A stretch of 64,000 nucleotides of DNA from Rhodohalobacter mucosus (GTDB taxonomy: Bacteria > Bacteroidota > Rhodothermia > Balneolales > Balneolaceae). The stretch spans positions 124,001 through 188,000 of the forward strand of contig NZ_QGGB01000001.1 in the NCBI RefSeq assembly GCF_003150675.1. The letters are read 5' to 3'. The number at the start of each line of letters is the position of its first letter. Positions within the stretch are counted from its first letter, which is position 1. The notes beneath the pieces were generated by a model. It saw nothing but the letters and a program-made list of their open reading frames with translations, was not told the DNA's origin and ran no database searches. Below, piece by piece: positions 1-64,000 of the stretch. The position numbers and the translations under genes were made by a program.

Positions 1-500
1 AGATCCGCGAGCTCAACCGTAATGGCTGCTTCCGTATCCGGTGCTTTACGGGGTGCCCTTGAGCGGGTTCGCTGGCCCCCAGTCCTGTACGTGCCCCCAT
101 TTCCATATTGACCTCCACCGAACAACGTCTCAAAAAAACTTGAAAAAGGGCTGCCGCCGCCTTGTCGGGTATCACCGAATATGTCATCAAAATTTACATT
201 TACCCGTTGTCCCTGTCCGCGGCCGGCGTACTGCGACCAGTTAAAATCGTCAGGATCGGCCCCGGCCTGCTGATACCGTTTCCAATCGGATCCTACCTTG
301 TCATACAGTTTCCTCTTCTCAGGATCCTTCAGAACCTCATATGCCTCACCAATCTCTTTAAATTTAGCTTCGGCCCTCTCATTACCCGGATTTTTATCCG
401 GATGGAATTTGGCCGCCATCTTCCTGTATTTCTTCTTGATCTCTTCCTGGGAAGCATCTCTTGATACCCCCAACACCTTGTAATAATCTTTATAATCCAT
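1..500 (-). CDS. DnaJ/CbpA-like J-domain co-chaperone (partial, C-terminus outside window)
   Basis: Reading leftward from the ATG at 498-500, the protein begins [18 protein letters not shown] and has the J-domain HPD motif (FHPDKNPGN) near residue 33. The linker contains [13 protein letters not shown], followed by a Gly/Phe-containing stretch ([17 protein letters not shown]) at about residues 110-130. No zinc-finger CxxCxGxG repeats appear in the 166 visible residues. The YDK-G-S-W-K-Y linker is typical of CbpA-type proteins rather than canonical DnaJ. It would stimulate DnaK ATPase activity. The start has an AGGTGAT ribosome-binding-like sequence just upstream. It lies downstream of dnaK on the same strand but behind a terminator hairpin, so it probably has its own promoter. 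The family is certain; CbpA versus DnaJ is likely but not proven. Confidence 0.9.
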
Positions 501-642
501 AGTATCACCTCATCGTCAATATACGCAGCAAACTGTATGCCGTCAGCTATAATCTTGAGATTTTGGCAGTTTCGCGCATACTCAGCTCCAAATAGGGATC
601 ATACCGCCTATAAATTTCACTGTAACAGGACAACACGGCATA

Positions 643-687
643 AAAAAGCCTCCAGACCTTTTATGGCCGGGAGGCTTTTACTTTTTT
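643..687 (-). terminator. Rho-independent terminator after dnaK
   Basis: AAAAAGCCTCC (643-653) pairs with GGAGGCTTTT (670-679) around a short loop. On the minus strand the hairpin ends in a T-run just after the dnaK stop codon at 703. The plus strand also ends in T-rich sequence, so it could act in both directions. It separates dnaK from the downstream J-domain gene. Confidence 0.85.
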
Positions 688-702
688 TATTCTGAAGCAG
701 GA

Positions 703-2628
703 TTATTTTTTGTCATCCTCTTCTTCATCTACAACTTCAAAGTCCGCATCAACGGCATCGTCTCCTTCTTCTTCAGAAGCTTCCGCTTCTGCGGCACCTT
801 CAGCTGAAGGTTCTCCCGCAGCTTCAGAGGCCTGATAGATTTCCTGGGAAGCGGCCGCCCAAACCTGATTCAGTTCTTCGATGGCGCCTTCGATCTCATC
901 CACATTTTCATTTTTGTGGAGTTCCTCGAGCTTGCTCACTGCTTCTTCAATTTTGGTGCGGTTATCTTCGGAAATCTTATCCTTATGCTCGTCGAGCTGT
1001 TTTTTGGTTGTAAAGATGAGGGAGTCGGCCTTATTCAGCGTCTCAATTTTCTCCCGTACTTTTTTATCCTCTTCGGCATGCTCTTCGGCAGCTGTCTTCA
1101 TCTTCTCGATCTCCTCTTCACTCAGGCCTGAGGATGATTCGATCCGGATGCTTTGTTCCTTACCGGTGCCTTTATCTTTCGCGCTCACATTCAATACGCC
1201 GTTGGCGTCGATGTCGAACGTTACTTCGATCTGCGGCACACCGCGGGGTGCAGGTGGAATTCCGTCAAGGTGGAAGCGTCCCAGTGTTCTGTTGTCCTGG
1301 GCTTTGGCCCTTTCACCCTGCAAAATGTGGATCTCCACGCTTGTCTGACTGTCAGCAGCGGTTGAGAAGACCTCTTTCTTGCTTGTCGGTATGGTTGTAT
1401 TGGATTCTATCAGCTTGGTCATCACGCCACCCAGTGTTTCGATACCGAGTGTAAGCGGTGTTACATCAAGCAGAACAACATCGTCTACGTCGCCCGACAT
1501 CACACCACCCTGAATTGCTGCACCAATGGCAACAACCTCATCCGGGTTAACGCCTTTGCTTGGATCTTTGCCAAAGAACTCTTTCACCACTTCCTGGATT
1601 TTCGGAATTCTGGTAGAACCGCCCACCAGGATTACCTGATCAATTTCATTCTTACTGATCCCGGCATCCTTGATCGCTTTTTCGCATGGCTTGATGGTTC
1701 TCTTCACCAGATCATCCACCAGCTGCTCAAATTTGGCTCTTGTCAGGTCAATATTCAGGTGCTTGGGACCCGAGTCGGTAGCCGTTATAAACGGAAGGTT
1801 CACATTGGTTTTCTGAGAGCTGGAAAGTTCAATCTTTGCCTTTTCTGCTGCATCCTTCAGACGCTGCATGGCCATTGGATCTTTTCTGAGGTCGATTCCT
1901 TCATCCTTTTTGAATTCATCGGCCAGAAAATTAATAACCCTCTGGTCAAAGTCGTCACCACCAAGGTGCGTGTCACCGCTGGTAGATTTCACTTCAAAAA
2001 CCCCGTCGCCAAGGTCCAGTACAGACACGTCGAACGTACCTCCACCCAGGTCGTATACAATTATCGTCTGATCCTGGTCTTTTTTATCAAGACCGTATGC
2101 AAGCGATGCGGCAGTGGGCTCGTTAATGATACGTTTCACATCAAGCCCGGCAATTTTACCCGCTTCCTGCGTGGCCTTTCTCTGTGCATCGTTAAAGTAC
2201 GCGGGAACGGTAATAACCGCTTCCGTTACTTTTTCGCCCAGGTACTCCTCGGCGGTCTGCTTCATTTTCTGAAGAACCATGGCTGAGATTTCTTGTGGCG
2301 CATACTTTCTGTCTTCAATCTGTACGCGTGCAGTTCCATCATCTTCCGATTTCACTACCTTGTATGAAACCTGGCCAATCTCTTCTTTTACTTCATTATA
2401 CATGCGTCCCATAAAACGCTTGATGGAAGAAACGGTTTTGTCGGGATTGGTAATAGCCTGACGCTTGGCAGGTGCGCCCACAAGCCGCTCTCCGTCTTTT
2501 GTAAAAGCCACAACGGAAGGTGTTGTTCTGCCGCCTTCCGAGTTTTGAATAACAACCGGTTCATTGCCTTCCATTACGGAGACACACGAGTTGGTTGTAC
2601 CTAAGTCAATTCCTATGATTTTACCCAT
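703..2628 (-). CDS. dnaK: Chaperone protein DnaK (Hsp70)
   Basis: 641 residues, normal length for bacterial DnaK. All Hsp70 signatures are visible: [12 protein letters not shown] at the N-terminus, [10 protein letters not shown] near residue 170, [10 protein letters not shown] near 195 and [14 protein letters not shown] near 340. The substrate-binding domain and helical lid follow, and the tail is acidic ([23 protein letters not shown] region). It is an ATP-dependent cytosolic folding chaperone working with J-domain proteins and GrpE. The start lies 41 bp after the Hsp20 stop, preceded by an AGGAAA sequence, so hsp20 and dnaK probably share a heat-shock transcript. A J-domain gene follows on the same strand after a terminator; no grpE or hrcA is in the window. 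Confidence 0.99.
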
Positions 2629-2669
2629 AATTCTGTTTTCCTGTTTGCTTTAGCTTATAATTAAATCGT

Positions 2670-3101
2670 TTACTTGATCGGAATGGATGTCGCTTCGCTG
2701 TCGTCTTCCATGCCCGTTTTCTTCAAAGTGATTTTTAAAACTCCGTTTGAAAAAGAAGCACTTACAGATGATTCATCAACCTGTTCGGGAACAGCAAATG
2801 CTTTTGAAAATGCACCTTGCTTCCTTTCATGTCTTACCAGTGTTTCACCGTCTTCCAGATAGAGCTCTCTTTCACCGCTAACGGTAAGCACGTGGTGTTT
2901 CAGCGTAATTTTCACCTCTTTTTTCGACATACCCGGCAGATCCAGAAGAATTGTGTACATATCCTCACTCTCAATCACATCGCTGGAAGGATTGAAGTAA
3001 GAGGAATCAGCCTGACCGGGCACTGTGCGCTCTACAAACTGCTGAATATCCTTTCCCAGTTTAGACAGCTGCTTTTCAAGATCTATGGAAAAATTACTCA
3101 T
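2670..3101 (-). CDS. Small heat-shock protein, Hsp20/alpha-crystallin family
   Basis: 143 residues. An alpha-crystallin domain covers about residues 38-135, with the typical motif SNGVLKITLKK near residue 120 and a C-terminal IPI tripeptide (the IxI motif used for oligomer contacts). It is an ATP-independent holdase that binds unfolding proteins in the cytosol and passes them to DnaK. The gene has a good ribosome-binding site (AAAGGAG) 7 bp before the ATG and lies just upstream of dnaK, a natural functional pair. The 190 bp leader upstream contains inverted repeats annotated separately that may control heat induction. Family assignment is certain; the ibpA symbol is not assigned because orthology is unclear. 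Confidence 0.96.
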   Translation of the reverse strand: MSNFSIDLEKQLSKLGKDIQQFVERTVPGQADSSYFNPSSDVIESEDMYTILLDLPGMSKKEVKITLKHHVLTVSGERELYLEDGETLVRHERKQGAFSKAFAVPEQVDESSVSASFSNGVLKITLKKTGMEDDSEATSIPIK

Positions 3102-3120
3102 GAATGCTCCTTTTGATTTC

Positions 3121-3183
3121 CGGTGTTCGTGTAAAACCCAAAGATTTTACGCTGAATCTCTTTGATTCTGCCGCCGAACACCG
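3121..3183 (-). promoter_or_regulatory. Nested inverted repeats in the hsp20-dnaK leader
   Basis: CGGTGTTCG at 3121-3129 is exactly complementary to CGAACACCG at 3175-3183. Inside lies a shorter pair, GTAAAA and TTTTAC, around 3131-3150. They sit directly upstream of the hsp20 ribosome-binding site. No CIRCE element (TTAGCACTC-N9-GAGTGCTAA) is present. The arrangement could be a 5'-UTR hairpin (RNA thermometer) or operator halves; which one is unknown. Confidence 0.4.
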
Positions 3184-3292
3184 CTTTTAATCATATGAGA
3201 GCAATCACAGTGCCAAGCATTTGATCAGGAACCAATAACTGACGTATTGACATGGCAGTGAAGAGAAGAGAGAAGGGTTGCCAGATTGTCAA

Positions 3293-4582
3293 TCAATTTT
3301 CTTGCAACGCGGAGAGGTCTTGCCAGAAATGCGGATAGGATATTGCCGTGCACTCTGCATCCACAATCTCTGAACTGCCTTTTGAACGGAGAGCCAGAAT
3401 AGCGGATGCCATGGCCATGCGGTGATCGTGAAAAGAGGGATATCGTGCTGCCAGCGGCTCAAAGTCCGGGTTACCGTAAATGATAATGCCGTCTTCTTTT
3501 AATTCGGTTTTTGCCCCCGCAAGAGTCAGAATTTCATGCATCGCAGCAAGCCTGTCGGTCTCTTTATGCCGCAATTCACTTGCTCCGCTGATCACAGAGC
3601 GGCCCTCGGCAAAACACATTGCCACCATTAAAACAGGCAGTTCATCAATGCAATTGGGTACCAGGGCAGGATCGAGCTCAATGGCCCGGAGCGCTGATGA
3701 GGTAACCGTGAGGTCGGATACCGGTTCTTTCTGCGCAAAACGGTCGTTTGTTCGTTCAAATTCTGCCCCCATCTGTTCAAGAATGTGGTAGGCTGCATTG
3801 CGGGTTGGATTCATCCCTGTATTGGAAATTCTGATTTCTGCGCCGGGAAATATGGTTCCTCCAACCATCCAGAATGCTGCAGCAGAAAAATCGCCGGGTA
3901 CCTCATAGTTTTGTGCCGGTATAACGTCTGAGCGGCTGCTTCTGATCACCTTTGCAGTGCCGAAAGCTTCGGAATCAAGTTCAAGCAACCTCTCTGTGTG
4001 GTCTCTGCTGGGAATGGGCTCAACCACTTCCACCGGGTCGTCACTAAAGAGTCCCGCAAGCAGCACGCACGACTTGAGCTGTGCACTTGGAATCGGCAAG
4101 GGATATCTGAGGGGCCGGAGTCCCTGGTTTTTTCCAATATGAATGGGTGCATATTCACCGTCTTTCCCGTCAATTGTGCACCCCATCTGTTTAAGCGGAT
4201 CCATTATCCGTTTCATTGTGCGGGATGAAAGCGATGCATCGCCTGTCAACCGGCACTCAATGCCGGCACCCGCAACTATGCCGCTGAGGAGCCTCATGGT
4301 AGTACCCGAATTGCCGCAATCCAGTGGTTTTAGAGGAGTCTGAAAGCCATCGCGCCCCACACCCCGAATCCTGACACTCCTTCCGTTTCTGTCAATTTCC
4401 ACGCCCAGCAATGTCAAACAGTTCAGCGTACTTTGGGGGTCAGCAGCTTCAGAAAAGTTCTCTATAACGCTGACTTCGCGGGATAATGCCGCAAAAAGTG
4501 CCGATCTGTGAGAAATGGATTTATCAGGGGGTGCTGTAACGGTGCCGGAGAGTTTAGTGCCCGGCTGTACTTTTTTAATCAT
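3293..4582 (-). CDS. aroA: 3-phosphoshikimate 1-carboxyvinyltransferase (EPSP synthase)
   Basis: 429 residues, full length for AroA. It transfers enolpyruvyl from PEP to shikimate-3-phosphate, the sixth step of the shikimate pathway to aromatic amino acids. Visible signatures: DKSISHRSALFAA near residue 20 (substrate-binding Lys-Ser), LDCGNSGTTMRLLSG near 88, SELRHKETDRL near 335 and the C-terminal HDHRMAMA. The start codon is 3 bp after the stop of the large TPR protein gene, so the two are co-transcribed. The downstream hsp20 gene has its own leader of about 190 bp. Confidence 0.98.
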   Translation of the reverse strand: MIKKVQPGTKLSGTVTAPPDKSISHRSALFAALSREVSVIENFSEAADPQSTLNCLTLLGVEIDRNGRSVRIRGVGRDGFQTPLKPLDCGNSGTTMRLLSGIVAGAGIECRLTGDASLSSRTMKRIMDPLKQMGCTIDGKDGEYAPIHIGKNQGLRPLRYPLPIPSAQLKSCVLLAGLFSDDPVEVVEPIPSRDHTERLLELDSEAFGTAKVIRSSRSDVIPAQNYEVPGDFSAAAFWMVGGTIFPGAEIRISNTGMNPTRNAAYHILEQMGAEFERTNDRFAQKEPVSDLTVTSSALRAIELDPALVPNCIDELPVLMVAMCFAEGRSVISGASELRHKETDRLAAMHEILTLAGAKTELKEDGIIIYGNPDFEPLAARYPSFHDHRMAMASAILALRSKGSSEIVDAECTAISYPHFWQDLSALQEN

Positions 4583-4585
4583 GGA

Positions 4586-7576
4586 TCAATCTCTGTTGAG
4601 AAGTCTTTGCGCTTTCTCGGCTCCGTCAGTACCCGGATACTGTTCTACAATATTGGTGAGTAGATTAATGGCATCGCCCCGGCGTCCTTCCCGGATATAA
4701 ATTTCAGCTATCTTATACTGTGCCTCCGCCACCCAGACATCATAAGCCTGATACAGGCTGCTAACCTTGGAAAACTCCTCCAGGGCTGTTTCCATCTCCT
4801 GCTGCTGCAGGTAGCTTTCCCCAAGCAGGTATTGCGCTTCAGCACCTATTGCTGTTGTATTGTTGTCTGACACCAGTGAAAAGAATCTGCGCGCCTCGTC
4901 CGGCCGTGAATCCTCAAGCAGAACCTTGCCAAGGCCTACCCTTGCGGCATCGCTGCCGGGATTGAGCGACAGAACCTGCTCAAAATTTTGCCGGGCTTCA
5001 TTGGTTCTGTCCATAGCAAGGTGTGCATTGCCCAGGCCTAAAAAAGCCTCCTGCCGGTATCGTGCATCTTTTTCTGCAAGCTGATTGTATCTTTCAATAG
5101 ACTCCTCATAGGCGCCTTCCATAAGCAGCAGGCGACCCAGTTCAGCAAGGGCGGGTGCTGCACGTTCAGAATCCGGATATTCATTTATGAGCGTCTCATA
5201 AGCGCTGATTGCACCATCGATATCGTCAGTTCGCTGAAACGCATCGGCCATATTGAAATATGCATCGGGCACAAGTTCCTGGTTGTTCGTAATCCGCAGA
5301 TATTGCCTGAACTCACGAACTGCAGCATCATAGTCGCCGGCCTGCAACAGGTTCTCCGCCTGACGGAACCGGAGCCTGTCGGCGGTAGTGGATGTCGGGT
5401 TATCAGCCAGAAAATCTTCCAGAATATCGGTTGAGGTGTCGTCACTTCCGGCTGATAGCTGAGCGAACTGAATACCGTTTATCGCTTCAATGATATAACT
5501 GCTGCGCGGATAGTTTTGAAGCACGTCACGATAGGATGATATGGCTTCTTCATAATCGCCCGCATTATAATAGGAGTCACCGATATTGTACTGAGCGCGG
5601 GCAGCCCATTCAGTTCCCGGAAATCGGCTGATCACGGTTCTGAACTCCTCCACAGCCTGATCATAATTACCGGTATTCAGATAGATATATGCAATGTTAT
5701 ACTGCGACTGCTCTCTAAGGGACGAAAAGGGATAGATTCTAAGTAGCCTCCGGAACTGGCTCACAGCCTCAAAATTCCGGTTCATTCTATAGTAACTGTT
5801 TGCCACCTGGAACATGGCATAATCACCGCCGGGCTCCGCACCGATGGCACGGTTATAGTATTCAAGGGCATCACTATATCTCCCCTGGGCATAGAGCGCA
5901 TCTCCGATACGAAGCTGCGTATCCGTATCAAACGGGAAAAGGGCAATTTCGGGGGGCTCATAGTTTTCAAGAAAATCGATCAGCGGACCGGTGGCATTTT
6001 CATAGTCACCCATCATGAAGTAGGCCCATCCAAGCGCATATTTCGCTGCTCCAATAAGCTCATGCCCGGGGTAGTTCTCCACAAATTCGGCATATTGTCC
6101 GGCTGCTCTTCCATAATTTCTTATCTGATAAAGTGCATCGGCGCTCCAGAACAGGGCCTCCCTTCCCAATGGTGTATCGGGTGCGTCACGATACACCTGT
6201 TCAAACTCCGGCTGAGCCTGTGCATAAGCCTGATTTCTGTAGCGCACCCACGCTCTCTGAAATCTTGCCTGTCTTTTAATTTGCGGATCCAGGTCCCGTA
6301 TCTCTTCTGCCAGTTCAAATGCCTCGATGGCCCGTGAATACTCGCCGTTTGCAAAGTAAACCTCACCCAGAAATGTGAGTACCTGACCGGGATTTTCCAG
6401 GTTGTCGGCTCGCTGCGCCAGGGGCCTGAGAGCTTCAATAGCCTCACCGTAAAATCCTGCTTCAAAGGCTGTTACACCCCATTCGAAATACGCCTGCTCT
6501 GTAAACGTGCCGTCCGTGAACCTTGTGCCAAACTCCCGGAATGTTTCAATGGCCTGATCGTACCTGCTTGCCAGCTTCTCATTTGCAGCCTTATAATACA
6601 GCGCCTTGCGGGCCAGCTCATCATTCCCTGTCGCAGCTTCACCGAAAGCCCTGGCTGCCCAGTGATAAATATCCTGTTTGTGGTAAACCCAGCCCAGCCC
6701 GTAATGGGCAACCCGGGTATCATCTCCCTCTTCAGCACCATTTATGAAGAAACGGTAATATCGCACCGCATTATCAAACTGCTGCAGGGCATTATAGCTT
6801 TCTGCCATCAGATAAACAGCTTTTTGCCGGTTTTCGTGATCCAAATTGGGAAGGGCATCCTGAAATGCTTCGACTGCCTGCTCGTACTCTCCCTGCTGGT
6901 AATACGACTCTCCGAGTGCAGTCCCTATTCGCCGGGTCATCGGATCCAGCGGATGGCGTTCCCTCAACAGCTCAAATGCACGGGCAGATTCCGTGAATTT
7001 TTCTTCCTCCAAAAATAGTGTGCCCCGCCTGTAGAGTGCTTTGGGCGACCATTCGCTCCGCCTGTTGTAGTCAGAAAGTGTAAGAAAGTATTCTCTGGCA
7101 AGATCATACCGCCCTGCTTCTGCAGCAGTCTCACCAAGCTTATAATATAGCTCGGACCGTTCGTTCCGGGTCTGCGGGTAGTTGAGCGCCTGATCCATTC
7201 TTTGGATTGCGTTCTCCAGATTTCCTTCCTCAAGATGGCGGGCTGAAATATCTTTTAAAAGTTCGGCTGCCCGGTTGCTTCTGGGGTACTGCTGCAAAAA
7301 CCTGTCGGTATAGAGGTCTGCAGACGAAGAATCAAGTTTAACCAAAACCCTCGCCCTGTAGAATTGCGCAGATTCACCGGTTGCGTTCATCTCATTTTTG
7401 CCGGCCGCCTGTTCAAAATAAGGGAGCGCTTCGGCATAAAGTCCTTTTTCAAACAGTTCGAGTCCCTGCTGAAAAACTTTTTGATAGGATTCCTGTAACT
7501 CCTGGGCTGTCAGATTGAGTGGCAGAGAGATGACAGATACGAATAACAAAATGGAGAACGTGACGGTGCGGGTCAT
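4586..7576 (-). CDS. Large secreted/periplasmic tetratricopeptide repeat protein
   Basis: 996 residues. An N-terminal signal peptide (MTRTVTFSILLFVSVISLPLNLTA then QE) precedes more than 20 degenerate TPR units, recognisable by recurring A-x-Y-x-x-G-x-Y-x-x-A and F-P/YP-G/D-S patterns such as YPGHELIGAAKYALG and FPGTEWAARAQYNIG. The repeats resemble those of BamD, YbgF/CpoB and other periplasmic scaffold proteins. No catalytic domain is seen, so the likely role is protein-protein interaction in the periplasm or at the outer membrane. It is encoded 3 bp upstream of aroA. The same long TPR type is common in Bacteroidota-related genomes but has no precise described function known to me. Confidence 0.9.
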   Translation of the reverse strand: MTRTVTFSILLFVSVISLPLNLTAQELQESYQKVFQQGLELFEKGLYAEALPYFEQAAGKNEMNATGESAQFYRARVLVKLDSSSADLYTDRFLQQYPRSNRAAELLKDISARHLEEGNLENAIQRMDQALNYPQTRNERSELYYKLGETAAEAGRYDLAREYFLTLSDYNRRSEWSPKALYRRGTLFLEEEKFTESARAFELLRERHPLDPMTRRIGTALGESYYQQGEYEQAVEAFQDALPNLDHENRQKAVYLMAESYNALQQFDNAVRYYRFFINGAEEGDDTRVAHYGLGWVYHKQDIYHWAARAFGEAATGNDELARKALYYKAANEKLASRYDQAIETFREFGTRFTDGTFTEQAYFEWGVTAFEAGFYGEAIEALRPLAQRADNLENPGQVLTFLGEVYFANGEYSRAIEAFELAEEIRDLDPQIKRQARFQRAWVRYRNQAYAQAQPEFEQVYRDAPDTPLGREALFWSADALYQIRNYGRAAGQYAEFVENYPGHELIGAAKYALGWAYFMMGDYENATGPLIDFLENYEPPEIALFPFDTDTQLRIGDALYAQGRYSDALEYYNRAIGAEPGGDYAMFQVANSYYRMNRNFEAVSQFRRLLRIYPFSSLREQSQYNIAYIYLNTGNYDQAVEEFRTVISRFPGTEWAARAQYNIGDSYYNAGDYEEAISSYRDVLQNYPRSSYIIEAINGIQFAQLSAGSDDTSTDILEDFLADNPTSTTADRLRFRQAENLLQAGDYDAAVREFRQYLRITNNQELVPDAYFNMADAFQRTDDIDGAISAYETLINEYPDSERAAPALAELGRLLLMEGAYEESIERYNQLAEKDARYRQEAFLGLGNAHLAMDRTNEARQNFEQVLSLNPGSDAARVGLGKVLLEDSRPDEARRFFSLVSDNNTTAIGAEAQYLLGESYLQQQEMETALEEFSKVSSLYQAYDVWVAEAQYKIAEIYIREGRRGDAINLLTNIVEQYPGTDGAEKAQRLLNRD

Positions 7577-7674
7577 GCAGTAAGTGACAGATAATCAATT
7601 TTCCGGTTCAATCGCCTAAATATACCAACTGTGGAGAATATGTTCCTGAAAAGAACAGCCTGCTTTCTCAATAT

Positions 7675-8343
7675 TTACACATCAAGGTATCGGAGCAATT
7701 CATCAGCACGTGATGACAAGTCGGTCTGTATAAGGTCGTACTTATTTTCGGTGATGGTATGGTAGCCGTGTCGCTGCAGGGATGAGGTGACAGCAGACGT
7801 ATCAGTAAGGCTGAGCTTAATGGAAACGTGCAGCATGGATTCGTTTTCCCTCGACTTGCCCACTGTGAGACCAAGTATTTTAGCACCCTCGGTTTCAATT
7901 AAATGCACCAGTTCTGACAGGGTGAAATCACTTTGGTGCATTTCTACGGTAATAACAGATCCCTGAGTCGTGATATTGAGAAGTTCAGAGAATGCTTCCA
8001 GAACATATTTCTTTTCAATAATGCCCGTGTAGAGCTTCTCATCGTCAACAACAGGTAAAAGTCGAACTTCGTGCTGCAGCATCTTCCTGGCTACTTCAAA
8101 GATATGCTGTGTTTCAAAAACGTAGATAGGGGTGCTGAGTTCCAGCGTAGAGAGCGGAACGGATTCGTCACTCAGATCCACGATATCATTAAAGTTCACC
8201 TGACCCAGTATATCACCTGAATCCGGATCCACCACCGGTACTGCGGTTGTTTGCCACGCATCCATCTTGGCAAGCGCGGCTGAAACCGGCTTTTCGGGGT
8301 CAAGTGGGGTGAAATCGGTATTTAATAGTTCTTTTGCTAACAC
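7675..8343 (-). CDS. Tandem CBS domain protein with C-terminal ACT-like region
   Basis: 222 residues. Two CBS domains cover about residues 1-125 (LLNTDFTPLDPEKPVSAALAKM; VVDPDSGDILGQVNFNDI; VARKMLQHEVRLLPVVDDEK). The remaining ~90 residues (GSVITVEMHQSDFTLSELVHLIETEGAKILGL) look like an ACT-type ligand-binding fold, as in AcuB-like proteins. CBS pairs usually bind adenosine nucleotides, so this is a stand-alone regulatory or sensor protein in the cytosol. The gene starts 5 bp after hflX stops, so it belongs to that operon. The ligand and the controlled partner are not evident. Confidence 0.85.
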   Translation of the reverse strand: MLAKELLNTDFTPLDPEKPVSAALAKMDAWQTTAVPVVDPDSGDILGQVNFNDIVDLSDESVPLSTLELSTPIYVFETQHIFEVARKMLQHEVRLLPVVDDEKLYTGIIEKKYVLEAFSELLNITTQGSVITVEMHQSDFTLSELVHLIETEGAKILGLTVGKSRENESMLHVSIKLSLTDTSAVTSSLQRHGYHTITENKYDLIQTDLSSRADELLRYLDV

Positions 8344-8348
8344 AGTAT

Positions 8349-9632
8349 TCAGTCTTTCACAAGTTCAATGTCAGCCATCATACTTTCAAACCTCTCGCGG
8401 TCTGTTTTTGATATGGTGCCTTCTATTGTTACGCTGTTTCCTTCAAAATGTTCTCTGCTGATTATCGCCACATCGTGTAAAAAGGCCACTGCCTTATAAT
8501 GCGACATTGGAACGTTGTATGCAAATTCCACATAATCTTCCTCAATAATGCCCTCCAAACGTTCCAGAAGCCTGTTCAGACCAATGCCCCTGTAAGCGGA
8601 AACAAATACAGCACCGGGGTATTCTTTTTTCAATTCAATCAATTTTTCAGGTTCGAGAAGGTCTATTTTGTTGAAAACAAGAATTTTCTTTTCGGAATTT
8701 GCATCCAGTTCGTCCAGTGTTCCTTCTACAACATCAATATAATCGTCAACCATTCTGCTCGAAGCGTCCACCACATGAAGAAGCACGTCAGACTCCCTTA
8801 CCTCATCCAGTGTCGACTTGAAGCTCTCTATCAGGTTATGGGGAAGTTTTCGTATGAACCCCACCGTGTCGGACAACAGCAGCTCATGATTATCGAGCTC
8901 CAGGCGCCTGACCGTGGAGTCGAGGGTTGCAAAAAGCCGGTCTTCGGCCAATACCGACGTTTCTGTTAATGTATTCATCAAAGTTGACTTGCCCGCATTG
9001 GTATACCCCACAAGGGCAACACGGGTAATTTCTTCACGGCCTTTTCGCTGCGTGGTTCTCTGCCTGTCCAGCTTTTCCAGTTTTTCTTTCAATACGGATA
9101 TTCTCTTTCCGATTAACCGGCGGTCCGTTTCTATCTGCGTTTCTCCGGGACCTTTGGTGCCTATACCTCCTTTCTGTCGTGAGAGGTGGGTCCAGAACCG
9201 TGTTAACCGTGGCAGAAGGTACTGTAACTGAGCCAGCTCAACCTGTGTTTTGGCAGCAGAGGTTTTTGCCCTGGAAGCAAAAATGTCCAGAATAAGGCCG
9301 CTTCGGTCAAGAACTTTTACACCTGTGGTCTTTTCAATGTTCCGTACCTGTGTCGGAGATAAGTCATCGTCAAAAATCAGAATATCGGCGCGTTTATCAG
9401 ACGCGATGCTCTTTAGCTGATTCAGCTTACCTTTACCGACATATGTGGTTGGATCGGGATGAGGGCGATTCTGCAGTATTTTATCGACCGTTGCCGCACC
9501 GGCGGTATCTGCCAGTAAATCCAGCTCTTCAAGGTATTCGGATGCCAGCCATCGCGGGGTGTCCGGACCATAAATACCAACCAGGACAGCCCTCTCTTTC
9601 GTATTTGTGGGTTTTCGTAAATCTTCGAGCAA
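8349..9632 (-). CDS. hflX: Ribosome-associated GTPase HflX
   Basis: 427 residues, normal for HflX. An N-terminal HflX domain with the glycine-rich signature (LSRQKGGIGTKGPGETQIE) precedes a GTPase domain: G1 GYTNAGKST near residue 210, G3 DTVGFIRKLP and G4 NKIDLL. It splits stalled or hibernating 70S ribosomes after heat or other stress. The gene lies 26 bp after the small membrane protein gene and 5 bp before the CBS gene, in a long co-directional run. Proximity to chaperone genes fits a stress theme but they are several kb apart and probably separately transcribed. Confidence 0.98.
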   Translation of the reverse strand: MLEDLRKPTNTKERAVLVGIYGPDTPRWLASEYLEELDLLADTAGAATVDKILQNRPHPDPTTYVGKGKLNQLKSIASDKRADILIFDDDLSPTQVRNIEKTTGVKVLDRSGLILDIFASRAKTSAAKTQVELAQLQYLLPRLTRFWTHLSRQKGGIGTKGPGETQIETDRRLIGKRISVLKEKLEKLDRQRTTQRKGREEITRVALVGYTNAGKSTLMNTLTETSVLAEDRLFATLDSTVRRLELDNHELLLSDTVGFIRKLPHNLIESFKSTLDEVRESDVLLHVVDASSRMVDDYIDVVEGTLDELDANSEKKILVFNKIDLLEPEKLIELKKEYPGAVFVSAYRGIGLNRLLERLEGIIEEDYVEFAYNVPMSHYKAVAFLHDVAIISREHFEGNSVTIEGTISKTDRERFESMMADIELVKD

Positions 9633-9658
9633 ATCAGTGTATGTCTAAAACTGTATAA

Positions 9659-10249
9659 TTAATCGAACGCTTTGATATCAAAAGAGGTGTCGGAAACTGA
9701 CGTCATGGTCTTTCCGATTTTGAGCGTGACCAATTTGTCAAATTTGGCACTTTTTTTATCGGGCACGAATAGCTCGAGCCGTATAAGACGTGTTTGTTTC
9801 AGCGTCTCGCGCTGTCTCTCATGATAAATAAAAACATAATCAATCCCTTTTTCAGCCGGCTTTTCCACATAATCATCCACCTGATGCCAGGCAATGGTCT
9901 GTGAGGGATCGTTGATATTCTTGACAATTCCATGGTCTGTTATGTAGGCCTTGGACGAGAAATAACTCGACACAAACCAGCAGAGGCCCATCCAGCTGTA
10001 ACTACCCATAATGGCATAATATGAGCTCATATCATGGTAAAGAACCCAGCCCCCAACGGTTGCCGCAGACAGCATAAAAAGTGTGGAAAAGAGCGGGTAT
10101 CCGTATAATTTTCCACTTTTCCAGCTTAGACGCACATTTCTCAGCCGAACCGTATTCGCAAATGAATACGCGGCAAGAAACGTGGCTCCAAGGGTAAACA
10201 GAGCCAGCAGCAATACAAAAATACTGTATGTGTCAGTGGTTAAATTCAT
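9659..10249 (-). CDS. Uncharacterised membrane protein with PH-like C-terminal domain
   Basis: 196 residues. Three hydrophobic segments lie at about residues 8-28, 52-70 and 76-98, followed by a soluble C-terminal part (ITDHGIVKNINDPSQTIAWHQVDDYVEK) whose pattern resembles bacterial PH-like domains found after membrane anchors. No catalytic motif is visible. Its start overlaps the stop of the BatA-like gene by 4 bp (ATGA), so the two are translationally coupled and may act together at the inner membrane. I do not recognise a named family. Confidence 0.8.
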   Translation of the reverse strand: MNLTTDTYSIFVLLLALFTLGATFLAAYSFANTVRLRNVRLSWKSGKLYGYPLFSTLFMLSAATVGGWVLYHDMSSYYAIMGSYSWMGLCWFVSSYFSSKAYITDHGIVKNINDPSQTIAWHQVDDYVEKPAEKGIDYVFIYHERQRETLKQTRLIRLELFVPDKKSAKFDKLVTLKIGKTMTSVSDTSFDIKAFD

Positions 10250-12378
10250 CCAATTGATTCAGCTTTAAGATGTCTCGATGCAAGTGATTCTGCCAATAAT
10301 AATATAATTGCGGCTGTGATAAACCAAAACCAAATTTCCCGGCCAAAGGATGCATCCTCGAATGTACTTGCAATAGTATCGGAAAACCCAATGTTTTCTA
10401 CAACATCAACATCAGCAAAACGGTTTCCGAATATTTCTTCGAACTCTTGTTCATCTAACGTTTGAAGTGATGATTCCATTGCATCCAGATTAATTGAGTG
10501 ATATTGCCTGTTTTCCGGATTCCGCGTATCCACAACAATCCGGCCGGGTGACCACTCTTCACTGCTGTAGACGAGTATGGTGCCGCGGAACGTTTGTCTG
10601 ATTTCCGGGATGATCTCATCACCATTCTTGAGTATCAGAACGGATTCAGGGTCGGCAGAACCGGGCAGCATGGCACGAAAGGGCCTTCCCAGCAGATGTA
10701 CATTGGCTGCTGCCCCTTCCCCGCGGGCAAGATATTCTACGGAACGATAAAAGAACGGTGCAAAAAACGGTTTAACGGGAAAATTTGACCAGCCCGGATC
10801 GGTTCCAATTGCGGAAACAATCACTTTCCCGTTTCCTGAATTGATCTCACTCATTACAGATGCCCCGCTGCCGCTGCGCAGCACGGGCAGGGGCGCTAGG
10901 CGACCTTCCTGTTCCATTTCAAAATAGTAATAGAGCTCTGGCAGATTAAGGCGGATCTCTTCATTCTCTGCTGCATCAAACAAATCTTCAAGAAGAGGAT
11001 GCCCTGATTCAGGAACTGAAAGCCTGTCAATACTTCTGAATGATCCGTAAGTGCCTACAATGCCCGTGTAGCTCCCTGCACCCAGAGCATTAAGCAGCTT
11101 GTTGTAATTATCAAGGTTGCCATCTGCAGAAGGCAGGAAAAGCATACCCGCACCCTGCTGAACATGGTCTATCAGAGCCGATGACAGATAATCAGGTATA
11201 TTGCGAATACCGTCAAGTACAACAGCATCGTAATCATCCAGCTGTGAGATTTCAAGCTCGTCCGGTTCGTAAAAGCTGAGGCTGAAGCGGTCCGTATCCT
11301 CTGCCATTAATTCAAGAACCGGCGTGAGATAGGACCGTACTTCTGCATCTCTGCGGCTTCCTGACAGTACCAGAACATTTCTGGGCTGCGGTTTTTGTAT
11401 TGTAAGATAGTACCGGTTGTCGAACGTTAGCTCATCCCCTTCTATGCGCAATTCAGCTTCAATAACCGTTTGATCCGGGTTGGGCAGTGTGAACAGATAC
11501 TCTCCCGCTTCATTCCCACCCAGCGAAACCGGTTGCTGTACGATAAGATCATTACCGGCATATAGATTCAGAAAAAGATTGCTTACCTGTTGATCGCCAT
11601 AATTTTGCACTACGGATCGCACCTGCAGCTCTCCGGGATCTGCCGATGACTCTTCTTCCACATCCACAGATGCAAAACCTGTATTTGAACCGGATTCAGA
11701 GCCAATTTTAATAATCCGGGCCCGGACAGACGCATCTGCTTCCTCCGTTGGATCATTTGCAAAATCCGCAAAGTGTCCGGTTCTTCCTGAAGTTACAAGA
11801 AAGAAAATTTTATTTGGTTCAGAAGCATTTTCCAGTCTGCTTTTAAGATTGTTGATACGCTCGTAGGTATATCCGCCCTTTACCACAGAAACAATATCCT
11901 GTATTTCAGCCCGGGCGCTGCCGCCCGTAAGAAAAGGTGAATTGAGCGATTCACCATGAGTTGTTTCCAGCAAAATTCTGTCGTTCTGATTGGCACGTTC
12001 TGCAATTTGCAGTGCTACCGATTTGGCCTGATCGATGAGCGGCCCGTTTCTGTCAACCTGCATCATGCCCGGGCTGTTATCAATCAGGATGCCAATCACA
12101 CCGGGATCCTGGTCGCTGCCGGCAGCTGCACCCGCATTATCCGTTAAGACCGGGCGTGATATAGCGATTGCCAGCATCATGACTGCCAGCATTCGCAGAG
12201 TGAGAAGCAACCACCGCTTAATTTTTAATCGCTTTATCGCGGTGTTTTTCAAAGAGTCAAAAAAGGCAAGTGTGGAAAATCGAACCCTTTTCGGCTTCCT
12301 CAGGTTAAAAAGGTAGATTAAAAGAGGAATTGCAATTGCTGCGAGTGCCGTAAGAAACAGCGGATTTAAAAAGCTCAT
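10246..12378 (-). CDS. BatA-domain membrane protein with vWA-like and GATase-like regions
   Basis: 710 residues. The N-terminus (FLNPLFLTALAAIAIPLLIYLFNLRKP) is the BatA/aerotolerance N-domain with two membrane helices. A von Willebrand A-like domain follows (VIGILIDNSPGMMQ), where the metal-site motif reads D-N-S-P-G instead of D-x-S-x-S, so metal binding may be reduced. A middle region (NVLVLSGSRRDAEVRSYL ... DDYDAVVLDGI) resembles the glutamine-amidotransferase-like fold seen in this family, and a final helix lies near residue 685. It is an inner-membrane protein of unknown detailed role. It is the first gene of a run reaching at least hflX. No MoxR ATPase, the usual partner of Bat proteins, is in the window. 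Confidence 0.88.
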   Translation of the reverse strand: MSFLNPLFLTALAAIAIPLLIYLFNLRKPKRVRFSTLAFFDSLKNTAIKRLKIKRWLLLTLRMLAVMMLAIAISRPVLTDNAGAAAGSDQDPGVIGILIDNSPGMMQVDRNGPLIDQAKSVALQIAERANQNDRILLETTHGESLNSPFLTGGSARAEIQDIVSVVKGGYTYERINNLKSRLENASEPNKIFFLVTSGRTGHFADFANDPTEEADASVRARIIKIGSESGSNTGFASVDVEEESSADPGELQVRSVVQNYGDQQVSNLFLNLYAGNDLIVQQPVSLGGNEAGEYLFTLPNPDQTVIEAELRIEGDELTFDNRYYLTIQKPQPRNVLVLSGSRRDAEVRSYLTPVLELMAEDTDRFSLSFYEPDELEISQLDDYDAVVLDGIRNIPDYLSSALIDHVQQGAGMLFLPSADGNLDNYNKLLNALGAGSYTGIVGTYGSFRSIDRLSVPESGHPLLEDLFDAAENEEIRLNLPELYYYFEMEQEGRLAPLPVLRSGSGASVMSEINSGNGKVIVSAIGTDPGWSNFPVKPFFAPFFYRSVEYLARGEGAAANVHLLGRPFRAMLPGSADPESVLILKNGDEIIPEIRQTFRGTILVYSSEEWSPGRIVVDTRNPENRQYHSINLDAMESSLQTLDEQEFEEIFGNRFADVDVVENIGFSDTIASTFEDASFGREIWFWFITAAIILLLAESLASRHLKAESIG

Positions 12379-12491
12379 TACAGAAAAAGTTTTTACCTTG
12401 GCAGGCTGTTACCTGCAAGGAACAAAATTGCCCGGAAAGGTTAAGCTATGGTAATAACCCTTTCTGAACAAACATATTATCCTGTGTATCT
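12379..12491. promoter_or_regulatory. Divergent promoter region with two hairpins
   Basis: This 113 bp region lies between the minus-strand BatA-like gene and the plus-strand lipoprotein gene. CCTTGGCAGG pairs with CCTGCAAGG (12396-12420), and GAAAGGTTA pairs imperfectly with TAACCCTTTC (about 12434-12466). Both could be operators or leader hairpins for the divergent genes. No clear -33/-7 promoter was assigned. Confidence 0.35.
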
Positions 12492-15200
12492 GTGATTAGA
12501 TCCCATCAACGGCTGCTGCCGGTTTTTTTCGTCTTTATTGTTTTGCTCCTGATTACGGGCTGCCGATCCGGCGACCCCGGACACTGGTCTGAATTTGTGC
12601 CGGGCGAAACACCTTTTCTTATTGTTCCGCAGGAAAATACCGGCCTTTCCGAAGCCCTATCCGCGAATTATATGCCTCTTTTTGACGATCTTACACCGTC
12701 TGCCGTACAGATGATATCTTCACTTACGGCTGAGAATCAATACCAGATTACTGTTAATGCACTGCTGCTGTATCCTGAAACTTCAAACAACTGGCAGCCT
12801 GTCTGGGTCACTACGCCGCGCGAGGCTGTAATGGAAGGACTTACCGGCAGGTATCAACAGCCTTTTAATCAAAATCGGTATCATTTCAACGGATATACCA
12901 TTGAGAAGCTGCTGATTTCGGACAGAACCGTTTTTGCACTTGAGCTGAGCCCTTACCTCATTTTTTCAGAATCGAGCCTGAGCCTTGAAGCTATTCTAAG
13001 AACGCTGAACGGCCAGAACAGTGCTGTAAAGCTGGAAGCAGATCAGATTGAACCCGGCCGGTTTATTATAAATATGGAAAGTGTTGAACACTGGGTGCAA
13101 CAGGTAGCCCAGGTTTCATACCGGCCCTACCTGTTAGATCTCTTTGACGGGGCAGGTCCGCTCTCTCTCTCTTTCAGTACACCGGAAGAAGAAGAAGGTG
13201 AATCGCTGAACTGGCAGCTTACAGGCGAGATGGTCGTCGACTCGATCGGCAGCACCCCGCTTCGTGCAATCAGTTCCATTTCTGAAGAATTTACACTCGA
13301 CAGATACATCTCGGTTAACACATCGGGGTTCAGCATATTGAGACTGGAACCAAGGGCGGTCCCGATTACGGGTCTGGATGCCGCCAATGAAACAGACAGG
13401 TATATCCGGGATAACCCGGAAATATGGAGCCTGATCGCATCTCAGCTTGAAAGTGAACTCGCATTTGCCACATTTGCCGAGTCGGGAGCTTCAAGCAGCA
13501 GCGAGTACATGTTTTACCGTAAAACTTCCGGCAATGCCAGTATCCGCGATGCACTGAACAGGCTCGAGCAGGAAGGGCTCGCAGTTCGTGACGGCAACAC
13601 ATACCAGGTAAACAGCCGCTGGCTTTCCATTCTGTTCGGTTCAGAATTGAGTGCAATGAGCGATTTTTACGTCACACTTTACCGTGATGTGGCGGCGCTT
13701 TCTCTTCGCAAAGGTCTTTCTCAAAGCGTTATACCTGATGCGCAGAGGCGACGGGTGGTGTATTATGATGACGACTACATTGAAATCCGGGAGGCCCTGC
13801 CCGATAACCTCAGCTTTGTTTTTTATCTCAACACCCCCCGCTTTATCAGGTACATACAACCCTGGCTGAATCCACAGCACAATATCAATACTCTTCTTTC
13901 CGAATTGGACCAATTTGTAATCAGCGGAGAGCGCTCGTCAACCGAACAACCACTGAGCGTTACGTTCAGCTCATTCGAGTTACAGGATTCTGAGCAGCCG
14001 TACCGTGAAAACTGGATCTTTCCGCTTCAGGGTTCTGAACTTACCGGTAAACCTGTATTGGCAAATATTACAGCCGGTGAGCGTAATGAGATTGTATTCT
14101 CCACACTCGACGGCCAAGTGATTGCACTTGCAGCCGATGGTACGTCTGTACTGGAAGTATCGACGGGCGGAGACGAACCGACAGGTTCACCTGTTGTGTA
14201 CGACTGGTATGGAAATAATCAGCGGGTGGTTATGCAGGCAGCCGGGAACCGGATTTATGCCTGGAATTCAAACGGCAACCTGCTGCCCAACTTTCCCGTG
14301 TCGCTGGCTGAAAACATTACAACGCCACTTACGGTGATGGATGTGACGCGTAACGGCGTGGCAGAGATCATTGTGGGTACATCCGACAGGAGGATACATA
14401 TTCTGAACAGCCGCGGAGCGCCTCTTGAAGGGTGGCCTCAAAGCACCAATACCGTTGTTAACGGATCGCCTTTGATTACCGAAATTGAGGATGAATGGTC
14501 GCTGTTTACATTTGCAGAAAATACACTGCACGCATGGAACATCAACAGTGCCCGCCGCCAGGGATTTCCCGTCTTTCTGCCAACGCAAATGGCCGGAAAT
14601 CCTGCCCGGTACAACAATACCATTTTAGGTTCGGGGCTTGACGGAAACCTGTATAGTGTTGGATTGCAGCCGTTCTTTTCCGATTCACTTGCCTCTTCTC
14701 ACAATACGGATTCACTGCAGGTACAGTCTGTTCAAATAACGAACAGCAGCCTCAACTCCACACCTCAGGTTCACAGTATTTTACTCAGGGATGAAGAAGA
14801 GGGATTTATCCGTGAAGATCTGATTCTTGTTCAATCTGCAAATGGGTCCTTGTTTCTGTATAACAGTGAAGGTGTGTTGAGGTTTACCGCATCCATGGCA
14901 CAGCCGGCCTCATCTTCAACTCCCCCCATGATATCCGACCTGGATATGAACGGCAGACAGGACCTGGTTGCAGTGGCAGATTTTGGAAGAATGTATGCCT
15001 GGGACCTGCTAAGCGGCGAAAGGTTGTTCGACCTCCCCACAACTGGAATGAGCCATATAGTAATCAGCGACATATCAGAGGATGGTCAGCACGAATTAAT
15101 AGCAGAAACAAGGGATGGACTGCGCAGCTGGACCATCATACAGACCCGGCGGGAGAGTATGCTTGAATCTTCTACTGCGGCCGAAGAGGAGAATGAGTAA
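12492..15200 (+). CDS. Large lipoprotein with FG-GAP/propeller-like C-terminal half
   Basis: 902 residues with a GTG start. The start is supported by the signal peptide that follows it, ending in a lipobox (LLLITGC, Cys at about residue 24); the next Met codons fall beyond it. The N-terminal half is unassigned. From about residue 520 the sequence has short repeats typical of FG-GAP or quinoprotein-like beta-propellers (NGVAEIIVGTSDRRIHILN; DLDMNGRQDLVAVADFGRMYAWD; DISEDGQHELIAETRDG). It is probably anchored in the inner or outer membrane facing the periplasm or surface. It is alone on the plus strand, divergent from the BatA-like operon. Function unknown. Confidence 0.85.
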   Translation: MIRSHQRLLPVFFVFIVLLLITGCRSGDPGHWSEFVPGETPFLIVPQENTGLSEALSANYMPLFDDLTPSAVQMISSLTAENQYQITVNALLLYPETSNNWQPVWVTTPREAVMEGLTGRYQQPFNQNRYHFNGYTIEKLLISDRTVFALELSPYLIFSESSLSLEAILRTLNGQNSAVKLEADQIEPGRFIINMESVEHWVQQVAQVSYRPYLLDLFDGAGPLSLSFSTPEEEEGESLNWQLTGEMVVDSIGSTPLRAISSISEEFTLDRYISVNTSGFSILRLEPRAVPITGLDAANETDRYIRDNPEIWSLIASQLESELAFATFAESGASSSSEYMFYRKTSGNASIRDALNRLEQEGLAVRDGNTYQVNSRWLSILFGSELSAMSDFYVTLYRDVAALSLRKGLSQSVIPDAQRRRVVYYDDDYIEIREALPDNLSFVFYLNTPRFIRYIQPWLNPQHNINTLLSELDQFVISGERSSTEQPLSVTFSSFELQDSEQPYRENWIFPLQGSELTGKPVLANITAGERNEIVFSTLDGQVIALAADGTSVLEVSTGGDEPTGSPVVYDWYGNNQRVVMQAAGNRIYAWNSNGNLLPNFPVSLAENITTPLTVMDVTRNGVAEIIVGTSDRRIHILNSRGAPLEGWPQSTNTVVNGSPLITEIEDEWSLFTFAENTLHAWNINSARRQGFPVFLPTQMAGNPARYNNTILGSGLDGNLYSVGLQPFFSDSLASSHNTDSLQVQSVQITNSSLNSTPQVHSILLRDEEEGFIREDLILVQSANGSLFLYNSEGVLRFTASMAQPASSSTPPMISDLDMNGRQDLVAVADFGRMYAWDLLSGERLFDLPTTGMSHIVISDISEDGQHELIAETRDGLRSWTIIQTRRESMLESSTAAEEENE

Positions 15201-15248
15201 AAATACACGCCGATTTTGAGTGGCTTGATTGATCCGGCATACACCGGG

Positions 15249-16151
15249 TTACATGATATCGGCCAGCGCAGTTCCCAGGTCATCATACTCAAACTCGAAT
15301 CCGCTTTTTTGCAATACTTTGGGCTGCACACGCAAGCTGCCTGTAACAGGAACGGCTGCTTCTCCGAGCACAATATCGAGTACAAACTCAGGTACTCTGA
15401 AAAATGATGGCCTATTCATTACATCGCCCAGAGTGTCGGCAAATTCATCCATGGTAACCGGTTCGGGTGAGCACGCATTGAGAGCCCCTTCAAGCTCTTC
15501 ATTTTCCATGGCATAAATCAGAATATGACAAAGATCTTCCATGTGTATCCAAGGCATGTATTGATCTCCGGATCCTACAGGGCCTCCGACAAAAAGTTTA
15601 AAAGGCAGTCTCATCTTATCTATCACTCCGCCATTCTTTTCGAGTACAATACCAAACCTTGCAATTACTACCCTCACGCCCAGATCGGATGCAAGTTCGG
15701 CTTCTTTTTCCCAGTCAATGCAAAGGTTGGCAAGAAAATCATCACCCGGCTCACTCTCCTCCGTAATTACGTCGTCACCTGAATCTTTGTAATAGTTAAC
15801 TCCCGATGTTGAGATAAAAACTTCCGGCTTCGATACAGATGCCCTGATCGCATCTACCAGCTTGCGCGTAGTCAGAATTCTGCTGTTATACAGCTTCTCC
15901 TTAACCTCGGGTGTCCAGCGCTGTCCGAACAGATTTTCACCTGCCATATTAATGACCACATCAATCGAACCCATAACGGATGTAAGATCATCCCAGGGTA
16001 TAAATTTCTGATTTTTCGCTTCCTCGTTTTTGTGGGCTTCGGGCGAGCGTGTAACTATGGTGATATAGTGCCCGTCTCTCATTAGAATTTCACTCAAATG
16101 AGTACCAATAAATCCGGTTCCCCCGGTGATAAGAATTTGTTTTGAGTCCAT
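15249..16151 (-). CDS. TIGR01777-type NAD(P)-dependent epimerase (YfcH/SulA-like)
   Basis: 300 residues. The N-terminus ILITGGTGFIGTHLSEIL is the Rossmann GxxGxxG dinucleotide motif, followed by VINMAGENLFGQRWTPEVKE and a Tyr-x-x-x-Lys-like region (NYYKDSGDD) characteristic of this extended-SDR subfamily. The C-terminal DUF1731-like part (RVPEFVLDIVLGEAAVPVTGSLRVQPKVL) is present, so the protein is complete. Substrate is unknown for this subfamily. The gene is 136 bp downstream of cdsA on the same strand, with a palindrome in the gap. Confidence 0.93.
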   Translation of the reverse strand: MDSKQILITGGTGFIGTHLSEILMRDGHYITIVTRSPEAHKNEEAKNQKFIPWDDLTSVMGSIDVVINMAGENLFGQRWTPEVKEKLYNSRILTTRKLVDAIRASVSKPEVFISTSGVNYYKDSGDDVITEESEPGDDFLANLCIDWEKEAELASDLGVRVVIARFGIVLEKNGGVIDKMRLPFKLFVGGPVGSGDQYMPWIHMEDLCHILIYAMENEELEGALNACSPEPVTMDEFADTLGDVMNRPSFFRVPEFVLDIVLGEAAVPVTGSLRVQPKVLQKSGFEFEYDDLGTALADIM

Positions 16152-16246
16152 GTCTGATTGTTTATTCCCGGTTCGTTGTGATCAAATATCCTAACAAGTG
16201 CCCGAACTCTCGTGTCCGCGTAACCGTCCCGCGAGATCTTAACACC

Positions 16247-16261
16247 CTGTTCTAAGAACAG
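16247..16261. promoter_or_regulatory. Perfect 15 bp palindrome upstream of the epimerase gene
   Basis: CTGTTCT-A-AGAACAG has 7 bp arms around one base, in the 136 bp between cdsA and the epimerase gene (start at 16151). It looks like a repressor operator with GTTC/GAAC half-sites. The factor is unknown. Confidence 0.35.
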
Positions 16262-16287
16262 ATTGTGCAGAATAATCAGTCCGGCAG

Positions 16288-17091
16288 TCAGTGCATAAAC
16301 ATCCTGTACAGAAAGTAAACAAAAGGAGCGCTCAGAATCAGTGAATCAAACCGATCGAAGAGGCCACCGTGCCCCGGAAGCAGCGACGACGAGTCTTTTA
16401 CATCTGCAATGCGTTTCAGCCTGCTGGCCGTTACGTCACCCAAGGGTCCCATTGTACTTACAATGATGATGGCCGGGATGGCGGCTACAGCCGCTACTGG
16501 AAACGTATCTGATATGAACCACGTAATTGTGAAGCCAAGTGCCGCACCCAAAAAACCGAAAGCAAATCCTTCCCAGGTTTTATTGGGACTACTAACCGGT
16601 GCAAGCTTGTTTTTGCCAAATTTTCTCCCTCCGAAGTACGCCAGCATGTCATTTCCCCAAATCATCAGAAGCAGTGACAATGTTAGCCAGAAGCCCTCCG
16701 TATTCGTGCCCAGCTGACGAAGTTCAATCAGCATATAAAAGCCAAAGGGTGCGTACACCCCGGTTAATAACGTTGAAAACCAGCGCCGTGCCCACTCATC
16801 TTTTTTGCTGATCCATGCCCATAACGTTGCCGCAATCACCATACCGGCGGCAGGATACAATATCCATGGCGGCAACAGTTCACCCCTCCAGATCATCAGG
16901 GTAATTATCAGGGAGATCGGAAAAAGATCGGAATAGGGAGTTCGCTGTGTAAGCCTGTGCACCTCCCAGACCGTCAGCAGTGCAATGGCAAAAATCAGAG
17001 TCTGAAATGCGTTTCCGCCAAGCCATGTAATCCACAGGAAGAAAGCTGCAGCCGGGACGGCAAAGAGTATGCGCTTGGTCAGCTCACTCAC
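16288..17091 (-). CDS. cdsA: Phosphatidate cytidylyltransferase CdsA
   Basis: 267 residues with about eight membrane helices. The C-terminal CDS signature is complete: ASRLKRIADVKDSSSLLPGHGGLFDRFDSL, given here only as position about 215-245, with the essential K-D...H-G-G-x-x-D-R-x-D residues. It makes CDP-diacylglycerol from CTP and phosphatidic acid in the inner membrane, the branch point of phospholipid synthesis. The start overlaps the DUF2007 gene stop by 4 bp, tying it to an operon of membrane proteins (CPBP protease, DUF4199, DUF2085). Confidence 0.97.
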   Translation of the reverse strand: MSELTKRILFAVPAAAFFLWITWLGGNAFQTLIFAIALLTVWEVHRLTQRTPYSDLFPISLIITLMIWRGELLPPWILYPAAGMVIAATLWAWISKKDEWARRWFSTLLTGVYAPFGFYMLIELRQLGTNTEGFWLTLSLLLMIWGNDMLAYFGGRKFGKNKLAPVSSPNKTWEGFAFGFLGAALGFTITWFISDTFPVAAVAAIPAIIIVSTMGPLGDVTASRLKRIADVKDSSSLLPGHGGLFDRFDSLILSAPFVYFLYRMFMH

Positions 17092-17408
17092 GGTGTACCC
17101 CGATCCTCTATACCGGGATCCGATTCGCCGCTATCCTCACCCGGCACATCTTCGTCCATGTCGATCGATTCATCAAGCTCCTCAAGTGCACGCCGTGCTT
17201 TTTTTTCAAACTCTTTCGGAACGTAAAGGTAAACCATCGACATTTCACCGAAATTGAGACTGTAGGAGCTGTCTCTTTTTGATAAAATATTGGAGGGTAT
17301 TTTCAGGTTCGATAAATAACTCCTGGCCAGTTCCACTTCGTACTCCGTACCCCTTTCAAGTACGCAAACCCAGTTATCAATCTTATCCGGTTTGGAATCT
17401 CTGAACAT
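17088..17408 (-). CDS. DUF2007-like small signalling-type protein
   Basis: 106 residues. The core (WVCVLERGTEYEVELARSYLSNLKIPSNIL ... VYLYVPKEFEKKARRALEEL) matches the DUF2007 fold, in which a short alpha/beta domain looks like a degenerate PII-type or signal-transducing module. The last 25 residues are acidic and look disordered. It overlaps cdsA by 4 bp and starts 7 bp after the CPBP protease gene, so it is co-expressed with both. Biochemical function is unknown. Confidence 0.8.
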   Translation of the reverse strand: MFRDSKPDKIDNWVCVLERGTEYEVELARSYLSNLKIPSNILSKRDSSYSLNFGEMSMVYLYVPKEFEKKARRALEELDESIDMDEDVPGEDSGESDPGIEDRGTP

Positions 17409-17415
17409 ATCTTTT

Positions 17416-18348
17416 CTATCCGCTCTTTTCAGTTGACATGCGAAGCATATATCGTATCAGAACCACCGATAGAATAATGCTGATCACAAGTGACCATATC
17501 GGAGGAAGTGATTCCGCACTCATCTCGGCGAATGCCAGTTCCGGGTAGGTAGAACCCAAAAGAACCGCCGCCCCGTTATTGATAAAATGAGCCAGTACCG
17601 CAGGCCATATCGAACCGCTAAGCCACGTCATCAGCGCCAGCACAACGCCGATCATTGCCAGAGGGAAAAGGTTGGGCAGCTGCAGATGGAACATTCCGAA
17701 AAGAAATCCTGAAACAACAATGCCTGCAATAATACCCCAGCTTCTCTCCAGTGCACGCATTATGTATCCTCTGAACATGATCTCTTCACAGAAAGCGGGT
17801 ACAACCGCAACATTGAACAGACCAAACAGAAGTATGCCCTCCTGCGTCAGAAATTTTTCGATAATTTCATATTGTGAGATCTGCATATCGAGCATACTTT
17901 CAGGCATCGGAATGAGCGAGTTCAGATATCCCAGATAGATAATGGCGGGTTGTATGGCCACAATCAGCAGGGAGCCCAGCCCAAGGTAAAGAGGTGTTTT
18001 TTCCGTCCAGGATAGCCTCAGAAAATGCCCGGATTGCTCATTGCCAAGATGGAGCCGGACAATCAGGAACGTGGCAAGGCCGATAATCAGAATCTGGCCG
18101 GTGGAATTGCCAATAAAAAGCAGGTCCAGCCGCGACATGAGCAGAGTCTGAACATCCGATGTGTCAACCGACTGAAGGTCGCCCGACACAAGCAGTAGTC
18201 CCACAAGCACGAAACCGGCTATGGCCTGAAACAAAACCCACGCTAAAACCAGCCATATTCCTGCTATGGCCCAGTCGGCAAACCCGTTCTTTTCGGCCCA
18301 CGAACGGACCGAGTCCATCGATGACGGTTCTTCAAATTGATTCATCAT
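17416..18348 (-). CDS. CPBP-family (CAAX-type) intramembrane glutamic protease
   Basis: Motif 1 EEIMFRGYIMRAL (the EExxxR catalytic pair), motif 2 FGMFHLQLPN (FxxxH) and motif 3 LAHFINNGAAV (HxxxN) are all present, so the Abi/CPBP active site is intact. About eight membrane helices are visible. The reading frame runs up to 18399, but that start lies inside the upstream DUF4199 gene; the ATG-ATG at 18343-18348 (MMNQFEEPSS, 310 residues) is more likely. Such proteases process membrane or secreted proteins, peptides or bacteriocin-immunity targets; the substrate here is unknown. Confidence 0.92.
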   Translation of the reverse strand: MMNQFEEPSSMDSVRSWAEKNGFADWAIAGIWLVLAWVLFQAIAGFVLVGLLLVSGDLQSVDTSDVQTLLMSRLDLLFIGNSTGQILIIGLATFLIVRLHLGNEQSGHFLRLSWTEKTPLYLGLGSLLIVAIQPAIIYLGYLNSLIPMPESMLDMQISQYEIIEKFLTQEGILLFGLFNVAVVPAFCEEIMFRGYIMRALERSWGIIAGIVVSGFLFGMFHLQLPNLFPLAMIGVVLALMTWLSGSIWPAVLAHFINNGAAVLLGSTYPELAFAEMSAESLPPIWSLVISIILSVVLIRYMLRMSTEKSG

Positions 18349-18358
18349 AAAAGAGTGC

Positions 18359-18952
18359 TTAAAACGACTCGTCCTCCTTCTTGCCAAATATTTTGGCACC
18401 GATCATTCCGGATATGAGATTCAATAAACCGGTAACGGGAATACCCCAAAAGAGCTGCTGCGTTAGTGATTGTGAGGAACGAACGCTTTCTGCCATAGTG
18501 TCGATCATGTCGTCCCGGGTGGATGAAGGCATGTCCATGGCCTCCACGTTGGCAATTGCAGCCTCCACCAGTTTATCGGTGTATTCCGGATCAATAAACG
18601 TCCACACTTCATTGAGCACCACTGACACGAGTACAATTACTGCGCCGGTTAAAAAACCGACCAAGGCACCCTGACCAAGCTTGATAAAAGGCGACACCTC
18701 CTTGGTGTAGTGCCAGACCGCTATTGCGCCGGCCACACATGTTATCAGACAGATAACAACACCGCTGAACATCATGGGAGAAAAGATCGCTCCAGACGGT
18801 TCTGCATTTATCTGTCTGTAGCCAAAAAACAGTGACAGAGCAAAACTGATAATGCTGAATATTGCACCTACCAGCACAATCGATTGCCAATAGTCTGAAA
18901 AGCCGTTTGCCGGATTTTGGTCTTGACCTGCATCTACATTTGTTTCTTCCAT
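18359..18952 (-). CDS. DUF4199 membrane protein
   Basis: 197 residues with four hydrophobic segments (about 22-45, 58-82, 94-115, 168-190). The arrangement, with a loop of about 45 residues containing LVEAAIANVEAMDMPSSTRDD and the end GLLNLISGMIGAKIFGKKED, matches DUF4199, a family frequent in Bacteroidota. It starts 11 bp after the DUF2085 gene and ends 10 bp before the CPBP protease start. Function unknown; part of the cdsA operon of inner-membrane proteins. Confidence 0.85.
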   Translation of the reverse strand: MEETNVDAGQDQNPANGFSDYWQSIVLVGAIFSIISFALSLFFGYRQINAEPSGAIFSPMMFSGVVICLITCVAGAIAVWHYTKEVSPFIKLGQGALVGFLTGAVIVLVSVVLNEVWTFIDPEYTDKLVEAAIANVEAMDMPSSTRDDMIDTMAESVRSSQSLTQQLFWGIPVTGLLNLISGMIGAKIFGKKEDESF

Positions 18953-18963
18953 GGTTAATTGCG

Positions 18964-19413
18964 TTATGTTGGTGGTTGTGTATAAAACATGCTGGCGATA
19001 TTCAGCGGTCCTGAAAAACCTAAAATAAATCCCAGTAAAAATCTTGATTCATTTGTATTGGTCCACCAGCCGGATAAATTCCCCAAATAGTCAATTATTT
19101 GAATAACTACGGCTATGATCAACAATCTAAACAGCCATTTGCTGTTCCGCATATCCGAAGACAGCAAAGTAATTGTAATCCACCCGCCCAAAAGACCCGT
19201 AAATATTCCAAAACATCTTGAATTTACAGCCATGGGCATTTCATTCAAAAAAAAGGTGCGTTCCGGTATCTGGTGGCAGATTCCGTAAAAAAGCCTTTCA
19301 GTCCAGTGGAATCCGATACTGCTGTCACCACCCCACATTCCTTTTCCCAATGCAGCCAGCACAAGCGCAATCAGGGATACAAGTAATCCAACATAGAGTC
19401 CCTTATTGATCAT
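18964..19413 (-). CDS. DUF2085 membrane protein
   Basis: 149 residues, four hydrophobic segments. It carries the family signature ICHQIPERTFFLNEMPMAVNSRCFGIFTG near residue 45-72, with the conserved C-H-Q and R-C-x-G-I elements of DUF2085. It is the first gene of a minus-strand operon running through DUF4199, the CPBP protease and DUF2007 to cdsA. A strong palindrome lies about 40 bp upstream of the start. Function unknown. Confidence 0.85.
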   Translation of the reverse strand: MINKGLYVGLLVSLIALVLAALGKGMWGGDSSIGFHWTERLFYGICHQIPERTFFLNEMPMAVNSRCFGIFTGLLGGWITITLLSSDMRNSKWLFRLLIIAVVIQIIDYLGNLSGWWTNTNESRFLLGFILGFSGPLNIASMFYTQPPT

Positions 19414-19450
19414 TGCTGAGGCAGTAAGTCTTTCTTTCAGGTTTCTACCT

Positions 19451-19472
19451 GTTCAAAACGTGCGTTTTGAAC
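19451..19472. promoter_or_regulatory. 22 bp near-perfect palindrome before the DUF2085-cdsA operon
   Basis: GTTCAAAACG and CGTTTTGAAC are exact complements separated only by TG. There is no T-run after it on either strand, so it is more like a dimeric repressor site than a terminator. It lies 38 bp upstream of the DUF2085 start (19413), in the 195 bp gap after accA. Confidence 0.5.
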
Positions 19473-19608
19473 AATTTCCCTCTCCGGACAACTGAATGTC
19501 CTGTTTTATTACGAATATGCACATCAGAGGTTACAGACGCCCGGGCTGTTTGAACCCATTCAGCCATTTCTCAGATTCTGCGGGCGGGGTTTTCTTCAAC
19601 GGATGGAT

Positions 19609-20571
19609 TCAGGATGTTTTGCCTGCCGTTTCCCAAACACCCATAGATGAATATTTATCAATTCTGTGATCAACCAATTTATCAGGTTTCATCTTTGCAA
19701 GCTTTTTAAGGCTTTTCAGAATTTGTTTCTTGACAGCATCTGCAGATGCCCTGTGATCGCGATGAGCACCGCCCAGCGGTTCCGGAATGATGCCGTCTAT
19801 AATCTTGAGCTCCAGCAGATCTTTTGCCGTCAGCTTCAGTGCCGAGGCAGCCTGCTCTTTATACTCCCACGTTTTCCACAAAATAGAGGAGCATGATTCG
19901 GGCGCGATCACCGAATACCATGTATTTTCCATCATATACACATCATTACCCATGCCTATTCCGATAGCGCCGCCACTGGCCCCTTCGCCGATAACAACGG
20001 TTATGATCGGCACTTCAAGTACGGCCATTAACTTCAGGTTTCTGGCAATGGCCTCTGCCTGACCGCGCTCTTCCGCTTCCAGACCGGGATAGGCACCGGG
20101 AGTATCAAGCAGCGTTAAAACGGGTAGATTAAATTTTTCAGCCATTTCCATGAGGCGGTGCGCCTTTCGGTACCCCTCAGGATTGGCCATACCAAAATTT
20201 CTGTATTGCCTGCTTTTGGTGTCCCTGCCTTTTTGATGGCCGATAACCATTACAGACTGCCCATCAATTGTAGCCAGTCCGCCGACCATCGCCTTGTCGT
20301 CGGCATGATAGCGGTCTCCGTACAGTTCGATAAAATCATCGCACATCAGTTCGATATAATCGAGCGTGTAAGGGCGCTCCGGATGCCTTGCCAGCTGCAC
20401 GCGCTGCCATCTTGTGAGGTTTGAGAAGATGGATTCACGAAGCTGATCCGCCTTTTTTCGCAGCCTTTCTATTTCCGGCTTTAAAACGTCATCACCTACG
20501 GAGAGCTCGTTAAGTTCATCAATTTTTTTCTCCAGGTCGGCAATCGGCTGTTCAAAATCGAGGTATTGCAT
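19609..20571 (-). CDS. accA: Acetyl-CoA carboxylase carboxyltransferase subunit alpha
   Basis: 320 residues, usual length. It begins [21 protein letters not shown] and contains the carboxyltransferase core: [42 protein letters not shown] and [15 protein letters not shown]. With AccD it transfers carboxyl from biotin to acetyl-CoA to give malonyl-CoA for fatty acid synthesis. accD is not in the window. It lies 69 bp downstream of gldC on the same strand and may be co-transcribed with rluD and gldC. Confidence 0.98.
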
Positions 20572-20640
20572 ATGAAGTTCTTGGTTTCCGTTGATTTTTT
20601 AATATAACAACATTCTTCGGTGCTCTGCAGATGATTTCTG

Positions 20641-20976
20641 CTATTCGGAGATTTCCATCCGCTCCGCAAAATAATCGCAAAAATCACGCATGTCGCCGCT
20701 GATCCGGGGGTCGTTGATCGATTTTTCCAGGGTATCGGCCATGGTTACCAGTGTTTGATGGAAAAAAATCTTCATCTCATCCACCGTCATTTTCTTTGTC
20801 CACAGGTCGAGTCGCAGGGTGTCTTTGCGTTCATGGTCCCACAAAGAGAGCAGCATTGCCCTGCAGGTGGCTTCATCATACCCTTCCAGGTCGGTAGCAG
20901 ACCAGACAATGTTTTCGGGCACATTATTTTCGTCCAGCTCTACTTCAATATTTATTTTCTTGTTCTGATTAGTCAT
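20641..20976 (-). CDS. gldC: Gliding motility protein GldC homologue
   Basis: 111 residues from the ATG at 20974-20976 (MTNQNKKINIEVELDENNVPENIVW). The open frame extends upstream into rluD, but homology to GldC begins at this Met. Key conserved pieces are DENNVPE-I-W-ATD, CRAMLLSLWDHERKDTLRLDLWT, MTVDEMKIFFHQTLVTMADT and MRDFCDYFAERMEI. GldC is a small cytosolic protein linked to gliding and type IX secretion in Flavobacteria, but homologues also occur in non-gliding relatives. It overlaps the rluD stop by 8 bp, indicating coupled translation. Confidence 0.9.
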   Translation of the reverse strand: MTNQNKKINIEVELDENNVPENIVWSATDLEGYDEATCRAMLLSLWDHERKDTLRLDLWTKKMTVDEMKIFFHQTLVTMADTLEKSINDPRISGDMRDFCDYFAERMEISE

Positions 20977-21991
20977 ACGTATGTGTTGGTTTGCAATTGG
21001 TTCGAAGCGCGTCAAGTACTTCCTGAAAGTCGGCTGGCAATGTGGAGTCAAACGTCACCTTTTCGCCGGTACCGGGGTGCACAAAGCCCAGCGTCTTGGC
21101 ATGCAGTGCCTGCCGGTTCAGCAAAGAGAATAAATTTTTAAACATTGATTTTCTGGAACCTGTGCCGGGACCGTACCGGATGGAATTTCCGCCATAGGTG
21201 GGATCACCAAATACATAATAGCCTTCGTGCTGCATATGAACCCTGATCTGGTGAGTTCGTCCCGTTTCCAGGCTGATCTCCACCAGGGCCAGATGATCGA
21301 ACTGCTCAAGTTTTTTAAAATGAGTTACGGCTTTCTTGCCGCGGCCCTCTTCCACCACCGTCATTATTTTCCGGTCCCTTGGAGAGCGGCCGATATTACC
21401 CGTAATGGTTCCTTCTTCCGGCGGGTTTCCCCAAACGATTGCCCAATAGGTACGGTCGACGGTTTTATTTGAAAATTGGCTCGCCAGCTTTTGATGGGTC
21501 TCCTCATCCTTTGCAACTACAAGAAGTCCGCTTGTATCCTTATCGAGCCGATGGACGATGCCGGGCCTGAGGGTTTTCTGATCTGCTTTCGACAGGTTTT
21601 TTCCGGTATGATAAAGCAAGCCGTTCACCAGGGTTCCGGTCCAGTTTCCGTAAGCCGGATGGACCACCATGTCCGCATCTTTATTCACGATCAGCAAATA
21701 ATCGTCTTCATAAACAATATCCAGAGGCACAGGCTCCGGCTGTGCTTTGGGAGGCGGCGGTTTTGGAAGACTGATTTCAATTGTATCACCCGGCTGCATG
21801 ATATACGATGACTTTTCATGCTTACCGTTTACAAGTACATATCCGTCCTTAATTGCTTTTTGAACCTTGTTTCGTGTTGCATTTTGAACGAAGGATGTGA
21901 TGTATTTATCCAGTCGCACATCACTGTGCTGACCGTCGGGCACTTCAAGTAAATATTCTGTTTTATTCTGATTTTCTTTTTCTACCAGCAT
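20969..21991 (-). CDS. RluD-family 23S rRNA pseudouridine synthase
   Basis: 340 residues. An N-terminal S4 RNA-binding domain (RLDKYITSFVQNATRNKVQKAIKDGYVLVNG) is followed by the RluA/RluD catalytic domain with the motif GIVHRLDKDTSGLLVVAK, where the Asp is the catalytic nucleophile. The C-terminal part contains GRTHQIRVHMQHEGYYVFGDPTYGG. It isomerises uridines in large-subunit rRNA (RluD acts on helix 69). The stop overlaps the gldC start by 8 bp. RluD is the most likely specificity, but RluA/RluC-type sites cannot be excluded. Confidence 0.94.
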   Translation of the reverse strand: MLVEKENQNKTEYLLEVPDGQHSDVRLDKYITSFVQNATRNKVQKAIKDGYVLVNGKHEKSSYIMQPGDTIEISLPKPPPPKAQPEPVPLDIVYEDDYLLIVNKDADMVVHPAYGNWTGTLVNGLLYHTGKNLSKADQKTLRPGIVHRLDKDTSGLLVVAKDEETHQKLASQFSNKTVDRTYWAIVWGNPPEEGTITGNIGRSPRDRKIMTVVEEGRGKKAVTHFKKLEQFDHLALVEISLETGRTHQIRVHMQHEGYYVFGDPTYGGNSIRYGPGTGSRKSMFKNLFSLLNRQALHAKTLGFVHPGTGEKVTFDSTLPADFQEVLDALRTNCKPTHTYD

Positions 21992-22197
21992 AGACGCTTA
22001 TGATACAAAATATCTCAGTTTCATTCGTTTCGAGGGCTCAATTCAAAAAAATGAAAAAATTCTGTAAGGGATCGCTCTTTTTCGGTTCATACATATAAAG
22101 GAGAACACGAATTTAACTTTCAAGACAGGTTTACACTTAAAGCCAGAGTGAGAAAACAAGGAATCAAGGGGATACATGAAGATATCAAGGGATGAGC

Positions 22198-22240
22198 AAG
22201 CCGCGGGCAATCATTGTATTGTTCGCGGTTTTCTATTTTG
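22198..22240 (+). terminator. Hairpin beyond the DegP-like gene, T-rich on the plus strand
   Basis: CCGCG..CAAT pairs with ATTG..CGCGG between about 22200 and 22230, followed on the plus strand by TTTTCTATTTT. It lies at the 3' end of the minus-strand protease gene (stop at 22233). Because the T-tract points the other way, it would protect that gene from plus-strand readthrough or act as a 3' stabilising hairpin. Weak evidence. Confidence 0.35.
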
Positions 22241-23486
22241 ACGCCGATACCTTCTGGCGAAGACTGATATCCGTTTCAAAGAGTTCATACTCCCGTATTA
22301 GCTCAACCCGCATGGTATCTCCCACCTCAAAATCCCTGAGAAGAGCCCAAGCGTGCATTTCACTGACTACTCTCTCTTCCCCAATCTTGACAATTACATC
22401 ACCCGGCATGATACCGCTATCAAATGCGGGCCCTCCCCTGTTCACGCCTGTAACCAGGAGTCCATGTACATAGGGAAGACGGTACCTGTAAATGAGCTGT
22501 TCGGTCATGGACGTAAATTCCATACCCGGATCATAATCAAGCATCACCACACCGGTTGTCAGCAGCTGGTTGATAATGCGCTCTATCCGGTTGCTTGGTA
22601 TGGCAAAGCTGAGCCCAACAAACCCTGCGCTTGTCCCACCCGTATAGATAAATGTGTTCATGCCGATAATATCTCCGCTGCTGTTCAGCAGAGGGCCGCC
22701 TGAGTTGCCCCTGTTGATCGCCGCATCGGTCTGGATCATGTCGATATACACCCTGGGGTTGTTGGGATCGGGCCTGAAATCCCTGTTTGTAGCGCTGATT
22801 ACCCCAACGGTTACTGTTGGATTTCCGTCATCGAACAGCCCGAACGGATTGCCGAGCGCAATGGCCCATTCACCAACAATCACTTCATCCGAATCGGCAA
22901 ACTCCGTATAGGGCATCGGTTCTTCCGTCTCAATGCGGATCAGGGCGATATCCGTAAGCTCATCTACCCCGATAAGCTCTGCAGGATACGTTTTACCGTC
23001 TATGGTCGAAACCATGATTTCAGAAGGGTTTGTACCAACCACATGCTGGTTGGTTACGATCAGTCCGTCTTCGCTGATCAGGAAACCGGACCCCATGCTT
23101 GAGTTCTCGCGCGGCATCTGGCCCCCAAAAAAGTAGCGGAAAAATTCATCCTGCGGATTCAGCTGCCGCACAGGCTCGGTAGCCATAATACTGACAACGG
23201 ATGCGCTCGCGCTTTCAACAGCATTGGTGATGGCGTTACGGCGGCTGTTCTCAATCGAATTGCTAAACTCCCTGGATTCCACTTCCGGATCCGAAGAGAT
23301 CCCGTTGTCCGACTGATCGATGTTTACTGCAGAGAACGGGAGGTTTCCGGATGCATCTTCCGTCCCGCTTTCAGCTGTACCGCTCCCGGTTTCTTCTGCT
23401 CCGCAGCCATAGAGCAATAGCGGTATCAAAAGAATGGTCCCAATAAGGACTCTTTGAAAATGTTCAGGATTCAGCAGGTGTTTCAC
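22233..23486 (-). CDS. DegP/HtrA-like trypsin-type lipoprotein protease with PDZ domain
   Basis: 417 residues with a GTG start. Lipobox LLLYGC near residue 28 suggests membrane anchoring. The S1C triad is intact: TNQHVV (His), DIALIRI (Asp) and RGNSGGPLLN (Ser, nucleophile). One PDZ domain ends the protein (VHGLLVTGVNRGGPAFDSGIMPGDVIVKIG). It degrades or handles misfolded envelope proteins. The coding region overlaps nrnA's 3' end by 23 bp, so the two are co-transcribed and translationally linked. The lipid anchor is less usual than the soluble periplasmic form. Confidence 0.95.
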   Translation of the reverse strand: MKHLLNPEHFQRVLIGTILLIPLLLYGCGAEETGSGTAESGTEDASGNLPFSAVNIDQSDNGISSDPEVESREFSNSIENSRRNAITNAVESASASVVSIMATEPVRQLNPQDEFFRYFFGGQMPRENSSMGSGFLISEDGLIVTNQHVVGTNPSEIMVSTIDGKTYPAELIGVDELTDIALIRIETEEPMPYTEFADSDEVIVGEWAIALGNPFGLFDDGNPTVTVGVISATNRDFRPDPNNPRVYIDMIQTDAAINRGNSGGPLLNSSGDIIGMNTFIYTGGTSAGFVGLSFAIPSNRIERIINQLLTTGVVMLDYDPGMEFTSMTEQLIYRYRLPYVHGLLVTGVNRGGPAFDSGIMPGDVIVKIGEERVVSEMHAWALLRDFEVGDTMRVELIREYELFETDISLRQKVSASK

Positions 23487-24456
23487 TTTTTTCTATCAGT
23501 TTTTTACCGAATTCAATGGTATCGCGGATTGCTTTCTGCAATGGACCTTCATGCCAGGCTCCCGCAGCTTTTTTGTGGCCGCCTCCGCCGAGTTTGCGCG
23601 CCCATACATTTACGTCGACCGCGCTTCTGGAGCGCAAACTCATTTTGATACCCTCATCCTTAAGGTCTTTGAACAGGATGGCAACCTTGACACCGGTAAT
23701 ACTGAGCGGATAACTCACAAAACCGTCCGTGTCTACGTTGGATGTTCCTGTTTCATGAAGCATTTGCTGAGTAACGTGCATCACTGCCACTTGATTATCC
23801 AGAAACATTTCAATGGTACCCAATGCCCGGCTCAACAGCTTATACTGGTTGATTGTGCGGTTGGAGTAAATTTTTTCAATAACCTCATTGGGTTTAAAGT
23901 CCCCTCTTCGAAGCAGGTCAGCCACTATTTCGACTGTCTCCGGGGTCACACTGTCAAAGTGAAGAGAACCTGTATCGGTAATAATTCCGGTATAGAGAGC
24001 TTTGGCCGTAACTTCATCAATTAAACCGATTCCTGATTCCTCATAGAGCCGGTAGATCAGTTCACATGTTGAGGATGCTTCCGGTACCGAAACCGCCTCA
24101 ATGAAAACATCCTCCGGATCCGGATGGTGATCGATCATAAACATTGGCAGGGCCAGTGAATTATTAAGGTTGCCGATAACACCGAACCTGGAGGGCATAT
24201 TCCCGTCAACCATGATCAGTGCATCCAAACTTCTCACTTTCTCCTCATCCGGTTTTTCAATCGGATAGAATTCAGCCAGCCAGGTCATGTTCGGGGGTAC
24301 GTCATCGTCATTAAACGCATGTGCAGTCCACCCGTTGGCCTCCAGCCAGCGACAAAGCGCCACCTGCGATCCGATACAGTCTCCATCGGGCCTTACATGA
24401 GAAAAAACCCCAATTGATTTGTAATTTTGGAGCGAGTTAATGAATTCTTTAAACAT
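23464..24456 (-). CDS. DHH-family oligoribonuclease/pAp phosphatase (NrnA-like)
   Basis: 330 residues. Typical NrnA layout: N-terminal DHH domain with HVRPDGDCIGSQ, VDGNMPSR and the eponymous DHHPDPE, then DHHA1 domain with RSRSAVDVNVWARKLGGGGHKKAAGA at the end. It degrades nanoRNA and/or pAp in the cytosol using Mn. First gene of a pair with the DegP-like protease on the minus strand; the divergent neighbour is thiamine pyrophosphokinase with 133 bp between. Confidence 0.95.
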   Translation of the reverse strand: MFKEFINSLQNYKSIGVFSHVRPDGDCIGSQVALCRWLEANGWTAHAFNDDDVPPNMTWLAEFYPIEKPDEEKVRSLDALIMVDGNMPSRFGVIGNLNNSLALPMFMIDHHPDPEDVFIEAVSVPEASSTCELIYRLYEESGIGLIDEVTAKALYTGIITDTGSLHFDSVTPETVEIVADLLRRGDFKPNEVIEKIYSNRTINQYKLLSRALGTIEMFLDNQVAVMHVTQQMLHETGTSNVDTDGFVSYPLSITGVKVAILFKDLKDEGIKMSLRSRSAVDVNVWARKLGGGGHKKAAGAWHEGPLQKAIRDTIEFGKKLIEKSETPAES

Positions 24457-24589
24457 ATATTCTGTATGATTCTGACGTATACCTAACGATACGATGAATT
24501 GTTGAAGATGACCGTTTTGTTATCGCTTCGCAAGAAAAATAAAAGGTAAGAAATCAACCTGTGACGAACCCGCTTAATCCTGTTCTATT

Positions 24590-25219
24590 ATGAATGCCGT
24601 GATTCTATGCGACGGTACGCCGCCCGCTGCTGATGTACTGAACCGCTTCCTCGACAATGCCTTTCTCTTTATTGCAGCTGATGGCGGAGCTCTCACCGCA
24701 CGTTCCATGGGGCTTCATCCGGATGTCATTATTGGTGATTTTGACAGTTTCATACCCAACGGGGATGAGCCGGGCGAAATCATCACAGATCCTGATCAGG
24801 AAACCAACGATCTTGAAAAAGCCCTCGCCTATGCAATTGGTAAAGGTGCGGTTTCCGCCACCGTATTTGGCGCCACCGGCAAAAGGCTCGACCACACGCT
24901 GAAAAACCTTTCCGTACTGAAGCAATTCGACCACAAATTTGAGAGCCTCACCTTCAGAGACCGCTATGCCGATATTTTCCTGGTCCATTCACCCTATCAG
25001 GCCGAGCTGCCCATTCATACATCCGTATCGCTCTTTCCGCTCTCGGGCAGGGTTACCGGTATTACCACCCGGGGGTTCAGATACCCTCTCAACAATGAAG
25101 ATCTTGAGAACGGCATACGTGATGGCACGTCAAATGAAACCATCAAAAACAGAGTCGAAATTGAATTCGAAAAGGGAGACCTTCTGATGTTCATCAATCA
25201 TAAAACCGAAGAAGCGTGA
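24590..25219 (+). CDS. Thiamine pyrophosphokinase
   Basis: 209 residues, full TPK length. Catalytic N-domain motifs are GDFDSF (metal-binding Asp residues), DQETNDLEKAL and GATGKRLDHTLKNL; the C-terminal thiamine-binding beta domain contains SLFPLSGRVTGITTRGFRYPL. It converts thiamine and ATP to thiamine diphosphate. The stop overlaps the GTG start of the SSS transporter by 4 bp. No THI-box riboswitch is recognisable in the 133 bp leader. Confidence 0.95.
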   Translation: MNAVILCDGTPPAADVLNRFLDNAFLFIAADGGALTARSMGLHPDVIIGDFDSFIPNGDEPGEIITDPDQETNDLEKALAYAIGKGAVSATVFGATGKRLDHTLKNLSVLKQFDHKFESLTFRDRYADIFLVHSPYQAELPIHTSVSLFPLSGRVTGITTRGFRYPLNNEDLENGIRDGTSNETIKNRVEIEFEKGDLLMFINHKTEEA

Positions 25220-26607
25220 CGGCTGAATTTTCCACATTAGACTGGCTTATTGTTTCCGCCTATTTTCTGTTTCTGATCTGGCTGAGCTGGAAAAAAGGGT
25301 GGCAGTCCGACACAGAGGAAGACTTTCTTCTGAGTGGCAGAAAGGTTACCCTCCCGGCATTCGTGGCAACGCTTGTTTCGACGTGGTACGGCGGTATATT
25401 GGGCGTTGGGGAGTGGAGCTATCAATTCGGAATCTCTCAATGGCTCATATTGGGAGCCCCGTTTTACCTTTTTTCTGCACTTTTTGCTGTATTTCTGGCC
25501 GGTAAGATCCGGCTCAACAAAGCCCTCACCATACCCGAGGCAATCAGCAACCGTTACAGCAAACGGGCCGGTAGGCTCAGTGCCCTTCCCATATTCATCC
25601 TTGTGAGTCCGGCACCCTATATTCTCATGCTCGGGCTGCTTTTCCAGTTTCTGGCAGGGGGTGACGCTCCCTTTCTCTTTTATGCCTCACTGGTGGCGCT
25701 GTTTTCTGTGCTTTACATTACCGTTGGGGGATTTGGTGCCGTTATTCGTACCGATATGCTCCAGGTTATCCTGATGTTTGCCGGGTTTCTTGTCCTCCTT
25801 TTTTTCGCAGCAGGCGAATTTGGCGGGATTGGCCGCGTTTGGAGCGGTGTGTCGGATATTCACCGGGATCTTACCGGGGGCAACACCATTCAATATATCA
25901 TTGTCTGGTTTTTCATCGCACTATGGACATTTGTGGATCCCAGTTTTCATCAGCGCGCTGCGGCTGCAGAATCTCCCGAAACGGCCAAAAAGGGAATCTT
26001 TGTATCGATAGCCTTCTGGATCGCTTTTGATTTTTTGACGGCTTTTTCCGGGCTCTATGCATTTGCCATCCTGGGACCCGGACTTGATCAGCCGGTCATG
26101 GCCTATCCGCTTCTGGCCGATCAGATTTTACCCCTCGGGTTCAAAGGGCTCTTTTTTATCTCTTTGCTCGCCACCATTATGTCGACGCTCGACAGCTACC
26201 TCTTTATTTCAGGTCAGACTCTCGGACGCGACTATCTGGCCGCCTATTTTCCCCGTACCCGGCCCACGCTGCTGACCCGAATCAGTATCCTGATTTCGGC
26301 CCTGCTGGGTATTCTGCTCATTATTATCTATCCGAGCGTAATCGATCTGTGGTATGTGATCGGTTCCGTCTTTATTCCGGGGCTCCTCATACCCGTTCTT
26401 GGGATATACCTGAAACCGTTTGCCATCCGGCCCGGATTTGTTTTTCTCTCCATCATCGGATGTACCGCCGTCTCTCTTTTCTGGCTTGTGCTGGGCACCC
26501 TCTATCCTTCAGAGGCGGGAGGTTACGCATATCTGGGAATGGAACCCTTCTATCCGGGACTTTTTACCGCTGTTCTGCTCTGGCTGTTCGGACGTGAATC
26601 AGCCTGA
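25216..26607 (+). CDS. SSS-family sodium:solute symporter, possible thiamine-related transporter
   Basis: 463 residues with about 13 membrane helices, LeuT-fold SSS family (DFLLSGRKVTLPAFVATLVSTWYGG near residue 35; RTDMLQVILMFAGF near 180; SLLATIMSTLDSYLFISGQTLGRD near 330). The GTG start overlaps the thiamine pyrophosphokinase stop (GTGA). Because TPK salvages imported thiamine, this strict coupling suggests import of thiamine or a precursor. That substrate is inference from context; the SSS family takes up sugars, amino acids, vitamins and many others. Confidence 0.88.
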   Translation: MTAEFSTLDWLIVSAYFLFLIWLSWKKGWQSDTEEDFLLSGRKVTLPAFVATLVSTWYGGILGVGEWSYQFGISQWLILGAPFYLFSALFAVFLAGKIRLNKALTIPEAISNRYSKRAGRLSALPIFILVSPAPYILMLGLLFQFLAGGDAPFLFYASLVALFSVLYITVGGFGAVIRTDMLQVILMFAGFLVLLFFAAGEFGGIGRVWSGVSDIHRDLTGGNTIQYIIVWFFIALWTFVDPSFHQRAAAAESPETAKKGIFVSIAFWIAFDFLTAFSGLYAFAILGPGLDQPVMAYPLLADQILPLGFKGLFFISLLATIMSTLDSYLFISGQTLGRDYLAAYFPRTRPTLLTRISILISALLGILLIIIYPSVIDLWYVIGSVFIPGLLIPVLGIYLKPFAIRPGFVFLSIIGCTAVSLFWLVLGTLYPSEAGGYAYLGMEPFYPGLFTAVLLWLFGRESA

Positions 26608-26865
26608 CACAATGAATGAGCCATTATATACAGAATCAGCTGCACATCATTTCAGGAATGCACAGATGGCGGAAATACCTTCATCATTCGAAAGACGAGA
26701 TGCAAGTCGAACGGGTTCATCTTCAACCCGATGCAGGTAAAGGTTTAACTCATGGGAGGTGCCGGCTGTATATTCGATGCACGGCGAACTTCAGACGGCA
26801 AGTACCGGCCCACTCTGAATGAAATGAGACGGGTGTGCCAACACTCCTATAACGGTGCGGAGGTG
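26608..26865. other. Non-coding gap with a 16S-like motif and hairpin
   Basis: No credible gene lies in these 258 bp. ATGCAAGTCGAACGGG at 26700-26715 agrees with the conserved sequence before helix 6 of bacterial 16S rRNA. A hairpin follows directly (CGGGTT and AACCCG, about 26712-26730). The rest does not align clearly with 16S rRNA. It may be a decayed fragment or chance. Confidence 0.3.
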
Positions 26866-27273
26866 CTATTTCCAGGCTCCCAATATCAGGCCCATCAGCG
26901 TAAAAACCACCGACCAGTACGCTCCGTTTATAACCATATATTTCCATGATTTCCTTTCATACAGACTGTTTACGGCCAGTGCAAGCGCCACCCAGGTGAA
27001 CCCTGTGAGAAATCCGTAAAAAGCCCCCATCTGCATATCTATTGAAGGATCATTCAGGAACATTGCCAGGCTGTACGCCATAACCAGGATAAAAATGAAC
27101 GCAAGGCCGAATATTTTAGCCATATTGGCATTTTCAATTTCTTCGTTGGTCAGACCGGTTTCCTTCATCCAGGCCTTACCAAACAGTGCCGGAGAATACC
27201 AAAGGCCGCCAATCAGAAATGCTGAAAGTGCTGAAACAATAACAGCCCAAATGTTTACATCTGTACCTTCCAT
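26866..27273 (-). CDS. DUF1761 membrane protein
   Basis: 135 residues with four hydrophobic helices (about 8-27, 55-72, 84-102, 112-131). The pattern VSALSAFLIGGLWYSPALFGKAWMKETGLT near the start, with the conserved W-Y-S-P...F-G-x-x-W, is the DUF1761 hallmark. Function unknown. It is a single gene facing the SSS transporter gene and preceded by a 140 bp gap without other features. Confidence 0.88.
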   Translation of the reverse strand: MEGTDVNIWAVIVSALSAFLIGGLWYSPALFGKAWMKETGLTNEEIENANMAKIFGLAFIFILVMAYSLAMFLNDPSIDMQMGAFYGFLTGFTWVALALAVNSLYERKSWKYMVINGAYWSVVFTLMGLILGAWK

Positions 27274-27413
27274 AACTCACCCCTCTATTTGATTGTAGGA
27301 TTTTATTCTGCCCCTTTAGCCCCATATACGGCTGGCATTTATCACACGGGGATTTTCAAATGAACAAAAAAAAGATGTGCAAAACAAGCTTAAGTACTTG
27401 CGCCTGAATGGGT

Positions 27414-27698
27414 TCAGGTACTCTTAAGTATGTGGCTAAGGTTCAGTTTATGGATAGGAATGAGGTATTTATTTGAAAAAACGTCTTTTTGAATACCCAG
27501 GAGGCCGGTACCCCTGAAATCCACTACACAGTAATTTTCTTCAGCTTTCACAACTTCCCCGATCCCGTAATATTCGGGGGAGGGACCATAATAGACCAGG
27601 TCTCCCAGTTGAATGCTATTTACTGAACGTCTGTGAAACGGGTAAATAACCGGCAAAAGGTCGAGCCTGTATGATAGTCGTCGTTTTTTTGCTTCCAT
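27414..27698 (-). CDS. Small protein of unknown function in the porX-tsaE operon
   Basis: 94 residues, hydrophilic at the ends with a beta-rich middle (IQLGDLVYYGPSPEYYGIGEVVKAEENYCVVDFRG), which looks like a small SH3-like or KOW-like barrel. No family recognised. Its ATG is 6 bp after the tsaE stop and 94 residues remain open with normal codon use, so it is probably real and the last gene of the HhH-porX-tsaE run. Confidence 0.65.
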   Translation of the reverse strand: MEAKKRRLSYRLDLLPVIYPFHRRSVNSIQLGDLVYYGPSPEYYGIGEVVKAEENYCVVDFRGTGLLGIQKDVFSNKYLIPIHKLNLSHILKST

Positions 27699-27704
27699 GG
27701 TGCT

Positions 27705-28124
27705 CTAGCCGACAATTGTAATCATGCGCTTTTCCGGGGCTATGGTTGTAATATGTACTGTCTGTGCATCTTCCGGGAGTATATCCCGCACCCTTTCAGG
27801 CCATTCAACGATGCAAACGCCGGTACCATATAAATATTCTTCTGTGCCAATTTCAAGTGCTTCTTCAATGTTTTCAATCCGGTAAAAATCAAAATGATAC
27901 ACCGCAAGTGAGCCGATATACTCATTAATTATCGTAAAAGTCGGAGAGCTGACCACTTCGGAACTTAAACCGAACCGTCGCACAAAGCCTTTTACAAAGT
28001 GTGTTTTTCCCGCGCCAAGATCTCCCTCCAGCAGGATCACATCACCCGGGCTCACCGTTTCAGCAAATTCTTCTGCAATCCGCAATGTTTCCGATACGCT
28101 ATGGCTGATGAAATCCTGAGTCAT
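27705..28124 (-). CDS. tsaE: tRNA threonylcarbamoyladenosine biosynthesis ATPase TsaE
   Basis: 139 residues. Walker A GDLGAGKTHFVKG near residue 36, SPTFTIINEY switch region near 65, HFDFYRI near 78 and VEWPERV near 108 are all standard for TsaE. It is the ATPase that works with TsaB and TsaD to make t6A37 on ANN-reading tRNAs. Its ATG is 4 bp after the porX stop, so they are co-transcribed; tsaB/tsaD are elsewhere. Confidence 0.97.
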   Translation of the reverse strand: MTQDFISHSVSETLRIAEEFAETVSPGDVILLEGDLGAGKTHFVKGFVRRFGLSSEVVSSPTFTIINEYIGSLAVYHFDFYRIENIEEALEIGTEEYLYGTGVCIVEWPERVRDILPEDAQTVHITTIAPEKRMITIVG

Positions 28125-28128
28125 ACGA

Positions 28129-29838
<1,710 letters not shown>

Positions 29839-30399
29839 TCACTCACTCTCATTATCTTCCGGATTAACAAGTACTATGTAGGGCCGCAGCTTTTCCAGGC
29901 GTTTTTCCCCAATTCCCCTTATTTCCAGCAACTGTTCGATACGGACAAAGCGACCGTTTTCCCGCCTCCATTCTACAATCCTGTCCGCATAGGCCGGACC
30001 GATACCCGGCAGACGCATCAGCTCCTCCGCCGTTGCCGTATTGATATTAATTTTCTCAGGATCCGAACGTGCCGGCTCAGCTGCCAACTCATCCATCCCG
30101 TCTACAATTTGGGCCGGATGAAGACGACTTTCCTGTACCGACGCTGATATGGATCCGGATTCGGGTTCCGGTGAGTAGCGTGCAAGAATGGCGTTCCGCT
30201 CCGCCTCCCGCTGGGCACTCTTTTGACTGAACATCTGCTCCAGTTCAGCATAATGTTCGGGATTTGCATTGAATGCGGGTTCCCTCAGATGATAAGCGGC
30301 TGAAAGAAGTACAGTAATAATCAGTAGTGCAATTACAGCTATACGTTCGCTCCTGGAGATCTCAAGGCGTTCAGCCAGAAAAAAAAGGTATCGTCTCAT
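29839..30399 (-). CDS. Membrane-anchored helix-hairpin-helix protein (ComEA-like)
   Basis: 186 residues. A single N-terminal membrane segment (about residues 18-37: RIAVIALLIITVLLSAAYHL) is followed by a Pro/Glu-rich linker and two HhH motifs at the C-terminus: ININTATAEELMRLPGIGPAYADRIVEWRR and IRGIGEKRLEKLRPYI, in positions about 115-180. HhH pairs of this kind bind DNA non-specifically; ComEA uses them as a DNA receptor for uptake. A competence role is plausible but unproven because no comEC is in the window. It begins the run with porX, separated by 165 bp. Confidence 0.9.
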   Translation of the reverse strand: MRRYLFFLAERLEISRSERIAVIALLIITVLLSAAYHLREPAFNANPEHYAELEQMFSQKSAQREAERNAILARYSPEPESGSISASVQESRLHPAQIVDGMDELAAEPARSDPEKININTATAEELMRLPGIGPAYADRIVEWRRENGRFVRIEQLLEIRGIGEKRLEKLRPYIVLVNPEDNESE

Positions 30400-30504
30400 C
30401 CTTACTCCTGATTATTTGCAGATTGTATTCTTGGCAGCGATTTTGAACAATTCCCTTATCTTTATGAACCCAAAATTCTCAATTCCTTACAGATAAAAAC
30501 GCAG

Positions 30505-31317
30505 ATGGCGGAAAATATTTTTGAATATGAAGGTGCAAACTGTTGGTGGGACGTGACTGGAAGCGGGAAACCGCTGCTCCTATTACACGGGTGGGGCAGT
30601 AACTCGCAGCTCATGAAACCACTTGCTGAGTCCCTCAGCAGCGTCAGAACCTGCTATCTCATTGACCTGCCGGGTTTCGGTAATTCTTCCGAACCTCCTG
30701 AAGCATGGAGTGTGGACCGGTATGCTGATCTGTCGGAAGCTTTTGTCAGGGAAATTATCGCACAAAACCATGAAGATCAGAAAACAGACCTGCTGGTGCA
30801 CTCATTTGGGGCCCGCATTGCGCTCAAGCTCCTTACACGCCAGGACGCAGATGCATCATTCGATAAAGTAATCTTTACAGGTGCTGCGGGGCTGAAACCA
30901 AAAAGGAAACCTTCATACTATCTGAAAAAATACACCGCAAAGATGGTAAAGGCACCATTTATGATTTTGCCCGGAAATCTGCGCGACAAAGGGCTTACAC
31001 AGCTACGGAGTACAAACTTGTGGAAAAAACTGGGCTCCTCCGACTACAGCAAGCTCTCCGGGGTGATGAGGGAGACCTTTGTAAAATCAGTAACGGAGTA
31101 TCTGGATGAACTCCTGCCGAAGGTGAGTCATGAGATACTTCTCATCTGGGGAGAAAATGATACGGCAACACCCATGGATCAGGCCGTGCGATTTGAAAAA
31201 AATCTGCCGGATTGTGCACTTGTTACCATCTCAGAGGCCGGCCATTACGCATTCCTCGACCAGCCCGCCAAATTCACCGCCATTGCCCGCGCCTATCTTG
31301 AGCCGGCTTCAAATTGA
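30505..31317 (+). CDS. Alpha/beta hydrolase
   Basis: 270 residues. It has the oxyanion/HG motif LLLHGWGSNS near residue 28, nucleophile elbow VHSFGA near residue 100, acid in LIWGENDTATP near 215 and catalytic His in EAGHYAFLDQP near 243, giving a complete Ser-Asp-His triad. No signal peptide, so it is cytosolic. Substrate cannot be read from the sequence. The ATG follows within about 100 bp of the divergent HhH gene start. Confidence 0.93.
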   Translation: MAENIFEYEGANCWWDVTGSGKPLLLLHGWGSNSQLMKPLAESLSSVRTCYLIDLPGFGNSSEPPEAWSVDRYADLSEAFVREIIAQNHEDQKTDLLVHSFGARIALKLLTRQDADASFDKVIFTGAAGLKPKRKPSYYLKKYTAKMVKAPFMILPGNLRDKGLTQLRSTNLWKKLGSSDYSKLSGVMRETFVKSVTEYLDELLPKVSHEILLIWGENDTATPMDQAVRFEKNLPDCALVTISEAGHYAFLDQPAKFTAIARAYLEPASN

Positions 31318-31364
31318 TAGCTGTTTACTCCGGTTTCTGCTCTTCATGATATAAATACTGCGCG

Positions 31365-31535
31365 TTACAGCGCCAGCTTGTAGCTGGTGCAGCTGCCTTC
31401 CTCTTTTCCGTTTTTTTCACACTCTTCACGTGATTCGAACCCTTTTTTTGAATACTCAAGAATATCTCCCTTTTTATTGGTCCTTCTCCAGCGCCATTCG
31501 CCTTTTACATCTTCATATATTTCGCATTTAGGCAT
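31365..31535 (-). CDS. DUF1508/YegP-like small protein
   Basis: A 56-residue protein starting at the ATG complement of 31533-31535 and ending at TAA (31365-31367). The start MPKCEIYEDVKGEWRWRR, then GDILEYSKKGFESREECEKNG and the end SYKLAL, match the short YegP/DUF1508 repeat fold (Y-x-D-x-x-G-E-W-R-W-R). Complete as one repeat. Function is unknown in this family. It is below the usual length cutoff and so easily missed. It faces the alpha/beta hydrolase gene. Confidence 0.85.
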   Translation of the reverse strand: MPKCEIYEDVKGEWRWRRTNKKGDILEYSKKGFESREECEKNGKEEGSCTSYKLAL

Positions 31536-32041
31536 AATCAGTGATTAAATTAACGGATTTATTCTGTACAGTGTACTAAGTGCACGGTTCAAATTCAAAA
31601 AAATTGCCTTTCAGACCATTTGTACGCCTTTTTTAAAAACTTCAGCTTGCTCCAGTATTCGAATTTGCCCTGCCGGGTATGAGACCCTCAATAGCTGAAA
31701 ATAAAATATAAAACCAGGGGAGCACCATTTTTTCAGTGTTTATAGAAGCGCCCGTGTGGAGCGTCAGTCAATTGCATTAGTGGCAGGAATGTATCCCCGT
31801 CACGTACTTAACACTATTCAGATTATTGCACCCCTGCCATGAATCGCCTGATAAGATAAGCGCGGCATAAAGCCCCTGGAATAATCTCTTTACAGAATAC
31901 CAAAATCCCCGGACCCCGGCATTAAAAGTTGTAAACCATTCAATAAGTGTCTGTGATATGGAATGAATCCAACTCTCTATTCATTCTAAGTCTGTCGTAA
32001 CAACTTTAAGTTTTCCCGGTAACCGTTCACATTTAAAAATC
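31536..32041. other. Long non-coding leader before the TonB receptor gene
   Basis: 506 bp without a credible gene. TGGCAGG at 31781-31787 is complementary to CCTGCCA at 31833-31839, a loose hairpin. The last ~60 bp are T/A-rich (TAACAACTTTAAGTTTT) and resemble a Bacteroidota -7 region (TAnnTTTG) with one mismatch. Otherwise nothing recognisable. Confidence 0.3.
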
Positions 32042-34480
32042 ATGAAATACTTCACGTCATTTTTAATGCTCTGCTTCGCGTTCTTTATTGTCCACTCGGC
32101 GCAGGCACAGACGCAGACAAAATCTCCTTCTATAAGCGGGAAAGTGGTAGATGATAATTCAGTAGCCATCCCAAACGCCTCCGTTGCCTTATACGACAGA
32201 GCACAAACAGAGATAATCTCCGGCACGGTTACCAATCCGGATGGCGAATTCACACTTACCGCCAGAAGCGGCGAATATGTTCTGGAAGTATCCTATGTAG
32301 CTTTTCAGAAATATCAATCTGACATTGAACTGAACGGTGCCGGCACACTGGAACTTGGAACCATTAAACTCCGGGAGGAAGAGAATATACTGGATGAGGT
32401 AGTTGTTACAGGTGAGCGTTCTTACATGGAAATGAATTTTGACAGCCGCACATTTAATGTGGGCTCAGATATTACAAGCCTTGGCGGCAACGCTCTTGAT
32501 GTTCTGGACAACGTACCGTCCATCTCAACCGATTTTGAAGGAAATGTAAGCCTCAGGGGCAATCAGGGGGTACAGATTCTTATTAACGGACGGCCATCCA
32601 ACCTCGTCCGAAATGGTACGGACGCGCTTAGCAGCATACCCGCCAGCATGATTAAGGAGATCAACATCATTACTAATCCGTCCGCCCGGTATGCTGCAGA
32701 CGGCACGGCAGGGATCATTGATATTGTTTTGATTGACGATGTGAGACTTGGATTCAACGGCAGCGTTCAGGCCAACACCGGAATGCCGCAGGATCACGGC
32801 ATCGGAGCCAACCTTAATTACCATGTCAATAACATAAACTGGTTTTTGAACGTGGATTTTGAGTATGAAAACGACCCGCGCTCCGGCTCCACCTTCAGAA
32901 GCTTTAGTGCCGACACCACCTTTGCCTTTGAAGAGTCTACCGACTCCAGAGAACGTGAAATGGAAGGAAGCACCTATTTCGGCGCAGATATTTTTCTACC
33001 CGGCGAACAGGTTCTTACAGCATCTGCCAGAATAAATCTTGAAGGCGGCCGCGAGAACACGGATGTATTTTACCGGGATTATGACCCCGGATCACCCGGT
33101 ATATATCGCACAGTTTTTGATAACTGGAATATTGTGAGGCAAACACAGAGAGAAAATATTGAAGAAGCGCGGGAGAGCGACTATTCGCTTCGCTTGCAGT
33201 ACGAAAATCGGTTTGGCGGGCGCGATCACAGGCTTACGGCAGATTTTGATTTTGAATTCGGAAATGAGGACGACGATTCCAATCTGAATCAAATCATCGA
33301 ACAAGGCCAGGGAAGCCCATTGAACCAGCGTACTTTCGGTGATGAAGCTTATCGTGAAGTGCGGTTCGACACCGACTATGAGCGCCCTCTCGGCGAATGG
33401 GCCAAATTTGAATCCGGCATGAGAATCAGCATGGACTGGCTTGATAATGATTACCGAATCGAGGAATTGCAAGATGGGAACTGGGTCGTTCCGGGTGATG
33501 AGATCGGCATCAGCGACAACTTCACCTATTTTGAAAACGTGAATGCTCTCTATGCCATTTTAAACGGCAATGCAGGAGATTTCACCTTCCAGCTGGGCCT
33601 TCGCGCAGAGAATACACGCATCGAAACCCAGCTTGACCAGACCGGTACGGGAAGCAGTCAGAATTATCTGAATCTGTTTCCAAGTGCATTCTTGTCCTAT
33701 ACACTCAGCGAGCAGAACTCATTTCAGATAAATTACAGCCGCAGAATCTCACGTCCCTGGTCACGGCTTTTGCTGCCATTTACCGAAATATCCGATACCC
33801 GAAGCCGCCGTATCGGGAATCCGGATCTACGGCCTGAATTCGGAAATTCATTTGAATTGGGTTATATGCGCAGCTGGGAAAGCGGATCACTTCTCTCCAG
33901 CGTCTATTACAGATACCGCACAGACGTTACCGAGCGCGTTACAACCATCAACGGCCTTGGAATATCGACCAGCAGGCCTATCAACCTTGCTACAGAAAAC
34001 GCATGGGGTGTTGAATTTACCTTCGATCAGCGATTGTTCAGCAAAATTGATTTTACGGGCAGCCTGAATCTGTTTCAGTCAGAGCGCGACGGAACATTCG
34101 AAGGCACGGTTTACGGCAGCGAATCTGACTCCTTTACCAGCAGGGTCCGGATCCGGTGGCGCTTCCTGAATACATGGAATTTTCAGGCCAATGCATTCTA
34201 CCGGGGGCCCGAGCAAACCACGCAGGGTCGCAGGGAATCCTCAATGTTTTTTGGCAGCGGACTCTCAAAACGGCTGCTGGATGGTAAAGCGACCCTCTCA
34301 CTGAATGTTCGCGACCTATTCAATACAAGGTTCAGTGACCGGGAAATCTTGAATCCAAACTCTTTCACCAGCAGCCAGTACAGCTGGTCGACCCGATCAT
34401 TCCGCCTGAATTTCAGGTACAATTTCAACAGCGATGCGGGTGCGGGGAGCGGTGGCCGCGGCAGCGGATGGAGGCGCTGA
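32042..34480 (+). CDS. TonB-dependent receptor-like outer membrane protein
   Basis: 812 residues. A signal peptide ends near residue 22 (HSAQAQ), followed by a carboxypeptidase-regulatory-like domain (ISGKVVDDNSVAIPNASVALYD ... about 28-105), a plug domain (LDEVVVTGERSYMEMNFDSRTF; GNVSLRGNQGVQILINGRPS) and a 22-strand-type barrel ending in aromatic RSFRLNFRYNF followed by a Gly/Ser-rich tail. It probably transports an unknown nutrient across the outer membrane. No SusD partner follows. Its terminator is strong. The tail after the last strand is unusual. Confidence 0.93.
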   Translation: MKYFTSFLMLCFAFFIVHSAQAQTQTKSPSISGKVVDDNSVAIPNASVALYDRAQTEIISGTVTNPDGEFTLTARSGEYVLEVSYVAFQKYQSDIELNGAGTLELGTIKLREEENILDEVVVTGERSYMEMNFDSRTFNVGSDITSLGGNALDVLDNVPSISTDFEGNVSLRGNQGVQILINGRPSNLVRNGTDALSSIPASMIKEINIITNPSARYAADGTAGIIDIVLIDDVRLGFNGSVQANTGMPQDHGIGANLNYHVNNINWFLNVDFEYENDPRSGSTFRSFSADTTFAFEESTDSREREMEGSTYFGADIFLPGEQVLTASARINLEGGRENTDVFYRDYDPGSPGIYRTVFDNWNIVRQTQRENIEEARESDYSLRLQYENRFGGRDHRLTADFDFEFGNEDDDSNLNQIIEQGQGSPLNQRTFGDEAYREVRFDTDYERPLGEWAKFESGMRISMDWLDNDYRIEELQDGNWVVPGDEIGISDNFTYFENVNALYAILNGNAGDFTFQLGLRAENTRIETQLDQTGTGSSQNYLNLFPSAFLSYTLSEQNSFQINYSRRISRPWSRLLLPFTEISDTRSRRIGNPDLRPEFGNSFELGYMRSWESGSLLSSVYYRYRTDVTERVTTINGLGISTSRPINLATENAWGVEFTFDQRLFSKIDFTGSLNLFQSERDGTFEGTVYGSESDSFTSRVRIRWRFLNTWNFQANAFYRGPEQTTQGRRESSMFFGSGLSKRLLDGKATLSLNVRDLFNTRFSDREILNPNSFTSSQYSWSTRSFRLNFRYNFNSDAGAGSGGRGSGWRR

Positions 34481-34507
34481 GAGTGACCCATCATATTATT
34501 TTTTTCA

Positions 34508-34542
34508 GGCAGCTGTTACACCGGTACAGCTGCCTTTTTTTT
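34508..34542 (+). terminator. Rho-independent terminator of the TonB receptor gene
   Basis: GGCAGCTGT pairs with ACAGCTGCC (loop about 9-10 nt), followed by a run of eight T. It starts 28 bp after the receptor stop codon. Confidence 0.93.
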
Positions 34543-34826
34543 AATTGCAACAGGCAAAACAGTTTGCCGGATACAGGCAGAAGTTACTCAGCACTGCTAA
34601 TTTTTTGCATGATTAACCGGTATAAAGGCAGATTGGCCGGACCGTCATTTCAATTCTTAATTTCAGTAGAAACAAGTTCAGGATTTTATATATTTACCAC
34701 TGATTTTTTGCGAAGCCCTGTGGTACCTGAAAAATAGGCTGAGCGGCTTCTCATAAATCAATTTGCCACTATTAACGAATTCCCATTACGGCCATCATCA
34801 GTCTTTGGCAAAAATACAAAAACAGG
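34543..34826. other. Gap before the sensor kinase gene
   Basis: 284 bp with no gene-like frame. It includes A/T-rich stretches around 34670-34700 and just before the kinase start that could hold a promoter, but none matches a consensus well. Confidence 0.3.
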
Positions 34827-36506
34827 GTGATGCGGAACTTTATGCAGGGTTCCGATGTAGCAGAAGGCCTTGACTACTGGCGAAAGAAGCTTTTTGCGGG
34901 TATAATGATCTACCTGCCGCCCCTGGGTTTACTGCTCGTGCTGCCTTCTCTGATTGTGGTTATTAACTCTCAGGTGCCGGGCCTTGCGATAAGCTATATT
35001 CTGACCCTCTTTATTGTCACTTTTATCGCGCTGTACCAGAACTTTACCCTTTTTGCGCGAAAGATTCTCTTTCTGTTTGTACTCTATTTCGTTGCATCGG
35101 TTCTGCTCTACTACCTGAACGTTATGGGGTCTGCTCTAACCTATTTTTATGGCATCACCATCTTTGCGCTGCTCATCGCCTCGAACCGTGCAGGGCTGAT
35201 TACCGTGTTTATCAATGCTTTTATTTTCGGCGTCTATGGCCTTCTGATACATTTCGGTTTGGTGGAGTATATTCTTCGAGACAGTTACAAAGTGGCCTCA
35301 TGGCTTACCATTTCCTCAAACTCCCTCATTCTCAGTATTGTCTCCGTTATATTGTTTCCCATTCTATTTGATGGTCTGCAGGAAACTATCGCCAAATACA
35401 GGATAGCACAGAATGAATTGAACCGTTCCCTCTCAGAGTTAAAACAGAAGAATCGTGAAGTGGAACTGACCCAGACCCGGTACAATACAATCTGTAAAAT
35501 TACCAACGAAGTAATATGGGAGTGGGATTTTGAAAACGATGTCCATTTCTGGATGGGCGAGCATGATAACCTGGTAAAAAATACCGCTCATCCGTCGGAG
35601 ATTTCGCTTGAAAGCTGGTTTGGAAAAATTCATCCCGATGATCTGGAGCGGGTAAAAGGTTCCTTTTTAGGGGTTGTACAATCCGATACCGCCAAGGACT
35701 GGAAAGAGGAGTACAGATTCAAAAAAGAAAATGGGTCCTATGCCTGGGTACTTGACCGGGGATTTATAATCAGAGAACCTGAAGGGAAACCTGTTCGTTT
35801 TGTAGGGGGTATGCTCGACATCTCTCCCATGAAAGACAACGAGATGTTTATCCGTGAATCGCTTGAAGAGAAAGAGACCCTTCTTGCTGAAATACACCAT
35901 CGCGTCAAAAACAACCTGGCGGCAGTTACAGGAATGCTGCAGCTGCAGCTTTTCCAGGAAGAGAACGAACAGCTTAGCGAGAAGCTCATCGACAGCATGA
36001 TGCGTATCAAATCGATCGCCAACATTCATGAACAGCTCTACCAGTCAAAAAGCTTCTCGAGGATAGACCTCGGGCGCAGCCTGGAGCAGCTTATCACCAC
36101 CGTTATAGAAACGATGCAAACCGGAACGGAGATTACATTGCAGTGTGAAAGTGATGATGTGGAGATCAGTGTAAATGAAGCCATACCCTGTTCGCTGGTT
36201 GTCAATGAAATCGTTACAAACATCATCAAACATGCATTTACAAAAAAACCGGACGGCATCATCAATCTTCGTGTGGCCTCGAAAAGCCCTGGCACATGCC
36301 GCATTGAGATAACGGATAACGGCGTGGGCCTTCCTGATGGTTTCCCGGAGAAAGCGGATAAGAAACTGGGTATGGAGCTCATTTCAACCCTTACCCGGCA
36401 GCTGGAGGCCGATTACGGATACGATGACAGCGGTGATACCACTACGTTTTATATGGAGTTCAAAGCGGGCATACAGGAAGCACCGCTTGATGTTGAATTT
36501 GCTTAA
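34827..36506 (+). CDS. Membrane sensor histidine kinase of the HisKA_2 type
   Basis: 559 residues. Six hydrophobic helices fill residues about 20-190, followed by a coiled linker, a PAS domain (about 215-340: EVIWEWDFENDVHFW ... WVLDRGFIIREPEGKPVRFVGGMLDIS) and HisKA_2 with H-box LAEIHHRVKNNLAAVTGML. The HATPase has N-box VVNEIVTNIIKHAF and G1 ITDNGVGLPDGF. It is a complete phosphorylation-competent kinase without its own response regulator nearby. GTG at 34827 and ATG at 34830 are adjacent starts. Confidence 0.93.
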   Translation: MMRNFMQGSDVAEGLDYWRKKLFAGIMIYLPPLGLLLVLPSLIVVINSQVPGLAISYILTLFIVTFIALYQNFTLFARKILFLFVLYFVASVLLYYLNVMGSALTYFYGITIFALLIASNRAGLITVFINAFIFGVYGLLIHFGLVEYILRDSYKVASWLTISSNSLILSIVSVILFPILFDGLQETIAKYRIAQNELNRSLSELKQKNREVELTQTRYNTICKITNEVIWEWDFENDVHFWMGEHDNLVKNTAHPSEISLESWFGKIHPDDLERVKGSFLGVVQSDTAKDWKEEYRFKKENGSYAWVLDRGFIIREPEGKPVRFVGGMLDISPMKDNEMFIRESLEEKETLLAEIHHRVKNNLAAVTGMLQLQLFQEENEQLSEKLIDSMMRIKSIANIHEQLYQSKSFSRIDLGRSLEQLITTVIETMQTGTEITLQCESDDVEISVNEAIPCSLVVNEIVTNIIKHAFTKKPDGIINLRVASKSPGTCRIEITDNGVGLPDGFPEKADKKLGMELISTLTRQLEADYGYDDSGDTTTFYMEFKAGIQEAPLDVEFA

Positions 36507-36926
36507 AGTGTTTGAGTGGTCAGTTGTTGGTTGGTTGCTGTTAATTGTTTATTGAAAATAGGACTTGTTCTGCGGTCCCCCTCTACCCCTTTCGCTTCGC
36601 GGTTCTACACTTAGCTTCTGTTTTCATTTCTGCCTTGCAACTCTACCGCAGACATAACTTGTATCTCTTTTATTGATTTTATCATCATATATGAATAAAA
36701 ACAGATTGATATAATTTAAATTGATCAATTATTAAATATTTTTGTATAAATTGAAATCAATTTTTCTCATTACTCAAAAACAAAAAAGAATTGATTCTTA
36801 AAAAATATTCAACTTAATTGGTAGTGAATCGTCAGGGATACTTTTTATGAAGCCGCACTATTATCCCTTTTAATAATTGCATGCCTGCTTTTCTATGCAT
36901 GCTTCAAACAAAAAAATGGGGAATTT
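36507..36926. other. AT-rich non-coding stretch with promoter-like elements
   Basis: 420 bp with no gene-like frame. It is strongly AT-rich from 36680 to 36840 and contains TATTTTTG, a perfect match to the Bacteroidota -7 pattern TAnnTTTG, but no TTG at the right distance upstream. A loose inverted repeat with two GCATGC copies (about 36878-36903) lies just before the next gene. Composition differs from surrounding coding DNA. Confidence 0.4.
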
Positions 36927-37745
36927 ATGATTCTAAAAAACAACCTTTACCTGGTATATATTCTTATAGGCTCGTTCATTTTTTTGACCGTTTATGCCTT
37001 AGAGGCAAATGGTCAGGAAAACAGAGGCGCTTCTTATCTGGTTCTGGAATTCATGCATGTTGATAATGAACAAGAAACAGCATACGGTGAAACGGAAAGC
37101 TTTTGGAGAAATATCCATCAGGAGCGTGTTAATGCCGGCGATATTATCGGATGGGATTTATGGTGGCTAAGACCGGGAGGTGAAAACCAGGGAGCACAAT
37201 ACCTTACGGTAACCATTTATGATGATCCGGTGGAGATGATGCAGGGCGGAAACTTTATGGAACATGCCCGCAATGCATATCCCGACATGAGTGATGAGGA
37301 GTTGATGGCTGAACTTGATAAGGGAGCCTCTACCCGTGATTTGGCCTCCCGGTACTATATGGCACGCGTTGGAGGGGTCGGTTCCGACTATGAGCTTGAA
37401 ATAGGCACTGTGAGTTCAATGGACATGATGAAAGTTGAATTTGATAATATGACGAGCTATGACATTTATGAGCAGACAGAGATGGACGTTTTTATGCCAT
37501 GGCACGAAGAAGCGATTCAGAATGGAACAAAAGAATCATGGGGATTATACCGGGTAATGTCTCCCATCGGAAATGCCACCGGATTCAGTCACATCACATT
37601 TAACATGTATAACGGATGGGAACAATACTTTTCCGGCGGCATGGGCGGTGATTCATTTTCCGACGATCTTTTAATTGAAAGAGGATTACAAACCAGAACC
37701 ATGGAATGGTCGTACCTGGCTACACTTATAGACATGGTACGCTGA
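36927..37745 (+). CDS. Exported protein of unknown function, possibly two dimeric alpha/beta-barrel halves
   Basis: 272 residues. A signal sequence (MILKNNLYLVYILIGSFIFLTVYALEANGQ) precedes two segments of similar character (ASYLVLEFMHVDNEQE ... QYLTVTIYDD and ELEIGTVSSMDMMKVEF ... GFSHITFNMYNG) resembling NIPSNAP/dimeric alpha-beta barrel halves. No catalytic residues are obvious. It starts with a GGGGAATTT sequence 2 bp before the ATG. A hairpin follows. Possibly grouped with the next lipoprotein gene, but 224 bp apart. Confidence 0.72.
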   Translation: MILKNNLYLVYILIGSFIFLTVYALEANGQENRGASYLVLEFMHVDNEQETAYGETESFWRNIHQERVNAGDIIGWDLWWLRPGGENQGAQYLTVTIYDDPVEMMQGGNFMEHARNAYPDMSDEELMAELDKGASTRDLASRYYMARVGGVGSDYELEIGTVSSMDMMKVEFDNMTSYDIYEQTEMDVFMPWHEEAIQNGTKESWGLYRVMSPIGNATGFSHITFNMYNGWEQYFSGGMGGDSFSDDLLIERGLQTRTMEWSYLATLIDMVR

Positions 37746-37783
37746 GTATATCTGACCAACCGTATGTAGTACCAGGATAACTA

Positions 37784-37812
37784 AAAGGGGGTGCATCAAT
37801 TCAGCCCCCTTT
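37784..37812 (+). terminator. Probable terminator hairpin
   Basis: AAAGGGGG (37784-37791) pairs with CCCCCTTT (37805-37812), 38 bp after the exported protein stop. The T-tract is short, so strength is uncertain. A tandem TTTTCAC/TTTTCCC-rich stretch follows at about 37830-37857. Confidence 0.6.
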
Positions 37813-37969
37813 ACTCCCCGCTTCGAACCCTTTTCACTTTTCCCTTTTCACTTTTCTGTCTCCTGCCTCCCGCCTCCTGCCAAAAAATGCATTTCTCATG
37901 AATAATTTTATATTGGCAATGAGGGTTCAGCTTACTGGCCGATATATGATTAATCAAGAAATCTAAGTC

Positions 37970-38932
37970 ATGGAAATAAAAAAGAGCTATACATCCGATA
38001 CGAAAATCACCATCTTTTCATTACCGGGTATCGCAACTATACTTGTTTTATTTTTAGCTGCCGGTTGTGCTTCCGAAACGCCCCCTGAAATGGAGCCAAA
38101 TAAAGTTACCATCACTGCTGTGGGACTAACCTTTGAAGCGCCCGATACCATACAGTCGGGCTGGACTACATTTCAGCTGGACAATCAATCCGACATGATC
38201 CATTTCGCCCTTTTTCAGAAATTTCCCCAGGGAAAAGGGTTGGTTGATCATCAGGAGGAAATAGCACCCTTTTTCCAGAATGTTATGAATGGAATCAATG
38301 GCATGGAACCCGCCGATCCGGAAATTGGCGCTGCACCGCCTGAATGGTACTCCAATGTGCAGATGATGGGCGGTCCCGGTCTTGTTTCCGGCAACTTGAA
38401 TGCGGAAACCACCTTCTATATTGAACCGGGAACCTACCTCGTTGAGTGCTATGTAAAAACCAACGGAATTTTTCACTCCTACAATCCGTCCCCCGATGTA
38501 TATGGAATGGCCATAGAGATTACCGTAACAGAAAATCCGGATGCAACCGCACCGCCCGCGTCAACATCCACACTGAACATTTCGAGCGAAGGCGGGATAG
38601 AGATGACCGGATCACAGGTGCGGGGCGAGAATGTCGTTGAGGTTATTTTTGAGGATCAGAATACCTATGCAAATTTTGTAGGGCATGACGTTCATCTGGT
38701 CCGGCTTGATGAAGCGGCAGATGAGGAGGCCATTTCGTCCTGGATGAACTGGACATCGCCCTCAGGACTTGAAACTCCTGCTCCGGCCACATTTATAGCC
38801 GGAACGAACGAAATGCCGGCCGGATCAAGTGCCTATCTTCACCTGAATCTGGAACCCGGCGACTACATGTGGATCGCAGAAGTTCCGGAGCCCGGGTCCA
38901 AAGGAATGGTGCAACGGTTTACGATTGAGTAG
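37970..38932 (+). CDS. Lipoprotein with cupredoxin-like beta domains, unknown function
   Basis: 320 residues. Lipobox LFLAAGC gives a lipid-anchored protein with Cys near residue 35. Two beta-sandwich-like halves are visible: VTITAVGLTFEAPDTIQSGWTTFQLDNQSD...FALFQ and a similar second part ending ... LNLEPGDYMWIAEVPEPGSKGMVQRFTI. The pattern resembles cupredoxin folds, although Cys/Met copper ligands are not clearly placed. No named family recognised. Confidence 0.75.
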   Translation: MEIKKSYTSDTKITIFSLPGIATILVLFLAAGCASETPPEMEPNKVTITAVGLTFEAPDTIQSGWTTFQLDNQSDMIHFALFQKFPQGKGLVDHQEEIAPFFQNVMNGINGMEPADPEIGAAPPEWYSNVQMMGGPGLVSGNLNAETTFYIEPGTYLVECYVKTNGIFHSYNPSPDVYGMAIEITVTENPDATAPPASTSTLNISSEGGIEMTGSQVRGENVVEVIFEDQNTYANFVGHDVHLVRLDEAADEEAISSWMNWTSPSGLETPAPATFIAGTNEMPAGSSAYLHLNLEPGDYMWIAEVPEPGSKGMVQRFTIE

Positions 38933-39136
38933 ATCCGAAACTGGTATTTTCTACAGTTTTATTTTCTGGCTTGCTCAAACTTTTTCTGCAGGTAATATGA
39001 TTGATGTGGATATAGCAACTCCTGCGCCTGACCGGTAGTCAGTTAAAGATTTCATTTTATGTGATTCCGCTGGATATCAGTTCTGCATCCCTCCTATATT
39101 ATTATTTATATTCAATGCGGAATTGAATTCAAATCT

Positions 39137-40969
39137 ATGCGACTTCGCAAGTTTTATGATGAACTGAAGCGCCGGAATGTATTTCGGGTAGCAACGGTAT
39201 ACGCTGTTACAGCGTGGGTATCCATACAGGTGATAAATACGGTTTTTCCCATTCTTAAACTGCCCGCCTGGTCAGTTACGTTGCTTACTGTGCTCATCAT
39301 TATCGGTTTTCCCTTCGCACTCATCTTTGCCTGGGCGTTTGAATTGACGCCTGATGGTATCAAAACAAGCTCAACCAATGATAGTAAGGTTGACAATGTT
39401 GATGCATTAAACGAAGGGGATGACCGGAAGAAGGCTGCTGAATCCGGTGACGAACCTGCAAACCAGGCCTTCTTCAACAGAGCTTTTAAAGTGATTCTAG
39501 TAGTGATTATACTTGTTTCCGGTATGTATATCTGGAATCTGAGCAGTGAGGAACCGGGAGGCTCCCGGCAACAACAATCCATCGCTGTGCTTCCCTTCGA
39601 AACCATTGACGGTACCTCCTCCACATCGATTACCAGTGGAATACAGGTAGGCCTGATGACACGCCTTTCCAGTATTTCCGGCTTACGAGTTATTTCAAGA
39701 ACCTCCACCCTTCAATATGCCAGTATAATCAAACCGGTTTCAGAAATCGGTGAAGAACTCAGTGTTGAATGGATTGTGAGAGGTGAGGTGCAGGAAGCAA
39801 GTGATCAGATCCTTGTGAATGCTCGACTGATCCATGCTTCGGAAGATCGTCAGGTTTGGGCAAAAGACTATCAGCGCAGACTCACATCAGAGAATATTTT
39901 TGATATTCAGAATGAGCTGACCCGCGAAATCGCAGGAGAGCTTCAGACACGGATCAGTGCGGAGGAGAGTACCCTGATTGACAGGAAACCGGCAGATAAT
40001 CTTAAGGCTTACAGAGACTTTGCACAGGGAGTGAGTTTACTGGAACAGAGAACCCAGCAAGCCATTCTGTTATCCGTGGATTACTTCATGAATGCTATTG
40101 AGGAGGATCCGGATTTTGCTCCGGCATGGGCTATTCTGGCAGAATCTCTGATCTATATCAAATATTATAACTATGCGGACATCAACGACTACAGCATCAC
40201 CGCAATTGAGGCCATTGAAACGGCGCTTGAATTGAACCCCAACCTGGCAGAGGCCCATGCCTCCCTCGGGATCCTGAGGTATACAGAAAAAAACGGGCCC
40301 GAGGCAATTCGTTCACTACATAGAGCTGTCGAGCTTCAGCCAAGTTTTGAGACTGCCTTTAACTGGCTTAACTTTGTCTACCTGCTCACAGGCAACCGTG
40401 AACAGTCGTTGAAATACGCTGCTGAAACCATTGAATTAAGCCCTTTTGCACCCGCTGCACGACTCTATCCTTCACTCAGTTATCTCGCTAACGGGCAGCC
40501 AGAAATGGCACTGCAACAAGTACAGCGCGCCCGTGAAATTCAGCCTGAATGGGGTGAGGTGTATGCGATTCTTGGACTGATTCAATATCATAATCAGCAG
40601 TATGAGAATGCCCTTGAATCATTTCAAACAGCCGACAGCCTGATTGCAAACGAGATCAGCTCCATCTGGGTGCCGGATGTCAGAACAATGGTTGAAATCA
40701 CACGACTAAAATTGAACTATGAAGAATTACCCGGTCAGACGGACATGCGGCTGCTTCCAAAAGAGAATCGTTTTTGGGAAGGATTAAAATTATCTGCTCA
40801 AGGAGAGCACGAACGGGCAGCCAAAGAATTTGAAAATATACAGGAGTACAGCATGTGGCCCAATCTTTCCATGCGCTACTACTTCCCTGAATTATTAAGT
40901 GAATTTCGATCCCGTCCCGAATATGAAAAGATCATTCTTGAGATAGAAGAAGCCTGGTCCGGGGAGTAA
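39137..40969 (+). CDS. Membrane-anchored FlgO/TolB-like plus TPR protein
   Basis: 610 residues. It begins MRLRKFYDELKRRNVFRVATVYAV, the typical N-domain of a widespread family that precedes a TolB/FlgO-like domain (SIAVLPFETIDGTSSTSITSG ... VEWIVRGEVQEASDQILVNARLIHA). Two membrane helices are near residues 35-70 and one near 115-135. At least five TPR units follow (FAPAWAILAESL; NLAEAHASLGI; EWGEVYAILGLIQYHNQQYENALESF). Often fused or linked to adenylate cyclases in other bacteria; no cyclase domain here. Its stop codon TAA is the first 3 bases of the terminator repeat. Confidence 0.88.
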   Translation: MRLRKFYDELKRRNVFRVATVYAVTAWVSIQVINTVFPILKLPAWSVTLLTVLIIIGFPFALIFAWAFELTPDGIKTSSTNDSKVDNVDALNEGDDRKKAAESGDEPANQAFFNRAFKVILVVIILVSGMYIWNLSSEEPGGSRQQQSIAVLPFETIDGTSSTSITSGIQVGLMTRLSSISGLRVISRTSTLQYASIIKPVSEIGEELSVEWIVRGEVQEASDQILVNARLIHASEDRQVWAKDYQRRLTSENIFDIQNELTREIAGELQTRISAEESTLIDRKPADNLKAYRDFAQGVSLLEQRTQQAILLSVDYFMNAIEEDPDFAPAWAILAESLIYIKYYNYADINDYSITAIEAIETALELNPNLAEAHASLGILRYTEKNGPEAIRSLHRAVELQPSFETAFNWLNFVYLLTGNREQSLKYAAETIELSPFAPAARLYPSLSYLANGQPEMALQQVQRAREIQPEWGEVYAILGLIQYHNQQYENALESFQTADSLIANEISSIWVPDVRTMVEITRLKLNYEELPGQTDMRLLPKENRFWEGLKLSAQGEHERAAKEFENIQEYSMWPNLSMRYYFPELLSEFRSRPEYEKIILEIEEAWSGE

Positions 40970-41017
40970 AAAAGCTCCGATTCATGATTAGAATACGGAG
41001 CTTTTTCGTGGTACACC
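40967..41017. repeat. Left copy of the tRNA-Arg/terminator repeat (candidate attachment site)
   Basis: A 51 bp sequence: A-run, GCTCCG, 16 nt loop, CGGAGC, T-run, then CGTGGTACACC. It is identical except for one A to 43025-43076 next to tRNA-Arg(ACG). GGTACACC on the plus strand is the tRNA 3' end plus CCA seen in reverse. The hairpin should terminate transcription of the TPR gene. The two copies enclose the Fic gene, as expected for a direct-repeat bounded insertion at the 3' end of a tRNA gene. Confidence 0.85.
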
Positions 41018-41092
41018 TTTTTGGGATTTCATGTACCACCAGGTTTGAAAACTCTGAATTTTTGATAGTCGCAGATTTTTGAAAATGAAATT

Positions 41093-42298
41093 TCAAATAG
41101 TTCCCTCCGGGTAGAGCGAAGGAAAATAGTACCCCACTACCTTCGATGGAATATGAAATTGTAATGGTGCCCTGTGACTTGCCGACTTGATTAGCTCTTC
41201 ACTTTCAAGCTGACTTGTCAAATCCCTGGCTGTTCGCTCTGCCAAACCAGAAATTCTTTTTGCTTCGCCACGTGCTATTTCACCTCTCATCATAATTTCT
41301 GCCAATACATATTTCGCTTCTGTCCGTAGTGGCTTTTCATTTGGGATCATTTTTTCTGATCGCAGATTCACATACCCTGTTATGCGCTCACGAAGTTTAT
41401 CAAGCTGCAATACCTCTCTCATAAACGAGACCTGGTCATCAGCCACATCAAAATAAAATTCACAGAAGCGATGCAACCCTCTTTCAGATAAGTTGCCGCG
41501 CCCATCAAAATCGCCTTTACGGCCAGCGTCCGCTACTGCAAGAAATTCTTTATAATCTTCTATTCGGCGGGCAAGCCCTCTGGATATTGTCCACAACCCT
41601 AACGAATCCAACTTCACTTTTTTCATATATGCATAGCTAAACAGACGAGAAACTCGTCCATTTCCATCTATAAACGGATGTATCCATGCTAGTCTGTGAT
41701 GGCTTGCGGCAGCTGCAATCAATTTCTTATGGCCAACAAGTTTCTCTGGTGAATAGGCATTTTCAAATCGGTCAAGAAACAACTCAAGCGATTCTGCCTT
41801 GGGGGGAATATGATTCGCTATTTTTACTTCCCTCGTTCTAATTTCCCCCGGAACCATTTTTAGAACATCACCGGTATCGGGATCATTAATATTTAAAAAG
41901 TTTTCAGGTACCCGCTCATAAAACTCTTTGTGTATACTGCACAAGAAATCCTTTGAACAAACATTTAATCCCGGATTTTTACTGAGCCAGCTGTCAATCA
42001 AATCTTGAACGTCGATATGCGCTACATTCAGTTTTTGCAGGCGTTTCTTTTTTTCATCTCTGCTAAAATCATTTTTTACCGCTCTTTCAATATCTGCCGG
42101 TGCCGTATGCTCGCCTTCTATTCTGTTAGAATAATAACTATTAATATGGCGAAGCAATCTGGTGACCTCTCTTCGGGTGACAGGATGCAACAGATCATCC
42201 AGTGAGGCTGATTTACGAAATACCTCCATGGCTAAATGTATTAAATCCGAGGAATCCTTCGGAAACATAGGTTCCATATGGCGCGGATGATCAAACAT
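41093..42298 (-). CDS. Fic-domain AMPylase-type protein
   Basis: 401 residues. The Fic motif HPFIDGNGRVSRLF near residue 205 contains His, Asn-Gly-Arg and second Arg needed for nucleotide transfer. Just upstream, SNRIEGEHT (about residue 58-66) is the inhibitory helix with conserved S-x-x-x-E-G (class II Fic), so the enzyme is likely held in check by its own Glu. A C-terminal winged-helix-like region (ARGEAKRISGLAERTARDLTSQLESEEL) suggests DNA binding or protein recognition. It transfers AMP or a similar group to protein hydroxyls. It is the only gene in the direct-repeat-flanked islet. Confidence 0.95.
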   Translation of the reverse strand: MFDHPRHMEPMFPKDSSDLIHLAMEVFRKSASLDDLLHPVTRREVTRLLRHINSYYSNRIEGEHTAPADIERAVKNDFSRDEKKKRLQKLNVAHIDVQDLIDSWLSKNPGLNVCSKDFLCSIHKEFYERVPENFLNINDPDTGDVLKMVPGEIRTREVKIANHIPPKAESLELFLDRFENAYSPEKLVGHKKLIAAAASHHRLAWIHPFIDGNGRVSRLFSYAYMKKVKLDSLGLWTISRGLARRIEDYKEFLAVADAGRKGDFDGRGNLSERGLHRFCEFYFDVADDQVSFMREVLQLDKLRERITGYVNLRSEKMIPNEKPLRTEAKYVLAEIMMRGEIARGEAKRISGLAERTARDLTSQLESEELIKSASHRAPLQFHIPSKVVGYYFPSLYPEGTI

Positions 42299-42446
42299 AT
42301 CATTAAATGATAAGTATTTGTTTTCCTATTATTTTGCCGGTTTATTTTCCGGTTATTATCCAGGCATAAATAGTTGTTTCAAATAGGAAAATATGTTATT
42401 TGAAGAACATTTATATATCTTTTTTTGCCGGTTTATTTTCCGGTTA
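42299..42446. promoter_or_regulatory. Repeat-rich region upstream of the fic gene
   Basis: It holds ATCATT-A-AATGAT around 42299-42311, a 24-base-scale direct repeat at 42331-42355 and 42421-42446 (core GCCGGTTTATTTTCCGGTTA), and an inverted pair TTCAAATA (42378-42385) / TATTTGAA (42397-42404). On the gene's strand each direct repeat contains two AACCGG units. This suggests two operator sites around the promoter and self-regulation by the Fic protein's winged-helix region. Confidence 0.5.
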
Positions 42447-42588
42447 ATCGGGAAGGTCAGGTGCAGACGGGGGTCGTATTCATTTTAGTTTTTATAATTC
42501 TGCTAAAAATCAGCCTGTCACAACCAATCTGTTCACAAATTACAAAGGCTCAGATTCCGGATTGGAAATCCGAACTTTCTATTGTGCT
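42447..42588. other. Gap between fic leader and tandem repeat array
   Basis: 142 bp. It has one short hairpin (CGGATT...AATCCG near 42559). A 74-codon frame starts here and runs into the array, but its last part is repeat DNA, so it is not called. Confidence 0.3.
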
Positions 42589-43074
42589 CCCGACAGGTGA
42601 GAACCCCGAAGCATGCCTTCGGAACAACAACGCCCGGATCCGTTTATGACATGCGGCCATAAAAAAAAGCTCCGATTCATGATTAGAATACGGAGCTTTT
42701 TCATAGTACACCCGACAGGTGAGAACCCCGAAGCATGCCTTCGGAATATCAACGCCCGGATCCGTTTATGACATGCGGCCATAAAAAAAGCTCCGATTCA
42801 TGATTAGAATACGGAGCTTTTTCATAGTACACCCGACAGGTGAGAACCCCGAAGCATGCCTTCGGAATATCAACGCCCGGATCCGTTTATGACAAGCAGA
42901 CATAAAAAAAGCTCCGATTCATGATTAGAATACGGAGCTTTTTCATAGTACACCCGACAGGTGAGAACCCCGAAGCATGCCTTCGGAACAACAACGCCCG
43001 GATCCGTTTATTGACAAACGGACATAAAAAAAGCTCCGATTCATGATTAGAATACGGAGCTTTTTCGTGGTACA
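42589..43074. repeat. Four tandem 121-122 bp units made from tRNA-Arg 3' end plus terminator
   Basis: Units start at 42589, 42711, 42832 and 42953, each with CCCGACAGG (the reverse of tRNA-Arg 3' sequence CCTGTCGGG), then GTGAGAACC, hairpin CCGAAG-catgc-CTTCGG, CGCCCGGATCCG and the AAAGCTCCG...CGGAGCTTT terminator hairpin. Unit joins read CATAGTACACCCG where the true tRNA gene has CGTGGTACACCCG, so CCA is lost in inner copies. They differ by few bases (AACAACAAC versus AATATCAAC; ACATGCGGCC versus ACAAGCAGAC). This is not CRISPR: no unique spacers. Confidence 0.93.
43025..43070 (-). terminator. Terminator of tRNA-Arg(ACG)
   Basis: On the minus strand, AAAAAGCTCCG and CGGAGCTTTTTTT form a strong hairpin with a T-run, directly after the tRNA CCA end. 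Further copies lie in each array unit, so readthrough meets up to four tandem terminators. Confidence 0.85.
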
Positions 43075-43144
43075 CCCGACAGGATTCGAACCTGTAACCG
43101 CCTGATTCGTAGTCAGGTACTCTATCCAGTTGAGCTACGGGTGC
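43071..43144 (-). tRNA. tRNA-Arg (anticodon ACG)
   Basis: Minus-strand cloverleaf: acceptor GCACCCG pairs with CGGGTGT, D-arm AGCTCAACTGGATAGAGT, anticodon stem CCTGA/TCAGG with loop CTACGAA giving ACG (arginine CGN codons, A34 to inosine), and T-loop GGTTCGAATCC. An encoded CCA follows the discriminator A (TACCA before the terminator). 74 nt without CCA. Its 3' end is duplicated in the tandem array and at 40967-41017. Confidence 0.95.
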
Positions 43145-43163
43145 ATTTCAGTTTACAGTATAT

Positions 43164-43278
43164 CAGTGAACTGTGTGTCAGGGGTCAATTCTCTGAGGCA
43201 TAGCTAAGTGTTAATGTCCGGAAATTCTATGTTACTTCCATATTCACTGTCAACTGATTCCTGACACACTGTTCACCG
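43164..43278. repeat. 27 bp imperfect inverted repeat between two tRNA genes
   Basis: Arms at 43164-43190 and 43252-43278 are related: GTGAAC-T-GTGTGTCAGG and GTGAAC-A-GTGTGTCAGG in reverse complement, 27 bp with about five mismatches, around a 61 bp centre. No coding sequence inside. Could be a miniature element or a processing hairpin of the tRNA precursor. Confidence 0.6.
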
Positions 43279-43284
43279 TCAAAG

Positions 43285-43358
43285 TACGCCCGTAGGGATT
43301 CGAACCCCAAACCTTCTGATCCGAAGTCAGATGCTCTATCCAGTTGAGCTACGGGCGC
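43285..43358 (-). tRNA. tRNA-Arg (anticodon UCG)
   Basis: Minus-strand cloverleaf: GCGCCCG pairs with CGGGCGT (last pair G-U), D-arm AGCTCAACTGGATAGAGC, anticodon stem TCTGA/TCAGA with loop CTTCGGA giving UCG (arginine CGA), T-arm GGGGTTCGAATCCCT. CCA is not encoded (ACTT follows), unlike the ACG gene. Transcribed toward tRNA-Arg(ACG). Remodelled copies of its 5' half follow at higher coordinates. Confidence 0.93.
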
Positions 43359-43627
43359 AATTATCGTCAGTATTTCAAAAATCGTTATTTTCGGATCAGT
43401 ATAGATCCAATGTCAGATGCTTCCCGACGTCTCGGGATTGAACTACGGGCGCATTTATTGTCAGTATTTCAAAATTCGTTATTTCCGGATCAGTATAGAT
43501 CCAATGCCAGATGCTTCCCGACGTCTCGGGATTGAGCTACGGGCGCAATTATCGTCAGTATTTCAAAAATTGTCACTTCCGGATCAGTGTAGATCCGAAG
43601 TCAGATGCTTCCCAAGGTCCCGGGCGC
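43359..43627. repeat. Tandem ~94 bp units derived from the 5' half of tRNA-Arg(UCG)
   Basis: ACGGGCGC-like junctions lie at 43351, 43445, 43539 and about 43620 (spacing 94, 94, 81). On the minus strand units start GCGCCCGTAGCTCAA like the tRNA, then TCCCGAGACGTCGGGA replaces the D-loop, then AGCATCTGACATTGGATC resembles the anticodon 5' side. A GGATC...GATCC hairpin follows. The last unit lacks D-arm DNA and is diverged. They cannot fold as normal tRNAs (no T-arm or 3' acceptor). Confidence 0.88.
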
Positions 43628-43948
43628 ATTATTCATTTCACAATGTCAAAAATGCTTTCGTAAAAAGCCTTCCTCAAAGGGCATTAGCAGCGTTACAATT
43701 ATCAGCAGATGCAGACTTGTCAATCTTTTCAGATCCCGCTTTCGCACCTACGCCATCAATATACCGTAATGCCTTCCCTGCAAAGAAATCCATAGTTTTT
43801 TACAGAGCATTAAAGGTAAGAAATTCTTTGTATTGAAAAAACGCATTTCGCCAATACTCTTTCCATACGGATTCAGGAAGTATTGCCTTGTGCTTTTTTT
43901 CAGACAACGCTGAAGGGTTGCAGTCTTCACAACATGTTCGGAACGAAA
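43628..43948. other. Intergenic region upstream of the tRNA-Arg pair
   Basis: 321 bp with no gene-like frame; long plus-strand frames here are repeat-derived or lack domain content. It should contain the promoter of the minus-strand tRNA genes or of the array transcript; TTGTATTGAAAAAACGC near 43830 is one AT-rich candidate area, but no consensus was found. Confidence 0.3.
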
Positions 43949-45193
43949 TTAATCACTGTCTTCCTGCTGCCCGTTTGACTCTTTAAATGCCATTTTCTCC
44001 TCTTTTGTCGGTATTCTCACATCAAACTTTCGCCGGGTTATAATCAAACTGCCATCCTTTAACATCTTCCGGCGATATCCGAATGCGTGCAGAAAATCGT
44101 GAAAAAACTTCTTATTCAATATGGGGTGCACCATGATCGTATTTTCATCATCCGGATGTTTTTTAATACCCGGTAAATACCGAAGATACCTGCCCAGGTT
44201 ATGGGTGCGCAGGTATCTCGACAGGTCAAGCTTAAACTCACTGATCTCTCTGATAATAAAAAATCCGTCATCGCCCTGGGACTGATACAGAGGCATGAAG
44301 ATTCTGCCGGAATATGGAGCCTTGATTTCACCATATTGATTATCCGCAAGTATTTCACCTTTTTTCACTTTATCGAACGTGGCGTAACCCGATCGCATCT
44401 GAAACTTCTCGTCTTCTCCAATCTTATAGGTAAACTTCAGGTCAAAAATTTTCCTGTTTTCGGCAAGTGACCTGCAAAGCCGCTGGTAATGAATATTGTA
44501 CTTGGGTATATCATTTTTTTCCATTGACCCCAGAATTTTCAATGTATGCCAGATAAACGAGATGTTGTTTTCAACGGCTGCCATTGAGTAGTGTTCACCG
44601 GCCTCCAGAGCCACGCCGGAGTGGCCTCTTTCATTGATATAATTCATAAACGTACCGCGCATCGCTTCATCAAATCCGACTACGCAAGGCAGTGGGTATT
44701 GGAGGGCGAGCTGACGATTTCGTATCGTATCGCTCGCTCCGATGAATGGCGGACTTACCGATGACGTTGTATGGAGATCAAATACAAAAACGGGGCCGTC
44801 TGCCTGATCAAAGACGGGATTCAATATGTCCAGTAACTCTTTTTGTTGCTTTTGCTCATTCCCGACAGGCAAATTTCTTTCATCGATAAATCCGAGCTTC
44901 TGCAGCCTGTCGGTGACCCAGATTCTGTTCATATCGTTATCAATCCAGCGCACTCCTTTATCCAGCGCTTCCAGATTCCCGGCAAACGCAGCAATTACCT
45001 CTCCTGAAAAGGACGGCTGAAGCCTGTTCAGGTATTCAAAAACCTGACTGAGGGCAAAAATACTGGATGTTTCATTGCCATGAGTTCCACCGATAAAAAC
45101 AATTACAGGCCCCTCCTTTTCACCCTTATACTTTCCAAGAATCCGGCCGATTTCTATGGTCTCATCTAAAGCTCTGTTTGTGACTTCAATCAT
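43949..45193 (-). CDS. AstE/aspartoacylase-family zinc hydrolase
   Basis: 414 residues. M14-like zinc motif GGTHGNETSS (His-x-x-Glu, near residue 34-43), DNDMNRIW near 83, DLHTTSS near 122 (third metal His) and catalytic-type Glu in GVALEAGEHY near 200 are intact. A C-terminal beta domain (GEILADNQYGEIKAPYSGRIFMPLYQS) follows. Family members deacylate N-acyl amino acids (succinylglutamate, N-acetylaspartate). It starts 6 bp after the GCS2-CBS gene stop; that link suggests it removes or edits a product of the ligase. Substrate unknown. Confidence 0.92.
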   Translation of the reverse strand: MIEVTNRALDETIEIGRILGKYKGEKEGPVIVFIGGTHGNETSSIFALSQVFEYLNRLQPSFSGEVIAAFAGNLEALDKGVRWIDNDMNRIWVTDRLQKLGFIDERNLPVGNEQKQQKELLDILNPVFDQADGPVFVFDLHTTSSVSPPFIGASDTIRNRQLALQYPLPCVVGFDEAMRGTFMNYINERGHSGVALEAGEHYSMAAVENNISFIWHTLKILGSMEKNDIPKYNIHYQRLCRSLAENRKIFDLKFTYKIGEDEKFQMRSGYATFDKVKKGEILADNQYGEIKAPYSGRIFMPLYQSQGDDGFFIIREISEFKLDLSRYLRTHNLGRYLRYLPGIKKHPDDENTIMVHPILNKKFFHDFLHAFGYRRKMLKDGSLIITRRKFDVRIPTKEEKMAFKESNGQQEDSD

Positions 45194-45199
45194 AATATT

Positions 45200-47110
45200 T
45201 CATGATTCTATTTCACTATGCTTTGCATATTTTGTGACATTGAAAAGGTCGTGTCCGGACACAATCCCTATCAGACGGTTATCTGAAACGACAGGCAGCG
45301 ACTTTAACTTCTCCCGGTCTAAAATATTCGCAGCTTTCCGGGCTGAATCGTCCGGATTTAACGTGAATTGCGGTTCCCTGACAAGTTCAGCAAGCTTTGT
45401 CTTCTCTTCGGTTAGGCCGTCTTTTGCTTCCCGGTAATAATTCATCAGGTCTGATGAGGTCAATAAACCACACAACGACCAGTTTTCATCTACAACCGGC
45501 ACCACGCAGTGATCATGCTGTTTCATTTTATATGCGGCCTGATCAATTTGCTCATCATAGCTAAGTGTAAAAACCTTGTCCGTCATGAATTTTTTTACTT
45601 CAAGGCTTCCCCAGTCTTGAATTTCAAAGTCATATGAGTCCGGAGTCATCCATTCGTGAACCGGAGAACCCTCTTTTTGCCGTTTCAGAATTTCAGAGGT
45701 CAAAATTGCATTTGATACAGGTGGCGTATTTCCCGTACTGATTTTTTTATGTGCATTTATCATCCATACCGATCCTGTCTGGCCGTTGTCGATCCGTGAA
45801 TGTATAACACCCAGATACTTTTCAATTTCCTCCTCCGCCAACCCGGCTTTTTTCAAACCGTTCCCGGCAATGGGAAGCAATTCATTTCTGATTAATTCGG
45901 ATGCTGAGCGGTTTTCGCCATTGATCCAGTTAAAACCTGCATCCAGGCCGTATTGTGCCGCTTTTATCGTATTTACTTTCACTTCATGGAAGTCCATTTT
46001 TACAGGCAGATTTGTATATTTTTCCGGCAATCCATGCATTAACCCGAGCCAAAAAGCAGCATTTGCAACTTCGTCGTGCACGGTCGGCCCCGATGGCATC
46101 AGCCTGTTTTCCACTCTGAGGTGAGGTTTGCCATTCATTACACCGTAACAGAGGCGGTTCCACCTGAAAACTGAACTGTTGAATACTTCAAGTGATCGCA
46201 GATCCGGTATTTCCCCCTCTTCATACTGTTTGGGGGAATCTGCGAATTCAGCAGGCCTCATAAATATATCGTACCGGGTCAGGTCGTCCCTGTATAGTTC
46301 GAGTGGGGATTCTTTCAGCCATTTGGATCCAAAAGGTACACGGAGGTAATTATCGGATGCATGATAGTTCGTCTCCCTTGTATCCACGGCTTTTTGGAAA
46401 AGGGCAATTCGGGTTTCATGCCAAAGCAATTTATCCAGCAGATAGGGCGAATTACCTCCAGCGGCTAAAACAGGGGCTGCAATAAGCTGTGCATAATTAT
46501 ACTGTGCCGGTATGTTCTCAGCATCAAGCTGATAATGCATCTGAAAACTGGTGTTGCAGTACTGAAACAGGTTTGACTTATCTTCTGCCACCAAGCGTTC
46601 TACCCCATCGATTTGAATGACATATTCATTGCGCCGCAGCTCATTCATTGCACGAATCATATATCGGAACCGGTCTTGAGGGGTCATATGTTTTTTGCTG
46701 ATATAGTGCCTCCTGATAGTTGGCAATATTCCTATCAACATTACATCACAATTCAGCTTTGAGGCGGCATCGCCTGCCTCTCCGATATATTTATAAAGTT
46801 TCTGTTCAAGCGAATCCAGTATCCCGGATTTAATTTCAAGCGGTTTCAGGTTGATTTCCAGATTGTGCCTGGCCAGTTCTGTTGTAAAAAAATCTTCATC
46901 AAGGTGCTTAAGAGCATCCAAAACGACGGGAGAGGGATACAATTCACGATCAACCAGACATAGTTCCTGCTCTATTCCCAACCGGTTTGCTCTTTCAATT
47001 CTACTATCACCGATCAAAGCTTCCAGCGTGCTGATATCCTTCAGGATATAGTCCAATGCTTCTTTCTGTTCGTCCGCACCCTCAACCCTCTTTATCTTTT
47101 TATATCCCAT
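45200..47110 (-). CDS. Glutamate-cysteine-ligase-2-like amide ligase fused to two CBS domains
   Basis: 636 residues. GCS2-type ligase (about 35-420): NRLGIEQELCLVD, ELARHNLEINLKPLE, SFQMHYQLD, AGGNSPYLLDK and RVENRLMPSGPTVHDE carry the glutamine-synthetase-like ATP/metal residues. Two CBS domains close the protein (about 510-565: TDKVFTLSYDEQIDQAAYKM; about 570-632: ADKDD-like NPDDSARKAANIL ... LPVVSDNRLIGIVSGHDL). It likely forms an amide bond from a carboxylate and an amine under nucleotide control through CBS. Such fusion is uncommon. Operonic with the AstE-like hydrolase. Confidence 0.9.
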   Translation of the reverse strand: MGYKKIKRVEGADEQKEALDYILKDISTLEALIGDSRIERANRLGIEQELCLVDRELYPSPVVLDALKHLDEDFFTTELARHNLEINLKPLEIKSGILDSLEQKLYKYIGEAGDAASKLNCDVMLIGILPTIRRHYISKKHMTPQDRFRYMIRAMNELRRNEYVIQIDGVERLVAEDKSNLFQYCNTSFQMHYQLDAENIPAQYNYAQLIAAPVLAAGGNSPYLLDKLLWHETRIALFQKAVDTRETNYHASDNYLRVPFGSKWLKESPLELYRDDLTRYDIFMRPAEFADSPKQYEEGEIPDLRSLEVFNSSVFRWNRLCYGVMNGKPHLRVENRLMPSGPTVHDEVANAAFWLGLMHGLPEKYTNLPVKMDFHEVKVNTIKAAQYGLDAGFNWINGENRSASELIRNELLPIAGNGLKKAGLAEEEIEKYLGVIHSRIDNGQTGSVWMINAHKKISTGNTPPVSNAILTSEILKRQKEGSPVHEWMTPDSYDFEIQDWGSLEVKKFMTDKVFTLSYDEQIDQAAYKMKQHDHCVVPVVDENWSLCGLLTSSDLMNYYREAKDGLTEEKTKLAELVREPQFTLNPDDSARKAANILDREKLKSLPVVSDNRLIGIVSGHDLFNVTKYAKHSEIES

Positions 47111-47488
47111 CCAGGGTTTTCTCTGTTTTAATTACACGTTTTTTCCAACAGGTCATCCATAACCTAACCTGTTCTGGTTCTTTTAGTTATAACGATTATA
47201 TGTAGCAAGGCATTCAATTTTCGAATATCGGGGCACTTGCAACCGCGGCCAAAGCTAAACACATTGATAACAGATCTCTTTTAGCAAAGTATAAGCCTGA
47301 ACATTTTATACCTGCTCTGCCGGAAAACAGCTGCAGGTGGCAGCAATCCTGTTATTGATGGAAGCCTCACACATGCCTTTTATGTTTTCATGCCCTTCCA
47401 GCAGATGACTGTAAATGATGGCAAGGTGAATTCTGTTATTACAGTACATAGGTACTTTCACACAATATGAACCCAAAAACCCGTATTT
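47111..47488. promoter_or_regulatory. Divergent intergenic region, GCS2-CBS versus TIR-like gene
   Basis: 378 bp between divergent starts. No recognised gene or strong repeat. A minus-strand frame of 104 codons crosses the TIR-like start and lacks recognisable content. It should contain both promoters. Confidence 0.35.
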
Positions 47489-47911
47489 ATGGCTACTATC
47501 GTTCAAACACGCGATATATTTATTGCGCACGGATGGCAATACAGTGATCATATACACAAGCTGCAGGAAGAGCTGGACAGGGCCGGCAGAATGGATGATC
47601 AGTTTGCCTATGTGAATCATGGAAATTACGATACCAGGGAACCCATGGAGACAGCATTGGATAGCCTTGACATCACAGTTAAAGATCAGATGGCTAAAGC
47701 GGATGTATTTCTTTTGCCCGTCGATTTATATGATGAGCATAAAGAGTGGGCAGAGAAAGAACTTAAACTTGCAGAGGATATGGATATGCCGGTAATAGTT
47801 ATCCGATCCTATAAAAATCGTGAGACGCCCGCTCATCTTGAGGAGAGGGCCGACGATATCATTGTATTCGATCCGGAAGAGATACTTCGTTCAGTCAAGA
47901 ATTATGGATAG
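47489..47911 (+). CDS. Stand-alone TIR-like (DUF1863/ThsB-type) protein
   Basis: 140 residues forming one flavodoxin-like alpha/beta domain: RDIFIAHGWQYSDHIHKLQEEL (beta A, alpha A), FAYVNHGNYDTREPM, then TVKDQMAKADVFLLPVDLYDEHKEWAEKELKLAEDMDMPVIVIRSY (beta D to beta E). This matches the TIR-like fold of DUF1863/ThsB proteins; E in the EWAEKELKLA helix corresponds to the usual conserved acid. In Thoeris defence ThsB makes a nucleotide signal; here no ThsA or other effector is adjacent. Assignment to fold is good, function uncertain. Confidence 0.75.
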   Translation: MATIVQTRDIFIAHGWQYSDHIHKLQEELDRAGRMDDQFAYVNHGNYDTREPMETALDSLDITVKDQMAKADVFLLPVDLYDEHKEWAEKELKLAEDMDMPVIVIRSYKNRETPAHLEERADDIIVFDPEEILRSVKNYG

Positions 47912-48127
47912 CATATTCCATGTGTTGTCTTAAATCTTTCTGAAAGCATGTTGCACATTTAGGAGAAGATGCTGCTGAACTCTTTCCTGTAACGTGTTTT
48001 TAAGGCCTTTTCCGTTTCTTTCACCACATAAACATCACGCAGGTTGCAGTACTTGCCATTCGGCACTTTCTTCTTTTACCCGCTCGATTGATGTTGTATA
48101 ATTGGGTAACCCTTCATCATCCCTACA

Positions 48128-49069
48128 ATGAAGAAAGAGACCTTCACAACCAAATCGCAAGGTTACAAGATTCTGCACTGCACACAATGGGTGCCCGATT
48201 CCCCACCTGCAGGCGTTATTCTGATTCTGCATGGCCTGACTGAACACTCCGGACGATATAGTCATGTGGCCCGCTTTTTTACGGGCCATGGGTATCTTGT
48301 TTGTGCTTACGATCACCGCGGACACGGCATGACGGATCCCGACCATCACGGATTCATAGATGCCAGTGCCTCCTCTCAGTTTGATCTGCTTGCGGAAGAT
48401 GCGATCCACGTATTCACGCTATTGAACAATCGCTATCCGGATCTGCCTCTTTTCGTGCTGGGCCACAGCATGGGATCTTTCCTGGCTCAAAGAATGATGC
48501 AGCTGCTTCCAGAGGATTCAACAGAATTACCGGCGGGCCTCATCTATTCGGGAAGCAGCGGAAAGCCACCTCTTACACTATATGCCGGTAAGTTTCTGTC
48601 GAAGTGGATCATGAAGCGCAAAGGTCCGGCCTATCGCAGCCAGCTGATTCACAATCTGGTGTTTGGCCGCTTTAATAAGCCGTTTGAGCCTGCCCGGACA
48701 GAGTTTGACTGGTTAAGCCGGGATAAAGATATGGTTCAGCTGTTTGTGGATGATCCCGCCTGTGGATTTGTTCCTTCTGTGAGTTTTTATCATCACTTTT
48801 TCAGCGGACTCCTTAAGCTGCACTCCCACCGTCCCTTTGCAGGAGCTTCGGTTCACACACCGATCCTGGTTATTGGCGGTGACCGGGATCCAGTTTCCGA
48901 TATGGGAAAAGGGGTTAAAGCACTGAAGAAACTTCTCACCCGATCCGGAAATGAGGATCGCGTGGACCTGATGATCTACCAGGGCGCACGCCATGAACCG
49001 CTCAATGAAATCAACAGAGACGAGGTATTTACCGATATTCACAACTGGATCGGACAGGTCTCGTCCTGA
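48128..49069 (+). CDS. Monoacylglycerol-lipase-like alpha/beta hydrolase
   Basis: 313 residues. HG motif LHGLTEHSGRYSHVARFF near residue 35, YDHRGHGMTD near 66, nucleophile GHSMGSFLAQ near 120, catalytic Asp in IGGDRDPVSD near 255 and His in GARHEPLNE near 290. This is the serine-aquaporin-like (Hydrolase_4) subfamily to which monoacylglycerol lipases belong, cleaving short acyl esters. No signal peptide, so cytosolic. Alone on the plus strand; 216 bp of unassigned DNA precede it. Confidence 0.92.
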   Translation: MKKETFTTKSQGYKILHCTQWVPDSPPAGVILILHGLTEHSGRYSHVARFFTGHGYLVCAYDHRGHGMTDPDHHGFIDASASSQFDLLAEDAIHVFTLLNNRYPDLPLFVLGHSMGSFLAQRMMQLLPEDSTELPAGLIYSGSSGKPPLTLYAGKFLSKWIMKRKGPAYRSQLIHNLVFGRFNKPFEPARTEFDWLSRDKDMVQLFVDDPACGFVPSVSFYHHFFSGLLKLHSHRPFAGASVHTPILVIGGDRDPVSDMGKGVKALKKLLTRSGNEDRVDLMIYQGARHEPLNEINRDEVFTDIHNWIGQVSS

Positions 49070-49101
49070 TTTTGTTCAGAAGCGGCATCTGTATGCATTC
49101 A

Positions 49102-50136
49102 TCAGAGCCAGTGCCAGGGTGGTATAGAAGACGTTTCACCTTCAGCCTCATCTATTCCGCCTTTAGAGAGCAGAAAATCGGACTCAAATGGCCGAACGGT
49201 AAGCACCGGTTTTTTCATTTGCTGGATTACTTTTTCAGTAACCGAGCCAAGCATCACATGAGCGAAACCGCTGTATCCGTGCGTTCCCATCACCACAAGG
49301 TCTGAATGTTTCTCGGCGTACTGTTCAATTTCGTAGTGGGAAGAGAACCCTGTTATGACATCCGTAATCAGGTCCGTGGAAGAATGGTCCGAATTATTCT
49401 TAATCAGGATCGTGTCATGATACATTTTTTCACCCCGCTTAAGGTGAATGCCTCCGGTTTTATGTTCGCTTATGAAGCTCTCAAGCTTCGACATCAGTTT
49501 TTCATAGACTTTCTCTTTCTGAATGCCTTCAGGCGGTGTATATATATTTTCGATGAGCCCGCCCCGTAATTCATGAATATAGAGCAGCGTTATATCCGCA
49601 TTCCAAAGTTCAGCCATTACCACCGCGGGAGAGAGAGCCGTAAACGACAGTTCCGAACCATCTGTCGTAACCAGAATATGATTAACGGTTTCACTGCTTA
49701 ATTCCCGGTCAACAGCCAGTACCGGTACATGTGAGCCCCGGATGATATGCTGAGCCGTGCTGCCCCTTCCAAGTTTTGTCTTGTCGCTTCCCTTCGAGCC
49801 GATTACGACCAGGTCATAACTTCCGGCCTTTATTTGATCCAAAACGGAAATGCCCGGCTTTTTATCGAGCTTCACAAACAGATCTCCCCTGTTTTCCGGA
49901 TTTATCTGCTCCATCAGCTGTTCAAGACGGGTTTGAGCCTGATCGTAAAGTGTATTGGCATATTCAGTATTCATCTCTGAGCTTAGAAAACGCAGAAAAT
50001 GCTGCAACGAAGGAACTACGTAGATCAGGTCTACTTCAGCTCCTTTTTGTTCAGCAATCCTCACTGCAACGTCAAGTGCGTATCCTGAATCATCGGAAAA
50101 ATCAGTTGGGACCAGAACTCTTTGAATCTTGCCCAT
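49102..50136 (-). CDS. Tandem universal stress protein
   Basis: 344 residues with two Usp domains. First: IQRVLVPTDFSDDSGYALDVAVRIAE ... VVIGSKGSDKTKLGRGSTAQHIIRGSHVPVLAV. Second: NHILVTTDGSELSFTALSPAVV ... VMGTHGYSGFAHVMLGSVTEKVIQQMKKPVLTV. The G-x2-G-x9-G-S/T ATP-binding motif is complete in the second half. The last 25 residues (EAEGETSSIPPWHWL) are extra. It probably binds ATP and helps stress tolerance. It lies 36 bp after the small gene 50173-50403. Confidence 0.93.
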   Translation of the reverse strand: MGKIQRVLVPTDFSDDSGYALDVAVRIAEQKGAEVDLIYVVPSLQHFLRFLSSEMNTEYANTLYDQAQTRLEQLMEQINPENRGDLFVKLDKKPGISVLDQIKAGSYDLVVIGSKGSDKTKLGRGSTAQHIIRGSHVPVLAVDRELSSETVNHILVTTDGSELSFTALSPAVVMAELWNADITLLYIHELRGGLIENIYTPPEGIQKEKVYEKLMSKLESFISEHKTGGIHLKRGEKMYHDTILIKNNSDHSSTDLITDVITGFSSHYEIEQYAEKHSDLVVMGTHGYSGFAHVMLGSVTEKVIQQMKKPVLTVRPFESDFLLSKGGIDEAEGETSSIPPWHWL

Positions 50137-50172
50137 TTTATGTTTGCTTTGGGTTACAGGTTAAAAATATGC

Positions 50173-50403
50173 TCAGGAGTCGAGCAAGAGGTCAATCTCC
50201 TCAATAACATTTCCATAGGCTTCATCCACGGTTTCGCCTATTGCCGTAAATACTTTTCCGGAACTGTTGACCACTTTTACCTCAACACCATCCCATTTGC
50301 GATTACAGCTTTTCACTGAAAATCCTCTGTATCCCCTTCGATTGAGCATATTTACCCTCTCCTGAAGGCTCGATTCTCTATCATGATATGTTTCATCAAC
50401 CAT
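50173..50403 (-). CDS. Small dodecin-like-length protein of unknown function, upstream of usp
   Basis: 76 residues from ATG 50401-50403, chosen because AAAGGTGG precedes it by about 5 bp; an upstream GTG in frame (50410-50412) overlaps that site. Sequence MVDETYHDRESSLQERVNML ... GFSVKSCNRKWDGVEVKVVNSSGKVFTAIGETVDEAYGNVIEE, charged, with beta-alpha pattern. I recognise no family. Same strand as usp, 36 bp away; likely co-transcribed. Confidence 0.65.
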   Translation of the reverse strand: MVDETYHDRESSLQERVNMLNRRGYRGFSVKSCNRKWDGVEVKVVNSSGKVFTAIGETVDEAYGNVIEEIDLLLDS

Positions 50404-50673
50404 ATTAACCACCTTTTGTTACCGAACTGTATACAAACTGTTATTTGTGTCGAAACATTGAGCCGCATCAACACGCTTCAGTTCGTTTTATTGACACTAC
50501 CTGTACGTAATCAACAAAAAACCTTGTGGAACGTATATAAGGAACACACTGAAACCCATATAGGGGTTTTACCGATGCAGAAAAGTGGAAAAATTTTCTT
50601 GATCCGGAATGATGAAGTACGTAATATAGTTCAACATTAAACTATTTTACATTAACTCTAAAATTTGAATCAA

Positions 50674-51213
50674 ATGAGCACCAATACACTTACCCAATGG
50701 GGTATCGATACCACACATTCTGAAATCACATTCAAAGTTAAGCATCTTGTAATTTCAACCGTTACCGGAAAATTCAAGCAGTTTGATGCAAGCGTTGAAA
50801 CTGACAACGAGGATTTTGAGAATGCCAGGATCGCCTTTGAAGCTGCTATTGACAGTATCGATACCGGAAATGAAGACCGTGACAATCATCTGAAGTCGGA
50901 CGATTTCTTTAATGCAGTGGAATACCCCTCCCTTTCTTTTGTTTCCGATTCATTTACCAAAGTTGGAGATGGCCTCTACAGACTTACCGGCGACCTCACC
51001 ATCCGGGGCAATACCCGAAAGGTGGAGCTGGATGCAGAGTATGGAGGAACCGTTGTGGATCCTTATGGAAATACCAAAGCAGGCTTTGAGGTATCCGGAA
51101 AGATCAATCGCAAAGAGTTTGGCCTTACATGGAGCGCCGTTACTGAGGCGGGAAATATTGTAGTTTCGGATGATGTAAAACTGAACCTGAACGTACAGTT
51201 CACTAAAAACTGA
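50674..51213 (+). CDS. YceI-family lipid-binding protein
   Basis: 179 residues from ATG 50674 (a TTG at 50665 is in frame but less likely). Lipocalin-like YceI signatures: WGIDTTHSEITFKVKHLVISTVTGKF, DNEDRDNHLKSDDFFNAVEYPSLSFVS, LYRLTGDLTIRGNTRKVEL, INRKEFGLTW. It binds isoprenoid-type lipids in its barrel. There is no signal peptide, so this copy may be cytosolic, unlike E. coli YceI. Strong terminator follows. Confidence 0.95.
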   Translation: MSTNTLTQWGIDTTHSEITFKVKHLVISTVTGKFKQFDASVETDNEDFENARIAFEAAIDSIDTGNEDRDNHLKSDDFFNAVEYPSLSFVSDSFTKVGDGLYRLTGDLTIRGNTRKVELDAEYGGTVVDPYGNTKAGFEVSGKINRKEFGLTWSAVTEAGNIVVSDDVKLNLNVQFTKN

Positions 51214-51239
51214 GACGGCAGGACTTAAGCAGTAACTTC

Positions 51240-51279
51240 AGAGCGCTGTATCGAACGGTACAGCGCTTTTTTATTTTTT
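51240..51279 (+). terminator. Terminator of the yceI-like gene
   Basis: AGCGCTGTA (51242-51250) pairs with TACAGCGCT (51259-51267), followed by TTTTTATTTTTT. 28 bp after the stop codon. Confidence 0.93.
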
Positions 51280-51280
51280 G

Positions 51281-51322
51281 GGTGCAAGGTGCAAGGTGCA
51301 GGGTGCAGGGTGCAGGGTGCAA
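51281..51322. repeat. Six tandem heptamers GGTGCAR
   Basis: Six consecutive copies of GGTGCAA or GGTGCAG, 42 bp, right behind a terminator. Between them and the next gene is an inverted pair with TCGTTCGGTGATTCG-like and rearranged copies (51360-51425). Confidence 0.93.
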
Positions 51323-51442
51323 GTTTCAGTATTAGAAATGCTTCTGAAATCGTAATTCGGTCGTTCGGTGATTCGCAGTTCAGAGGTACCTGATTGACGA
51401 ACGACGATGAACGAACGATTCACCGATTGATTATCTCTGAAA

Positions 51443-51483
51443 TAAAAAAGGCGTGAAGAGTCTCTTCTCCACGCCTTTTATAG
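51443..51483 (-). terminator. Terminator of ahcY, bidirectional
   Basis: AAAAAAGGCGTG (51445-51455) pairs with CACGCCTTTTA (51470-51481), with additional pairing AAGAG/CTCTT near the loop. T-run on the minus strand after ahcY stop (51507). Confidence 0.88.
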
Positions 51484-51506
51484 AACCTTTGTCGGATTTT
51501 TTTGGA

Positions 51507-52808
51507 TCAGTACCGGTAGTGATCGGGCTTATATGGGCCTTCTTTCGACACACCGATATACTCCGACTGCTCATCGGTAAGCTCCTCCAGATCCACACCG
51601 ATTTTCTTCAGGTGGAGCCGGGCTACTTTCTCGTCAAGGTGTTTCGGCAGAACATGCACTCCTACCTCAAACTCTTCATTCCAGAGCGCAATCTGCGCAA
51701 TGGTCTGGTTGGTGAAGCTATTGCTCATCACAAAGCTTGGATGACCCGTTGCATTACCCAGGTTCATCAGGCGGCCCTGTGAGAGGAGAATAATCTCTTT
51801 TCCGTCTTTCAGGCGAAACAGGTCTACCTGTGGTTTGATATTTTCCTCTTCAGCATTTGTCTTGAGCCATTTCACGTCTATTTCATTGTCGAAATGACCG
51901 ATGTTTCCAACAATCGCTTTGTCTTTCATGCTTTCAAAATGCTCAGCGGTAAGGATATCCTTGTTACCTGTGGCTGTAACCACAATATCGGCTTCCTTAA
52001 CGGCATCCGACATTTTCTTCACAGCATATCCGTCCATAGCCGCCTGAAGTGCACAGATTGGATCAATTTCGGTCACAATAACGCGTGCGCCGGCGCCGCG
52101 AAGCGATGCTGCGGATCCTTTACCCACATCTCCGTAACCGGCCACAACAGCAACCTTGCCGGCCATCATCACATCGGTGGCGCGCCGGATTGCATCTACG
52201 CAGGACTCTTTACAGCCATATTTGTTGTCAAACTTTGACTTGGTGACAGAGTCGTTCACGTTTATAGCAGGAATGGTAAGCGTATTGTTCTTCATACGCT
52301 CATAGAGCCTCAGAACACCGGTTGTGGTTTCTTCGGATATACCGCGGATGTTATTTGTTAACTCGGGATATTTGTCGAGTACCATGTTGGTGAGGTCGCC
52401 GCCATCATCCAGAATCATGTTAAGGGGCTGGCCATCCTCAAAAAAGAGGGTTTGCTCGATGCACCATTCATACTCTTCCTCGGTCATTCCCTTCCATGCA
52501 TAGACCGGGATTCCGGCTTTGGCAATGGCAGCTGCTGCGTGATCCTGCGTGGAGTAAATGTTGCAGGATGACCATTGTACTTCCGCACCCAGCTCAATCA
52601 GCGTTTCAATCAGCACGGCGGTCTGAACCGTCATATGAAGACAGCCTGCGATCCGGGCTCCTTTCAGTGGTTTATCCTTTCCAAATTCTTCGCGGGTTGC
52701 CATCAACCCCGGCATTTCAGCTTCCGCCAGACGGATTTCATCCCGTCCGTATTTCGCGAGGCTGATATCTTTTACCTTATATGGCAATTTGTCTACTTGT
52801 TGTTCCAT
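51507..52808 (-). CDS. ahcY: Adenosylhomocysteinase
   Basis: 433 residues, standard SAH hydrolase. Substrate site [13 protein letters not shown] and QDHAAAAIA, catalytic region [16 protein letters not shown]-binding [27 protein letters not shown] and the C-terminal [31 protein letters not shown]...KPDHYRY. It cleaves S-adenosylhomocysteine to adenosine and homocysteine, pulling methylation reactions forward. Gap of 65 bp from the upstream TlpA-like gene, too short for a SAH riboswitch; none seen. Confidence 0.99.
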
Positions 52809-52873
52809 TCTATTGATTTTGTTCTTAAAGATTTTCTGATTAACAGTTTTTTTAAGCCGGTCATTCAGGCTGG

Positions 52874-53374
52874 CTACATGTACTCTTCGATCATCGCTTT
52901 TGTGCGGTTGTAGTCGCCCTCACGGCCATATGAACCCATTTCTATTTTGATTAAGTTTCCATCAGGATCCACAAAGACCTTAAATGGTATAGCATATCCG
53001 CCGAGTTTTGTAAATACGCCGTTCTGGTCATAAAGCCAGTTGAAGTCATAGTCGTTTTCTTCGGCAAAAGCGCGGGCATCCTCAGGTCCTTCATTCATCC
53101 CGGCCGTAACAGCCAGAACTTCAAAATTGTCCGGGTATTCCTCGCGAAGCTGATCGAGTGAGGGAAACACCTGCAGGCAGGGGCCGCACCAGGTCTCCCA
53201 GAAATCAATAATGAGAAGTTTTCCCTCGAAGTCGCTTACATGTACCTCATTTCCGTCAAGGTCGGCAAATACCGCATTTTCCACGATAGCTTCCGGAGTA
53301 TTGGGATCGCCGGAGCAGGCTGACATGAACAGCAGCATACCGACCAGAAAAATTGATGATAAAAGGTATTTCAT
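52874..53374 (-). CDS. TlpA-like thioredoxin-fold lipoprotein
   Basis: 166 residues from the ATG at 53372-53374 ([20 protein letters not shown]), chosen because the signal peptide and lipobox MSAC start there; longer frame reaches 53401. [18 protein letters not shown] is the CxxC active site, and [14 protein letters not shown] holds the cis-Pro. It reduces disulphides or supports cytochrome c maturation in the periplasm, tethered by lipid. It is just upstream of ahcY on the same strand. Confidence 0.93.
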
Positions 53375-53520
53375 AGAAGTTTTCAGAATTAGTTCAAGCA
53401 CTCAAAATAAGGGATATTCGATAAAAATGTTTTAACTAACTACAAAGCCCTGATTTCTTTATTTTCAATGAATATTCATTCTTACACCGGCTCCAACAAA
53501 ACCAAACAGAAGTCCGTTTT

Positions 53521-54723
53521 ATGACGTACGATTTTTTAATTGTGGGTGCAGGCATCGTCGGCCTGTCAACCGCATATAAGCTATCGAAAGCCTATCCCGA
53601 TGCCAATATCCTCGTACTGGAAAAAGAGGATCGTGTAGCAGCGCATCAAACAGGAAGAAACTCGGGTGTGATCCATTCCGGCATCTACTATAAGCCCGGA
53701 AGTTACAAAGCCAGGAATTGTGTAGAGGGCAGGCACGAACTGGTGGCATTCTGCCGTGAACACGGAATTACCCATGAGGTCTGCGGCAAGGTGATCGTTG
53801 CGACTGATGAATCGGAGAAACCGGGACTCGAAAAAATCTATCAGAGGGGCCTCGAGAATGAAATCGAGGGGATCTCTATGATCGGACCCGATGAAATGAA
53901 GGAAATTGAGCCCTGGGTGAATGGTATTCAGGCCATCCACGTACCCTGTTCAGGCATTGTAGACTACGCTGGTGTATGCCGCAAACTTGCAGAATTGCTG
54001 AATGATGCAGGCAACGAAATACGGCTCAATAGTGCTGTCAAATCCGTTTATCATAACAATGGTACCGTCACGGTTCAGACCGGCAAAGAGCGAATCAGCG
54101 CACGTTACCTGATCAATTGCGCGGGCCTGCACTCCGACAGAATCGCGCACGCTTCCGGTATCACCTCTCCTGTAAAAATCGTGCCCTTTCGCGGCGAGTA
54201 TTATGAGCTCACACCCAATGCCCAGCACAAGGTAAAGGCATTGATCTATCCCGTCCCCAATCCTGAATTTCCCTTTTTAGGCGTTCATTTTACACGCATG
54301 GCCCTCGGCGGCGTGGAGTGCGGACCCAACGCCGTTTTTGCCTTCAAGCGGGAAGGGTATGAAAAAACCTCATTCGACATAAACGATGTGATCGATACCT
54401 TCAATTTTCCGGGTTTTTGGAAGCTTGCGGGAAATCACTGGCGCATGGGCATTGACGAACTCTACCGCTCCTTCTCAAAGCAGGGGTTTCTTGAAAATCT
54501 TCAGAAACTGATCCCTTCGATCGGGATCAGCGACATTACGGAATCACCATCGGGTGTACGCGCCATGGCCCTGAAGCCCGACGGCGAAATTCTGGACGAC
54601 TTCTATTTCGAAACCACAGAGAACGAAGTTCACGTACTGAACGCCCCGAGTCCCGCGGCCACGGCCGGACTTGCGATCGGTTCTGAAATTACGGAGAAGG
54701 TTAAAAGCAGCTTTGGGCTTTAG
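53521..54723 (+). CDS. lhgO: L-2-hydroxyglutarate oxidase
   Basis: 400 residues. FAD Rossmann motif DFLIVGAGIVGLSTAY, then LEKEDRVAAHQTGRNSGVIHSGIYYKPGS, GVCRKLAELL, and ESPSGVRAMALKPDGEILDDF. These are typical of LhgO, which oxidises L-2-hydroxyglutarate to 2-oxoglutarate with electrons going to quinone or O2. The next plus-strand gene beyond a 1.6 kb AT-rich insert is a YdiJ-like D-type dehydrogenase, so both may once have been neighbours. Confidence 0.95.
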   Translation: MTYDFLIVGAGIVGLSTAYKLSKAYPDANILVLEKEDRVAAHQTGRNSGVIHSGIYYKPGSYKARNCVEGRHELVAFCREHGITHEVCGKVIVATDESEKPGLEKIYQRGLENEIEGISMIGPDEMKEIEPWVNGIQAIHVPCSGIVDYAGVCRKLAELLNDAGNEIRLNSAVKSVYHNNGTVTVQTGKERISARYLINCAGLHSDRIAHASGITSPVKIVPFRGEYYELTPNAQHKVKALIYPVPNPEFPFLGVHFTRMALGGVECGPNAVFAFKREGYEKTSFDINDVIDTFNFPGFWKLAGNHWRMGIDELYRSFSKQGFLENLQKLIPSIGISDITESPSGVRAMALKPDGEILDDFYFETTENEVHVLNAPSPAATAGLAIGSEITEKVKSSFGL

Positions 54724-54766
54724 AAGATATAAATTGAAATATCATTAAATTTTTTAATTAAAAATT

Positions 54767-55849
54767 CTAAAGTGATATTCTTAAAAAATATAAAGTATGC
54801 TGAACCTCATCTGAATCTGAATCGGCCCTATAAAAAACAAGGCTATTACCGAAACTAGAAACAACCTTCAAGCCTACTTCTTCATGAATTTCTTTATTCA
54901 TGTTTATTTTTTTTATAAAGCCCATGTTTTTGTCATAAACAAACAAGTTTAATCTTCTGGGATCATCCTCTTCGTAGTTATATTCATTACCAATCAATAT
55001 GCCAATATTCTCAGGATTATAGAACCCAACTTCGGTAATTCCAACTATAAAATCTGTCAATTCATATATACCTTTGAATTGACTGAATATATAAGGCATT
55101 CTGATTGCATTTCTAATATCTTGATTTACCTGGTCTCTTGTTTCATACCTATTCGGTCCTAAATAAAAATCGTCATCATTTAATGATATATTTTTTTCTG
55201 AATCTGAAAGAATATTGTAAACAACTATTTCATCCCTGATAGGGCTTCCATAATACAAATTGGGATAATTCATATACATATTGAAATGGAAATCAACCCT
55301 GGTTGTCATAAGTTCATGTTCAATTGTTTGACTTCCAACATCTTTGATAAAAATATCCTCTTCGTAGTTTATGATTCGTACAAAGTTTAATGGCACACTC
55401 CTTCTTGTGAAATAGGCTATAATGTTTTCATTACAATCCAGAGCCATGGAGGCTGAATTATTTTCCATTATAGTGCTCTCTTTGATTCCTTCACCGTTGC
55501 GGTCAAAAATCATAAGCTTGGATAACTGATGATCCCATACATATATTTCATCATTACAAACTTGAACATTCGTAGGTCGCATAAATTCAAATGGACCACG
55601 CCCCCTTTTTGAAATTACATTTATCTGCAAACCGTCTTTATTATAATGTATTACTTGAGGATACCGACTGGGATGAGAACTTGCAACAAATGATGAATCT
55701 GAAAAAAAACTGACCTCTTGCAAATCTACGGCATGTTGTAGATTTTCTTGAAGAATAATTTTTTTGATTATAACAATTTCTTCTTCAAAAAAATTAGTTG
55801 ATGAATTAATAAAAATTATAACTAATATTGTATAAACTATGTTTCTCAT
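54767..55849 (-). CDS. 6-bladed beta-propeller-like exported protein
   Basis: 360 residues. N-terminal hydrophobic stretch (MRNIVYTILVIIFINSST) looks like a signal or anchor. The rest has strand-rich repeats: YPQVIHYNKDGLQINVISKRGRGPFEFMRPTNVQVCNDEIYVWDHQLSKLMIFDRNG, typical of BF3164/TolB-like 6-bladed propellers in Bacteroidota. Codon use is AT-rich unlike neighbours. It follows the small Cys-rich peptide gene on the same strand with a hairpin between. In Bacteroides such propeller genes pair with short NVEALA peptides; the pair here looks analogous. Confidence 0.8.
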   Translation of the reverse strand: MRNIVYTILVIIFINSSTNFFEEEIVIIKKIILQENLQHAVDLQEVSFFSDSSFVASSHPSRYPQVIHYNKDGLQINVISKRGRGPFEFMRPTNVQVCNDEIYVWDHQLSKLMIFDRNGEGIKESTIMENNSASMALDCNENIIAYFTRRSVPLNFVRIINYEEDIFIKDVGSQTIEHELMTTRVDFHFNMYMNYPNLYYGSPIRDEIVVYNILSDSEKNISLNDDDFYLGPNRYETRDQVNQDIRNAIRMPYIFSQFKGIYELTDFIVGITEVGFYNPENIGILIGNEYNYEEDDPRRLNLFVYDKNMGFIKKINMNKEIHEEVGLKVVSSFGNSLVFYRADSDSDEVQHTLYFLRISL

Positions 55850-55867
55850 GAACTATAAGATTTAAAC

Positions 55868-55890
55868 CCACGAAGGTCTATGCCTTCGTG
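55868..55890 (-). promoter_or_regulatory. Intercistronic hairpin between peptide gene and propeller gene
   Basis: CCACGAAG and CTTCGTGG form an 8 bp stem with an 8 nt loop, followed on the minus strand by GTTTAAATCTT, a weak T-rich tail. It could partly terminate transcription or stabilise the upstream peptide message so more peptide than propeller is made. Confidence 0.65.
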
Positions 55891-55912
55891 GATTATAAAA
55901 AATTGATATTTT

Positions 55913-56182
55913 TCAGTTTCCTTCACCTGGATCACTTCCACCACCACCACCTATGCTGCAACATTCACCAGGACATGCAAATCCAATTTGTTCTGGGTAT
56001 GTAATCGTGTAACATCCACATTCCTGTGCGTTAGTCCAGATTACCCATATTTCATCATCACATGATACAAATGATCCTTCTGCACATGTTTCTTCAGGCA
56101 CCACAATAAATAAAGCAATTGCGGCTATGCTTACTGAAACCAAAGTAAATACCATCTTTAATTTTCTTTGTAATGTTTTCAT
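55913..56182 (-). CDS. Small Cys-rich exported peptide
   Basis: 89 residues. Basic N-terminus and hydrophobic core (KMVFTLVSVSIAAIALFIVV, about residues 9-28) form a signal peptide. The mature part has seven Cys (33, 41, 55, 57, 70, 74, 75), including CGC and CC pairs, and a flexible tail SIGGGGGSDPGEGN. It resembles NVEALA-type peptides by size and context, but the NVEALA motif itself is absent. Probably disulphide-bonded outside the cytosol. Its promoter has a poly-G spacer. Function unknown: signal, toxin or bacteriocin-like peptide are possible. Confidence 0.75.
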   Translation of the reverse strand: MKTLQRKLKMVFTLVSVSIAAIALFIVVPEETCAEGSFVSCDDEIWVIWTNAQECGCYTITYPEQIGFACPGECCSIGGGGGSDPGEGN

Positions 56183-56222
56183 AATTTAATACCGTTTAGT
56201 TAATAAATAACAAGCGTAAATG

Positions 56223-56254
56223 TAAATAACCCCCCCCCCAGATATTATTGTCAA
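56223..56254 (-). promoter_or_regulatory. Candidate phase-variable promoter with G10 spacer
   Basis: On the minus strand TTGACA (complement of 56249-56254) is followed by ATAATATCT, ten G (56230-56239) and TATTTA/TTATTT (56223-56229). The -35 is perfect; spacing is 19-20 bp, longer than the 17 bp optimum, so loss of two or three G would strengthen it. Homopolymer slippage in a promoter spacer is known to switch surface genes in Neisseria. A 7 bp-arm palindrome AAAATGT/ACATTTT lies just upstream (56260-56277). Confidence 0.6.
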
Positions 56255-56311
56255 GTAAAAAAATGTAAAAACATTTTGTAATTACTTATATAACTATTTC
56301 AGATTGTAATC

Positions 56312-59179
56312 TTGTCAACTTTCCAAACCGATACCCTTACCCGCCGGCTTTACTCTACCGATGCCTCCCTCTATGAAGAGCTTCCGAAAGGTGTGGCATT
56401 CCCTGAAAATCCGGACGATATCCGCCGTCTTGTTTTCCGGTCAGCGGAAGAGGGTTTTTCCATAACCCCACGAAGCGCCGGTACCAGCCTGGCCGGGCAG
56501 ACAACAGGGAGCGGCGTGATCATGGATGTATCCCGTCACATGACCCGCATCCTGGAGATCAACCCGGATGAACGATGGGCGCGCGTGGAGCCGGGCGTGA
56601 TCCGTGATACGCTTAACCGCGAGGCCGGTCAATACGGCCTGCAATTCGGTCCCGATACGGCCACCACCAACCGCTGCATGATCGGCGGAATGATCGGCAA
56701 CAACTCCTGCGGTGCATTTTCTATAAAACATAAAACCACCCGGGAGCATATCCTGGAGATCGACGCGGTCTTGTCGGACGGGTCAACGGCGGTGTTCCAT
56801 CCGCTTTCTGAAAAAGAGCTTCAAAATAAACTGTCGCTCGAAAACCTTGAGGGCGACATCTATCGTGGGATGCTTGAGCTGCTTCACAAGTATCGCGACG
56901 CCATTTTTAAGAACTATCCTCACCCGGATATCATCCGAAGAAATACGGGCTATGCACTCGACAGATTGTGTGAGATGGAACCTGTCACGCCGGGCGGCCG
57001 TCCGTTCAACATGGCCGAACTGTTGTGCGGCAGCGAGGGAACCCTGGCCATGACAACATCAGCCAAACTGAATCTGGTGCCGGTCCCCAAGCACAAAGTA
57101 CTTCTCATCCCGCAGTTCAAAACCCTTCGCGAGTCGATGCTCGCAACCGTGGAGGCCGTGAAATGGAATCCGGCCGCAGTAGAGCTGGTCGACAACATTA
57201 TCCTGGACGCAACCAAAGGCAATATCGAACAGAGGCGAAACCGGTTCTTCCTCGATGGTGAACCCGGCTGTATTCTGATTATCCAGTTTGAGGGCGACGA
57301 TGCGGAAGAGATTGCGGAAAAGGCACACGGCCTGGGCAAGGCTCTGAAAGATAAAGGGCTTGGATATGCACATCCTGTGCACGCTGCCGAAGAGGAGATG
57401 AGCCGGGTCTGGGATCTCCGTAAAGCCGGCCTGGGCCTGCTGATGGGTCTGGGGAGAAAATCCCCTTCGCCGACATTTGTGGAAGATACTGCAGTACGGG
57501 TGGATGATCTTCCCGACTATGTAGAAGAGTTTCAGCAGATCCTGCAAAAGCACAACACCAGCTGCGTGTTCTACGCCCATGCTTCGGTAGGAGAGCTTCA
57601 TCTGCGGCCCGTTATCGACACCACAAAACCTGAGGGCATCCAAACGCTGAAAGAGATTGCCGAAGAAGTGGCGGAGCTGGTTAAAAAATATCGCGGTTCA
57701 TTGTCGGGTGAGCACGGCGACGGACGCGCCCGCGCACCGTACATTGAAACCGTGCTTGGAAAGGAGATGATGCCGCTCCTGGAACGGGTGAAAGATATCT
57801 GGGATCCCGAAAACCGGTTCAACCCCGGTAAAATTGTTCGTCCGGCACCTATCGACTCTCATCTTCGATTTTCTCCTGATTACAAAAAACCGGATGTAGA
57901 CACGATTTTTCACTGGCGGAAAGCGGGAGGTTTTGATGCGGCCGTGGAGCAGTGTAACGGGGCCGGTGTGTGCAGAAAACTTGCAGCGAGCGGCGGCACC
58001 ATGTGTCCCTCTTACCACGCTACACGTGAGGAGAAAGACAATACCCGCGGACGTGCGAACCTGTTCCGTCAGCTTTTTTCCGGCAAGCAGCAGGAGGCTT
58101 TTTCATCCGAAGAGCTCAAGGACGCCCTCAGCCTCTGCCTGAGCTGCAAAGCGTGCAAGAGCGAGTGCCCCGCCAATGTGGACATGGCTAAAATGAAGGC
58201 GGAGTTCATGAACGGATGGCATAAACAGCAAGGTACAAGCGCCGGGGAACGCTTTTTTGGTCAGCCGGAAAAACTCTATCCGTTGGCTTCCGCATTTGCC
58301 CCGGTCACCAATCTTATCAACCGGCAAAAACCGGTGAAGGTGCTTCTTGAAAAGCTTTTCAATATCGATTCGCGACGAAACCTGCCGGAGTTCGCATCCG
58401 AAACTTTTGAAAGCTGGTTCCGAAAGAACAGGACAACCCATACCGGGCGCGACAGAAAAGAGGTGGTTTTGCTGGTCGATATCTTTACCAACTACCATGA
58501 GCCGGATGCAGCCATTGCCGCCAGCAAAATCATTGACAAGCTTGGGTATGATGTAGCATTTCCCGGAATATTTCCCACGGGAAGGCCGCAGATCTCAAAA
58601 GGGCTGCTGGATGAGGCATCGGCCATCTGTACCGAAAACATTCACCGTCTGAAAGGTTATGCGGATAAAAGCATGCCCATTGTGGGGCTCGAACCCAGCG
58701 AAATCCTTACCCTTCGAGACGAATACACCGATCTCTGCAGCGAGCAAGATTTTGACGACGCGACAGCCATCGCGCGAAACGCGTTTTTGTGGGAAGAATT
58801 TATCACAACCGAGTTGTCGGCATTGGATGATGCGCCGCAGGCTGGCGGGTCAACGGTTTACATTCATGGCCACTGCCACACGAAGGCGCTCGTTGGTGGA
58901 GATCCCCTGATGCAAGCCTTTAAGCTGATGGGTTTCGAACCGGTTGCTCTGAAGACGGGCTGCTGCGGGATGGCGGGTAGTTTCGGTTATGAACGGGATA
59001 AGTATGATGTATCGATGTCCGTGGGTGAACAGGTGCTCTTTCCCGCACTTCGCGAACTGCCGGACGATGCCATCGTCTGCGCACCGGGCTTCTCCTGCCG
59101 GCATCAGATCACCGACGGGGTTAAGCGCAAAGCCCTGCATCCGGCCGTAATCATGGAAAATGCCTTTGGAGGGATGTAG
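56312..59179 (+). CDS. FAD/Fe-S dehydrogenase of the YdiJ type (likely D-2-hydroxyglutarate dehydrogenase-like)
   Basis: 955 residues, TTG start at 56312 (no ATG or GTG at the N-terminus; homology begins here). FAD-binding PCMH domain: PRSAGTSLAGQTTGSG, GMIGNNSCGAFS. FAD-oxidase C-domain: LSGEHGDGRARAPYIE. Two 4Fe-4S motifs, CNGAGVCRK...MCPSY near 550 and CLSCKACKSECP near 610. CCG-type domain: HGHCHTKAL and TGCCGMAGSFGYE at the end. This order equals E. coli YdiJ, which oxidises D-2-hydroxyglutarate. Neighbouring lhgO supports that role. A glycolate or D-lactate substrate remains possible. Confidence 0.92.
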   Translation: MSTFQTDTLTRRLYSTDASLYEELPKGVAFPENPDDIRRLVFRSAEEGFSITPRSAGTSLAGQTTGSGVIMDVSRHMTRILEINPDERWARVEPGVIRDTLNREAGQYGLQFGPDTATTNRCMIGGMIGNNSCGAFSIKHKTTREHILEIDAVLSDGSTAVFHPLSEKELQNKLSLENLEGDIYRGMLELLHKYRDAIFKNYPHPDIIRRNTGYALDRLCEMEPVTPGGRPFNMAELLCGSEGTLAMTTSAKLNLVPVPKHKVLLIPQFKTLRESMLATVEAVKWNPAAVELVDNIILDATKGNIEQRRNRFFLDGEPGCILIIQFEGDDAEEIAEKAHGLGKALKDKGLGYAHPVHAAEEEMSRVWDLRKAGLGLLMGLGRKSPSPTFVEDTAVRVDDLPDYVEEFQQILQKHNTSCVFYAHASVGELHLRPVIDTTKPEGIQTLKEIAEEVAELVKKYRGSLSGEHGDGRARAPYIETVLGKEMMPLLERVKDIWDPENRFNPGKIVRPAPIDSHLRFSPDYKKPDVDTIFHWRKAGGFDAAVEQCNGAGVCRKLAASGGTMCPSYHATREEKDNTRGRANLFRQLFSGKQQEAFSSEELKDALSLCLSCKACKSECPANVDMAKMKAEFMNGWHKQQGTSAGERFFGQPEKLYPLASAFAPVTNLINRQKPVKVLLEKLFNIDSRRNLPEFASETFESWFRKNRTTHTGRDRKEVVLLVDIFTNYHEPDAAIAASKIIDKLGYDVAFPGIFPTGRPQISKGLLDEASAICTENIHRLKGYADKSMPIVGLEPSEILTLRDEYTDLCSEQDFDDATAIARNAFLWEEFITTELSALDDAPQAGGSTVYIHGHCHTKALVGGDPLMQAFKLMGFEPVALKTGCCGMAGSFGYERDKYDVSMSVGEQVLFPALRELPDDAIVCAPGFSCRHQITDGVKRKALHPAVIMENAFGGM

Positions 59180-59388
59180 TTGGAGGTTGGTAGTTCGTGG
59201 TTCGTTGATAGTTGTTCGTAGTTCGTTGCTCCTTGTTCGGTTTCTCTGTTTCTCTGTTTCTCTGTTCGTCTGTTTCTCTGTTCATCTGTTCGTCTGTTCA
59301 TCTGTTTTTCTTCTCTCCATAGGTATCTCTCTTTTCCCGGCTGTACTCATAGCAGAAACCATTTCATTATCCTTAAACCGTTTCCGCT
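59180..59388. repeat. Low-complexity spacer with eight tandem octamers
   Basis: Starts with GTTCGTAG/GTTCGTTG-like motifs, then eight copies of TTYNTCTG (TTTCTCTG, TTCGTCTG, TTCATCTG) at 59241-59304. A minus-strand frame across it is low-complexity and not a gene. Confidence 0.9.
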
Positions 59389-60666
59389 ATGAAAAAACCA
59401 GCCGCCAGCCTTCTGCTATTTCCTGTTCTTATCTTGCTGTTGCTCAGCTCCTGTGATGACATCACCAAGCAGACCATTACCTGGGTTGAATTTGAACCTG
59501 TTTACATGTCGCAGGAGGAGTTCCTGAACTCCGTTGCACAGGAAAGTGCCAAAGACCTTGAGAACCCGGGCAAGATCTATTTTTACAACGGCTACCTTTT
59601 TGTGAATGAGGTAAATGAGGGAATCCACATCATCGACAACCGGGATCCTTCCAGCCCAGTTAATGTCGGATTCATCAATATTCCGGCAAATAAAGATCTC
59701 GCAATCCGGAACGATATTCTTTACGCAGATTCGCAAAAAGACCTGCTGATATTCGATATCAGTGACCTGGAAAATGCTGAGCTTATCGAGCGCATTGAAG
59801 ACGTATTCAACACCAGTGCAGAGATGGCTCCCGGATTCACAACCCAGGCGGTTGATCCGGAAAAGGGCCTCGTAATCGACTGGAAACCCGTAGTGAAGGA
59901 AGAGATTTGTGAAGGAACCTGCAGATCGCACCCCGGCTGGGGATTTCGCACGCTTGCATCCACCGACGCGATGTTCAGCGGCGGGGCGGGCTCTGAGGGT
60001 TCGCAAAGCGGGGTCGGGGGATCCATGGCCCGGTTCACAATTCAGGGCGATTACCTGTATGCGGTGGACCATACCGACCTGATCACATTTAACGTAACGT
60101 CTGCCGACAATACGATTAAGGTGGATCAGAAAAGTCTTGGATGGGCTATTGAAACCATATTCCCGTATCAGGAAAACCTGTTTATCGGGTCGGAATCGGC
60201 CATGTACATCTATGAGCTGAGCAACCCGACCAGTCCCTCACAACTTTCGGTATATCTGCATGCAACCTCCTGCGACCCTGTTGTGGTTGAGGGAGATTAT
60301 GCCTTTGTGACCCTGAGGGAGGGTGAACGGTGTCCGCGAGGCATCAACCGCCTTGAAGTTATCGATGTAGAGAACCTGACGCAGCCCACCAAGGTGCAGT
60401 CCTATGAAATGATCAATCCGCACGGGCTGGGAATCGATAACGGAACGCTCTTTGTCAGCGAAGGCGAGTACGGGTTAAAAATCCTGGATGCAGCCAATCC
60501 GCTTGAAATACGTCAGCTGCGACACATCACGGATATACAGGCTTATGATGTGATCCCCCTGAATGGTGTGCTGATGGTGACCGGCGGCGGCGGAATTGTT
60601 CAGTACGACTACTCAGACCTCGATAATCTGCGGCTACTGAGCACCATACCTGTGTACAGCGAGTAA
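59389..60666 (+). CDS. LVIVD-repeat lipoprotein
   Basis: 425 residues. Lipobox LLLLSSC near residue 23 gives a membrane anchor. The body is an LVIVD-type propeller: GIHIIDNRDPSSPVNVGFINIP, LLIFDISDLENAELIERI, MYIYELSNPTSPSQLSVYL, RLEVIDVENLTQPTKVQSYE and GLKILDAANPLEIRQLRHI. Two Cys in EEICEGTCRSHP (about residue 190) and one pair near 295-325 may form disulphides. Common surface lipoprotein type; ligand unknown. Confidence 0.9.
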   Translation: MKKPAASLLLFPVLILLLLSSCDDITKQTITWVEFEPVYMSQEEFLNSVAQESAKDLENPGKIYFYNGYLFVNEVNEGIHIIDNRDPSSPVNVGFINIPANKDLAIRNDILYADSQKDLLIFDISDLENAELIERIEDVFNTSAEMAPGFTTQAVDPEKGLVIDWKPVVKEEICEGTCRSHPGWGFRTLASTDAMFSGGAGSEGSQSGVGGSMARFTIQGDYLYAVDHTDLITFNVTSADNTIKVDQKSLGWAIETIFPYQENLFIGSESAMYIYELSNPTSPSQLSVYLHATSCDPVVVEGDYAFVTLREGERCPRGINRLEVIDVENLTQPTKVQSYEMINPHGLGIDNGTLFVSEGEYGLKILDAANPLEIRQLRHITDIQAYDVIPLNGVLMVTGGGGIVQYDYSDLDNLRLLSTIPVYSE

Positions 60667-60920
60667 CATCACAGGGTTCCGGTAAGTGAGGTGGATGATT
60701 TGGGCCAATAAGCTGATTTAACGTGAGTTTCCCGAAGGGATCCCTCACGGGGCGAAATAAGAAATTGAACAGGAAGAGCCCCATTGCCCTCCGTCAGCCG
60801 ACGGAGGGACACTCTTCAACAAGCTTTTATCCTAAACTCAGTTGAAATGTTGACTTTTTACGAAACTAAAAGCGTTCTCTCATAAACCTGGATGATTTAA
60901 CACCTTTCAGATTGTATATC
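60667..60920. other. Gap with two hairpins, no gene
   Basis: 254 bp. CGTGAG...CTCACG at about 60721-60750 and a perfect 9 bp-arm hairpin CCCTCCGTC-AGCC-GACGGAGGG at 60787-60808. Neither is followed by T-run. They may be RNA-stabilising or REP-like sequences. Confidence 0.6.
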
Positions 60921-61643
60921 ATGAAAACACTCCTCATTCTTTTTACGCTATGCGTCTCTGTTACCGGCGTGCTGTCCGGACAACAGCGTGAAGCCGGAAC
61001 AGACGTCATATATCTGAAAAATGGCAGCGTGATCCGCGGTGAAATTCTGGAGATCAAAGAGAACGGGCATATACGCATTCGCTATTCGAATTCTGATGAG
61101 CTGTTGATAATGGTAAACGACATCCTGCGTGTGAACCGTGACCGGGTTTCCACCGGACTTCACTACAACACTTCCGGTTATATGAACCGGTCAGGATTTG
61201 AAATATTGAGCGGTACAGGCGGTAATACGTTTCGGTTTGCCAGCATTCACGGCCTCCATTTCAATCCGCACCTATCGGCAGGCCTGGGAATAGGCCTTAC
61301 ACCCTACAATGATCCGCTGAACCTGATCCCTTTCTTTGCGGATGTAAATTACAGGCTCCTGAAAGCCAACACCTCCCCCTATATCTATCTGAAAGCGGGA
61401 TACAATTTCACCATGAAGAACGAAAATGAAGATACTGCCGCGCTGAACCGCCATACAGGAGGATTGCTCATAAATCCCGGTGCGGGAATCGACTTCAATT
61501 TCGCATCGGGCTTCGGTTGGTATATTCAGGCGGGCTATAATATCGATCAGTCATCCTTCGAGTTTGACGGATGGGGAACCGAAGTGGTGCGTACGGATTT
61601 GACGTACCGCAGAATAAGTGTTGGTATGGGCTTCACCTTCTGA
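60921..61643 (+). CDS. Exported outer-membrane beta-barrel-like protein with small N-terminal domain
   Basis: 240 residues from ATG 60921 (a TTG at 60912 is in frame but less likely). Signal peptide MKTLLILFTLCVSVTGVLSGQ, then a 45-residue Sm-like unit (VIYLKNGSVIRGEILEIKENGHIRIRYSNSDELLIMVNDILRV), then a barrel-like segment (FNPHLSAGLGIGLTPYNDP ... RISVGMGFTF ending in F). Resembles the N-domain of the gene at 62310-63188. Function unknown. Confidence 0.82.
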   Translation: MKTLLILFTLCVSVTGVLSGQQREAGTDVIYLKNGSVIRGEILEIKENGHIRIRYSNSDELLIMVNDILRVNRDRVSTGLHYNTSGYMNRSGFEILSGTGGNTFRFASIHGLHFNPHLSAGLGIGLTPYNDPLNLIPFFADVNYRLLKANTSPYIYLKAGYNFTMKNENEDTAALNRHTGGLLINPGAGIDFNFASGFGWYIQAGYNIDQSSFEFDGWGTEVVRTDLTYRRISVGMGFTF

Positions 61644-61676
61644 TCTCAACCAACCTTTGCAGTCATCTGTTTAACT

Positions 61677-62267
61677 TTACTCTGCAATACTGAAGCGAAG
61701 TGTAACCTGAGCAACACGTTCACCCAGTTTTCTTCCTTTTTCCAGAAATCGGGGATGAATGTTTTCCGGTTGCCCTGCAGCGAACGGTTCTTCGGATGTA
61801 ATGGCAGACGCACCAAAGGCCTGGGTCCAGTCGGGGCCGCCTACCACAATCATCCCGAAAATGAGCATACTCTGCAGAACACCGGTTTGCGCCAGCTCCT
61901 CCCCTGCAGAAATACCACCCCCGGTAACAAAAACGGCACCGATTTTATCCTTCAGCGGTGAACCCTCAAACGGCCATGAAGCGATAAATCTCGATATTTC
62001 GGGGGTTATGGCGGCATTATACACCGGGCTGCCCACGATGATAGCATCTGCATTTTTCAGATCCGTTTCCGTAACATCTGCAGACTGTTTCAGCAGGACC
62101 TGAATACCATCAACCGACCTTGCTCCGTCGGCCACGCTGCGGGCCATCATCTCCGTATTTCCCGTTTCGGAGTGATATGCAATCAATACCGTTTTTTGAG
62201 CAAATGCAGAGTAACTGCTAATAAAAAAAAGAAGAATAAAAACGGTTAACGTTGCCTGTTTCATCAA
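61677..62267 (-). CDS. Flavodoxin-family protein with signal peptide
   Basis: 196 residues. N-terminus MMKQATLTVFILLFFISSYSAFAQ looks like a cleavable signal peptide. A flavodoxin/WrbA-like domain follows: VLIAYHSETGNTEMMARSVADG (FMN phosphate loop T/S-x-T-G-x-T-type), DAIIVGSPVYNAAITPEISRFI and VFVTGGGISAGEEL. Flavodoxins are normally cytosolic; an exported one would need FMN outside or Tat-like export, and no RR motif is present. The signal, if real, is the odd feature. The protein would be an electron carrier or quinone reductase. Confidence 0.85.
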   Translation of the reverse strand: MMKQATLTVFILLFFISSYSAFAQKTVLIAYHSETGNTEMMARSVADGARSVDGIQVLLKQSADVTETDLKNADAIIVGSPVYNAAITPEISRFIASWPFEGSPLKDKIGAVFVTGGGISAGEELAQTGVLQSMLIFGMIVVGGPDWTQAFGASAITSEEPFAAGQPENIHPRFLEKGRKLGERVAQVTLRFSIAE

Positions 62268-62309
62268 TCTTTGATTAGGGGTTATACTAAGAAACTGCGG
62301 TGTCCCGGA

Positions 62310-63188
62310 TTATCTGTTCCCGAACGGAATGGTGACACTGAGCCATGGCACGCCTACGATGTCAACAGCCGACAGCGGGCGGGCCAGGCCAAAATCGAGC
62401 GCAAAATTTTCTGGAGCCCATCTTCCCCCGAAGATACCAAACCCGCTGCCTTCGATACCCGGCAAAAAGTAAATCTCGCCAAGCAGCTGAAATGTTCTGT
62501 TTGTCCTGATCAGTCCGCTCACGTTTACCAGCGGTGTATCGGAAATTTCTCCTCCGCCAAACCCATATCCAAAGCCTATGGTGAGGTTTTTATCCCTGTT
62601 GCCAATCGTTGTATTTCCATAAAACAATCCGAAACCGCCATCGGTGTCTTCGCCGACCACACCACCGATCAAGGCTCCTCCACCCGCATAAAATTTACCG
62701 TGAGTGATGGGAATGGAAACTTTGGGTAGTATCCAGAATGGGAACGATGACTGGCCAAATAGAAATAGCGGAACCAAACCGGCACCGATGGACACATTAT
62801 CGGTTATTCCCACATTGGCATTGTTTAACAGAATCCAGGTGTTTTGGTAGTATCCGGCACCCTGTTTCAGTCCGATCGCATTCGGGGCAAAAAAGTACCG
62901 GGTACCCTGAGGGTTCTCGAACCAGTAGCTCCCATCCCTGATTCTGTCCGGTTCAATGGTTCGCAAAGAGCGGATGTTTGTTTTCTCAATGGTGATCTCG
63001 CCCAGTCCATCCACCCTGAGAATGATCTGATCCTCATTTTCTTCTACAATCCGGCCGACCAGTACTGTGCCATCGTTCGTTTCAATCCGTACCGTTTCAC
63101 CCGTTCGGTCCTGTGCCTGCATTGAAGCAGGCAGAATCCACAAAGAGAGGACCAGTAGGAAAAAAGGGAAGGTCATTTTTGGGGTCAT
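62310..63188 (-). CDS. Exported beta-barrel-like protein with Sm-like N-terminal domain
   Basis: 292 residues. ATG 63186-63188 has a good AAGGAAA site. Signal peptide MTPKMTFPFFLLVLSLWILPASMQA, then VRIETNDGTVLVGRIVEENEDQIILRVDGLGEITIEKTNIRSL (about 32-75), the same D/N-G-x-x-x-x-G-x-I pattern as the 60921 protein. The remainder is Gly-rich with alternating strands (GGGALIGGVVGEDTDGGFGLFYG). Outer-membrane location is inferred. Function unknown. Confidence 0.82.
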   Translation of the reverse strand: MTPKMTFPFFLLVLSLWILPASMQAQDRTGETVRIETNDGTVLVGRIVEENEDQIILRVDGLGEITIEKTNIRSLRTIEPDRIRDGSYWFENPQGTRYFFAPNAIGLKQGAGYYQNTWILLNNANVGITDNVSIGAGLVPLFLFGQSSFPFWILPKVSIPITHGKFYAGGGALIGGVVGEDTDGGFGLFYGNTTIGNRDKNLTIGFGYGFGGGEISDTPLVNVSGLIRTNRTFQLLGEIYFLPGIEGSGFGIFGGRWAPENFALDFGLARPLSAVDIVGVPWLSVTIPFGNR

Positions 63189-63325
63189 TGGTTTCCTTTT
63201 TTTGAATTTTGGTTTTACACGGGACGGTTATTCTGCAAAAGATGTCGGTTACCTGCGATACACAAATACGGCTGAATGATAGAAATGTTTTGTAATGGCA
63301 GCCTGTTACCGGGCTTTTTTCTTAT

Positions 63326-64000
63326 CTAATTTTGAATTCCCACTCTCTCAATAAGCTCACGGGCACTGCTTAGTGCAGAATCGGATATGCTCTCACCGCT
63401 CATCAGTGCAGCCACTTCACGGATATGCTCTTCAGGTGATAGCGGTGTAATCTGAGTAACTGTGCGGTCCCCGGTTTCCCTTTTTTCTACGCGGTAGTGC
63501 CTGTGTGCCTGACTGGCAATCTGCGGCTGGTGTGTAATCGCTACAATCTGACAGTGTCCGGAAAGCTTTCGCATTTCACGGCCTACTTTTTCAGAAATAT
63601 TGCCGCTGATTCCGGTGTCGATCTCATCAAAAATCATGACCGGCAGATGCTGTTCCCTGGCCAGAATCGATTTCAGGGAGAGCATCACACGGCTCACTTC
63701 ACCGCCTGATGCAATTTTTGCCAAAGGCTTTGGATCTTCACCCTTATTGGTGGAGATGAAAAACCGAACGTCGTCACACCCGTTAACGGTACACTCAACC
63801 TGCTTGCCGTCAATCTGAATCCAGCCGGTATCCGACTCTTTCCACTCCACGTCCACGCGGAACTGTCCGTGGCCGATACCCAGATTTGCAAGTGCGGCTA
63901 CAATCTCAGCGGAGAGCACTTCACCAATGCGTTCCCGCTCGTTATGAACTCTTATTGCACGCTGCCGAAGTATCTCTGCCTGTTTAGAGATATCCGTTTC
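63326..64000 (-). CDS. recN: DNA repair protein RecN (C-terminal part; N-terminus outside window)
   Basis: The frame enters from the right edge (ETDISKQAEILRQRAIRV...) and ends at 63326. LASGGEVSRVMLSLKSIL is the ABC signature, PVMIFDEIDTGISG is Walker B and IVAITHQPQIASQAHRHY holds the switch His. The N-terminal Walker A and coiled coil are beyond the window. RecN is an SMC-like ATPase in double-strand-break repair. An internal GTG at 63917-63919 is not the real start because the reading frame continues. Confidence 0.96.
   Translation of the reverse strand, partial: ETDISKQAEILRQRAIRVHNERERIGEVLSAEIVAALANLGIGHGQFRVDVEWKESDTGWIQIDGKQVECTVNGCDDVRFFISTNKGEDPKPLAKIASGGEVSRVMLSLKSILAREQHLPVMIFDEIDTGISGNISEKVGREMRKLSGHCQIVAITHQPQIASQAHRHYRVEKRETGDRTVTQITPLSPEEHIREVAALMSGESISDSALSSARELIERVGIQN

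Follow-up and report, generated by a model that had tools for sequence, protein, structure and literature searches.

Tandem repeats carrying tRNA 3' ends beside a fic gene at tRNA-Arg(ACG) of Rhodohalobacter mucosus: a tRNA-anchored array and a possible island relic

The 3' ends of tRNA genes are classic landing sites of bacterial genomic islands. At a tRNA-Arg(ACG) gene of the salt-lake bacterium Rhodohalobacter mucosus, a fic gene lies between two copies of a repeat that carry the 3' end of that tRNA, raising the question of whether these copies are att sites left by the insertion of fic or have another origin. The locus was analyzed within a window of 64,000 nucleotides (contig 1, positions 124001-188000) of the 3.9 Mb genome. 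A first-pass annotation of the window had proposed a tRNA-targeted islet in which the fic segment duplicated a terminator upon insertion, the mobilizing enzyme having acted in trans or been lost, and had named empty sites in relatives and other cargo at the same tRNA as places to look.

The left side of the locus starts with a sensor histidine kinase gene (34827..36506, plus strand), the conserved left neighbor of the tRNA-Arg pair in relatives, followed by a block that is extra compared to the relatives L213 and G042 (36507..40966, plus strand) and includes two uncharacterized ORFs (36927-37745 and 37970-38932, plus strand) and a gene for a TPR protein (39137-40969, plus strand). A detached repeat copy on the minus strand (40967..41017), consisting of a tRNA-Arg end with CCA plus a terminator, overlaps the TPR stop codon. 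It is followed, all on the minus strand, by a sequence after fic resembling the distal end of a tRNA-Arg island in G018 (41018..41092), the 401 aa fic gene (41093..42298), four tandem units of ~121 bp (42540..43025), the tRNA-adjacent copy of the tRNA 3' end and terminator (43026..43076), the intact anchor gene tRNA-Arg(ACG) with encoded CCA (43068..43144), and its partner in the conserved tRNA pair, tRNA-Arg(TCG) (43284..43358). On the 5' side of tRNA-Arg(TCG), three tandem partial pseudo-tRNA copies of ~94 bp were also observed (43344-43624), two of which had the D-loop replaced by a 16-nt hairpin (TCCCGACGTCTCGGGA; two matches versus 0.04 expected in shuffles), and hairpin-replaced pseudo-tRNAs of similar type occurred in G002, G005, G007, G010, and L213.

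The direct repeat itself was as the first-pass annotation had described, with 50 of 50 bases identical between 40968-41017 and 43027-43076 and one A of difference in the adjacent run (six in the left copy, seven in the right). The right copy adjoins the intact tRNA gene, and the minus-strand reading of the left copy (GGTGTACCACG) is the acceptor end with encoded CCA. The view of fic as flanked by just two copies did not stand, as the 50-mer was present six times in the window (starts 40968, 42542, 42663, 42784, 42905, and 43027) including the four tandem units. The inner copies at 42663, 42784, and 42905 were each 96% identical to it and that at 42542, in the diverged most distal unit, 64%, the inner copies having GTGTACTATG at the place where the outer copies have GTGTACCACG. 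The tandem array that separates fic from tRNA-Arg(ACG) has a period of 121 and was delimited at 42589-43083 (4.1 copies, 96% matches). Both the array score and a perfect 50-base direct repeat 2 kb apart are far beyond chance.

In the orientation of the tRNA, each unit consists of a tRNA end (...CCTGTCGGGTGTAC) copied from the T-loop onward, a terminator hairpin whose T runs can serve either direction, a spacer that contains another hairpin, and a hairpin core (GCGTTGATnTTCCGAAGGCATGCTTCGGGGTTC), directly after which the tRNA end restarts. A model of the core matched once in every unit on the minus strand, namely at 42963..43007 in the unit adjoining the tRNA, 42842..42886 in the second, 42721..42765 in the third, and 42599..42643 in the most distal. 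The unit folded far more stably than its shuffles (z -4.8), and an Rfam scan of it gave nothing above gathering score except the tRNAs. A search of the own genome for the unit gave no occurrence beyond the tRNA-Arg(ACG) locus, and the core was present again behind tRNA-Ala(GGC) on contig 2 (56602-56996, locus L158) in an array of period 175. At L158, some of the T-arm in the tRNA copy is replaced by a small extra hairpin (CCCCGAGGCTTCGGGG).

In a gap-free alignment of 20 cores drawn from nine genomes, 97.5% of the hairpin positions were paired. Two pairs showed double changes (G-C/C-G and A-U/G-C), and compensatory changes were counted in 11 cells compared to 4.1 in shuffles, a value reached by 0 of 500. 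A covariance model of the core run on 28 congeneric and 129 order genomes matched 23 of the former and 35 of the latter, all Balneolaceae and belonging to 7 of 39 genera. The tRNAs near these matches were for Ala, Arg (three anticodons), Asn, Asp, Leu, Met, and Pro. The distance from tRNA to the start of the core hairpin was 72-93 bp in 24 of the 28 tRNA-core pairs, and the 3' end of the array's own tRNA followed the core on the same strand in 22 of them; over all 28 pairs, the mean alignment score was 17.1 (out of 21) for the own tRNA versus 7.6 for other tRNAs. In some arrays (G024, G091, and G005), the final core gives way to unique sequence. An exact-pattern scan of the contig collection identified 17 stretches labeled Balneolaceae or Rhodohalobacter and one labeled Pleurocapsales, and the named records with the core included Rhodohalobacter sulfatireducens WB101 and Balneolaceae MAGs. 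The Pleurocapsales cyanobacterium record (JADEXJ010000221.1, here L213) has Balneolaceae-like tRNAs, array unit, kinase, and genes, and is probably contamination of the cyanobacterial assembly. No description of the family was found in the literature on tRNA-end repeats in this group, of which coverage was partial. With six copies in the window and the same family behind many tRNAs, the repeat is therefore part of a tRNA-anchored tandem array family of the Balneolaceae, in which each array carries its own tRNA's 3' end, rather than a simple att pair.

Comparison with relatives, where the empty or near-empty sites belong to other species and not to conspecific strains, showed that the 6.5 kb between kinase and tRNA-Arg(ACG) in R. 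mucosus correspond to 389 bp in G042 and to about 0.2 kb in L213. In L213, the kinase (69% identical) is followed by the terminator, a tRNA copy, one unit, and directly by tRNA-Arg(ACG); as this unit occurs without fic, the array can predate fic. G042 has a kinase homolog (41%) near the tRNA with neither unit nor fic between, and G007 has a PAS kinase and a response regulator in this interval. In R. mucosus, the interval is taken up by the two uncharacterized ORFs and the TPR gene on one side of the left repeat copy and by fic and the array on the other. This division into two blocks suggests successive insertions, and the borders of the insertion are uncertain because the 4.5 kb with the TPR gene are also extra here. 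Neither the TPR protein (no ortholog in relatives, best about 36% identity) nor the AstE protein (only paralogs, elsewhere) could serve as an empty-site anchor. The right side (43360-48110) also looks inserted, with AstE-like, glutamate-cysteine-ligase-like, and other genes, and the ORF at 48110-48502, which is 4.7 kb away from the tRNA pair here, has homologs in G007 and G042 that lie no more than 0.2 kb from it.

That tRNA-Arg(ACG) is a hot spot for tRNA-directed insertion, as the first-pass annotation had supposed, was borne out by other cargo at the same gene, in the form of integrase islands of 29-40 kb in the tRNA-Arg(ACG) gene of G015, G018, and G023. These were bounded by 45-55 bp duplications of the tRNA 3' half and had their integrases at the tRNA-side ends. 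G015 carries two tandem islands of 36.6 and 40.2 kb (att copies at 231960 and 272168, tRNA at 195311), G018 one of 28.7 kb (att 2178, tRNA-Arg(ACG) 30910), and G023 one of 35.3 kb (att 402718, tRNA-Arg(ACG) 367354), the tRNA-Arg(TCG) partner of G023 also holding an island. In G010, G020, and G024, array units come after an att half of the island type, so that islands enter upstream of arrays. At the fic locus no integrase remnant was found, and the four PF00589 matches of the own genome were on contigs 2, 3, 5, and 7 with none on the contig of the window, in agreement with the earlier statement that the stretch has no integrase.

The Fic protein is intact, matching Pfam Fic (E 1.1e-15) and containing HPFIDGNGR and an N-terminal SNRIEG motif; the stretch HPFIDGNGRVSR together with SNRIEG agrees with the class II motifs HPFxxGNGR and (S/T)xxxE(G/N). 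The PADLOC SoFic model aligned across most of the protein (E 8.5e-28), and the NCBIfam SoFic equivalog gave 28.9 of 550 bits, far under its cut-off, indicating a relative of SoFic and not an ortholog. The closest homolog (90% aa identity) was encoded on contig C49 of G019, with dN 0.047, dS 0.55, and a dN/dS of about 0.09 between the two genes, demonstrating purifying selection. Being complete and under such selection, the SoFic-like enzyme is plausibly kept as cargo, as a putative defense or stress AMPylator predicted from its sequence. The G019 contig also carries an AbiE-like pair and another Fic-like gene, and at its end a tRNA-Met att half is joined to array units. Among the 28 congeners, fic was present in seven, always elsewhere than at this locus, and in one case (G015) it adjoined tRNA-Arg(CCT) on the 3' side. 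The 75 bp after the fic stop gave an alignment score of 32 with the distal G018 island end (shuffles maximum 17, n=300), and a search of the whole G018 genome with this tail returned C12:2257-2313, beside the att copy at 2178-2224. This match is weak (E 0.011), and the force of so short a match is its position and not its E-value. The motif GGTGGTACA, present at both ends of the G018 island, occurs in the window only at 41032-41040, within the fic tail. The arm-site label for this motif and tail, like the label AbiE-like, is our own putative reading of the sequence and not a tool call.

An account in two layers, in which a tRNA-anchored repeat array is joined by a fic segment that would be the distal remnant of an integrase-type island, is the one we hold with somewhat better than even confidence. 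The fic gene is most likely the relic of a tRNA-targeted island whose integrase was lost. An integrase-type genomic island would have entered the tRNA-Arg(ACG) hot spot, after which the integrase and most of the island would have been lost, leaving fic and the island end. On its kinase side, the fic segment would be bordered by a tRNA end and terminator copy that had been displaced, and later copying or recombination among the repeats may have made the outer copies perfectly identical; recombination between the outer copies would also let the fic segment leave. The islands of relatives, the match to the G018 end, the tRNA-Met contig of G019, the empty sites, and the patchy occurrence of fic are all consistent with a putative island origin. 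The absence of fic from the corresponding place in relatives and the tail match likewise favor the first-pass claim that fic was acquired, and its suggestion of a lost integrase fits the islands, empty sites, and tail match. Against an island, the locus yielded no integrase remnant, the left copy holds 11 nt of tRNA versus the 45-55 nt duplicated by the islands of the genus, and identical outer copies with differing inner ones are unlike an old att pair, so that a further event is needed.

A rather unlikely alternative is that fic did not arrive by way of an integrase island at all and was inserted into, or recombined within, a pre-existing array; a circle with array repeats might, for example, have integrated through homologous recombination at a 50-bp repeat. 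On this alternative, the flanking copies would be plain array members, in line with the perfect identity of the outer copies and with the one unit of the same variant already in L213. A parallel case without integrase was observed in G022 (contig 37, L120, 10700-16660), where a block of ~5.5 kb with an AbiE-like pair and other genes lies between array units behind tRNA-Met, and it too speaks for recombination within an array. The fic tail, resembling an integrase island end with GGTGGTACA as at the G018 ends, and the 90% identical Fic in a tRNA-Met island contig speak for the island remnant instead.

The multiplication of the arrays bears on whether the unit itself might be mobile. Across 18 arrays (one further locus, L176, was left out), the terminator after the last tRNA copy resembled the first in 10, as tandem duplication predicts, and the sequence after the last tRNA copy was unrelated to that after the tRNA in the other eight. 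Pure slippage, with each unit a copy of the tRNA's downstream region, thus fits 10 of 18 arrays and not the remainder. In G007, tRNA-Arg(ACG) is followed directly by CATTTTATTGACATAGGCAAATTGCCGTAAGCGCCC, and in G002 one whole unit precedes CATTTTATTGACATAGGCAAATTGCCGTAAGCGCCC, a presence/absence difference in which gain is indistinguishable from loss. This one-unit difference and the unrelated ends of eight arrays permit a doubtful reading of the array unit as a minimal mobile element of ~100-120 bp that would insert precisely at tRNA 3' ends and regenerate the tRNA. It would be similarly doubtful that the hairpin core builds the arrays as an enzyme-driven cassette system, with cargo such as fic and the AbiE-like block between units. 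Two candidate movers of the core were rejected. The number of cores was uncorrelated with RAYT/Y1 transposases (Spearman -0.09), and core numbers were equal with and without an integron integrase (p 0.93). The latter (TIGR02249, above cut-off) was identified in 15 of 28 genus genomes, including the own genome (contig 2, 508308-509249), and many arrays occurred in genomes without it (G024, G021, and G010).

The islet originally proposed, a 2-kb segment placed by a trans-acting integrase between the TPR gene and the tRNA with duplication of their shared bidirectional terminator as att, is improbable. It would account for the perfect 50-bp flanking repeat and for relatives without fic at the corresponding place. 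However, the repeat is one of six copies from an array family found at the 3' ends of many tRNAs, one unit of which stands in L213, and the genus islands duplicate a 45-55 bp tRNA half and not the terminator, so that a reading of the 51-bp repeats as an att duplication made by the fic insertion is not supported. The expected empty site of TPR stop, terminator, and tRNA was not the one seen in the relatives, in which the tRNA neighbor is the histidine kinase and the TPR gene and two further genes are extra in R. mucosus. Nor did the shared terminator hold, as a homologous terminator lies behind the same tRNA in relatives and is therefore the tRNA's own and not derived from the TPR gene. That the repeat is a general terminator or REP-like dispersed sequence with an incidental tRNA link is very improbable. 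It would fit the free-standing cores that have no tRNA nearby, seen mainly in G021, G092, and G020, but is contradicted by the own-tRNA ends on the same strand at near-constant spacing in 22 of 28 pairs, and the lack of correlation with Y1/RAYT transposases also speaks against it.

Across the family, the arrays copy the 3' ends of tRNAs that serve seven amino acids and share a covarying hairpin at near-constant spacing, which points to recurrent duplication of tRNA ends by some common process. The arrays also carry a warning that matters for automated island calling, as a direct repeat that terminates in the 3' end of a tRNA is not necessarily an att site. In Escherichia coli, the tyrT gene (rtT RNA) is followed by tandem units that each repeat the tRNA's 3' end, and the old puzzle of these repeats becomes testable in a group where the event happened many times.

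The R. mucosus locus resembles E. coli tyrT/rtT in that a tRNA gene is followed by tandem units that each contain its 3' end. It differs in the absence of an Rfam RtT match, in the involvement of many tRNAs each with its own 3' end, and in a covarying hairpin core common to all arrays. In Salmonella, a 122-bp VNTR is listed near an rtT RNA entry (PMC2658671). Similar to REP/RAYT systems, the core is a short intergenic hairpin with some dispersed copies, but its number does not track Y1 transposases and it is bound to tRNA 3' ends. Integron cassette arrays share head-to-tail hairpin units and occasional cargo, and integron integrases are present in the genus, whereas core numbers here are independent of the integron integrase. 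The Fic protein is like SoFic-type AMPylators in its PADLOC SoFic match, Fic motif, and N-terminal inhibitory-type motif, and unlike them in falling far under the NCBIfam SoFic equivalog cut-off. Finally, tRNA-targeted tyrosine-integrase islands have in common with this locus the target gene, variable cargo, and empty sites in relatives, and perhaps also a displaced tRNA 3' end and an island-end-like motif, whereas the locus is without an integrase, its displaced tRNA piece measures 11 nt rather than 45-55, and its flanks are array units.
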